Under the pieces are notes generated by a model, which was given only the letters and a program-made list of their open reading frames with translations, had not been told where the DNA came from and made no database searches. A stretch of DNA of 36,789 bases from a virus, in the IMG/VR virus record IMGVR_UViG_3300031884_000074, positions 1 through 36,789 of that record; one strand, written 5' to 3'. The number at the start of each line of letters is the position of its first letter. Within the stretch, counting starts at the first letter, position 1. Shown here in pieces: positions 1-36,789 of this stretch. The position numbers were made by a program, and so were the translations under genes.

Positions 1-248
1 TGACTGCACTGTGACAATGGCAGCATTAGCTGCAGTGACATTGGCATTAGTGCTGGCAATTTGTGTGTTGGCATAAGTCTCATAAGCACCAATATTGGCC
101 GATAATGCATTGGTTGCGGTTGTGCTGACAATGGCACCACCCGGCAATATTAAATTACCAGTGTTGTCAAAAGTCCATTGATAAGGATCGCCGGTTATTA
201 TGTTAACATTGGCATGTGAACTTAATTGTAAATCTTGGTTAGCATAAC
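1..248. repeat. Left copy of the terminal overlap (circular closure)
   Basis: These 248 bases recur at 36542-36789. I see one difference: T at 121 against G at 36662, which is a synonymous third-position change (ACA/ACC, Thr) in the tail fibre frame. The fibre frame continues without a shift when base 1 is joined to 36541. This is what a circular or circularly permuted genome gives when assembled as a linear contig. A true packaged terminal repeat inside a fibre gene would be unusual. Confidence 0.9.
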
Positions 249-1260
249 CTTGAACATTGCCAGCAACAAATAGATAATTGCCAACAGTGATATTGCCACC
301 TATATTGCCAGTATAAGTGGGCAAGTAAGTTGCCACATTGGCATTGCCATAATTGCTAGTGCCAAATGTGGCATTGGCATAAATTTCAAATGCACCTAGG
401 TTGGCATCAAGCGTATTAACATGTGTGTAAATAGCACCCACATTGGCATTGCTTGCCGTTTCAAAAGCGGTTAGATTGGTTTGAACTGTGGCTATTGCCG
501 CATTGGCTGCTGCGACATTGGCATCTATGCCAAGTATAGTTGGATCTGTACCGGCTGCTAGATATGCAGTAACATTGGCATTGCTATAGCTACTGGTACC
601 AAAATGTGTGTTGGCATAAGTTTCAAAACTAGTCAAGTTGGCTTGTACACCGGCAATAGCAGTGTTGGCAGCAGTCACATTGGCCTGTATGGCCTGTATT
701 GTGGGATCGGCGGGCAAGTAAGCGGTTACATTGGCATTGCTGTATGTGGATCCAAAAACATATGGTGTGCCATTGGCATAATAGATGTTGTTGGTCAACA
801 CATATGCTGCACTCACATTGCCTGAATATATGGGTAAGTATGCGGCCACATTGGCATTGCTATAGTTGGTACCGCCACTGGATACAATACCGGTTAGATA
901 ATAACCATTACCTGTAAAGTAGGTGGCATTGACATTGCCAGAATAACTGGGCAAGTATGTGGGCATGAAAGCGGCCACATTGGCATTGCTATAAGTGTTG
1001 GTAGCACCAGTAAAATAGGCCAACACTTGTGTGTTGCTGTTTGTGAGTGCAAAATTAACATTGCCACTTTCACTCAACAATGTGTATAGGGTCTGTGCTG
1101 AATTTAATATTACAGGATTACCAAATGCTTGATACAGGCCTGTGGTATTGGCCGAATTCACATTGCCAACTATGACATTGCCATTACCCACATTGTAAAG
1201 ACCTGTTGTGTTATAAACTGAAACTGTGGTATTTCCAGTTATTCCATATAAACCGGGCAT
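1..1260 (-). CDS. Tail fibre, N-terminal 420 residues (continues at 36541)
   Basis: First part of a 1620-residue fibre. The ATG at 1260 has AAGGA seven bases upstream and lies just after the adaptor stop. The frame is open to base 1 and resumes in register at 36541, ending at 32939. This part begins with MPGLYGITGN. It then carries modules built on NANV, such as SNANVTAYL, ANLTAFETASNANVGAIYTH and LDANLGAFEIYANA. Around residues 360-375 there is a segment ending in WTFDNTGNLILPGG, a style common in fibres of aquatic phages. Much of residues 220-310 is repeated in diverged form near 36130-36370. The N-terminus presumably anchors to the tail (inference). See 32939-36789 for the distal part. Confidence 0.88.
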   Translation of the reverse strand, partial: MPGLYGITGNTTVSVYNTTGLYNVGNGNVIVGNVNSANTTGLYQAFGNPVILNSAQTLYTLLSESGNVNFALTNSNTQVLAYFTGATNTYSNANVAAFMPTYLPSYSGNVNATYFTGNGYYLTGIVSSGGTNYSNANVAAYLPIYSGNVSAAYVLTNNIYYANGTPYVFGSTYSNANVTAYLPADPTIQAIQANVTAANTAIAGVQANLTSFETYANTHFGTSSYSNANVTAYLAAGTDPTILGIDANVAAANAAIATVQTNLTAFETASNANVGAIYTHVNTLDANLGAFEIYANATFGTSNYGNANVATYLPTYTGNIGGNITVGNYLFVAGNVQGYANQDLQLSSHANVNIITGDPYQWTFDNTGNLILPGGAIVSTTATNALSANIGAYETYANTQIASTNANVTAANAAIVTVQS

Positions 1261-1269
1261 GTGTGTTCC

Positions 1270-1998
1270 TTATCTTGTTGAGAAACGCTTGTTTCTTCTT
1301 GGTTGGAATATGCTGGTCAACTTGTTGTGACCTCCCGACCATTTGCCTTTGTTGTTTTGATCTTCTACTGTGTCCCAGGCAAGATCAAATTTGGCCAACC
1401 ACGAATTGGCATCATCGGTCATTTTACGCTTTTGATAATAATTGTGCAAGGTACCGTAAATGTAACCTTCGGGAAAACTTTGCAATACCACATTGTTTTC
1501 AACTAAAGTGGTACCATCACTTTCAAGACTGAACAACAAGGGCCAGGTCTGATAGTAGTACATGTTGATTTGTGCACCTGCAGTCAATTGTGGAATAAAT
1601 TCGTAGTATTGACCCACTTCACTGAAACTGCCATGATACACTTCAGGTACATTTATGGGATTCAAGTACAATTGTTGATCCAGACTTTGTTCAATAATGT
1701 CTCGATCACCAATGCGATCATAAACTATCCAAGGACCGGCTCCGTTTGGTCCACCACCTGATCCTTGATAAAAGAACAGGATGGGTCTGTTCATGTCAGG
1801 CGGTATTGGCACTTGGCCATAAGTGTTGGCCACACCAATTGTGGTATAGGGGTTGGTTCTTAGGCCTGGTAACTCGATGTTACGCATCATCATCTCAGCC
1901 AGAAAAATACATTGTTTGATTTCTGTATCGTTACTGCTTCCGGTAAATGCTTCTATGTATGCCACTAGAGCATCAGCATTGGCTATCATTGTTGACAT
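1270..1998 (-). CDS. Head-tail adaptor, SU10/gp4-like
   Basis: This 242-aa protein probably forms the ring joining portal and tail nozzle. The C-terminal part, about residues 175-235, has the pattern seen in SU10-type adaptors: FPEGYIYGTLHNYY, then a helix (DANSWLAKFDLAWDTVE) and a W-S-G-G turn. The N-terminus is helical (MIANADALVAYIEAFTG), and a beta-rich middle contains YYEFIPQL. The ATG at 1998 has AAGGAAA upstream. The gene lies between a 211-aa structural gene and the tail fibre, which fits a neck protein. The family call rests on pattern and context, not on a search; a tail tubular A-type name would describe the same role. Confidence 0.7.
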   Translation of the reverse strand: MSTMIANADALVAYIEAFTGSSNDTEIKQCIFLAEMMMRNIELPGLRTNPYTTIGVANTYGQVPIPPDMNRPILFFYQGSGGGPNGAGPWIVYDRIGDRDIIEQSLDQQLYLNPINVPEVYHGSFSEVGQYYEFIPQLTAGAQINMYYYQTWPLLFSLESDGTTLVENNVVLQSFPEGYIYGTLHNYYQKRKMTDDANSWLAKFDLAWDTVEDQNNKGKWSGGHNKLTSIFQPRRNKRFSTR

Positions 1999-2007
1999 TG
2001 TGTTTCC

Positions 2008-2643
2008 TTATTTTGACACAGCAGGTGCAAAGTTGGCACCTTGAAAAAATGCAGTCTGTCCAACCCGGGCTGGATACGGCACATCTATTGGGATCGGTAG
2101 TTTGCCACCTGGGTAGCAGATAAAAGCTGGATATTCAGTTTCCACAACTCGATAGAATTGTGCTTTTAGAGTCTTGTCCAGTTTAATGGTGTGCCAGCTC
2201 ATGCCACCAAAGTAGTCATTGCTGATTTGTATGGCAATGGTGTCGGGCAGTTCCATCCATTTGTAACCGATCTTGCCATCAGGCATGAGTGGCGCCAATG
2301 GATCCACATAACCAGCTTCGGCTCGTTTGCGATAATCGGCACACACTTCGGCAATGTATTCCACATTCAACTGTTCGCGCTTGATATAGAACTTGCCATC
2401 TTCGCGGCCGGTAGTGACCTTGACATTGCGACTTTTGTTCCAGTCGGTGCGTGTCCAATCGCCTTTTAATTCACGGTATAAGTCATTATTTTTTAACAGT
2501 CGATCGGCAATTCCATTATCAGTAGTAACTAGTCCGCCCACATCCTGTCGATGTGCACCTTCATTGTATTCGGGTTCTTGGTCATCTAGATAACTCTTGT
2601 CCTGATAGTTTTCAAATTCATTGTAATTGGTATTAGTAATCAT
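2008..2643 (-). CDS. Structural protein of unknown role (capsid or neck associated)
   Basis: This 211-aa protein is not one I can name. The N-terminal 45 residues are polar and acidic with many Asn, Tyr and Asp and are probably disordered. The rest looks globular, with GYKWMELPDTIAIQISNDYF and a Pro-rich stretch (GGKLPIPIDVPYPARVG). It sits between the capsid gene (with an intervening homing-type gene) and the adaptor, where phages often keep head-completion or capsid-accessory proteins, so a virion role is an inference. The ATG at 2643 has no clear Shine-Dalgarno; the preceding 45 bases hold a perfect hairpin (2664-2687). Confidence 0.6.
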   Translation of the reverse strand: MITNTNYNEFENYQDKSYLDDQEPEYNEGAHRQDVGGLVTTDNGIADRLLKNNDLYRELKGDWTRTDWNKSRNVKVTTGREDGKFYIKREQLNVEYIAEVCADYRKRAEAGYVDPLAPLMPDGKIGYKWMELPDTIAIQISNDYFGGMSWHTIKLDKTLKAQFYRVVETEYPAFICYPGGKLPIPIDVPYPARVGQTAFFQGANFAPAVSK

Positions 2644-2663
2644 ACAGTATTTACCAATCGTGA

Positions 2664-2687
2664 CAAAGCCCCGTTTAAGGGGCTTTG
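2664..2687. other. Perfect 9-bp stem-loop upstream of the 211-aa gene
   Basis: CAAAGCCCC and GGGGCTTTG enclose a six-base loop. Read on the plus strand it is followed by TTTGTTT, as in a terminator. Read on the minus strand, the direction of the genes, it is preceded rather than followed by such a run. It may be an RNA processing or attenuation hairpin, or a relic of insertion of the neighbouring endonuclease-like gene. Confidence 0.6.
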
Positions 2688-2692
2688 TTTGT

Positions 2693-3220
2693 TTAATCTA
2701 TTTTACTTTTTCTATTCTCTGGATAATTGTCAGCATATGCGGCAACACGGCTATCGGTGGCTCGGGTAAGACCTTTGTTCCAAGCCTGTCGGTGTGCGGC
2801 TCGCCTTGCCTCACTCCATGGTTGACCTTTATTGGCTAAACTTTTTTTAAGTCTTGTCTCATCACTTTGTTTGTGTCCTATTTTAGCTTGTCGTAATTTT
2901 TCTTTATGCTCTTCTGTAAGCGCCCGACCTTTACTATGTGTATTGCCAGTATGTGCATCTGAATTATTTTTAAAACATAAAACTATATCTACATTGTCTG
3001 GACTGTATGGTCCAACATCACCTCGGCGTGCCATGCAATATTGATTTGACTTGCGACCGCGTTGTTCCCATTTGCCTGACTCGTCCCACATCTTCCACCA
3101 GGTATCAAATGTAAACAACCATTCAATTTTTCTATTTCTTGCCTGACATAATTGTTGTGTATATCGTGCACGAACTTTACGCATAAACAATTTCATCTTT
3201 TCAAATTCATTTAATTCCAT
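2693..3220 (-). CDS. Homing-endonuclease-like protein with NUMOD3 repeats
   Basis: A 175-aa protein of free-standing homing-endonuclease type. Residues about 30-85 match a phage HNH-like module: FDTWWKMWDESGKWEQRG, YCMARRGDVGPYSPDNVDIV, then an NN. Catalytic histidines of a canonical HNH are not evident, so cleavage is uncertain. Residues about 95-150 contain a NUMOD3-type DNA-binding segment (ALTEEHKEKLRQAKIGHKQS, then LKKSLANKGQPWSEARRAA). The lysine-rich tail is also basic. The ATG at 3220 has GGAG six bases upstream. It is inserted between capsid and neck genes, where such genes commonly sit, and is flanked by hairpins at 2664-2687 and 3234-3261. Confidence 0.75.
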   Translation of the reverse strand: MELNEFEKMKLFMRKVRARYTQQLCQARNRKIEWLFTFDTWWKMWDESGKWEQRGRKSNQYCMARRGDVGPYSPDNVDIVLCFKNNSDAHTGNTHSKGRALTEEHKEKLRQAKIGHKQSDETRLKKSLANKGQPWSEARRAAHRQAWNKGLTRATDSRVAAYADNYPENRKSKID

Positions 3221-3233
3221 TCATATCTCCAAT

Positions 3234-3261
3234 AAAAAAGGAGCACTATTTCTAGCACTCC
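3234..3261 (-). terminator. Terminator after the major capsid gene
   Basis: On the minus strand a 9-bp stem (two G-U pairs) with a GAAA loop is followed by six T. On the plus strand the same positions would be A-C mismatches, so the structure is specific for leftward transcripts. It lies 47 bases past the capsid stop and just before the homing-type gene. It may give high capsid mRNA stability and reduce read-through. Confidence 0.8.
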
Positions 3262-3307
3262 TTTTTATTTAGTTTAGGTTAATAACTAACTAATAATTTA
3301 GTTAATA

Positions 3308-4663
3308 TCAAAAACTGTTGTTGTCCCAAGCATTTAAGCGTACAACATTACTTGCGGTACGAGTAGCACCAGTAATAGTTGTAGCACCTGAACCTGTAAA
3401 GCCAACATAAGCACCTGTAGAGCTGATGTCATGCAATACTGCAACGCCTGCTGGGTTACGAACAATCAATGTTCCTTCCAATAGGAATTGATCCAAACTT
3501 GCGTCAGCGTTCGAGAACACTTCGTTGTTTGGTCCTAGGTCACGCAATGAACCCCACTGTAGAACTTCTTCATTCAAGAAGTAGATCTGGTTACCACTAC
3601 CAACTTGATCCATGATCCAAGAATCAAAAATCTCGTATGTGTAGTTGAAGTCGCCTTCGTATGTAGCGATTGTGTCACCACGCTCACTGTTCACACGGTT
3701 GATACTACGGCTTGTAGGCATTGTATCACTTAGGTGAGTTCTTAAACTTGTTGGGCAAACGATTGTGCGGATTTTTGCATTGAATCTTTGCTCAGCAGTT
3801 GTAACCAATTGCTTGTACAAGCTAGGTGCAAACTGTTGTAGTGTACCTGTGTAAGAATAGAATGAACTACCTAGACCTTCACCAGTGTTGCTTAGTGAAC
3901 CACTTGATAGTGAACCACCAATAACCCAAGTGTTTGCAGTGCCTTGTGTGGTAACATCGGTTAACTCAGTGTTGAACACTGTGTAATATGTTGAACCTGC
4001 GGCTGGGTTGAAACTGTGTGTTCCAGCGAAAGCATTCAATGAACCCATTCTACGACCCAATGCGCTAGAGTAAGTTGTTGCACCAATGGTGTAACCAGCA
4101 ACTCCATAAGCACTACCAACTGTGACATTGGCGCTGGTGTTGTTTGGGTTCGCATCGCCTGTGGGATATGTGAACACTGTTGCAGGAATACCAATACCAG
4201 CAGCAATACCAGCTTGTCCTGAATACTTGGTTCCGATTTGGTCAGCACGAACGATTTGTGCTTCCACATCGAACATGAGCTCGATGAGTTGTTTCACTTC
4301 CATGTAGGCCTGTGGGTCGCCGCCCGATTGCTCAACTGCACGAGCTGTGCCAGTTGCACCAACTACTGTAGAGAAAATCTGTGTGTAGTTGCCCAAGTTG
4401 GCACGGCTTTGTTGTTCAACTTGTGCTGAACTAACTGCTGCACCTTCTTGTTGTGCTTGAGTCTGTGGTAAACGATATACATCGTTGGTCCACAATGGTA
4501 GTGTGCTAACTACTTTACGCTTTTTGGCCATACACATGTTCAACACAGGTGTATCGTCTTTAACTCTGTTGCTTACATCTAAATCTAAATCTTTGACAAC
4601 GATATCTGTTTGATATGAAGTGGTACCATTGCCGATAGCTGTTGTGCTATTAAAACCTGCCAT
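3308..4663 (-). CDS. Major capsid protein, SU10/DUF5309 type
   Basis: This 451-aa protein forms the icosahedral shell. The N-terminal region (DIVVKDLDLDVSNRVKDDTP, KRKVVSTLPLWTNDVYR), the segment NYTQIFSTVVGATGTARAVE near residue 90 and the helix YMEVKQLIELMFDVEAQIVR are the pattern of the SU10-type capsid family (DUF5309, HK97 fold). Residues about 165-260 form a Gly/Ser/Thr-rich insertion that could be surface exposed. The ATG at 4663 follows AAGGAG at good spacing. Upstream is an acidic scaffold gene and downstream a strong terminator, both as expected for a highly expressed capsid gene. Confidence 0.88.
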   Translation of the reverse strand: MAGFNSTTAIGNGTTSYQTDIVVKDLDLDVSNRVKDDTPVLNMCMAKKRKVVSTLPLWTNDVYRLPQTQAQQEGAAVSSAQVEQQSRANLGNYTQIFSTVVGATGTARAVEQSGGDPQAYMEVKQLIELMFDVEAQIVRADQIGTKYSGQAGIAAGIGIPATVFTYPTGDANPNNTSANVTVGSAYGVAGYTIGATTYSSALGRRMGSLNAFAGTHSFNPAAGSTYYTVFNTELTDVTTQGTANTWVIGGSLSSGSLSNTGEGLGSSFYSYTGTLQQFAPSLYKQLVTTAEQRFNAKIRTIVCPTSLRTHLSDTMPTSRSINRVNSERGDTIATYEGDFNYTYEIFDSWIMDQVGSGNQIYFLNEEVLQWGSLRDLGPNNEVFSNADASLDQFLLEGTLIVRNPAGVAVLHDISSTGAYVGFTGSGATTITGATRTASNVVRLNAWDNNSF

Positions 4664-4685
4664 AATAATTCTCCTTATATTAGCA

Positions 4686-5894
4686 TTATCTTCTACCTGA
4701 CCTGCCTGCTCGCATAGCGTTCATCTTGGCCACTAGTAGATTGTTTTGGGCATTAACATCGCCCGCCTTGGCTTTTTGTTGAAGATCGGTAAGTTCATTA
4801 CCTGAACGGCTTGGAATGCTAGTAGAACCTTTGCGTGTGGTCAAGGCAGCAATACTATTGCCAGCACTCTTGGTAGCAGGTCGATCACGATATCTCAATC
4901 CATCACGCAACAAACTCAAAATGTGTTCATCACTTGATATCAAATCAATATTGTTGATGCCGGGAACCAATTGTCCTTTTGCACCTGCCCAACCCTTTCC
5001 AACTTTTTCACGAACTTCTTCATATATGGCGCTGTTTTTCAATTCTTTGTCCTTGAAGGCCTTGCGATTGTTCTCAAGTACTTCAGCAACTTGATTCTTG
5101 CGAATCTGATAGAATTGATCCAGGTTTGGTTTCAACTGTTTGACCATAGCACTTTGTTGTGCAATGTATCGCTCATTCTGTTGCATATTGGCTTGTATTC
5201 GTGCCCGGGCTGCGGGATCAACTGTGTTGGCCAATTGCTGTTGAAATGTGTTCTGATAACTCTGCGTCTTAATGATTTCATCGTAAGCCCGTTGAATTTG
5301 GGGCGCTACGGTAAACTCCATTGCCAGTAAAAGACCTTCTGTCTCGGCTCGCTTGGTACCTAGGTATTCATCGAACTCGGCTCGGTCAATCTTTAACCGT
5401 CTTGCATCTTCACTTATTGCAGCTCCTTGGCCTAAAATGGCTGCTGCCTTTTTCGCGTCGATCTCGATTGTCTCTCCATTGCGTTTGAACTTGAACCGGG
5501 CGTTCGGGTTCTCTTCTGCAAATTCAAGAAAGTCGATTATGTCTTCGCTACTCGAATCCGTAGTGCTTACAGGTGTGTCCTGGGCATGTACTTCTTCGTT
5601 GGCTTCACCGTCATCAGCTTCTAGTGCTTCAACTTCTGGCTCATTCACTTCTGGCTCATCGTCACGGATTGGTGTATCTTTGACTTTGACTCCTTCGGGG
5701 GCCACAGGTGCTTCCTCGACTGCCGTCTTGGTTGAACCTGCTTCAGTGGCTTCGGTAGCTCTCATTTGGTTACGCAATGTGTTTTCTTTCATTGCGGCCA
5801 TCTTTTGTGCTATTGCATCCAAGCCGGTACTGACATTTTGGACCGGGACCGTCTCGGGTACGAGATTAGGGCGATCTGCTACTATGTTTTCCAT
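4686..5894 (-). CDS. Capsid scaffolding protein
   Basis: This 402-aa protein is assigned as scaffold from composition and position directly before the capsid gene. Residues about 50-120 are highly acidic and low in complexity (many Glu, Asp, Pro, Ala). Residues about 125-155 hold a small motif (FLEFAEENPNARFKFKRNGE). The middle, about 170-310, is helical and likely coiled coil, rich in Gln, Arg and Lys. The C-terminus is basic (MNAMRAGRSGRR), as expected for a scaffold that docks on capsid subunits. The ATG at 5894 has AAGGAG upstream. It lacks sequence signatures that would allow a firmer family name. Confidence 0.75.
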   Translation of the reverse strand: MENIVADRPNLVPETVPVQNVSTGLDAIAQKMAAMKENTLRNQMRATEATEAGSTKTAVEEAPVAPEGVKVKDTPIRDDEPEVNEPEVEALEADDGEANEEVHAQDTPVSTTDSSSEDIIDFLEFAEENPNARFKFKRNGETIEIDAKKAAAILGQGAAISEDARRLKIDRAEFDEYLGTKRAETEGLLLAMEFTVAPQIQRAYDEIIKTQSYQNTFQQQLANTVDPAARARIQANMQQNERYIAQQSAMVKQLKPNLDQFYQIRKNQVAEVLENNRKAFKDKELKNSAIYEEVREKVGKGWAGAKGQLVPGINNIDLISSDEHILSLLRDGLRYRDRPATKSAGNSIAALTTRKGSTSIPSRSGNELTDLQQKAKAGDVNAQNNLLVAKMNAMRAGRSGRR

Positions 5895-5905
5895 AGATTC
5901 TCCTT

Positions 5906-6265
5906 TTATAAGCCGGGCTCTTTAGAGCTTAACTTCTGCTCTTGAAGAGTTACCACTCGATCTTTCATGTACTTTGCTCTTTTAAGCAAAGCAATAAAAC
6001 TGTCTACACCCGCCAGCTGATTTGTAATTGCCACGCGGGTGATATTATCTGTTTCGGTGTGAGTTCTAATTTCACTCAACACATCTATCATTTCAAATCG
6101 AAACTGATGCACAAACATGGCAAATTCTCTATTGCTCAACAAGTTCTCGGCCTGTGAACCCCAAACCTTGACACGATCCTGTTGGCTGGCGCTCATGGTT
6201 TTGATGTTGTTCAGGTCCACTCGAGGACGAGCATTGAATGCATCAACTACATCTTGATCTAACAT
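5906..6265 (-). CDS. Small helical protein between portal and scaffold
   Basis: This 119-aa protein is unrecognised. It is predicted mostly helical (for example REFAMFVHQFRFEMIDVLSE and FIALLKRAKYMKDRVVTLQE). The order portal, small protein, scaffold, capsid is frequent in podoviruses, so an assembly role is likely but unproven. The ATG at 6265 has GGAA upstream. The 43-base gap before it contains a TATAAATA octamer on the coding strand (6299-6306). Confidence 0.6.
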   Translation of the reverse strand: MLDQDVVDAFNARPRVDLNNIKTMSASQQDRVKVWGSQAENLLSNREFAMFVHQFRFEMIDVLSEIRTHTETDNITRVAITNQLAGVDSFIALLKRAKYMKDRVVTLQEQKLSSKEPGL

Positions 6266-6308
6266 TTCAGTTCCAATTCTAAATTCTAATAGTAGTTTTA
6301 TTTATACT

Positions 6309-8588
6309 TTAGAAAGCACGGGCTTTGTGTTCGCCCACTAGGGAGAAGCCATCCAACTGCATCTTGGCACTGGTGCCTTGTGTGTTGGCTGCAATTTCTT
6401 GAGCACGAACCTGATTAAGTTGTGCCACGCTTTGTTTCTGTGCAATGTCGGCCGCATCCTTGGGATTGGGTTGTTGGTTGGCACTTTGCGCTTTGGCCTG
6501 TTTGACCATTTCCATGACTTCGTCTTCGGTCAGCAAATAAACATCGGCTTCTTTCACGCCCAACACATACAACATGTCTTCGTAGGTGCGACGCATTTTC
6601 TTGAACGAGCCCGGAGTCAAGGCACCCATTTGCACGCCTTGTGCAACTTCTTGTGCAAGTCCTTGTTGTGCTTGCTTGATGATTTGCAAGCGTTGTAGGC
6701 TGTTCTCTTCACTCTTCATGCCCAAGGCAAGATCAATGTGTATGGTCTTGCGTTCGTTAAAGTTCATGTCATCAAATGCTTTGTAGTCCAAGAATTCGGC
6801 CTTGCCTTCAGGATGGAACTGTTGTGCCAGCTTCTTGACGCCGTAGTCGTCGCCGTGTGCAATCAGGGTACGCCAGATCAACCAGATGGCATCTTTTAAA
6901 CCTTCGGAACAGTTCTTGACAGTGTTGTCTTGAATCACTTGATTGGGACTTAGAGCCAGGTTTAATTTGGCACCGCTATTGCCGGGATCCATTACTTCAG
7001 GATTGAACACATCTTGTGGACTAGTCATGCCCACCATGGCCATTTGATCCTGTTGCATTCTGGCTAGAGTGTTGTCTAGGAATGTGGGATTGCCTTGTGG
7101 TATGGGCATGGCGTATACATCGGTTGCGGGATTGAATTTGCTATCTAGTATAAAGATTGATGCATCACCATCTTGTATTTGTTCAAAGTCCACTCTATCG
7201 GGTTTGACACCAATTCTGGGAGTGGCTTGTAACAGTCCGGTTAACAGTTCGGCTCTATAACCCGATGTCATGTACTCTTGCATGGGCACTACTGATTCTG
7301 CAATGGCCATACCGTAAAAGTTTTGTGCCAAGGGCTTGGGAACCATGTTGGCCACCGGAATGAATTCCACTTCACGAGCCGATATCACATATTGCCCGCT
7401 GTATATAAGTTCCACAAGTTCCAACTCTCCATCATTATCAATATCATAACGATTCCACACAGTAAGAACAGTGACCTGTCTTGCTTCAGGCTCCTGCGCG
7501 GAATAGCCTTGTGCAGGAAGTCCATTAATAGGAACACTATCCCGAGCATGGATAGCAAGGTTATTAAGTAGTGATCCAGCTTGATATGAACCAACATTGG
7601 AATATTCGGCATAGACTTTGAACTCCTCTAGATCAATGTCAGGATACAGTTCATAGGCTTCCTGTATGCTCATGGGCTTGTAGAATCCACAGAAGGGTTG
7701 TTCTTCTATCGAGATCACAGTGGGATCGCACATCCAATAGTGTTGTGCAATTGGGCGGAACCGGATGTTGAGGTTGTAGCCGGTCAGTTTGTACTTGGCT
7801 TCATACACTGTGTTGCGGTTGATGCTGTCACCAATGGCATCTTCGGTGTCACGCAGTTGCACATTTTCTACATCGGGTGTGGCTTCTAGATCGCCACCGG
7901 CAATGGCTTGGCTGCTTTCAAGAAGTTTGTTGATATTTTCTTCGTGTTGTTGGGCAGTTAGGCCGGCTGCATGTTGTTGTGTTTCTTTTAGAACCTGCGC
8001 CAGGTCCACATGTTTTTTTCTTTTGCTGGTTCTAAGTGCACTAAGTCCAGCTTCGGAGGCCTGTTGTTCAAATGCTTTTAACTGCTCTTGTGTGCCCTGT
8101 GTGGTAATGTAGCGCACAAAACTTTCGCGCATGGGAGCAACCAACATCTCACCATTCTTGTGCAAACAAGCATCCATGACCCAGTGTTGTAGGATAAAGT
8201 GTGGATCGTTGTTTTGGTTGATCAGCTTGTGTACCATGTTGGTGGCTTGGCGTGCTGCCTCTTCATCATCTTCGTTGTCGGCCACAAACTCAAAATTGAT
8301 CTCGCCATTTTGTGCCATGCCCTTGGTGATTACACTGGTGGCATAATCCACAACTGGTTTTACCACCGGATGTATGTAGTCTAGATCATTTACCGGATCT
8401 GTAGAGTCTGTAACTGCCAAATTAAGATAATGGTAATCGCTGAGTCTATTGATGTTGTTTTTGGTGGCCAACAATCTCAAGTTGGCTGCGCATTTTTGAT
8501 CCAGCAAGCTCTTCATTTTGACAAAACGACCCATTATACCGGTGTGTCCATTAAGATTGCTTACTACTACATTGCGAAGATCTAACAT
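6309..8588 (-). CDS. Portal protein, P22 type
   Basis: This 759-aa protein forms the dodecameric DNA channel at one capsid vertex. Its length is close to P22 gp1 (725 aa). Features of the family include the N-terminal helical segment with DYIHPVVKPVVDYATSVITK, a stem region near residue 380 (RYDIDNDGELELVELIYSG), the motif QNFYGMAIAESVVPMQEYMT and a C-terminal Gln/Ala-rich helical barrel (LQIIKQAQQGLAQEVAQGV, then AKAQSANQQP). It is immediately downstream of the large terminase, the standard arrangement. The ATG at 8588 has GGAA nine bases upstream. Confidence 0.88.
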   Translation of the reverse strand: MLDLRNVVVSNLNGHTGIMGRFVKMKSLLDQKCAANLRLLATKNNINRLSDYHYLNLAVTDSTDPVNDLDYIHPVVKPVVDYATSVITKGMAQNGEINFEFVADNEDDEEAARQATNMVHKLINQNNDPHFILQHWVMDACLHKNGEMLVAPMRESFVRYITTQGTQEQLKAFEQQASEAGLSALRTSKRKKHVDLAQVLKETQQHAAGLTAQQHEENINKLLESSQAIAGGDLEATPDVENVQLRDTEDAIGDSINRNTVYEAKYKLTGYNLNIRFRPIAQHYWMCDPTVISIEEQPFCGFYKPMSIQEAYELYPDIDLEEFKVYAEYSNVGSYQAGSLLNNLAIHARDSVPINGLPAQGYSAQEPEARQVTVLTVWNRYDIDNDGELELVELIYSGQYVISAREVEFIPVANMVPKPLAQNFYGMAIAESVVPMQEYMTSGYRAELLTGLLQATPRIGVKPDRVDFEQIQDGDASIFILDSKFNPATDVYAMPIPQGNPTFLDNTLARMQQDQMAMVGMTSPQDVFNPEVMDPGNSGAKLNLALSPNQVIQDNTVKNCSEGLKDAIWLIWRTLIAHGDDYGVKKLAQQFHPEGKAEFLDYKAFDDMNFNERKTIHIDLALGMKSEENSLQRLQIIKQAQQGLAQEVAQGVQMGALTPGSFKKMRRTYEDMLYVLGVKEADVYLLTEDEVMEMVKQAKAQSANQQPNPKDAADIAQKQSVAQLNQVRAQEIAANTQGTSAKMQLDGFSLVGEHKARAF

Positions 8589-8633
8589 ATTTTGTATTCC
8601 AATTGGGTTATTATCTATTTACCACCTACACTA

Positions 8634-10268
8634 TCAGGCATCTGCGCTCCAACTGCGCTTCCAGACTGGACGATCCGCTTGATTGTTGCGTTGTGCTTGC
8701 ATGACTCGCATGTTGTGTTTGGCTGCTGCAAATCTTGCTTGTGGACTGCGATCATCCCAGGGTTCGGCTAGATCATTTAGACATCCTAACAGGGCATAGC
8801 GTGCTGAGTCTATGCAGTCGTCAGGATCTGAGAATCTGCCCTTTTCATCCACATAGTAATTTTGTGCTTCACGCAAAAATTCCACACAGTTTTCATTTAC
8901 ATGCAGTGTGCCCAGTTCCAGCATTTGACGCATGACATTGATACCAAAACTTTTATGGTTGGTTCTGTGCCCTTGATCATCTGGTGGGTTCATGATGGCT
9001 TCGGGATGCACATTTAATTCGTACTGTTCAAACATTTGACGCAGGCTCAAACTGCTCATGGTGTATCGGCCCACTGTGCCGGCATCAGCCGGTAACACTA
9101 TGGGCGTGCCAAACACTTCAGGTCTCATGAGGTGATTGATCCAGTTTATGGGATTGGCTTCTTCGGTGCCTTTCACAACTATCTGATGATGCAACCAAGC
9201 TTCACGCTCGGTGGGATGCCAATACATTAACGAGATAACTGTTTTGTCGTTTACCAAGCCCAGGTCAAGTGCAATGATCCTGTGTAGGCCATGTGTGTTG
9301 CGGAAGTCGTAGTCGCCGGTCCGGTATGTGGGCCAGTTTCTAATTTGGAACACTGCACCTTTGCCCATGACCGGAACACCATTGCGTCTAGCATCACGCT
9401 CGTGTGGCAAGTAATCTCTTTCCAGTTGCAAGCGTGTGGCCATCAACAAGAATGGTTCATGCCAGGGATCGTATTCGGGCACATCATCCCAGCTTACCCT
9501 AATGTGTTCGTAGCCTTCCTCATGATTCCAAAATTTACTTACTAGGCCATTAAGACCTTTTAACGGTGTAAAACTGCAAAGCACTTGTCCCTGTGTGGTG
9601 GCAGTTCTAGTTACAATTTCGCTGAAGAAGTCATCGGGTGGTTGTTCATCAAATATGGCCAGGTTCAGTTTAAAACCCTGCATCTGACGAACCTCTTGTG
9701 TGTAGTTGGCAAACAGCAAATAACTGTTGCTTCCGCTTGTATGTCGAATTTCCACACCAATGCAGTTGGCGCCGTCGCTACGCATGGTGTCGAATTGAAT
9801 TAGATCTCGAGGTATGGCTCCGGTGCCTAAACTGTCGCGTATCTTGACATCGTTAGTGCCCAGCAATTCATTCTGCAACACCAGGGCCACTTGGCTCCAG
9901 CCTTCACCGGCTACCATGGCAGTTACCGGCTTTGTGAACCGTTTGGCTGTAGCAGGCCACCAGTCAGGATATCGACCAGTTAAATGATATGCTGTTTCAT
10001 AACAGGTACTAACAGTTTTACCGATACGATTTGCAGCCAAGATGCCTCTACGGTCAGCGTGTCCGGTTTCAAAGAAGCCGATCTGATGTGCAAATGGTCT
10101 AAAGTAACGCAGTTGGTTGTACTGCATGTCCTCGGCCACAGATATCACATATTCTTCAAGTCGCAATCGTGTAAGCGTGGGCAATTGATGTAAATTACCC
10201 ACCGGCAACTTTTCTCGCTCGCAGACCCATCTCAAGGCACGACGCATGAGCAAGGCTCGATCTATCAT
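8634..10268 (-). CDS. terL: Terminase large subunit
   Basis: This 544-aa packaging motor has an N-terminal ATPase and a C-terminal RNase H-like nuclease. Visible motifs are a Walker A-like AANRIGKT at 78-85, Walker B LAIFDEQ at 203-209 and a coupling motif FTPLKG at 233-238. The nuclease aspartates are in ALDLG (D335), PADAG (D395) and the DDCIDSARYAL segment (D484 and D487). All expected acidic residues are present. The ATG at 10268 overlaps the stop of the 86-aa gene (ATGA), indicating translational coupling. It acts with the portal, encoded next. The packaging mode cannot be told from sequence alone, though the circular assembly fits headful packaging. Confidence 0.93.
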   Translation of the reverse strand: MIDRALLMRRALRWVCEREKLPVGNLHQLPTLTRLRLEEYVISVAEDMQYNQLRYFRPFAHQIGFFETGHADRRGILAANRIGKTVSTCYETAYHLTGRYPDWWPATAKRFTKPVTAMVAGEGWSQVALVLQNELLGTNDVKIRDSLGTGAIPRDLIQFDTMRSDGANCIGVEIRHTSGSNSYLLFANYTQEVRQMQGFKLNLAIFDEQPPDDFFSEIVTRTATTQGQVLCSFTPLKGLNGLVSKFWNHEEGYEHIRVSWDDVPEYDPWHEPFLLMATRLQLERDYLPHERDARRNGVPVMGKGAVFQIRNWPTYRTGDYDFRNTHGLHRIIALDLGLVNDKTVISLMYWHPTEREAWLHHQIVVKGTEEANPINWINHLMRPEVFGTPIVLPADAGTVGRYTMSSLSLRQMFEQYELNVHPEAIMNPPDDQGHRTNHKSFGINVMRQMLELGTLHVNENCVEFLREAQNYYVDEKGRFSDPDDCIDSARYALLGCLNDLAEPWDDRSPQARFAAAKHNMRVMQAQRNNQADRPVWKRSWSADA

Positions 10269-10525
10269 GATAAGCTGGATCTAATTTGTGTAAGATAATT
10301 GGCAGCTTCGGCCAGATCAGCGATTTCCACTGTGCTCATGCGCCAAGTGTCGGGACGGCTGGGATCAACTCCATCGCGTTTGTCCAGGCCGGCTTGCAAG
10401 CGTTCCATCACAAGACGCAGGCAGTGTTCGACCTGGCCCGGAAACTTTTCTACAAAAGCTTCACGGTGCACACGATTAACCTTTTGCAAGATTTTAACAT
10501 CTTGCAAAATCTTTTCGCTAGTCAT
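10265..10525 (-). CDS. Small helical protein coupled to TerL
   Basis: This 86-aa protein begins MTSEKILQDVKILQKVNRVH. The ATG at 10525 overlaps the TAA of the upstream gene (TAATG), which decides the start over a TTG 15 bases earlier. The stop overlaps the terminase start. It is helical throughout, with charged and Leu-rich segments (VEHCLRLVMERLQAGLDKRD, STVEIADLAEAANYLTQI). Tight coupling to the large terminase makes a packaging role likely; it is an alternative candidate for the small terminase subunit, but I do not see a family match. Confidence 0.7.
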   Translation of the reverse strand: MTSEKILQDVKILQKVNRVHREAFVEKFPGQVEHCLRLVMERLQAGLDKRDGVDPSRPDTWRMSTVEIADLAEAANYLTQIRSSLS

Positions 10526-11286
10526 TAGGCCACATTCCAAGGATTGTCTATTGAGCTGGTATCGCCCATGGCAAACTCTCTATCGATCCAAACATCCCAA
10601 TAGCTTTTGTTGTTGATCTTGGTTTTTTGCATTTGTGCTCGCAGTACCGAGCCTCGCGGTGTCACACGACCATCAGGATAGCGAACCAATTGCTCGCCGG
10701 TTCTGGGATCGACCCAGGTAAACTTTTCGGGCACTTCCTTGCCAAACTTGTTGACTCTAGTGCCCACTGCTCTAGGTGCAATAGGTCCCAGCACTTCATA
10801 AGTGATGGCATTGTTGATGTATTTTCTAAACACCACTTCACACTTTTGGCCGGTGGCTGCCCATTCGGGGTCGGGGTGTGGAAATGTTTTGGCAATATAA
10901 GTGCTCACACACTGTTCATTCACAACTTCCGCGGGTCTAGCTGGCAGGGGTTTTAGTTCATCAACTGGTATCAATTCGTTCTTGTCCAGGTACGGATTCT
11001 CGGTACCCTTCATGTACTCTTCAGGCGCTCGGCCGTTAAGCACATCCATGGCAGTTGAATACTTGAATCGATTGCTTCGACCTTTTAGATTCAGCACATG
11101 GCCAGTTTGGTCAAACACAAACTTTTCCAGCTCCTTGGCTGTGGGAAAGTCGGTCATTAAACCTTCTAGGTCATAAAGCGGTTCAGTTTCCACTGTGGTA
11201 GTGGCAGTTGCGGGGATTGCGGGAGTTGTGGATGTTGTATCTGACCAAGGATTGGCAGTAGCGGTGGTTTTTTTGGCAGTTGCCAT
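10525..11286 (-). CDS. Conserved-looking protein of the packaging block
   Basis: This 253-aa protein is unrecognised. The first 45 residues are Thr/Ala/Pro-rich and probably disordered. A folded region follows with DLEGLMTDFPTAKELEKFVF, a Lys/Arg segment (LKGRSNRFKYSTAMDVLNG) and a C-terminal part containing RTGEQLVRYPDGRVTPRG and NNKSYWDVWIDREF. It lies upstream of, and overlapping with, the 86-aa gene and TerL. A role in packaging or as a minor head protein is inference from context. The ATG at 11286 has AAAGGAA upstream. Confidence 0.65.
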   Translation of the reverse strand: MATAKKTTATANPWSDTTSTTPAIPATATTTVETEPLYDLEGLMTDFPTAKELEKFVFDQTGHVLNLKGRSNRFKYSTAMDVLNGRAPEEYMKGTENPYLDKNELIPVDELKPLPARPAEVVNEQCVSTYIAKTFPHPDPEWAATGQKCEVVFRKYINNAITYEVLGPIAPRAVGTRVNKFGKEVPEKFTWVDPRTGEQLVRYPDGRVTPRGSVLRAQMQKTKINNKSYWDVWIDREFAMGDTSSIDNPWNVA

Positions 11287-11317
11287 AATTGTATTCCTTT
11301 CTAGTTAATTCAATATT

Positions 11318-11338
11318 GGAGTTGTTGAGGACAACTCC
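11318..11338. other. Perfect 8-bp stem-loop in a 65-base gap
   Basis: GGAGTTGT and ACAACTCC flank a five-base loop between the 113-aa and 253-aa genes. Neither strand has a following T run, so it is not a canonical terminator. A role in mRNA processing or differential expression within the packaging block is possible. Confidence 0.5.
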
Positions 11339-11351
11339 CGAACCTATTCGT

Positions 11352-11693
11352 TTAATCTCGATAACGATTTTTCTTAGCGGCAAATCTTTTCACTTGACTG
11401 TTGGAATCAATGCTGCCCGCACCAGGCACTTCGTGCTCGCCTGGGTTGGCTTCTAGTTCTCGTGCTCGTGAGCTGAATGCGCTCAACACTTGTTCAGCAA
11501 GTGGCTCGCGTTCGGCTTTGGCATCCAAGAAGTTTCCACGCTTGGCTGTGTGTGCACCTTCGTTACCGGTTCTTGGTCCCATGGGCGCATTTACATTTGT
11601 GACACTGTGTGGGTTACCTGAAAAGCGACCCAGGTAGTGTTCGCCCCCAATGTCCTGGTCACTGCTGGCCTTTTTAAGTGTTCTTGTTTTCAT
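11352..11693 (-). CDS. Small polar protein of the terS-terL interval
   Basis: This 113-aa protein is unrecognised. It is Gly, Asn, Arg and Lys rich, with little hydrophobic content, so probably disordered. It contains SSRARELEANPGEHEVPGAG around residues 73-92. Its RAREL segment is encoded by a 17-base stretch that also occurs at the start of the 121-aa gene (12790-12806). The C-terminus is strongly basic (KRFAAKKNRYRD). The ATG at 11693 has AAGGA upstream. It is one of several small genes of similar composition in this interval. Confidence 0.6.
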   Translation of the reverse strand: MKTRTLKKASSDQDIGGEHYLGRFSGNPHSVTNVNAPMGPRTGNEGAHTAKRGNFLDAKAEREPLAEQVLSAFSSRARELEANPGEHEVPGAGSIDSNSQVKRFAAKKNRYRD

Positions 11694-11704
11694 TTGTGTT
11701 ATCC

Positions 11705-12031
11705 TTAAGCTACTGGTGTGAATACTACTGTGGGCGTGCCACCAGAGGCTATTACAGCAATAGTAATGTTGCTATCAAAGTTATTGACCTGATTCATGTT
11801 GATCACTGTGGGGTAATATGGAATTACTGGAAAGCCCACATTGCTGGCAGTTACCAATCCTGAGTTGGCCCAGTTAACATAAACTGCGTTGGTGGCATCT
11901 AGATTAGTTACCAAAACGCTACTGATGGTGTTAGCACTACCAACATCCAGGTAGAATTGACTACTCGAAGTTGATGCAGTAACAGTTCGACTGGCATTCT
12001 GCGGTAATGGTGTATAAGCGTTTGCACTCAT
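11705..12031 (-). CDS. Beta-rich protein, possible head decoration protein
   Basis: This 108-aa protein differs from its disordered neighbours. It has alternating hydrophobic and polar residues typical of a beta-sandwich (SSQFYLDVGSANTISSVLVT, NITIAVIASGGTPTVVFTPV) and many Ser, Thr, Asn and Val. The style resembles small capsid decoration or fibre-base proteins, but I cannot name a family. The ATG at 12031 has AGGAAA upstream. Confidence 0.6.
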   Translation of the reverse strand: MSANAYTPLPQNASRTVTASTSSSQFYLDVGSANTISSVLVTNLDATNAVYVNWANSGLVTASNVGFPVIPYYPTVINMNQVNNFDSNITIAVIASGGTPTVVFTPVA

Positions 12032-12033
12032 GA

Positions 12034-12441
12034 TTAGTTTCCTACATTGATTGCGTCAGGATTCGCAAACTTCCGAGGGGCCTTCATGGCGCCAACAGGA
12101 TGTCCTTGTGCGGCAGTGCTCATGGTCATTCGCATTTCATCGCGTGTGGCACTTGGTCCAACCGATTCCATACGATCACGACTTTGGTCGCTGGTGTTGC
12201 CTCTACGACTTGACGCCGACTCACCTGCATTAATACTGTCAGGATTGCGAACCATCCGAGAGTATGGGTTAGCACAAATGCCCGCACGACTCTCATCGCG
12301 ATTGACACCGTCGCCCATTTGGCCATTAAACGCAAAGTCTGCGCCATCGCCCCGTTGGTCACTGCGTCTTGGTTCATGGCTGGTGCCAGAATTCTTTTTC
12401 AAGGTGTTGCCACTTTTGCGGCTCAAGGTTGTGTTTTTCAT
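12034..12441 (-). CDS. Small disordered basic protein
   Basis: This 135-aa protein is unrecognised. It is dominated by Arg, Ser, Asn, Gly and Asp, with almost no hydrophobic core. A short motif occurs twice: RNPDSINAGE near residues 64-73 and ANPDAINVGN at the C-terminus. Such composition suggests a disordered protein binding nucleic acid or another virion component (inference). The ATG at 12441 has AAAGGA upstream. Confidence 0.6.
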   Translation of the reverse strand: MKNTTLSRKSGNTLKKNSGTSHEPRRSDQRGDGADFAFNGQMGDGVNRDESRAGICANPYSRMVRNPDSINAGESASSRRGNTSDQSRDRMESVGPSATRDEMRMTMSTAAQGHPVGAMKAPRKFANPDAINVGN

Positions 12442-12444
12442 AGT

Positions 12445-12810
12445 TTATTTTCCTTTCGCCATTCTAACGGCGTGGTGATGATCTTCATGCTTACGGCCAT
12501 CTGCGTGTTGTTTGTTTCGTGCATGTGCTGCTCGAGTCTGCATTGCTGGATGTGCTGACGAGTGTTCAGCGTTTTCTATGCCGTAAAAGTCACTGATGTG
12601 TGCTTCACCACCAGCCGAGCTTTTTGCCTTCCGGGCTGAACCCAGGTTGGCAGTGTCGGCAGCAGTCTCATGTGCTAGTGGCATGCCGGTGCCACCAATG
12701 CGCTCTGGTGCTGGCTTTTGGCCTTCACGGCTTTTCTGACTGCCTTGCTTCATTACTGCGTCTGTGGGGTTTAGGTTGTAAACACCTTTTAGTTCTCGTG
12801 CTCGTGTCAT
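12445..12810 (-). CDS. Small His/Arg-rich protein
   Basis: This 121-aa protein is unrecognised. It starts MTRARELKGVYNLNPTDAV, sharing the RAREL motif and its DNA with the 113-aa protein. The C-terminal third is rich in His, Ala, Arg and Lys (RNKQHADGRKHEDHHHAVRM), which may bind metal or nucleic acid. The ATG at 12810 overlaps the TAA of the upstream gene (TAATG). Confidence 0.6.
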   Translation of the reverse strand: MTRARELKGVYNLNPTDAVMKQGSQKSREGQKPAPERIGGTGMPLAHETAADTANLGSARKAKSSAGGEAHISDFYGIENAEHSSAHPAMQTRAAHARNKQHADGRKHEDHHHAVRMAKGK

Positions 12811-12998
12811 TATACTGTTTCACTTTCATTTGCTTGTTTTAATATGTGGTCGGCCCAGGCCTGGACTGTGGTCCAGTATTTGACAACTTCAGCTCTTGTC
12901 ATTTGTTCGTCGGCAACCAGTTGCTCAAGTAAAGCATCAACATCGCGCTGAGCACGATCATATCCATAGTCTTGGCCTGTTTGGTATTGTGTTGTCAT
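12810..12998 (-). CDS. Small helical acidic protein
   Basis: This 62-aa protein contains YDRAQRDVDALLEQLVADEQ and a Trp-containing helix (VVKYWTTVQAWADHILKQ). Unlike its neighbours it looks folded. Its start overlaps the previous stop (TAATG) and its stop overlaps the next start, so it is translationally coupled on both sides. Function unknown. Confidence 0.6.
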   Translation of the reverse strand: MTTQYQTGQDYGYDRAQRDVDALLEQLVADEQMTRAEVVKYWTTVQAWADHILKQANESETV

Positions 12999-13249
12999 TA
13001 TAGTTCGTGTCCTTTTTCGCTCATGTCTTCGTCATTGTTCAATTGGTGCTCGGTCCGTGTCATCTTGGTTGAGCTGGGACGAATATATGTTGGTTCAATT
13101 GCTTTATGATAGTGTTCGGTGCGTCGAGCATTTCTTGCGCTGTGTGGCACCGGCATTGGTTGCTGAACATAGCCCCGACCTGTTTCGGGATTGGCCGTGC
13201 TGGTGTTGCTGGCACGCATAGTAATGTTGCTTTCGCCGCGATCACTCAT
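12998..13249 (-). CDS. Small disordered protein, paralogue of the 86-aa neighbour
   Basis: This 83-aa protein is rich in Ser, Thr, Asn, Arg and His. Its central part (PHSARNARRTEHYHKA, followed after 20 residues by HQLNND) resembles the 86-aa protein at 13434-13694 (SHSARTESESVHYHARHF, then DQLNPD), and both have a TM(R/Q)A-type segment before it. I infer a duplication. The ATG at 13249 overlaps the TAA of the 51-aa gene. Function unknown. Confidence 0.6.
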   Translation of the reverse strand: MSDRGESNITMRASNTSTANPETGRGYVQQPMPVPHSARNARRTEHYHKAIEPTYIRPSSTKMTRTEHQLNNDEDMSEKGHEL

Positions 13250-13404
13250 TATTTCTTTGCCCGTTTCTTAGCAGCTGTTTTCTTGGCTGCTCGTGCTTCT
13301 GAGTACGCAATGGCCACGGCCTGCCGTTGTGGCTTTCCAGCCTTCATCTCTGTTTTAATATTCTTTGCGAAAGCCTTTGGCTTAGCTGATTTCATTAACG
13401 GCAT
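13249..13404 (-). CDS. Small basic conserved phage protein
   Basis: A 51-aa lysine-rich protein starting MPLMKSAKPKAFAKNIKTEM and continuing with AGKPQRQAVAIAYSEARAA and a lysine tail. This pattern (N-terminal MPL-K, a central GKPQ-QAVAIA) recurs in many phage genomes as an unnamed small protein. The ATG at 13404 has AGGAGA five to six bases upstream. The stop overlaps the next start (TAATG). Net charge suggests DNA or RNA binding, but the role is unknown. Confidence 0.75.
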   Translation of the reverse strand: MPLMKSAKPKAFAKNIKTEMKAGKPQRQAVAIAYSEARAAKKTAAKKRAKK

Positions 13405-13421
13405 AAGTTCTCCTGCTCATT

Positions 13422-13429
13422 TATTTATA
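13422..13429 (-). promoter_or_regulatory. TATAAATA octamer in a 29-base gap
   Basis: The coding strand carries TATAAATA between the 86-aa and 51-aa genes. The same octamer is found in the gaps at 6299-6306 and 15515-15522. It matches the T4-type late promoter box, but no late sigma factor is visible here, and AT-rich gaps can give this by chance. Confidence 0.2.
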
Positions 13430-13433
13430 TCTA

Positions 13434-13694
13434 TTACAATCCTGGGAAACTGCGTCCGGTCTTATTGGCTAGACTTACACCGCGGTCTGGATTAAGTTGA
13501 TCTGTGATTCTGGCACTGCTTTGTCTACCACCAAAGTGGCGTGCATGGTAGTGAACTGATTCACTTTCAGTTCTTGCACTGTGGCTTGTACTATTGGCCT
13601 GCATAGTACTACCGCGTGGCCGACGATTGAGCGATTGCTCAGGCATGGGGTTCATGTTCTTGCCAGTTTGGTTTAAGGGTCGGACTTGTGCCAT
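13434..13694 (-). CDS. Small disordered Arg/Ser/Asn-rich protein
   Basis: This 86-aa protein is unrecognised. Motifs are SLNRRPRGSTMQANSTSHSA, HYHARHFGGRQSSAR and DQLNPDRG. It is probably paralogous to the 83-aa protein. It directly follows the putative small terminase and may start after reinitiation, because GGAAT is upstream and the preceding stop is only two bases before the ATG. Confidence 0.6.
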   Translation of the reverse strand: MAQVRPLNQTGKNMNPMPEQSLNRRPRGSTMQANSTSHSARTESESVHYHARHFGGRQSSARITDQLNPDRGVSLANKTGRSFPGL

Positions 13695-13696
13695 TG

Positions 13697-14050
13697 TTAT
13701 TTTATTCCTGCTATGGTGGCTATTGCTTCTGCAAAGGCCGCTTTCTTTTGTTCTACTTCATCTGCAGTACTGGAGACTTCCACCTGTGCCAGTGTGGCAC
13801 TGACCTTGTTCAAGATCAAGTGGTGATATTTTTGTGCCAGGTGTACATCGGTGGCTCGAGCCTGTGCAAAGTCCGCGGCCAGCAGTTCCACATAGGGTCT
13901 ACCACTGGCAGTGTCTATTGCAGTCAACAAACTGTTGATAGTGACTTTGTCTACCGACCCCTTTGGCCTACCGGCTCCAGGTCGTGCGCCACCACGGCTT
14001 GACACTTTAGGTTTGCCAGTGCGTGCATTAATTTTGCTTTTCGTTTCCAT
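13697..14050 (-). CDS. terS: Putative terminase small subunit
   Basis: This 117-aa protein has an N-terminal basic segment with RGGARPGAGRPKGSVDKVTI at about residues 19-38, a sequence signature common at the start of phage small terminase subunits. Helices follow (INSLLTAIDTASGRPYVELL, HLAQKYHHLILNKVSATLAQ) and an acidic-to-Ala-rich end. It would recognise DNA for packaging and deliver it to TerL. It sits at the head of the packaging block, just after a terminator. The ATG at 14050 has no clear Shine-Dalgarno. The GARPGAGRPKG motif is also found in non-terminase phage proteins, so this is probable, not certain. Confidence 0.6.
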   Translation of the reverse strand: METKSKINARTGKPKVSSRGGARPGAGRPKGSVDKVTINSLLTAIDTASGRPYVELLAADFAQARATDVHLAQKYHHLILNKVSATLAQVEVSSTADEVEQKKAAFAEAIATIAGIK

Positions 14051-14110
14051 AAAGTTATTTATGCTAGGGAAACTTTATGAATCTTTCCGTTGCGCCTTGA
14101 ATCGCGCATG

Positions 14111-14133
14111 AAAAAGCCCACCTAGTAGTGGGC
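14111..14133 (-). terminator. Rho-independent terminator after the 67-aa gene
   Basis: On the minus strand, GCCCAC and GTGGGC pair around a six-base loop and are followed by five T. It lies 23 bases beyond the 67-aa gene stop and before terS, closing the small operon started by the promoter at 14626-14654. Confidence 0.8.
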
Positions 14134-14156
14134 CAAAACCTATAAACTTGGAGGCT

Positions 14157-14360
14157 TTAGGTTTTAAGATGTTGTTGAACCAGGAGTTCAATTTGTTCTC
14201 TGGAATAACTTGTATCAAAATTAAATCGTTGTCCAAGTTCTCCTGACTCTACATCATCAAACCGAATGTAAGTGCCTGGTGCAAGTTGTTTTTCAAATTG
14301 GCCTGGATCGCTATCAAGTCCAACAAATACTGAGTTTATATAAAAATGTCTAATGTTCAT
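14157..14360 (-). CDS. 67-aa ORFan in the short early-type operon
   Basis: This 67-aa protein is unrecognised. It contains FYINSVFVGLDSDPGQFEKQ, an acidic middle (FDDVESGELGQRFNF) and a C-terminal helix (REQIELLVQQHLKT). The ATG at 14360 has AAAGGAAC upstream. It is the second gene after a perfect sigma70 promoter and the last before a terminator, with a hairpin in the gap between it and the first gene. Such short, strongly transcribed genes often act on the host. Confidence 0.65.
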   Translation of the reverse strand: MNIRHFYINSVFVGLDSDPGQFEKQLAPGTYIRFDDVESGELGQRFNFDTSYSREQIELLVQQHLKT

Positions 14361-14378
14361 TTGTGTTCCTTTGTAGGC

Positions 14379-14394
14379 AAGCCCTTTCGGGCTT
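14379..14394. other. GNRA-type stem-loop between the 63-aa and 67-aa genes
   Basis: On the minus strand AAGCCC and GGGCTT close a GAAA tetraloop. On the plus strand the same hairpin is followed by CCTTTTT, resembling a terminator for antisense transcripts. On the coding strand there is no following T run, so it may be an mRNA stability or processing element. Confidence 0.5.
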
Positions 14395-14399
14395 CCTTT

Positions 14400-14591
14400 T
14401 TATTTGTTTGCTATCTTTTCTAGATTCTTTGCAATACTGTCTAGACTCTCTCCTAACCAACTAATCAAATTGTATGTCTCTGTTCCAAATTCAACTGTTC
14501 GTCCTGAGTCACTATCCAAATCCAAATCTCTTACTGCTTCTACTAGGTTTTTTAATGTATCTAGTGTTTCTACTTCGTGTGCTGTTTGCAT
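14400..14591 (-). CDS. 63-aa acidic helical ORFan under a consensus promoter
   Basis: This 63-aa protein is unrecognised. It is acidic (DLDLDSDSG near residues 23-31) with amphipathic helices on each side (LDTLKNLVEAVRDLDL and LGESLDSIAKNLEKIANK). The ATG at 14591 follows a near-perfect AAGGAGG at ideal spacing. Promoter and ribosome site are the strongest in the window, so the product is probably made early and in quantity. Small acidic early phage proteins often inhibit host enzymes or mimic DNA; that is only a possibility here. Confidence 0.7.
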   Translation of the reverse strand: MQTAHEVETLDTLKNLVEAVRDLDLDSDSGRTVEFGTETYNLISWLGESLDSIAKNLEKIANK

Positions 14592-14625
14592 TGTAAGCCT
14601 CCTTAATGTTTAACAATGTAAGTGT

Positions 14626-14654
14626 ATTATAGCATCTTGATCATTTGTTGTCAA
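14626..14654 (-). promoter_or_regulatory. Perfect sigma70 promoter (TTGACA-N17-TATAAT)
   Basis: The minus strand has TTGACA at 14654-14649, a 17-base spacer and TATAAT at 14631-14626. Transcription should begin near 14619 and reach the 63-aa gene after about 27 leader bases. An imperfect inverted repeat (TGTTTAACA, 14608-14616) overlaps the predicted start and could be an operator. The promoter overlaps the end of the 73-aa gene. Confidence 0.88.
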
Positions 14655-14862
14655 ATTCTTTTAGCACGATTTCGGCTTGAATAAGTGCAAATACTGCTGC
14701 AATTTGTTCTGCGGTCGAATCACTCGAAGCCGCCTTGAGCACTGTGTCGAGTCTTGTGAGTTCAGGTGCACGGCCCCGTGCCACAAGTTGAGCAGCCAAT
14801 TCAGGTGTCCGGCCGCTGCTCCTGTTCCAGATCGGTTTTCCTTGAGTGTCGACCGCGGCCAT
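14641..14862 (-). CDS. 73-aa ORFan
   Basis: This 73-aa protein starts MAAVDTQGKPIWNRSSGRTP. The rest is helical and Ala-rich (LDTVLKAASSDSTAEQIAAV, FALIQAEIVLKEF). The ATG at 14862 lies inside the preceding gene in another frame (62-base overlap) and has only a weak ribosome site. No family recognised. The last bases carry the -35 box of the downstream promoter. Confidence 0.55.
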   Translation of the reverse strand: MAAVDTQGKPIWNRSSGRTPELAAQLVARGRAPELTRLDTVLKAASSDSTAEQIAAVFALIQAEIVLKEFDNK

Positions 14863-15073
14863 CTCGTGCAGTCAATCTAGGATAGCCCCGGGCTCCACCT
14901 GAACACACATGTGCATTGTAAAATACCGCAGTCATTTCACGACCACATCCGGGACAACTATATCTTGGCAATGGCTCGCCAGGTTCTCGTGGTGTTTCAG
15001 GTACATAAAATCTATAATACTGTCGGTGTTGGGCCCAGCGGCGTTGTCGATATCGATATTCAGTTACTAGCAT
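14801..15073 (-). CDS. Small zinc-finger-like protein
   Basis: This 90-aa protein contains YSCPGCGREM and then HVCSGG. C40, C43, H55 and C57 could bind one zinc ion. The N-terminus is Arg/Tyr-rich (YRYRQRRWAQHRQYYRFYVP) and the C-terminus basic and polar, so nucleic acid binding is plausible. I take the ATG at 15073, four bases after the upstream stop; an earlier in-frame TTG at 15097 would overlap that gene. The C-terminal 20 residues overlap the 73-aa gene, so the end could be disordered or the overlap real coupling. Confidence 0.6.
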   Translation of the reverse strand: MLVTEYRYRQRRWAQHRQYYRFYVPETPREPGEPLPRYSCPGCGREMTAVFYNAHVCSGGARGYPRLTARDGRGRHSRKTDLEQEQRPDT

Positions 15074-15077
15074 AGTG

Positions 15078-15485
15078 CTAGTATTTAGGTTCGGCAAACA
15101 CAGCTCTAAAGTTATTGGTTTCGGGTTCGTGCTCGATCATGTCAATGCATTCGGCCGGGAACTCCGCCAGCAATCGATTCCAGCGGCCCAGAATACCACT
15201 TGCGATGTCTTTGCCACTCAGCAATTGATCACGCATGTCCATCAAGATATCAGCTGCTGAGTAATTGGCCTTACCACCAGTTCTTGGGAAGTTTTTCAGT
15301 TCCGCAGACAGCAAGTCAGTTTGATTGGTTGCAATTGCGCCATCTATGATGTCAGCTATCACTGCTTCCACATGTGCTTGCACTCGTCGATATTCGGCTG
15401 GGGTTTGTCTGTAATAGGTAGTTGCGAATTTCGCTCCCGGTCTTGGTTCCATTTCTCGTGTTGATCGGTACTTAAACTTTGCCAT
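15078..15485 (-). CDS. 135-aa ORFan under a consensus promoter
   Basis: This 135-aa protein is unrecognised. It has a basic N-terminus (MAKFKYRSTREMEPRPGAKF), a helical centre (VQAHVEAVIADIIDGAIATN, ILMDMRDQLLSGKDIA) and the C-terminal segment ILGRWNRLLAEFPAECIDMI. The ATG at 15485 has AGGAG nine bases upstream and lies about 14 bases after the predicted transcription start of the promoter at 15506-15534. It may be an early regulatory or replication-recruiting protein, by position only. Confidence 0.65.
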   Translation of the reverse strand: MAKFKYRSTREMEPRPGAKFATTYYRQTPAEYRRVQAHVEAVIADIIDGAIATNQTDLLSAELKNFPRTGGKANYSAADILMDMRDQLLSGKDIASGILGRWNRLLAEFPAECIDMIEHEPETNNFRAVFAEPKY

Positions 15486-15505
15486 TTGTTTTTACTCCTA
15501 GTTCT

Positions 15506-15534
15506 ATTATATTGTATTTATATTTATGTGTCAA
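15506..15534 (-). promoter_or_regulatory. Second perfect sigma70 promoter
   Basis: On the minus strand TTGACA (15534-15529), a 17-base AT-rich spacer and TATAAT (15511-15506) match the consensus exactly. The predicted start near 15499 gives a leader of about 14 bases before the 135-aa gene. A TATAAATA octamer lies within the spacer. Confidence 0.88.
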
Positions 15535-15556
15535 TTTCATATGTGTCCAATTCAAG

Positions 15557-15573
15557 AGATCTCTACGAGATCT
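15557..15573. other. Hairpin 1: perfect 7-bp stem
   Basis: AGATCTC and GAGATCT flank a three-base loop. It is the hairpin nearest the promoter at 15506-15534, 23 bases upstream of its -35 box. Confidence 0.6.
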
Positions 15574-15577
15574 GTCT

Positions 15578-15619
15578 AAATAGAAATCCCTGCTCGTTTC
15601 GCTTCGCGGATTTCTATTT
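15578..15619. other. Hairpin 2: perfect 12-bp stem
   Basis: AAATAGAAATCC and GGATTTCTATTT enclose an 18-base loop containing CGTTTCGCTTCGC. A similar TGCTTCGC recurs just downstream at 15629-15636. Confidence 0.7.
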
Positions 15620-15660
15620 GACCTCTACTGCTTCGCTAATAAAAACAAAGAGAAGGAATA

Positions 15661-15707
15661 ATCAGACGCCAAAAATCAAGTGCGTCAGCACTTGTTTGGC
15701 GTCTGAT
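15661..15707. other. Hairpin 3: 20-bp stem with a three-base bulge
   Basis: ATCAGACGCCAAA pairs with TTTGGCGTCTGAT, and inside it CAAGTGC pairs with GCACTTG around a four-base loop; AAT is bulged on one side. It is the most stable structure in the window. On the minus strand a T-rich but interrupted tract follows, so it could also terminate the upstream 138-aa gene. Confidence 0.75.
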
Positions 15708-15726
15708 AGGTCGACTGTGTCGACCT
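15708..15726. other. Hairpin 4: perfect 8-bp stem abutting hairpin 3
   Basis: AGGTCGAC and GTCGACCT flank a three-base loop. It begins on the base after hairpin 3, so the two could stack coaxially. Confidence 0.65.
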
Positions 15727-15985
15727 CTTAGTTGTTGTCGTAATTGGAATCAGATCTTGTCCAGCAGAAGACGCAAGTCTAACCCTCCCCCCAGTTGATT
15801 TTTAGAACCTTAAGAAAGGAAGTTCAACCCGAGATACTAGGTATCGGACGCACAAAACTTGAGCCAAAGATATACCCTTCCCAGAGGTCTGCATTGGCTG
15901 CTTGTTGTGTTTTTTACAGACTTTGCGCTTAGTCTTGTCCGCGCTTTGGTCTCTGCCACGCCTAGAGGGGATTTAGGTCGCTGGG

Positions 15986-16402
15986 TTATTTCTTTCTACG
16001 AGGTTCAGGCATATTTTTTAATTTGGAGTTGTTCTCTATTTGTGCCATAATGATATTGTTGTATCTACAGAATAAGACTATTTGTCGAGTGAGTTTGCTT
16101 TTGGGATTGTTACCTAATACCCAATTAATATAATCGGGATCGGTTCTAAGAATTTTTCTAATTGGTTCGCCATGATACTTGCCGCCACCGAATCGCCAAT
16201 TTCTTTGTTCTCGAGCCGTTTCCCATTCTTGGGTTTTTAATTTTTGGAAAGCAGGGAAACTCATGCGATACTGTGCTCCGCTTTCCAAAAACTCCTGATG
16301 CCAGGATTGCTTTTCAATCAATGATGGTTCACGGAAGCGATTTTGATATTTCGCTTCCGCTAAATCTATTGATGTCTGATTGTAAGTGTTTCCGATACTC
16401 AT
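15986..16402 (-). CDS. Protein with an ExoX-like C-terminal motif
   Basis: This 138-aa protein contains FGGGKYHGEPIRKILRTDPD and then YINWVLGNNPKS around residues 70-102. This resembles the short GKYKG-type motif found at the end of exonuclease X-like proteins and in small stand-alone phage proteins. No nuclease active site is visible. The N-terminal half is polar and helical (FREPSLIEKQSWHQEFLESG). The ATG at 16402 has a weak AGAG upstream. The gene may take part in DNA metabolism; this rests on a short motif. Confidence 0.6.
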   Translation of the reverse strand: MSIGNTYNQTSIDLAEAKYQNRFREPSLIEKQSWHQEFLESGAQYRMSFPAFQKLKTQEWETAREQRNWRFGGGKYHGEPIRKILRTDPDYINWVLGNNPKSKLTRQIVLFCRYNNIIMAQIENNSKLKNMPEPRRKK

Positions 16403-16650
16403 AGCATTCTCTTAATTGTTTTAGGATTTCCGATTCGCACCCAACTCGGAAAACATTGGTCCTGGCCCATTAAGAGATCTACATTGCGTAGAAGAATTTG
16501 TTGCCTGTGCTTTGTATTTAGTATTATATACAAAAAACCCTGTTTTTCCTAGCGATTTGGATAATTATTAAGGGCAGTTGTTAACCAGACCTCGGAGGAT
16601 GCAGTGGAGCAATTTTTCTGGTTTCTACCACAAGGCCAAATCCGGACTGC
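16403..16650. other. Non-coding gap with hairpins and a possible promoter
   Basis: This 248-base gap holds a 7-bp leader hairpin (TTTCCGA 16427-16433 with TCGGAAA 16446-16452) and a TATAAT on the minus strand at 16528-16523. It also holds a nested pairing just after the 80-aa gene: GGGCAGT (16572-16578) with ACTGCCT (16646-16652), and AACCAGA (16583-16589) with TCTGGTT (16617-16623). The last resembles a tRNA in length but lacks T-arm and anticodon features. Confidence 0.45.
16523..16551 (-). promoter_or_regulatory. Possible weak promoter for the 138-aa gene
   Basis: A perfect TATAAT lies on the minus strand at 16528-16523, but at 17 bases upstream the -35 position reads TAGGAA, a 3/6 match. 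The predicted leader of about 115 bases includes the hairpin at 16427-16452. Confidence 0.3.
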
Positions 16651-16893
16651 CTAATTTATGGGATCGCCGTTGATGTTGACCAATTGTGGTCCAGTGGGTG
16701 TGTCCTGTAAAGTTTGTCTAAACGCCCGGGCCTGTTGTGCCAATTCAATATATTCGGGAGTAAGGTCTCCGTCTCGAATAAATCCCCTCAGGATCATGTG
16801 CACTGTGCTAAAAATATCTTCATGGCTTTCGCCTTTCTCTTCCATGGCTAGAACCACATGTTCCAGTTGATGTACTAAACTCTTGTATATCAT
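16651..16893 (-). CDS. 80-aa ORFan coupled to the methyltransferase
   Basis: This 80-aa protein starts MIYKSLVHQLEHVVLAMEEK, is helical and acidic, and ends in a polar tail (GPQLVNINGDPIN). The ATG at 16893 overlaps the TGA of the methyltransferase (ATGA), so the two are translated together. Nothing links it to a named family. A regulatory partner of the methyltransferase is possible from coupling only. Confidence 0.6.
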   Translation of the reverse strand: MIYKSLVHQLEHVVLAMEEKGESHEDIFSTVHMILRGFIRDGDLTPEYIELAQQARAFRQTLQDTPTGPQLVNINGDPIN

Positions 16894-18248
16894 TTCTGTT
16901 CCTCAAATAATTCGTCGAAGTTGTTGCGATCTTTACCCCAGGCCTGTATGCGGCGATCGGCTATGGCAACATAAGCCGGATCCAGTTCGCATCCGGTAAA
17001 CTCATGACCCAGTTCTACAGCAGCCATTCCGGTTGATCCCGATCCCATGAACGGATCCAGCACATGTCCACCTGTGGGTGTGACCAAGCGTATGAGATAC
17101 TTCATGAGTTCCACCGGTTTCACTGTGGGGTGATTGTTGCCCACATTGGGTGTTGCTTTATTATTCTTTTTACACCAATCTTCATATGCCTTACTTAGAC
17201 TATGTGTATAGATATCACCCACACCCGGTATAAGTGCTTTATTACCACTGCGTGTGGGATTACCATCATGATCAACTAAACTGCCGCCCATTTCTTCGGC
17301 CATTTGCCAGTGTGTTTTGATTCCGCGAGCTTCCACTGCCGACATTGATTTATCAGGATCAGTTTTACCATTGGTGGGCATATACACATCAAAGCGTGGT
17401 CCGCTAAACAATGGACCGGGATCGTCAAATCCCACATGTCGTTCACGGCGTGATACCTTGGGACAATAAAAATACTTTTGGTAGTCAACAATCTCGCCTA
17501 TGACATTGCTGGGAAAACGACCTTGATCGGGATCATAATCCACTTGAGGCATCATGCCTTGTCCAAATTCTTTGCCGGTATGTCTTGTATAAGTTCCATC
17601 TTGATTGCGTTTGCCGCTGCCATGTAATGGCTCATCTGTGGGTATTCTAGTGGCCGCAATGTTGAGTGCACCCACGCCCCAGGTCTGACAGTTCTTTGCT
17701 ATGCTGGTCTTGATGGGTTTGCGTGCCAACACAATGGGTTCATGTGCGGGTTTTAAAGCAGTGCCCCAATCTTCCCATTGTTGAGCGGCAGGATCAGTGC
17801 ATACCGCTATAGGTTTCATTTCTTCATAGCCAGCCTTTGTCTCACTGAACTCGCGTTGATTGTTGATATTATAACCATCTGTCTTTTTGCGTTTGATAGT
17901 CTTCTTTACTCCCAAACTGCGTTGTATACTACGACCCACATCCTGTGACTTTGGAAATCCCGAACTGTAGATCCACATGATCTGATCGCGTATTTCAAAG
18001 CCGGCTTGTTCGATAGTGATGGCCAAGCGATGATAGGTTCTCGCAGCCGAGAATGCCAACATGTGTCCGCCCGGTTTCAGCACTCGCAAACACTCTTGAT
18101 AAGTTTCAAGCGTGCCAGTGTCAGCATCCCAGCTCTTGCCCAAGAAGTCGATGCCGTAAGGTGGATCGGTCACTATTGAGTCAAAGTAATTGTCGGGAAA
18201 GGTTTTAAGTAAATCTTGATTGCGTCCGTTTAATAAGTGGTATTTCAT
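16890..18248 (-). CDS. DNA methyltransferase, beta-class N6_N4_Mtase
   Basis: This 452-aa enzyme transfers a methyl group from S-adenosylmethionine to the exocyclic amine of adenine (probably) or cytosine in DNA. The catalytic motif TDPPYG is at residues 27-32, and the cofactor motif LDPFMGSGSTG is near 397-407, preceded by HPTVKPVELMKYL. This catalytic-first order is that of the beta class. The long middle, about 100-350, should contain target recognition; it includes KYFYCPKVSRRERHVGF. No restriction enzyme is nearby, so it is an orphan, likely protecting phage DNA or modifying its expression. DPPY favours N6-adenine. A terminator precedes the gene and the Shine-Dalgarno is weak (AAAGAAC). 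Confidence 0.9.
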   Translation of the reverse strand: MKYHLLNGRNQDLLKTFPDNYFDSIVTDPPYGIDFLGKSWDADTGTLETYQECLRVLKPGGHMLAFSAARTYHRLAITIEQAGFEIRDQIMWIYSSGFPKSQDVGRSIQRSLGVKKTIKRKKTDGYNINNQREFSETKAGYEEMKPIAVCTDPAAQQWEDWGTALKPAHEPIVLARKPIKTSIAKNCQTWGVGALNIAATRIPTDEPLHGSGKRNQDGTYTRHTGKEFGQGMMPQVDYDPDQGRFPSNVIGEIVDYQKYFYCPKVSRRERHVGFDDPGPLFSGPRFDVYMPTNGKTDPDKSMSAVEARGIKTHWQMAEEMGGSLVDHDGNPTRSGNKALIPGVGDIYTHSLSKAYEDWCKKNNKATPNVGNNHPTVKPVELMKYLIRLVTPTGGHVLDPFMGSGSTGMAAVELGHEFTGCELDPAYVAIADRRIQAWGKDRNNFDELFEEQK

Positions 18249-18259
18249 TTCTGTTCTTT

Positions 18260-18304
18260 AAAAAAGGTGGGCCCCGGAACAAATGGCAATTCGGAACGGG
18301 GCCC
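18260..18304 (-). terminator. Terminator between the HNH gene and the methyltransferase
   Basis: On the minus strand GGGCCCCG (18304-18297) pairs with CGGGGCCC (18276-18269) around a 20-base loop and is followed by ACC and six T. It is 78 bases after the HNH gene stop and only about 12 bases before the methyltransferase start. Thus methyltransferase expression depends on read-through or a local promoter. The HNH-to-methyltransferase gap (18249-18381) holds no gene. Confidence 0.7.
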
Positions 18305-18381
18305 TGTAGTTCCGTTTACTGAGGGAAAAGGAATCAACGCCAGACACTGCGTTGTGAACTACACAATTATTTATTTGCAAT

Positions 18382-18948
18382 TTATTTCACCCATTTATAA
18401 CCGTGTCGGGCACCATAGCGTAGCGCACCGGCTCGCTTGAGATCGATACCAAGTCGTGCAGCTATTTCGCGTGGCTTCACAGTTCTAAACCAGCGCAGTT
18501 CCGCTTCGGTATATCTATAGGTTCTATTTTGCCGAATGGGATTGCCAGCAGCATCTACTCTGCGACCGCCGGTATTGCCGGCACCGGTTCTCAAAGTTCC
18601 TCGTTGGCGCATGAACTCGTTGCGTACATGTGCATCACCCAGAACCAAATGATCGGGATTGACACAACTGTCGTTGTCACAACTGTGCATTACAAACTCG
18701 CGACTCGAGATAGCACGACCCAATTTCATACGCATGGCCACTCGATGCACCACAGTCATGATTTTCTTGTTGTCGGCTTTGCGTATGGCCGAACACATTC
18801 TATAACCCTGTGCGTGTCTACCACCAGTATGATTAATGCATCCCGAAGCTTGCGGTTCAAGATATTGATTCCAATTCACTTCATTGATCAGGATGTCACC
18901 GAGATCTCTCATGTTTTCTCTTAGATTGATTTTTAATTTGCCAGCCAT
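18382..18948 (-). CDS. HNH homing endonuclease
   Basis: This 188-aa protein has a clear HNH core: VVHRVAM (H68), VMHSCDNDSCVNPDHLVLGD (H88, C90, C95, N97, P98, H100) and N110 after it. The Cys and His residues suggest a zinc-supported fold of the HNH_3 type. The C-terminus (RYTEAELRWFRTVKPREIAA followed by LGIDLKRAGALRYGARHGYK) looks like a helix-turn-helix for DNA recognition. Such enzymes nick or cut DNA and spread their own gene. The ATG at 18948 has AAGGAA upstream. It borders the divergent promoter region. Confidence 0.88.
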   Translation of the reverse strand: MAGKLKINLRENMRDLGDILINEVNWNQYLEPQASGCINHTGGRHAQGYRMCSAIRKADNKKIMTVVHRVAMRMKLGRAISSREFVMHSCDNDSCVNPDHLVLGDAHVRNEFMRQRGTLRTGAGNTGGRRVDAAGNPIRQNRTYRYTEAELRWFRTVKPREIAARLGIDLKRAGALRYGARHGYKWVK

Positions 18949-18976
18949 TGCAGTTCCTTGTAATTTTGTTTATAAT
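18948..18976 (+). promoter_or_regulatory. Candidate promoter for the rightward operon
   Basis: TATAAT at 18971-18976 is perfect. The -35 position, 17 bases upstream, is TTGCAG (3/6). The predicted start near 18983 gives a 46-base leader to the GNAT gene. The divergent gap (18949-19028) must also serve the HNH gene, for which I see no clear boxes. Confidence 0.45.
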
Positions 18977-19028
18977 ATTTAGCTATCGTGCAAAATATAC
19001 TAAATAAATGCAACTGGAAAGGAATTAT

Positions 19029-19511
19029 ATGGAATACACCTGGCACACAGCACAACATGCCGACATTGATGCCATTGTTGCGCTCATGGTCGAACATTAT
19101 CAACACGAAATAGAATCAATCTTCAAACCCAGTCCTTCACGAGTGCGATATCATTTGTATCGACTCGTGGTGGACCAAATATTTGGCGTCAATCGAGAAT
19201 ATGTGCGAGTGGCTCGCAATGCACAAGGAGTCATTGCCTGCAGTTGGTTGGCACGAGATCATCACACAGTGTATGCCGATGAAGAAATGGCCGTGGCTGA
19301 ATTCATACATGTAGACTTGTCATTGCCCGCCCGAACTCGAGTGCGCCTGATTCAAGACATTTTACAAAACTGGATTGAACTATGCCAAACACTGTCTATA
19401 CCGGTCCTGTGCAGTACCACAATACGAGCCGAACAATCAGCGTTCATGCGCTTGCACGAACGCATGGGATTTACCATAAGAGGCAGTGTGGCCTACAGGA
19501 GGATTGTGTAA
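19029..19511 (+). CDS. GNAT-family N-acetyltransferase
   Basis: This 160-aa protein resembles Gcn5-type acetyltransferases that move acetyl groups from acetyl-CoA to an amine. Visible parts are the N-terminal HTAQHADIDAIVALMVEHYQ, the central strand VRVARNAQGVIACSWLARDH, and the C-terminal FMRLHERMGFTIRGSVAYRR. The typical acetyl-CoA loop (RxxGxG/A) is degenerate (LPARTRVRL). I chose the second ATG (19029) because GGAAAGGA precedes it at good spacing; an ATG at 19008 has no such site. First gene of the four-gene rightward operon. Target unknown. Confidence 0.75.
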   Translation: MEYTWHTAQHADIDAIVALMVEHYQHEIESIFKPSPSRVRYHLYRLVVDQIFGVNREYVRVARNAQGVIACSWLARDHHTVYADEEMAVAEFIHVDLSLPARTRVRLIQDILQNWIELCQTLSIPVLCSTTIRAEQSAFMRLHERMGFTIRGSVAYRRIV

Positions 19512-19894
19512 TGTGGGATGAAATATTTGGCAACGAATCCACGCGACCCATTGACTGGGCCGACGCAAAACAAGTGCAGGAAGCCATTGCCGCAGCCAAT
19601 TCGGGATTCAATGCTGCCTATCAAGCCGGAGGTGCGGCACAACAAATACAACAAGCAGCAACACAACACAAAACAGCCATGGCTGCACAATATCAAAATT
19701 CCACAACCGGTGCCGGTGGTCCAGGACCCATAACTGGTTGGTGGAATGGCGCACCTTTTTCAATCCCGCCCCAAGAACAAAAATGGATGTGGAATGGAAA
19801 ATTTATGACCATAGAAGAATTCGCCCAAACAGTTTATGGTGACACACCAGAACGCACACACTTTTTACTTAAACACAAAGGACGAGACCAATGA
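19511..19894 (+). CDS. 127-aa ORFan of the rightward operon
   Basis: This 127-aa protein starts MWDEIFGNESTRPIDWADAK. The start is set by AGGAGG (19497-19502) and by overlap with the preceding stop (TAATG). The middle is Ala/Gln-rich and helical (AYQAGGAAQQIQQAATQHKT), followed by a Gly/Trp segment (GPGPITGWWNGAPF) and a folded C-terminus (KWMWNGKFMTIEEFAQTVYG). The stop overlaps the GroES start (ATGA). No family recognised. It could be a virion or chaperone-linked protein, given coupling to GroES. Confidence 0.7.
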   Translation: MWDEIFGNESTRPIDWADAKQVQEAIAAANSGFNAAYQAGGAAQQIQQAATQHKTAMAAQYQNSTTGAGGPGPITGWWNGAPFSIPPQEQKWMWNGKFMTIEEFAQTVYGDTPERTHFLLKHKGRDQ

Positions 19895-20136
19895 AAGCAT
19901 TAGGAAAAAACATAGTAGTTCAACGCGAACAACCACAGGAAAGCACCGCAGGTGGAATTATTTACACCGACAACTCACAGGCCACAGTGGCACAGGTGAT
20001 ATCGGTGGGTGAAGAAGTCACAACTGTCACCACTGGCGATAGACTTATCATTAACTGGGGTGCAGCAAATCAGGTAAAATACGGCGGCGAAACGCTTAAT
20101 ATTGTGCATGTAGATCATGTTTTTGCGAGGGTTTAG
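19891..20136 (+). CDS. GroES-like co-chaperonin (Cpn10)
   Basis: An 81-aa protein aligned by eye to GroES: KNIVVQREQPQESTAGGIIY contains the mobile-loop tripeptide region (AGGII, residues 20-24) that contacts GroEL. After it come QVISVGEEV, TTGDRLIINWGA and ETLNIVHVDHVFARV, the usual beta-barrel strands. It is shorter than the bacterial protein (about 97 aa), and the roof loop is reduced. Phage co-chaperonins such as T4 gp31 adapt host GroEL to fold capsid protein; the same role is inferred. The start overlaps the preceding stop. Confidence 0.85.
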   Translation: MKALGKNIVVQREQPQESTAGGIIYTDNSQATVAQVISVGEEVTTVTTGDRLIINWGAANQVKYGGETLNIVHVDHVFARV

Positions 20137-20138
20137 GC

Positions 20139-20342
20139 ATGAAATACCACACCGATTACACCGACACTACTAGAGGTAGTGATTTGCAAATAGAACAGTA
20201 TGAAATAGTTACAGACGAGTCAGATCCTGCGACTGTGGAGATTTATGTGCTGGATCAACTGGGCAATCGAATCGAAGGCGGCACATTTAGAATGGCAGAC
20301 TTTGCCCATGCTGTTTATAGATTTTACAATACTTTTTATTGA
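20139..20342 (+). CDS. 67-aa ORFan at the end of the rightward operon
   Basis: This 67-aa acidic protein contains SDLQIEQYEIVTDESDPATV and a C-terminal segment rich in aromatics (FAHAVYRFYNTFY). It starts two bases after the GroES stop, preceded by GAGGG. Its last seven bases overlap the end of the opposite-strand coiled-coil gene. No family recognised. Confidence 0.65.
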   Translation: MKYHTDYTDTTRGSDLQIEQYEIVTDESDPATVEIYVLDQLGNRIEGGTFRMADFAHAVYRFYNTFY

Positions 20343-20515
20343 TAATCGAAGTCGGCGCCTTTTAGAGTGTTTCTGATGTCAAGCACCAGTCGCTCTATGC
20401 GGTCCACTTTGGCATCCATACGATCCAGGCGTTCGATTACGCCTTGGTATCGTTCCTCACATTCATTTAAGTGATCTTCCAGCGTGGGAATTGTGAGTGT
20501 GACCACTTTACTCAC
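20336..20515 (-). CDS. Small coiled-coil protein
   Basis: I propose a GTG start at 20515, giving 59 aa (first residues SKVVTLTIPTLEDHL after the start). GAGGA lies eight bases upstream, and the start overlaps the stop of the Dps-like gene by eight bases. An ATG at 20623 would give 95 aa but overlap that gene by 116 bases. Residues from about 17 on form a heptad-like coiled coil (RLDRMDAKVDRIERLVLDIR). Similar short proteins occur near lysis or tail genes in other phages (XhlA-like), but no membrane segment is present here. Confidence 0.6.
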   Translation of the reverse strand: MSKVVTLTIPTLEDHLNECEERYQGVIERLDRMDAKVDRIERLVLDIRNTLKGADFDYQ

Positions 20516-20990
20516 GATTGCGTCCTCGATCACTATGTCGTCCTGGAATATCCAGTGTGGCTTCAATTTTCCAACAAAATGCAGCAATTCGGCCAATATG
20601 GTCTGCTGCCATGTTTGATACATCAGGATAGTTTACTTCACGACCAATTTCATCCATTTCATGATAGCAATCGATTAAGGCATATAGGTCATCAAGCACA
20701 TCATGTAACAAACTGTCAGCATCCATGGCTGGCATGTTATCTTTGATCACACTGGTTTCCAAGATCATGCTGATGGTTTCGGGCACACGACCCACGCCAC
20801 AAGCCTGTATTTCTTCACCAAGAGTGTCAATGTTGTCTTGCAGATAACGATAGATATGCTTTAACAATTTGTGATCCGAATAAAAATTACGACCACGAAT
20901 GTTCATGTGTGCCGTATGTGCTTTTTGATAGGCCACAAAGTTCGTGGCCCATACTCGTTCTAGCACTATGTATAATTCAGTTAATTCCAT
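20508..20990 (-). CDS. Dps-like ferritin-superfamily protein
   Basis: This 160-aa protein matches the Dps pattern: VWATNFVAYQKAHTAHMNIR, GRNFYSDHKLLKHIYRYL, then DNIDTLGEE. Aligned with E. coli Dps, the ferroxidase ligands H51, H63, D78 and E82 correspond to H28, H40, D55 and E59, while D67 is replaced by K44. Three further helices follow (DADSLLHDVLDDLYALIDCY, MAADHIGRIAAFCWKIEATL). Dps forms dodecamers that store iron, detoxify peroxide and can coat DNA. The N-terminus is short; the C-terminus is basic (GRHSDRGRNRE), which could bind DNA. The ATG at 20990 has AAGGAAC upstream. Whether it acts in the cell or enters the virion is not visible. Confidence 0.8.
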   Translation of the reverse strand: MELTELYIVLERVWATNFVAYQKAHTAHMNIRGRNFYSDHKLLKHIYRYLQDNIDTLGEEIQACGVGRVPETISMILETSVIKDNMPAMDADSLLHDVLDDLYALIDCYHEMDEIGREVNYPDVSNMAADHIGRIAAFCWKIEATLDIPGRHSDRGRNRE

Positions 20991-20999
20991 TTCAGTTCC

Positions 21000-21746
21000 T
21001 TATTGTTTGTAGGGTAAGTATTGATCGGCCAGCTGATGCATTCTTTGTATAAAGTTTGCACTGGTTGGTGGTTGTGGTGGTGCATACTGTTGTTGTAATG
21101 CAGCAAATTCGGGTGTACCTGGAGCAGGGTTACCGGCAGTGTTCATGCCAGCCACTGCTGTTCGTTGATTCATTGCTCCGGCTGCTGCCTGTGTAGGCGC
21201 TTGACCTCGTTGTTGCATGGCATAAGGATTATTTTTATATTCAGGTGCAGTGGGGTTGGCACGAATTCGAGCTTGTTCATAAGCAGCCAAATTGTATGGC
21301 AAAGTAAATGCATTTTCAGGAGCAACAAAACTACTGCCTACCGAGCGTGCCGCTGCTGGAGCAATTTCTGACAACGGCATCTTGGCCATGGGCAAACCGG
21401 CTGCATAGGCCTTGATACCTTCTTGTGCGTATCGAACTGGATGTGCTAGAAATTCTCCAGCTATTTCGGGAGTAACATTGTTATACAGTTTGCCAAGTAC
21501 TCGTGCAGCATCACCAATTAGGCCACCATTGGTGGATTCTAAATAGTTTTGTGCAGTTTTGGCAGCGGCCTGTGTGCCATATGTGGCTGCATTTTCTTGA
21601 CCTGTGGGTTCAGCAGTTTTGGCCAATCCGGCACCGGTACTGGATTGTGAAGCAATAAACTTTTGAATGTCAGCATCACTGGTTCCATCAGGAACATCTA
21701 GTGTAAAGCGTTCACCATTTTGTTCAACTGTTACTCGTTCGGTCAT
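21000..21746 (-). CDS. Putative internal or ejected virion protein (248 aa)
   Basis: The N-terminus (VTVEQNGERFTLDVPDGTSD and ADIQKFIASQ) is a short motif often seen at the start of long phage ejection proteins. The remainder is Ala/Gln/Pro-rich (AAAKTAQNYLES, APTQAAAGAMNQ, PPQPPTSANF) and probably extended. It starts inside the stop of the 721-aa gene (ATGA). Its place at the end of the tail block, with three other proteins of similar composition, suggests delivery with the genome. The function is inference. Confidence 0.6.
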   Translation of the reverse strand: MTERVTVEQNGERFTLDVPDGTSDADIQKFIASQSSTGAGLAKTAEPTGQENAATYGTQAAAKTAQNYLESTNGGLIGDAARVLGKLYNNVTPEIAGEFLAHPVRYAQEGIKAYAAGLPMAKMPLSEIAPAAARSVGSSFVAPENAFTLPYNLAAYEQARIRANPTAPEYKNNPYAMQQRGQAPTQAAAGAMNQRTAVAGMNTAGNPAPGTPEFAALQQQYAPPQPPTSANFIQRMHQLADQYLPYKQ

Positions 21747-23908
21747 TGTATTTTCTCACGCTTGATAATTTTTATTCCACCAGCAGCCGGATTGGCTTCA
21801 CTGAAACTCCAATCATGATTGCCAGCTTTGTCATATTTTTTCATTAATGCAACAATTGATTGCAATGCTGCTAATCTTACATCAACTGAATTTTTCGAAT
21901 TAGCAAGGTTTCCGGCAGCATCTTTGTACAATTGTACATCCTTGTCGCTTTGTGAGCCTTCGAATCTTGGTACATTAGATACTAACTGATATCCCAACAC
22001 ATTAAGTTTAGCGACTTCTTGTGCACCTTTAGTTCCTACACCAAATTGACTAGCTAATTGATCCACCTTGGTACCAATGCCAGACCCAGTAGATTGTTTA
22101 ATCGAATTGGCAATGGGTTGAATTAAATCATATGAATAATCAGCATAGCCTTGATTTTTAACATCTCTTGCAGCTATAGAGCCCTTGGCTTCTGCCGCTG
22201 GCTTTTCTTCAGCCAATTGCATTTCTTTTCGGCGTGCTATTTCAGCTTCGGCAGCTGTTTTTCCAATTTGTAAATTGGCTTCTCTTTGTGCTGGAGTATT
22301 TCCCGAAACACCAACTCCACCAACTGCGGCAGGTGGTGCCACTGGTCTAGGTGTTGCAGGCGCGGCTGGTTGTGCTGGTTGTGCACCAGGCGCTACTGGA
22401 CCATTAACAGGTTGTGCAGGTGCTGAGAGTTGTGCAGTAGGCGCAACAGGAGCAGGAGCTGCACCACCAGCAGTTTGCATGGGTGTACCCATACCCGGGA
22501 CAGCACCTTGTACCTGTCCCTGTTGTGGAATATTGGCCGGTAAATTCATTATACGCTCTTTGTAAGCGGGATCCAGCGGCCCATACTTGGCTTCACTTTC
22601 GGCCAATACTTTGGCTCTTTCGGTAGGAGCAACATAAGCCAATCGATTTTGTAATTCGTTTAATTGCGCTTGATTCTTGACTTCAAGATCACTTCCAATG
22701 CCATAAGGATGTAAATTGGCACTGTCACCACTCCAAATTCGACCCTGTGGATCTACTAGTTGTATGCCCTGCGGTGTTGTTCTACTGAAAAACACTTGAC
22801 CAGTTTTGCTATCTTTGAAGGCTTGTGTATGTGTTTGTGCACCTTTTAATGTTTGTGCATTTACCAATTGATCTGATGATAATTCGCCATCGGCGGTGTA
22901 GCCTTTGACTGGAGCACCTTGACCATTATACTTGATCCAGGCCTGCTTGCCATCTACCATGCTGGGAGCCCATTGGTCTCCAGCACCAAGTTTTTGTTGT
23001 TCGTTCTTGGCTAGATCTGTAAGTCCCAATCTATGATATAGATAGGCCTTGATATAACTGCCACTTTCATCATCTCGTTTTAATTCTTGTGCTAGGCGCA
23101 ATCCACCACGACCAGTTGGATCAGTAACCGAACCATTAACTAATTTTTCAGCTTCGATTTGTTTTTGTTTGTTGGACATTGCAGTTGCATGTTGATCAGC
23201 AGCTGCCATTTTGGTAGCCGGATCTGCATTGCTGGCATAAGCAACTCGAGCCACCATGTCGGGATTTTGTTGATTTGCAGGATGTGCAAATATCAAACTT
23301 TCTGGATTATTGGGCGCAAGTTCTCCATTTACTGGACTTTGTTGTGCCAACTGTGGTGCTTGAGGACCGGTATTGGGTTGTGGTCCAGCGGGTTGCATTG
23401 CGCCAACTTGTTGTGTTGGTAATGCTGCCATGGGTGGCATTGCTTGTGGTTGCGCCTGCGGTGGCATTTGTGGTTGCGCCTGCGGCATTGCTTGTGGCAT
23501 TGCTTGTGGAGCCATTTGTGGTTGCGCCTGTGGCATTGCTTGTGGCATTGCTTGTGGAGCCATTTGTGGTTGCGCCTGTGGCATTGCTTGTGGCATTGCT
23601 TGTGGCATTGCTTGTGGAGCCATTTGTGGTTGCGGTTGCGCCTGCGCTGGCATCTGTGGAGCTACCGGTGCAACGGCTGGTGGAGCCATTTGTGGTGCCT
23701 GTGGCGCAGTTTCTGGTGCCACTGGAGCAACTGTGGTTTTATGTGTTATATCTGCAGTACCATCACCATTATAATTAATAGTGGTTGATTGCGGTTGCAC
23801 ATTGGCACCCACTTGACCCAAATCCTGATTTAGTCTATTTTGGAAATAATTGCTGGTTGTGTCTCCAGCTGATTGATCTCCAAATATCATTTGTCCTAGT
23901 AATCCCAT
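21743..23908 (-). CDS. Large Pro/Gln/Ala-rich virion protein (721 aa)
   Basis: Residues about 65-190 are a low-complexity region containing 16-residue repeats (AQPQMAPQAMPQAMPQ). Residues about 190-470 are mixed and more globular (PASKMAAADQ-like helices, QVFFSRTTPQGIQLVDPQGR). A second Pro/Ala tract follows at about 470-550. The C-terminal domain (IKQSTGSGIGTKVDQLASQF, FEGSQSDKDVQLYKDAAGNL, RLAALQSIVALMKKYDKAG) resembles a domain found at the end of large phage internal or ejection proteins. No lysozyme motif seen. The ATG at 23908 has AAGGA upstream. Confidence 0.65.
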   Translation of the reverse strand: MGLLGQMIFGDQSAGDTTSNYFQNRLNQDLGQVGANVQPQSTTINYNGDGTADITHKTTVAPVAPETAPQAPQMAPPAVAPVAPQMPAQAQPQPQMAPQAMPQAMPQAMPQAQPQMAPQAMPQAMPQAQPQMAPQAMPQAMPQAQPQMPPQAQPQAMPPMAALPTQQVGAMQPAGPQPNTGPQAPQLAQQSPVNGELAPNNPESLIFAHPANQQNPDMVARVAYASNADPATKMAAADQHATAMSNKQKQIEAEKLVNGSVTDPTGRGGLRLAQELKRDDESGSYIKAYLYHRLGLTDLAKNEQQKLGAGDQWAPSMVDGKQAWIKYNGQGAPVKGYTADGELSSDQLVNAQTLKGAQTHTQAFKDSKTGQVFFSRTTPQGIQLVDPQGRIWSGDSANLHPYGIGSDLEVKNQAQLNELQNRLAYVAPTERAKVLAESEAKYGPLDPAYKERIMNLPANIPQQGQVQGAVPGMGTPMQTAGGAAPAPVAPTAQLSAPAQPVNGPVAPGAQPAQPAAPATPRPVAPPAAVGGVGVSGNTPAQREANLQIGKTAAEAEIARRKEMQLAEEKPAAEAKGSIAARDVKNQGYADYSYDLIQPIANSIKQSTGSGIGTKVDQLASQFGVGTKGAQEVAKLNVLGYQLVSNVPRFEGSQSDKDVQLYKDAAGNLANSKNSVDVRLAALQSIVALMKKYDKAGNHDWSFSEANPAAGGIKIIKREKIQ
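23478..23633. repeat. 48-bp tandem repeats in the 721-aa gene
   Basis: Three nearly identical units start at 23478, 23526 and 23574, encoding a 16-residue Gln/Met/Pro/Ala unit. The last has one extra 12-base subunit. Each unit is itself built of 12-base subunits, so slippage or recombination could change length quickly. Confidence 0.85.
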
Positions 23909-23916
23909 GAGAGTCC

Positions 23917-24639
23917 TTATAGTGAAATGCCTGCTTGGCCGCCAGATGTCGATGTTGATGTGCTTTGTGTGCCACTGAAGTTAGGATTATAGCTGGCGCT
24001 AGGAGTTCCAAACAGGGTTGTTGCGTACATGTTATACAACTGTTGTGGAGTCATTGCGGCCGAGATTTGATTTTGTGCTGCCGCTTGTGCGCCAGTAAGA
24101 CCAGTCTGTCCTGCACCAATCAAGCTATTGGCAGCAGCCTGTTGTTGCTGACTGATGTTTTGCATGACCTGTGCTGCCGCTTGTTGTTGTGCTGCTTGTG
24201 TTGCGGCTGCTGTTTGTTGTCCAGCAAGTATTTGTCGAGCTGATCCCAATTCACCAGCACCACCAAACTGTGCGCCCTGTTGTGCAATATTTTGTGCATA
24301 CTGTGCTTCAGCTGGTTGTAGTGCAGCCTGCAATTGTTGTTGCTGATACGCAGGACTGTATAAATTTTCTAAACCAGTGATACCGGTGTTAAGTGCCGAT
24401 TCGCCTGTGCTACCAAGAACATTTTGTGCCTGACTGGCAGTTGCCGCTGCATTTTGTGCTGCATTGTTTACACCACCTGCACTTTGATTGTACACATTGG
24501 TTGCGCCAGTTACTGCTTGTTGATAAGCTGGACCCACTGTGCCAGTAAATAGGCCAGTTTGTGCTGCCAACATGGCATTTTGTTCTGGACTCAATGTGGG
24601 TATTGAGGTAGTGACTCCGTTGCTTTTTCCGATACTCAT
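23917..24639 (-). CDS. Ala/Gln-rich virion protein (240 aa)
   Basis: The protein is strongly helical and rich in Ala, Gln and Gly (AAQNAAATASQAQNVLGSTG, ATQAAQQQAAAQVMQNISQQ). Near the middle there is LQAALQPAEAQYAQNIAQQG, and the C-terminus is Ser/Thr/Gly-rich. The composition resembles DNA-transfer or internal core proteins of podoviruses. No enzymatic motif. The ATG at 24639 has a weak AAGAAA upstream. Role inferred from neighbours. Confidence 0.6.
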   Translation of the reverse strand: MSIGKSNGVTTSIPTLSPEQNAMLAAQTGLFTGTVGPAYQQAVTGATNVYNQSAGGVNNAAQNAAATASQAQNVLGSTGESALNTGITGLENLYSPAYQQQQLQAALQPAEAQYAQNIAQQGAQFGGAGELGSARQILAGQQTAAATQAAQQQAAAQVMQNISQQQQAAANSLIGAGQTGLTGAQAAAQNQISAAMTPQQLYNMYATTLFGTPSASYNPNFSGTQSTSTSTSGGQAGISL

Positions 24640-24651
24640 AAATTTCTTGCC

Positions 24652-25287
24652 TTACATGTTAAATGTTGCTTGTGGCATCATGCCACTCATGCCATTTGAA
24701 GTCATGATACTGTTCATGGGCGCTCCACTCATACCGGTCATGTTATTAAAAGCATTCATACCGGTAAGAGGTTGGCCATTGGTGTTAATTGAACCGCCCT
24801 GAGCGGGAATGCCCATATACTGTCCGTTTATCTTAAGTTGTGACATCAATTGTTGTGTAGCCTGTTGTTGTTGTTGTTGACTAGAAAAATTTGGCATTTG
24901 ACCAGTAACTGGATTAAACTGAGGTATTACACCACCAACTGTTTGTGTACCGCCTTGTGATGCAATAGGTGATTGCACAGCCGGCATTGTGTATGGATTT
25001 GTGTACTGTGTTGGTCCCTGTTGTTGTGCTTGCGGAACACCCACATTGAATGTGGGTTGCGGCATCACTTGTGGTGTGTGTATTGGACTTGGCGCCGGTT
25101 GCGGCATACCAAGACTGTATTGCGGTTGTGTTTGTGGCTGAAAAGCCGGATGATTAAAAAATGAATAATTTCTATTCATCATGGGCGATTGTGCCATCTG
25201 TGGCGCAAAGCCAGGCGCCATGCCTTGAAAACTTGTGCTCTGATTGGCCCATTGTGGGGCTAATGTGTTTGGAGTAAAATTAAACAT
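24652..25287 (-). CDS. Pro/Gln/Met-rich virion-block protein (211 aa)
   Basis: This 211-aa protein is unrecognised. It is low in charge and rich in Pro, Gln, Met, Asn and Gly (PQPAPSPIHTPQVMPQPTFN, NFSSQQQQQQATQQLMSQLK). The C-terminus repeats Met/Gly/Asn (NGMSGMMPQATFNM). Such composition is usually disordered. It is embedded in the series of likely ejected proteins. The ATG at 25287 lacks a clear ribosome site. Confidence 0.6.
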   Translation of the reverse strand: MFNFTPNTLAPQWANQSTSFQGMAPGFAPQMAQSPMMNRNYSFFNHPAFQPQTQPQYSLGMPQPAPSPIHTPQVMPQPTFNVGVPQAQQQGPTQYTNPYTMPAVQSPIASQGGTQTVGGVIPQFNPVTGQMPNFSSQQQQQQATQQLMSQLKINGQYMGIPAQGGSINTNGQPLTGMNAFNNMTGMSGAPMNSIMTSNGMSGMMPQATFNM

Positions 25288-25303
25288 GTTGTATTTACCG
25301 TTA

Positions 25304-28300
25304 TTAAGTTGGCACTACTGGAGTATATGCTGTGTTGGTACTGGGGATATAAGGAACACCAGTAGTGACAGGCAAGCCCACATAAGTTGGCGCATAATTT
25401 TGCGGTGCCGTTTGTGGACCACCAAATGTGCCCTGTGTGGGATTGGTGATCGTTTGTGTAGCAGTTGTGTAATAGCTGCTGGGCGCAGAGAAATTGTTGT
25501 AATTCTGATTAGTGTAGGGTTGTCCCGGTGCTCCAAATGCACTAGCTGCATATTGTGGAGTATACAATTGTTGAAGCATTTGCGGAATATTTAGACTTTG
25601 AGTTCCGCCTACTGCGCTGGTAGCAGCACCAAACGGTACGGCAGGAGCATTTATGGCATTTAGTTGTCCTGATACATTGTTGATTGATGTCACAGCCGGA
25701 TGTACACCCCAAGCATATTGTGCTTGATCCGGGCTGGTGGTGTTGTATAGCGGAGTGGTACTGCCTGCAATGTATCCGGGATTGATACCAGGATTCGCAG
25801 GTGGAGTTGCAGTGCCCCACGACCAAGGACTTTCTCCAGCATAATTGCTACCACCACCGGGCGTGGGTGCAAACAAGATATTGCTTAATAACAAACCGCC
25901 AGCAATACCGGCAGCAATTTGCCATGGGCTCCAGCCCGAAGTATCTACCGGATTGCCTGCTGAATCTATATAACTGGCATTCACATGCGCCACTGGGCTT
26001 TGCGGAGTTGTGTAACTTCCGCCCTGTTCTATTGGTTTTAATGGTGGTTCAGCGGGTGTAGTAGTTGGTGTAGTAGTTGGTGTAGTAGTTGGTGTAGTTG
26101 TGGGCGTAGGTGCTGGTGTAGGCACCACTGGTGCAGGAGTAGGAGTGGGTGTTGGTGTCAATGTTACACCAGCTACCGGATTTGAACCTGTGCCCGGAGT
26201 GGTAGTTTCAGTCATACCAGTTGTGGGATTGACTGTGGTTACAGGAGCAGTTGCGGGAGGCGCCGCAGGTGTTGCTGGAGCAGTTACAGGTGTAGATACT
26301 GGAGTTACAGGTTCAGTAGTAGTACCAGCTGATATTGGAGACACTGGTGGTGTCTCAGTTGGAGCAGCAGGTGTGGTAACTGGAGTTACCGGAGCGGCAG
26401 GCTCAGGTGGCACAGGTGGCACTTCGGGTGCTGGTTGTGTAACTACCGGAGCAGCCGGTGCAGTTGGTGATAATGTTGCAAAATCATTGTGTGTTAAATC
26501 ACTGCCAACTGATTGCAAGTAAGCATCTAGGGCTGCTGCATTGGCCGGGCTGGGATCATGTTGATAGGTATTGGATAAATCAGCATATTTCTGATCATAT
26601 CCTCCCGGTCCAGCCACCTGAGTACCCGGTCCTGCAACCGGAGCAGAAGTTGTGGTCTGTTGATTTATCGTACCATCTGCATTGTAATAGGTCTTGCCAT
26701 CGGTGTATAAAGTTTCGCCATTGGCACCTTGAACTGGCACAGTTCCAGCTGGAGGTCCTGCTGGTGACCATGTAGATTGATCTGCGCTGTTATATGAATT
26801 TTGGCCGTTGTTGTCGGTCCAACTGTAAGTGCCATCAGACTTGTAGGACAACATTCCCATGTCCTGACTGTTGCCACTGGGATCTGGAAAGCCAGTTGAC
26901 CATATTGTGTTTGCAGTTGATGTGGGTGTCGTAGGTGCAGCAGGTGCTGCGGGTGTTGGTGCAGTTGGCGCCGCTATGTCGGTGGGTGTTGTTGCAGCAC
27001 CAGGAGTGGTGGGCAATTCTGTGGGTGTAGTGGGCGCAACTGGAGCACTAGTAACCGGTGTTGAACCAGGAGTCACTGGACCAGTTGAAGTGGTGGGTGT
27101 TGTGGTACCAGCTCCGGTGGCTTCGGTCCAAGGATTGGTGCCACCAAAAGCCGAACTATTTAAAGGCAGTTGTCCATTAGCACCCAATTGGGCAGTGTAC
27201 ACTTGACCAGATGCAGTTGTGTAAGTTGCTGTGCCATCTGGATATTTGACCAAGGTTCCGGCTTGATTGTTGCCAGTGGGATCTAGATAGCCCGGAGTGG
27301 CTTGCGGTGCGGCGGCCTGCCCCACAAACTGTCCGGTTTGAGCATTGTAACTGTCACCGGTTGTGGGATTGGTCACAATGGTCTGTCCCGAACTATCGGT
27401 ACTGGTGTGCCAGTTACTGGTATCAGGTGCTTTAACAGCAGTTTGACCTTCACCAAATGAAGTTGTGGTATTGTTGTATTGTGCTAGTGATTCACCGGAT
27501 TTTACAAAATTATTGTATTCACCAGCATTGGCAAATCCCGCATTGGTAGCGGCATTATAACTGTTAACATCAGTAAAGCCTTTGCTGACAGCAGTGTTGT
27601 ATTGATCAGCATTGGAAAATCCACCTTGTGTGGCTGCTTGATATTGTTGAGCAGTATTGAATCCTTCGCCAATGGCTCGATTGTAGTCAGTGGCATTTGA
27701 AAATCCCGCCTGTGTGGCAGCCGTATAAGTTTGTGAATTGTTGAATCCGCCTTGTGTGGCCGCGTTGTAGCTTTTGGCATCACTGAAGCCTTCATTTAGG
27801 GCCTGGGTATAATCTGCGTTATTTGCGAATCCGGCTGTGGTTGCTGATACAAAATCTTTTGCATTATTGAAGCCACCGGCTTGAGCTGCTGCATAATCAT
27901 TGGCATTGGTAAACCCTTGACTTGTGGCTTGATTATAAGTTTGTGCATTGTTAAAGCCAGCTTGTGTGGCTGCGGAATATTCTGAAGGCGTAGTAAATCC
28001 TTCACGCATGGCCGTGCTATACGAACCAGGATCGGTAAATCCGCTTTTTAGATAATCATTGTATTGCGAGCTATTGAAAAATCCATCTCGTACTGCAGCA
28101 TTATAATCGGTGGCATTGGTAAAACCTTCACGCATGGCCGCTTGATAATCAATGGGATTGTTGAATCCACCATTGTTGGCTGCATAATATTCGCTGGCAT
28201 TTCCATAACCTTGGCTGGTACCGTTTACATAATCATTCCAACTGCTGTAACCGGCATTGGTAGCTGTTTGATAATCTGATAAACTGTTGTTGAAATTGCC

Positions 28301-29527
28301 ACTAGTTACTGCATTGTATGTGGCAGCATCCGGGATGCCCATGCTCTGTGCTGATAGATAATCATTGGCATTGGTAAAGCCACCGGCCTGTGCCGCTTGA
28401 TATTCAGGCCCTCCAGTAAAGCCACCTGCCTGTGCTGCTTGATATTCTGAAGCTGATGTAAATCCGGCCGTGGTCGCAGCAGTATAATCTGATGCATTTG
28501 TGAATCCGGCATCAGTTGCGGCTTGATATTGTTGGGCATTTGAGAATCCACCCTGTGTGCCGGCATTATAATCGGCCGCATTGGTGTAACCTTGATCTGT
28601 GGCTGTGGCATAATCTTGACCATTGGTAAATCCTGCCTGTGTGCCTGCATAGTAATCGGCACCGGTTTGGAAACCATTTGACATACCAGCAGTGTAATCC
28701 TGCATGTTGTTGTAGCCACTGTTTTGCAGGGTATAAGAATCATTGGTACTGTTGACAAGATCTTGTCCACCAGCATCTTGTATTACTAGGCCCTTGCTGG
28801 TGACAATGGCCTGTGCAGTGTCATCAACTTGTATTTCACCATTGCGAACAGTGCCCACTTGGCCTTCACTGTTGACCACTTGTGCACCATCGGGTACATT
28901 TTCTGGGGCTGGAGTGGGTGTGGCCGAACTAAAAGCAGCTGAACCAATACTCCAAATACCAGCACCAGCACCACCTAGCAAGGCACCTTTTAACGGACTG
29001 CCGCCACCTGCGGCGCTGGTTGCAGCTCCAGTGACCACACCGGTAGCAATGGCATGTTCAAGAGCAGTGAGTCCAGGAGCAGCACCACCAATGGCACCGC
29101 TAACTACCGGACTTAATGCACCGCCTAGGGCACCTAATAAAATACCCTTGGTTAAATTTTGATGCCCGGTGGCAGCACTGATAGCCGCACCCAGTGCACC
29201 GCCTTGTAATGCGCCGGTACCTATACTAGCAAGACTGGTTCCTGAGGCACCTGAAACCAATCCACTCAAGCCAGTTTGTACAGTGCCAGCATCTACTCCA
29301 GCACTGGTAAGAGCAGTGGGAGTTAGTTCACCAGCATCGGCTAGACCCAGCAATTCAGGATCGTATATGCCCACAGCCAACAAGGCACCGGCAGTGACTC
29401 CGCCCCATCCACCGGGTATGTTACTGTCAACCCAACTGCCCAATTTACCTGCAGCCGAATCAATAGCGTTGCCCCATTGATCTAATGTACCACTTATACT
29501 ACCAACTGGATCGGTCCAAAAACTCAT
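25304..29527 (-). CDS. Giant repeat protein, probable virion/ejection protein (1407 aa)
   Basis: The largest gene apart from the fibre. Residues about 1-230 contain Gly/Ala-rich hydrophobic segments (GVTAGALLAVGIYDPELLG, GILLGALGGALSPVVSGAIG) that could cross a membrane. Residues about 270-677 hold roughly 29 units of a 14-residue repeat, consensus (Q/T)AGF(T/N)NAxDYxAAT with conserved Gly-Phe and Asp/Glu-Tyr. Residues about 680-1170 are Thr/Pro/Ala-rich linkers, including TTTP repeats. A Gly/Ala-rich hydrophobic segment (WQIAAGIAGGLLLSNILFAP) lies near 1215. No enzyme motif seen. Hydrophobic ends and an extensible repeat would suit a protein threading the cell envelope during DNA entry; that is inference. 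Confidence 0.7.
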   Translation of the reverse strand: MSFWTDPVGSISGTLDQWGNAIDSAAGKLGSWVDSNIPGGWGGVTAGALLAVGIYDPELLGLADAGELTPTALTSAGVDAGTVQTGLSGLVSGASGTSLASIGTGALQGGALGAAISAATGHQNLTKGILLGALGGALSPVVSGAIGGAAPGLTALEHAIATGVVTGAATSAAGGGSPLKGALLGGAGAGIWSIGSAAFSSATPTPAPENVPDGAQVVNSEGQVGTVRNGEIQVDDTAQAIVTSKGLVIQDAGGQDLVNSTNDSYTLQNSGYNNMQDYTAGMSNGFQTGADYYAGTQAGFTNGQDYATATDQGYTNAADYNAGTQGGFSNAQQYQAATDAGFTNASDYTAATTAGFTSASEYQAAQAGGFTGGPEYQAAQAGGFTNANDYLSAQSMGIPDAATYNAVTSGNFNNSLSDYQTATNAGYSSWNDYVNGTSQGYGNASEYYAANNGGFNNPIDYQAAMREGFTNATDYNAAVRDGFFNSSQYNDYLKSGFTDPGSYSTAMREGFTTPSEYSAATQAGFNNAQTYNQATSQGFTNANDYAAAQAGGFNNAKDFVSATTAGFANNADYTQALNEGFSDAKSYNAATQGGFNNSQTYTAATQAGFSNATDYNRAIGEGFNTAQQYQAATQGGFSNADQYNTAVSKGFTDVNSYNAATNAGFANAGEYNNFVKSGESLAQYNNTTTSFGEGQTAVKAPDTSNWHTSTDSSGQTIVTNPTTGDSYNAQTGQFVGQAAAPQATPGYLDPTGNNQAGTLVKYPDGTATYTTASGQVYTAQLGANGQLPLNSSAFGGTNPWTEATGAGTTTPTTSTGPVTPGSTPVTSAPVAPTTPTELPTTPGAATTPTDIAAPTAPTPAAPAAPTTPTSTANTIWSTGFPDPSGNSQDMGMLSYKSDGTYSWTDNNGQNSYNSADQSTWSPAGPPAGTVPVQGANGETLYTDGKTYYNADGTINQQTTTSAPVAGPGTQVAGPGGYDQKYADLSNTYQHDPSPANAAALDAYLQSVGSDLTHNDFATLSPTAPAAPVVTQPAPEVPPVPPEPAAPVTPVTTPAAPTETPPVSPISAGTTTEPVTPVSTPVTAPATPAAPPATAPVTTVNPTTGMTETTTPGTGSNPVAGVTLTPTPTPTPAPVVPTPAPTPTTTPTTTPTTTPTTTPAEPPLKPIEQGGSYTTPQSPVAHVNASYIDSAGNPVDTSGWSPWQIAAGIAGGLLLSNILFAPTPGGGSNYAGESPWSWGTATPPANPGINPGYIAGSTTPLYNTTSPDQAQYAWGVHPAVTSINNVSGQLNAINAPAVPFGAATSAVGGTQSLNIPQMLQQLYTPQYAASAFGAPGQPYTNQNYNNFSAPSSYYTTATQTITNPTQGTFGGPQTAPQNYAPTYVGLPVTTGVPYIPSTNTAYTPVVPT
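26054..26101. repeat. 12-bp tandem repeats (TTTP) in the 1407-aa gene
   Basis: About four copies of GGTGTAGTAGTT on the plus strand, the last imperfect, encode Thr-Thr-Pro runs in the linker of the giant protein. Likely prone to slippage. Confidence 0.75.
27495..28720. repeat. 42-bp (14-residue) degenerate repeat array
   Basis: About 29 consecutive units of the Gly-Phe/Asp-Tyr repeat in the 1407-aa protein. At DNA level units are diverged, with recurring words such as AAATCC and CCTTG, so the array is old or under selection for protein pattern rather than freshly amplified. Confidence 0.85.
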
Positions 29528-29560
29528 AATTATTTCTCTTTATTGTTTAGTATTTAACTG

Positions 29561-30934
29561 TTATTTTTTCAGCACTTGTGCTACTAACGATCCCGATTCT
29601 AAAGTTATTGATGCAAGACCGGTAGGAGCACTTACGGCCATGCCATATGTGTAAGTACCTGGATTGGGTTCTGCATCAAAATACACAAAAGGAACCAGGG
29701 CTGGTGTTATTTGCCCAGTGCTTTGATTGGGCGGTGTAATAAATGGCAATGACAAAACAAGAGTACCATTTCTATATAATCCAAATGTAAAATTGGCACC
29801 AGTTGTATAGGTTCCACAATTGATATAAGCATCCAATACACCATTTACATAAACACTGCTGGTACCATTCACAGTCACAGCCACATTGGTATAGGTATAA
29901 AAACTTGTGTTGGGAAATCCTGAATTAATAATGATACTGCTACTAGAAGTAATACCATTTCCGGTACTGATACTGTTGGCTGCTATATTGTTGGTACTTA
30001 CAGTATTGGCATTAAGACTACCGCTTGATATCAAGCCGGACACAAATAAATTACCGCCAATGACTGCATCACTACCAATAGTGAGTTTACCACCAATTAC
30101 AGCATTATTACCTACAGTTAAATTATTTCCAATACTGGTATTGCCACCAAATCTAGCACTACCGGTATTTGATGCCAACCAAAAACCCACACTGTTTGGA
30201 TCACCAAATGTGGCATTTGAACTTTGAAGACTTTGATTTACAAATATGGCATTGGCTTGAATTAAATCTGTAGTTATTGTGTTGGCTGCAATTAGATTGC
30301 CAGTTATGGTTTGGCCCACAATGTTGGTGCCCACAATGGTGTTGGCAGCAATTAAATTGCCAGTCAAAGTTCCCACACTAATATTGTTACCGGTAATGGT
30401 TCTAATTTGTATATTGTTACCAGTTATGGTATTGCCTTGTATACTGTTACCGGTCACAAGATTAGCAGTTATTTCTGCTAATAAAATTGGTGTATTATCT
30501 ATTACCGGAGAATAGTATTGATTGGGTGCCACAGTACCCACTACAAAACTGATTGTGCCACCGCCACCGGTGCTGTAATAAAGTCCCTTGGTGGTTCCAA
30601 ATCCGCCCACTACCTGTGTCCAGGCATAATCGGTGGGATTGGTATCCTCGGTGGGCGTAGAAACATTTCGTATGCCATAGTATTGTGTATTTGCGCTATT
30701 GCTGGTGAATCCACCGCCGGTGGCAGTGTTGGCATATTGCACATCCATGTATCCATAAAGATAACTGATAGTTCCGGCACCGCCTCCGATAATTTGACCA
30801 GTTACAGTATTTGCAGTCAGCACATTGCCGCCCAATTGCACATTGGCCGAGGTCATGTTGGCCAAGGCATAATTGATACTTTGTATCACATTGGTATAAG
30901 GTGTGCTGGTGGTTATTGCAAAATTGGTTGACAT
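29561..30934 (-). CDS. Tail-tip or fibre-base protein (457 aa)
   Basis: I start at the ATG at 30934 (MSTNFAITTS), which overlaps the TAA of the nozzle gene; an upstream in-frame TTG at 30988 lies inside that gene. Residues about 160-250 have a hexapeptide-like pattern (LVTGNSIQGNTITGNNIQIR, LTGNLIAANTIVGTNIVGQT) typical of beta-helical central fibres and of the C-terminal part of lambda J-like tip proteins. Residues 270-330 continue with FGGNTSIGNNLTVGNNAVIG. The end is a beta-sandwich-like domain (YTNVAVTVNGTSSVYVNGVL). It probably lies at the distal end of the tail. Confidence 0.7.
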   Translation of the reverse strand: MSTNFAITTSTPYTNVIQSINYALANMTSANVQLGGNVLTANTVTGQIIGGGAGTISYLYGYMDVQYANTATGGGFTSNSANTQYYGIRNVSTPTEDTNPTDYAWTQVVGGFGTTKGLYYSTGGGGTISFVVGTVAPNQYYSPVIDNTPILLAEITANLVTGNSIQGNTITGNNIQIRTITGNNISVGTLTGNLIAANTIVGTNIVGQTITGNLIAANTITTDLIQANAIFVNQSLQSSNATFGDPNSVGFWLASNTGSARFGGNTSIGNNLTVGNNAVIGGKLTIGSDAVIGGNLFVSGLISSGSLNANTVSTNNIAANSISTGNGITSSSSIIINSGFPNTSFYTYTNVAVTVNGTSSVYVNGVLDAYINCGTYTTGANFTFGLYRNGTLVLSLPFITPPNQSTGQITPALVPFVYFDAEPNPGTYTYGMAVSAPTGLASITLESGSLVAQVLKK

Positions 30935-32559
30935 TATCTGGTGTCCTGGACTACTGTGACTTGCCAATTGGCTGCAGTCATTTGCCAACTGGTACTAGCA
31001 CTATTACCAGCAACTATGATACTGGTAACTCGAGCTTCGTTTTGATCCACCTGTATCCAAGGATCGCTGGTGTCAATGGGCATGATTTCCACTGGCTTGA
31101 ATGTGGCGGTTTGGCCCACACTGTCGGCGCCACCCACTGTGACATTGATGTTGCCAGTACCATATACTTCGGGATAGACTCTATGCACCTGCACACTGGC
31201 ACTGTAGGGTTGACCAAAACTGATGTTGTCTCTGCGAAATGTGCTGTTGATCACATTGCCAAGGAAACTGGTGCCGGTGTCTTTTTGTATCAGGGCCACA
31301 TTGCCAGCGCCACTGCTGTAAACAACTCCTCGAGTGGCTAGATTGAATCCACCAGAGACTGTTCTTGGTGCTTCGGTTCCGGCAGTGGCCAAACTGACCT
31401 GTCGCGGAGGATTCCAAGCATCAAGATCATAACGATACGAAATCATTTGATTGCACAAGCCGGTACTGGTCAAGTCTGGATAATACACTTCGATCTGATA
31501 TTTTTGGCTATTGTGCACCATGAAGATTTGATTGGTGTAGGCACTGTTTAGATTATTGTAAAAATAGTCCTTGACCCTTTGGTCTCCAATGGGCTTGAAT
31601 GATCCACCATTGAAACTCCAAAAGTCTCGTGAATCAACTCCGTAGGCCACTTGGTCCACAATGGCCCAACAGTTTTCGTTTATGAGTCCTCGTCCATCGG
31701 TAACTTTGGTAATTCCAAAAACAGGAGCACTGGTACTAGTATAAGCAATAGGACTAAACAAAACGCAATCCCAATAGCTATGAACATAGAAATTTCCATT
31801 TAGTGTATATCCATCAATGACTGGACCTCGCACCGGTACTTCTACTTCGTTGGCCACATTGCTGATTGTGGGTGCCCAAGTGGTAGGTCCGGAATTGAGT
31901 CCAAAGTTTTGACTCCAACGCACTGTGGTGGGCAAGTATTGCACTGTGCCTCCGCCGGGTACCACATTGGCCGCGATATTGCCGGTTAAGTTTCCTGCCA
32001 CCAGTAGTGATCCCACATTGGGACTGTTGTAAACTCTAACAAATGCAGCAGTAAGACTGCTGTATAATGGCACCACATTGCCCGATCCATTGGTGCCTAG
32101 ATCATAATTCCATACATAGTTGTCGGGCGCATAGTCATACAGGCTCAATGTGGTTGCACTGGGCAATAGATACATGGGCGGATTGGTTTCATCATTGAAG
32201 AAAACCACATTGCCATTCCAGCTGGCAGTGATCACGGTGTTGTTGCTGTAGCCGGTAAAATTGCCCACACCCGGAGTGATATTGGTAATGCCAGCACTGT
32301 TTAGGGCATACCATTGTCCTTGACTGGTGGCACATATGAACCAAAATACATTGTTGGCTCTAAAGCCCGATGTCATGAATATCACATTGCCAGGTACCGT
32401 GCTTAGGATATAAGCATCGCCAGCGACCGAATTGATACCGCGCACATTGGTTTCGATATTGGCACCTGAGTTGTATTCGTTGGCCTGTAATGCGCCCGAA
32501 GGCACATCCGGCGTAAAGCTCATGTTTGTGAAAGGTGTTTTGACTGGATTAACGGCCAT
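30934..32559 (-). CDS. Tail nozzle protein
   Basis: This 541-aa protein is assigned as the nozzle (tail tubular B or P22 gp10-like). It has a beta-propeller-like series of W/F and N-rich strands (VFWFICATSQGQWYALNSAG, YSNNTVITASWNGNVVFFND, GYTLNGNFYVHSYWDCVLFS, RDFWSFNGGSFKPIG) and a C-terminal beta domain (VHRVYPEVYGTGNINVTVGG). Length and position, after the fibre and before the tip protein, fit. The match is by pattern; a structural search would be decisive. Confidence 0.7.
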   Translation of the reverse strand: MAVNPVKTPFTNMSFTPDVPSGALQANEYNSGANIETNVRGINSVAGDAYILSTVPGNVIFMTSGFRANNVFWFICATSQGQWYALNSAGITNITPGVGNFTGYSNNTVITASWNGNVVFFNDETNPPMYLLPSATTLSLYDYAPDNYVWNYDLGTNGSGNVVPLYSSLTAAFVRVYNSPNVGSLLVAGNLTGNIAANVVPGGGTVQYLPTTVRWSQNFGLNSGPTTWAPTISNVANEVEVPVRGPVIDGYTLNGNFYVHSYWDCVLFSPIAYTSTSAPVFGITKVTDGRGLINENCWAIVDQVAYGVDSRDFWSFNGGSFKPIGDQRVKDYFYNNLNSAYTNQIFMVHNSQKYQIEVYYPDLTSTGLCNQMISYRYDLDAWNPPRQVSLATAGTEAPRTVSGGFNLATRGVVYSSGAGNVALIQKDTGTSFLGNVINSTFRRDNISFGQPYSASVQVHRVYPEVYGTGNINVTVGGADSVGQTATFKPVEIMPIDTSDPWIQVDQNEARVTSIIVAGNSASTSWQMTAANWQVTVVQDTR

Positions 32560-32560
32560 A

Positions 32561-32929
32561 TTATTTTGCTACCCAAGTTAGTGTTGTTTCGTCCCAGATA
32601 TAAGGACCGTTTCCATCTGTGGGTTTAGCCACTGGAGGTTCCCATAACCATGTTGAAGTATTTAAGGTCCAACTGGCATGTGGTTGTGGTTCATAAAATA
32701 CATCGTTTGCACTATCATATATCCAACCAATACCGGCATAGTTGCCACGCAAAGGAGTTCCCCCATCAGGAGTATTGCTGTTGGGTGCATAATGAACATT
32801 GCCGCGTGTGTTATAACTGGTTTGAATCCAATTGCCTGGACTACTGTCCACAAATGTGTTGAAAAAATCTGCTTCGGCCACAATTACATTGACCACTCGC
32901 CCATCTAATACTTTTGCATAATGACTCAT
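32561..32929 (-). CDS. Small conserved aquatic-phage protein
   Basis: This 122-aa protein has HYAKVLDGRVVNVIVAEADF, WIQTSYNTRGNVHY, LRGNYAGIGWIYDSANDVFY and a Trp-rich end (STWLWEPPVAK, YIWDETTLTWVAK). I recognise this pattern (TSYNT, LR-NYAGIG-IYD, WEPP) from small proteins encoded beside fibre genes in cyanophages and other marine phages, where they are unnamed or called structural. Function not known. The ATG at 32929 has AAGGAAC upstream, located within the fibre stop region. Confidence 0.75.
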   Translation of the reverse strand: MSHYAKVLDGRVVNVIVAEADFFNTFVDSSPGNWIQTSYNTRGNVHYAPNSNTPDGGTPLRGNYAGIGWIYDSANDVFYEPQPHASWTLNTSTWLWEPPVAKPTDGNGPYIWDETTLTWVAK

Positions 32930-32938
32930 TGTTGTTCC

Positions 32939-35900
32939 TTAAGCTGTATAAGTTCCAGATCCGGTAAACGATATAATTGTATTCGAACCTGATGTTGTAA
33001 CCGATACATTGGCGCCTCCGGTATAAGTGCCTGAATAATTACTAGTTGGCACACTGATAATAACTACTCCAGATCCACCAGCTCCGCCGTGTCCGTTGTT
33101 GTAAATACCAGCTCCGCCTCCGCCTCCGGTATTGACTGTGCCTGCATATCCATTGGCACAAGTTCCACCAGGACCACCTGCTGCTCCACCACCACCAAGA
33201 CCACCACTGCCAGCAGCAGCTCCATTATATCCGCCTCCGCCACCGCCTCCAGCTAGATAATATGTTGGTCCGCATAATTGTCCTATGGTTGATCCTGTGA
33301 TTGGATTGGCTTTGCCTGCTCCACCGTTGCCGCCTTTGCTTGATATTCCGTTGACACCCACTGCATTGGCGCCACCGCCGCCACCTGCCACATAAGGAGT
33401 ACTAGTATATCCAGATCCACCATTGTTACCTTGACCAGCAGTGCCAGAACCTCCAGTGTTTTGGCCACCACCTCCAGATCCACCACTAACACCAGCAGTA
33501 GAACTGAAACCACCGCCACCGCCACCCACTGCTGCTGGCGATATACCGGTAAAACTACTTGGAGCACCCGGGCCACCAACTGCCTGTGGACTTGAAGCCG
33601 GAGTTGGAGCGCCTCCACCAACTAAAGCAGTATAAGTAGTTCCCACTGTTAATGGTGCAGTGCCCGAAATGAATCCACCTGCTCCACCGCCGCCACCACC
33701 TGATAAACCGCCTGCAGCACCTCCGGCCACAATCACATAGCTCATGGTATATGTTCCGGCTGGTGGTGTATATGATGTGCTGAAGTTATACCAAACATTG
33801 GCATTACTACTAAACCATTCAGGATTACCAGTGCTAGTATTGTATCTTATCATGCCTGAAATATTGGCACTTGGTCTTGCACTGTTACCACCTGTGGGCA
33901 ATATAAATGCTCCAGTGGTCAAATGTGCATCAATAATTCCGGTATTGGCAAATATCAACACATTGGCACCACTGCTGGCAATGCTGACATTACTTGCTCC
34001 ATTTGATATGCTAGAACCGGATCCACCTCCACCATTGCCGGTAGAATATGCAACTCCATTTGCCCAATATACGCCATTAGTGGTAATGATGTTGCTGAAT
34101 GCACTAACATTATTAGCATAGATAGTTGCTGCATCTGTTGCGCCGGTATTGGTTACAAAATGTATTGCATTGGCAGTTGTTGTGCCTAATACCAGGTCAC
34201 TGTTTTGTCCATACACATAAGTGGCATTGGGCAAACCAAGACTACCAGTGCCGGTGTTGAAGCCTGAACTGTTGATACCAAAGTCACCGTAAAATGCAGT
34301 GGCATTGCCCCGATCGTTTGACACAATGAAGTCGGTAGATGCCGAACCACCTGCATTGGTGTTTTGCATGATCAGTTGTGCATAATTGTTTTGACTGGTT
34401 GAATAGCTGGCAAATATGTCTACATCGGCATAACTTAGTGTACCATAACTGAATGCACCAATATTGCTATTGGTTAAAAATAAACCATCTGTGGCCGTAA
34501 ACAAATTGGCCTGTATGTTACCGGTATTGGTCAATAGATATGCAGCAACTTGAGTATTGCCATAAATGCCACCACCTGTGCTATAAGCCACACCGTTGGC
34601 CCAGAATACACCCGATGTGGTGATCAAATTACCCACTGTGGCAGTATTGGCCACTTTAATATATCCGCCCGAACCATCAGCAGCTGAGTTGATGTTGACA
34701 TTGGCCAACATAAAAACATTTGATGCAGTACCTGAACCACGCACATTGATGTTGGCAGTGTAAAGATTCGTACTACCCAAATAGTTTTGAAGATTTATTG
34801 TGTTGTATGATTGACCGGAAGTAACTAAATTTATATTGCCGGTCAACAGGGTAATATAATTAGTAGACAAAAGACTCATATAGCCATTGGCATCGGCTAT
34901 GTTACTGTCAAGAGTAATGCTTGATAATGTGGCAGCATTACCATTAGCAGTCAATACAATATTTTGATTATATGGACTTGCGAGCGTTGTTACATTGCCA
35001 TTTAACCACACTGGTAAAAAAGTAGCCACATTGGCATTACCATAAATGCCTTGTACATTGGATAAAATGTTAACACCATTGGCATAGGTAAATGCAGCGC
35101 CGGATACTGTGCTGGTGACAGCAATATTGCCCGATTTGATATTGGCATTGGCTATCACATTGTTTGCTATGACAGTATTTTGTACAGTTAAATTACCGGA
35201 TTGAGTATTGCCACGAACCAGCAAATCGCCTGCATTGACCCACAAGGCGGGTGTGCCGGCCGCAATGGTTCCTGAACCGCCCACAGTTACATTGTTAGTA
35301 AGTGAAACAGCACCATCAGCTCTTAAAGTTGTAAACCAAGCTGGATTTAAACCATTATCAATAAATGCTGCCACTTGTGTATTACCATAATTGCTCACAA
35401 TACCGGTCAATTGACTACCATTACCATAAAAGTAATTGGCAGTGATACCAGTAGCAGCAGTAATGTTAGCCACAGTGGTATTACCATTTAATTGTATAGA
35501 TTGTGCATTAACTATTAATGATCCGCCATCAATTTGAACACCATTGTAAGCTGCCAATTCTATATTGTGAGCTGTTAGAGTTATGATACCAGAATCGGTA
35601 ATTTGCCCCGAATAAGCATTGATATTAACTATACCCGGTCCAGTAGCAATATTACTTTGAATAGTTACAGGAGCAGTACTAATAATGTTGCCGCTTATAA
35701 AATTGGCGTTGGCATAAGTTTCAAATGCACCCACATTGGCGTCAAGCGTGTTAAGGTGTGTGTATATTGCACCCACATTGGCATTGCTGTAAATTTGGAA
35801 GGCACCCAAATTGGCCTGTGTGGCTATGTTGCCAAGATACAATGTTCCAATATTGGCATTGGCATAAATTTCATATGCACCAACATTGGCATTCAATGTT

Positions 35901-36789
35901 GCTATTGCAGTATTGGCTGCTGTAATGTTGGCATTGTCGGTTGTAAATCTAGCATTGGCATAAGTTTCAAATGCACCCAGATTGGCCTGAGTTGAAATAT
36001 TGCCTAGATACAATGTACCAAGATTGGCTGTTATGGTTGATATCTGTGTGTTGGCATAAACTTCATATGCACCCACATTGGCATCTAGAGTATTAAGATG
36101 AGTGTAAATAGAACCAATATTGGCATTGGCATAAGTTTCAAATGCGCCCACATTGGCATCTAGTGTGCCAAGATGTGTGTAAATAGCACCCACATTGGCA
36201 TTGCTTGCAGTTTCAAAAGCAGTCAAGTTGGCCTGAACTGACACAATGGCAGTATTGGCAGCCGTCACATTGGCATCTATGCCTAGTATAGTGGGATCTG
36301 TGCCAGCAGCCAGATAAGCAGCAACATTGGCGTTGCTATAATTGCTGGTGCCAAAATAACTATTGGCCCAGGTTTCGTATGCGCCTACATTGGCATCTAA
36401 TGTGCCAAGATGTGTGTAAATAGCACCCACATTGGCATTACTGTAAGTTTGGAATGCACCTAAGTTTGCTTGTGTGCCGATATTTCCTAGATACAATGTG
36501 CCAATGTTGGCATTGCTTGCAGTTTCAAATGCGGTCAAATTTGACTGCACTGTGACAATGGCAGCATTAGCTGCAGTGACATTGGCATTAGTGCTGGCAA
36601 TTTGTGTGTTGGCATAAGTCTCATAAGCACCAATATTGGCCGATAATGCATTGGTTGCGGTGGTGCTGACAATGGCACCACCCGGCAATATTAAATTACC
36701 AGTGTTGTCAAAAGTCCATTGATAAGGATCGCCGGTTATTATGTTAACATTGGCATGTGAACTTAATTGTAAATCTTGGTTAGCATAAC
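32939..36789 (-). CDS. Tail fibre, C-terminal 1200 residues (starts at 1260)
   Basis: Continuation of the 1620-aa fibre; bases 36542-36789 repeat 1-248, so unique sequence ends at 36541. The proximal part has many modules with TLDANVGAFETYANA, NVGAIYTHL and ITAANTAIATL, alternating helical and beta signals. The centre is a long beta-rich stretch (IIAAGTPALWVNAG-like, YSNANVAAYL). Near residues 1350-1380 come SANISGMIRYNTSTGNPEWF and a turn. The last 220 residues are a glycine-rich tip (YVIVAGGAAGGLSGGGGGGA, ending SGVVIISVP), like the glycine-rich receptor-binding domains of other phage fibres that may form polyglycine-II helices. This tip likely sets host range. The ATG at 36688 is internal, not a start. 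Confidence 0.85.
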   Translation of the reverse strand, partial: YANQDLQLSSHANVNIITGDPYQWTFDNTGNLILPGGAIVSTTATNALSANIGAYETYANTQIASTNANVTAANAAIVTVQSNLTAFETASNANIGTLYLGNIGTQANLGAFQTYSNANVGAIYTHLGTLDANVGAYETWANSYFGTSNYSNANVAAYLAAGTDPTILGIDANVTAANTAIVSVQANLTAFETASNANVGAIYTHLGTLDANVGAFETYANANIGSIYTHLNTLDANVGAYEVYANTQISTITANLGTLYLGNISTQANLGAFETYANARFTTDNANITAANTAIATLNANVGAYEIYANANIGTLYLGNIATQANLGAFQIYSNANVGAIYTHLNTLDANVGAFETYANANFISGNIISTAPVTIQSNIATGPGIVNINAYSGQITDSGIITLTAHNIELAAYNGVQIDGGSLIVNAQSIQLNGNTTVANITAATGITANYFYGNGSQLTGIVSNYGNTQVAAFIDNGLNPAWFTTLRADGAVSLTNNVTVGGSGTIAAGTPALWVNAGDLLVRGNTQSGNLTVQNTVIANNVIANANIKSGNIAVTSTVSGAAFTYANGVNILSNVQGIYGNANVATFLPVWLNGNVTTLASPYNQNIVLTANGNAATLSSITLDSNIADANGYMSLLSTNYITLLTGNINLVTSGQSYNTINLQNYLGSTNLYTANINVRGSGTASNVFMLANVNINSAADGSGGYIKVANTATVGNLITTSGVFWANGVAYSTGGGIYGNTQVAAYLLTNTGNIQANLFTATDGLFLTNSNIGAFSYGTLSYADVDIFASYSTSQNNYAQLIMQNTNAGGSASTDFIVSNDRGNATAFYGDFGINSSGFNTGTGSLGLPNATYVYGQNSDLVLGTTTANAIHFVTNTGATDAATIYANNVSAFSNIITTNGVYWANGVAYSTGNGGGGSGSSISNGASNVSIASSGANVLIFANTGIIDAHLTTGAFILPTGGNSARPSANISGMIRYNTSTGNPEWFSSNANVWYNFSTSYTPPAGTYTMSYVIVAGGAAGGLSGGGGGGAGGFISGTAPLTVGTTYTALVGGGAPTPASSPQAVGGPGAPSSFTGISPAAVGGGGGGFSSTAGVSGGSGGGGQNTGGSGTAGQGNNGGSGYTSTPYVAGGGGGANAVGVNGISSKGGNGGAGKANPITGSTIGQLCGPTYYLAGGGGGGGYNGAAAGSGGLGGGGAAGGPGGTCANGYAGTVNTGGGGGAGIYNNGHGGAGGSGVVIISVPTSNYSGTYTGGANVSVTTSGSNTIISFTGSGTYTA
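36542..36789. repeat. Right copy of the terminal overlap
   Basis: Matches 1-248 at 247 of 248 positions. It should be removed when circularising, giving 36,541 bp. Confidence 0.9.

Follow-up and report, generated by a model that had tools for sequence, protein, structure and literature searches.

The window (the whole stretch of DNA analysed here, a virus record of 36,789 bases) is probably a fragment, and its genome is incomplete. The terminase and portal of the nearest named record, MW202484.1, are 52% and 43% identical, respectively, to those of the window. The GGARPGAGRPKGS protein encoded at 13697–14050 (minus strand) is conserved, being present in 29 loci, has no match in Pfam, and is probably the small terminase subunit, judging from its position and motif. 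The other phage genes and the four hairpins are located as follows.

3308–4663, minus strand: major head protein
6309–8588, minus strand: portal
8634–10268, minus strand: terminase
15557–15573, minus strand: hairpin H1, AGATCTC/GAGATCT, 7 bp with a 3-nt loop
15578–15619, minus strand: hairpin H2, 12 bp, perfect
15661–15707, minus strand: hairpin H3, outer and inner stems of 13 bp + 7 bp with one 3-nt bulge on the 3' side
15708–15726, minus strand: hairpin H4, 8 bp, perfect, with a 3-nt loop, abutting H3

All four stems of the preliminary description (7, 12, 20 with a bulge, and 8 bp, the last two hairpins abutting) were found at their places. Both neighbouring genes (15986–16402 and 15078–15485) lie on the minus strand, and the hairpins are therefore naturally read from H4 through H3 and H2 to H1. 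The judgement that the stems are too regular and long for chance was borne out; the 170 nt contain 32 bp in perfect stems of at least 7 bp, as compared with 15–24 bp in the richest 170-nt stretch found in each of 20 dinucleotide-shuffled versions of the whole window, and stems of at least 12 bp number three in the window (two of them in the hairpin cluster) versus 0.05 expected per shuffled window. The 446-nt region at 15540–15985 has a folding z-score of −5.9 for the minus strand and −4.4 for the plus strand. A terminator scan flagged two hairpins on the plus strand, H4 and H2, and on the minus strand only the inner H3 stem, whose T-run falls within the outer H3 stem. Since the minus-strand stems have no proper U-tract, they do not form a cluster of intrinsic terminators, in keeping with the earlier view that they are not simple terminators. 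The extent given for the cluster (15557–15726) holds for the stems but is too narrow, missing the informative part at 15782–15985, and after the discovery of this upstream core the hairpins were no longer regarded as a stand-alone cluster.

The non-coding stretch directly upstream of the hairpins has a 75% identical counterpart in relatives found by their terminase (L040/L096/L097), and after it these relatives have hairpins of their own, spelled differently. With four DNA patterns, 16 loci in uncultured phage contigs were obtained and used, comprising 15 distinct sequences: the window (=L094), L095, L096 (=L097), L098 (=L100), L101, L102, L106, L107, L108, L109 (=L110 within the core), L111, L112, L113, L114, and L115. 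A fifth pattern gave no additional member. Pattern matches in L099, L103, L104, and L105 were rejected as chance, having one short stretch in common in an unrelated context. The covariance model R1, built on the first seven members, retrieves all the others with E-values of about 1e-22 or lower, and scores L103–L105 at 23.7 bits as compared with about 80–220 bits for members. It detects exactly one copy of the core per record in 18 records, and none in 22 other records with related terminases (mostly fragments). In all seven core-bearing records that include a terminase, this protein is 72–100% identical to that of the window. The core and its elements are listed below.

15782–15985, minus strand: conserved RNA core, 204 nt, with 15 distinct members, model R1, and covariation
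15958–15981, minus strand: P1 hairpin, GCG-CCUA/UAGG-CGU with a 9-nt loop; double changes C-G to A-U and U-A to C-G
15918–15952, minus strand: P3 (AGAC/GUCU) enclosing P3b (GCGC/GCGC); A-U to U-A in P3
15862–15899, minus strand: P4 hairpin, AGCCAA/UUGGCU with inner CCU..AGG; five double-changed pairs
15820–15860, minus strand: P5, AAGUU/AACUU with inner variable hairpin GAUAC/GUAUC; covariation
15783–15787, minus strand: GAGGG, proposed pseudoknot partner of the P1 loop CCCUC (15965–15969); compatible changes

Among the relatives, CCUA/UAGG of P1 is replaced by CACA/UGUG, and GAGAC/GUCU of P3 by GAGUC/GACU. The stems of P3b vary in its short form (GCGC, GCAG/CUGC, GUUC/GAAC, GUGC/GCAC, and others), and L095, L096, L098, L107, L111, and L114 have a longer form instead. 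In P4, GCUCGUG/CACGAGC changes to GCCAA/UUGGC or AAUUAUGC/GCAUAAU, and P5 consists across members of AAGU/ACUU, CGU/ACG, and a variable hairpin. The last six positions of the P1 loop are pyrimidines in nearly all rows and are pairable with the 3' G-run, from which we infer a pseudoknot with compatible changes and no two-sided change; in L102 it would require a shifted register or a bulge. The core also contains a conserved UGGGGG stretch, and its 3' end UGGGGGGAGGG may close the core from end to end via CCCA/UGGG, with changes that are compatible rather than compensatory.

In a sequence-only MAFFT alignment of seven members, 95.7% of the cells are paired and 10 pairs are changed on both sides, with a covariation score of 0.316 versus 0.145 ± 0.022 when shuffled and at most 0.075 with the partners slid. 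The corresponding values for the 16-row alignment are 98.2%, 12 pairs, and 0.355 versus 0.138 ± 0.015 (shuffled) and at most 0.055 (slid); the seven-row result is the cleaner one, because the 16-row alignment was fitted to a model, and in both the kinship of the members makes shuffles and binomials overstate independence. Among the varying core pairs (the invariant G-U pair being left out), 10 cells are G-U and 0 are A-C, and therefore the core pairing acts in the minus-strand RNA and not in double-stranded DNA; H1–H4 alone, with too few such cells, do not separate RNA from DNA. Covariation in relatives had been proposed as a check on the hairpin region, with a lack of conserved pairing counting against it, and the pairing was found to be conserved. 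On the evidence of the aligned sequences, the element is shown to be a structured RNA under selection for pairing.

The searches for a known family gave no convincing match to this core. At the gathering threshold, neither the window nor 13 relatives matched Rfam 15, which includes the GOLLD, ROOL, OLE, and raiA families as well as group I/II introns, tmRNA, RNase P, and 6S RNA; permissive Rfam scans of the window and relatives gave sub-threshold chance matches only. Distant blastn searches of cultured phages and plasmids yielded nothing or chance matches, two exact patterns had no match in 84,980 prokaryote species genomes, and a tRNA/tmRNA search found neither in the window and no tRNA in the 16 loci. 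The literature searched on phage structured RNAs (GOLLD/ROOL and human-microbiome surveys) gave no description of the element. With regard to coding potential, no frame is open throughout the members: 11 of the 15 interrupt the shared one, and the open frames across the core in a few members, L101 and L106 among them, occur by chance. The resemblance of the P3 region to the R/S pairing raised the possibility of a group I intron, which was rejected for lack of an Rfam model match and of a split gene, the ORFs neighbouring the core looking complete and belonging to unrelated families.

Within 220–310 nt 3' of the core, the relatives have hairpins at matching places, whose order and spacing are similar to those of the window and whose letters are mostly unrelated. 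Of 14 members, 12 have a stem of 6–10 bp with a 3–5-nt loop at the place of H1 (background, 6.6% among random stretches of equal size), and 7 have a stem of at least 6 bp at the place of H4 (6.1%); the places of H2 and H3 are occupied in 12 and 10 of the 14 members (30% and 25%), and nominal P values for all these places are too small owing to the shared ancestry of the members. Stems lettered differently at the same places must have been maintained or renewed independently. In many members, H3 consists of an outer stem xxCAA..TTGxx, an inner stem, and a bulge on the 3' side. The H4–H3 sequences of L098 and L109 are nearly identical and accompany cores of different subtype, a pattern that suggests recombination within the element.

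The core and the hairpins appear to belong to one transcription unit, with the following components and surroundings.

15557–16517, minus strand: proposed unit of leader, small ORF, core, and four-hairpin tail (5' start at ~16515), both ends predicted
16523–16551, minus strand: candidate unit promoter TAGGAA-17-TATAAT, score 10.6
16409–16476, minus strand: leader stem CTCTTAAT/ATTAAGAG enclosing TTCCGA..TCGGAA, just before the small ORF
15986–16402, minus strand: small ORF of 138 aa with a basic C-terminus and ExoX-like_C (PF20600, E = 7e-8), its stop codon abutting the core
15506–15534, minus strand: perfect sigma-70 promoter TTGACA-17-TATAAT of the next gene, 3' of H1

The score of the candidate unit promoter is only moderate, at about the 90th percentile of random 200-nt stretches. 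In L106, L109, and L113, TTGCT[AT]-17-TATACT is located about 137 nt before the core, and in several relatives intrinsic terminators of the previous gene lie upstream of the unit. In a comparison of two or three sequences, the leader stem has a counterpart at the same place in L096 (TTTATTACTG/CAGTAATAAA with TTCCGT..ACGGAA). The promoter that the preliminary description placed beside the hairpins does exist as a perfect sigma-70 promoter, but it runs on the minus strand (15534–15506) away from the hairpins and serves the gene at 15078–15485. Promoters after H1 are also found in relatives, with the same perfect consensus in L095 and TTGCAA/TTGATA-17-TATAMT in several others. A second perfect TTGACA-17-TATAAT promoter, with TG ahead of its −10 box, is located at 14654–14626 (minus strand), ~900 bases downstream of the first. 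At the end of the gene 15078–15485, an 8-bp perfect hairpin (TACTAGCA/TGCTAGTA, 15065–15083) overlaps a CTAAATAC box. CTAAATA-like boxes are also present at 16514 (the start of the RNA unit), 19000, and 3265; their count in the window, 4 versus 2.2 expected, is not significant, and they are possibly a phage promoter element.

A small ORF ends 2–15 nt before the core, or abuts it with its stop codon, in seven members (the window, L096, L098, L107, L112, L114, and L115), and is also present in L095, where the contig end truncates its 5' side. Six of the seven ORFs are mutually related, most of them having ExoX-like_C (PF20600), and the ORF of L115 is unrelated. Among the loci examined, those related to the ORF of the window (in L095, L096, L098, L107, L112, and L114) occur only immediately 5' of the RNA. 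The small ORF is optional, because the other members have no such ORF. Genes of HNH-type endonucleases are situated within ~2–3 kb of the RNA in many members (18382–18948 in the window; L096, L101, L102, L107, L108, and L115), the assignment being based on PHROGs for the window gene only and judged by eye for the other loci. The genes downstream of the element belong to several unrelated families and differ between contigs, which argues against the core being the leader of one gene. In G027, the element is oriented opposite to the terminase genes, arguing against a role tied to transcription of the packaging genes.

We consider it likely that the minus strand encodes, behind a promoter-like sequence of its own, a structured non-coding RNA belonging to a new phage-encoded family, with the hairpins as its 3' tail. 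The family is built of a core of ~200–260 nt with covarying P1, P3, P3b, P4, and P5, then an array of stem-loops, and then a varying gene that often has a promoter-like sequence too. A discrete minus-strand RNA would be produced from the predicted promoter, and the varied neighbour genes and the orientation in G027 are the only indications that it may act in trans, either free-standing or as a ribonucleoprotein. The hairpin tail could be a module for stability or a spacer (nuclease protection, spacing, or multivalent binding), and the ExoX-like_C protein, where present, may be a partner of the RNA. Possible tasks would include counter-defence, take-over of a host machine, and an RNA-only assembly like GOLLD/ROOL.

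A structured non-coding RNA was among the suggestions of the preliminary description and is supported by the covariation, the G-U bias of the core, and the promoter-bounded unit; the origin, packaging site, and insulator, to which we added a cis-acting leader, are less likely. It is improbable that the element is a transcription-primed origin, at which a transcript like ColE1 RNA II, with a G-rich stretch and hairpins, would form a persistent hybrid priming downstream DNA synthesis. RNA II is a structured transcript with a G-run and an AT-rich stretch next to it, and the window RNA resembles it in being structured, with a G-run and an AT-rich stretch after it (29–30% GC beside H1). The predicted long, structured, co-directional transcript, the conserved UGGGGG, the single copy per contig, and the fact that no replication initiator was recognised among the window proteins scanned (from an incomplete fragment) would all suit such an origin. 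However, it would be expected to be universal, yet the 22 records with related terminases, mostly fragments, have no match, and in this absence from many relatives the element differs from RNA II. Moreover, positive evidence for an origin at the window element is lacking; the site has no iterons or DnaA boxes, and the cumulative GC-skew minimum lies near 20–21 kb, not at 15.7 kb. A riboswitch-like leader acting in cis on the downstream gene is quite improbable. A same-strand gene does lie directly downstream in the members whose downstream stretch is covered, but the unrelated families of these genes speak against it, as do the consensus promoters that many of them possess 3' of H1, which place the leader outside their main transcript.

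It is very improbable that the hairpins alone are relevant, at the DNA level, as a packaging site or a cruciform origin. Perfect and hypervariable hairpins, together with a terS-like gene and the terminase a few kilobases away, could be read in this sense, but the 10:0 ratio of G-U over A-C in the core is unexpected for double-stranded DNA, and the distance to the terminase is variable. The earlier suggestion of a packaging site found no positive evidence, the element of G027 being opposite to the terminase genes. Least credible is a transcription insulator or a set of terminators between two units, corresponding to the barrier isolating early transcription envisaged earlier, for which positive evidence is also lacking. 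The stems flagged by the terminator scan would agree with it, and so would a location that has a gene on one side and a very strong promoter on the other; against it, proper U-tracts are missing after the minus-strand stems, and the conserved core would be left unexplained.

Structured non-coding stretches other than the family of R1 were also observed. In L073 (2640–3220, minus strand), a stretch of ~580 nt has its own upstream terminator and several stems, shows no similarity to R1 in its core, ends in AGATCTC-3-GAGATCT, i.e., the H1 stem of the window, and lies directly before a relative of the gene found downstream in L102/L095/L096. In L024 (2160–2560, plus strand), and likewise in L023, another stretch ends in perfect 10-bp and 8-bp hairpins and is followed by one small gene and then by a gene related to that same downstream gene. 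The cores of L073 and L023/L024 gave no match to R1, Rfam, or cultured phages. We tentatively raise the idea, which is rather doubtful at present, of a slot in these phage genomes where large structured RNAs can be exchanged; three or more cores, unrelated or diverged beyond recognition, lie in a comparable position ahead of related genes and have similar tails of short perfect hairpins. If true, such a slot would fit RNA modules swapped under host-defence pressure, with or without the ExoX-like_C protein.

Among known systems, N4-type hairpin promoters have hairpins with 3-nt loops near promoters, as is also seen in the window. The promoters downstream of the window element, however, are of the sigma-70 consensus, and the window fragment showed no giant virion RNA polymerase of the N4 type. 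Closer in kind to the non-coding RNA proposed here are GOLLD and ROOL. GOLLD, a phage-encoded structured RNA of large size and complexity, has a conserved and a variable part and an unknown function (PMC12286853). The window RNA is likewise phage-encoded and structured with a conserved and a variable part; it differs in that the conserved part is on the 5' side, a small ORF often precedes the core, and the region and its relatives have neither an Rfam match nor a nearby tRNA. ROOL is a phage-encoded RNA of several hundred nucleotides with several helices and pseudoknots, and has no known protein partner or function (PMC12286853). The window RNA shares the phage origin, the length, the several helices, and, as proposed, a pseudoknot, whereas it has another conserved sequence, lacks an Rfam match, and is not near tRNAs. 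As a kind, and not a family, GOLLD/ROOL-like RNAs are phage-encoded, several hundred nucleotides long, and extensively structured with covariation, as found here; they are often near tRNA genes, of which there is none in the window or the 16 loci. The formation of homo-oligomeric cages is a further feature of that kind. Judged on these features, the window RNA is comparable in kind, not in sequence, to GOLLD and ROOL and is a member of neither. Large structured phage RNAs are few, and GOLLD and ROOL turned out to have unexpected RNA-only architectures without an established function. The long 'empty' intergenic region of an uncultured phage would conceal a gene, and the role of such RNAs during infection could be studied in a tractable system: another independent family whose core is compact and covarying, whose tail is hypervariable yet structurally constrained, and which has a likely pseudoknot and a candidate partner protein.
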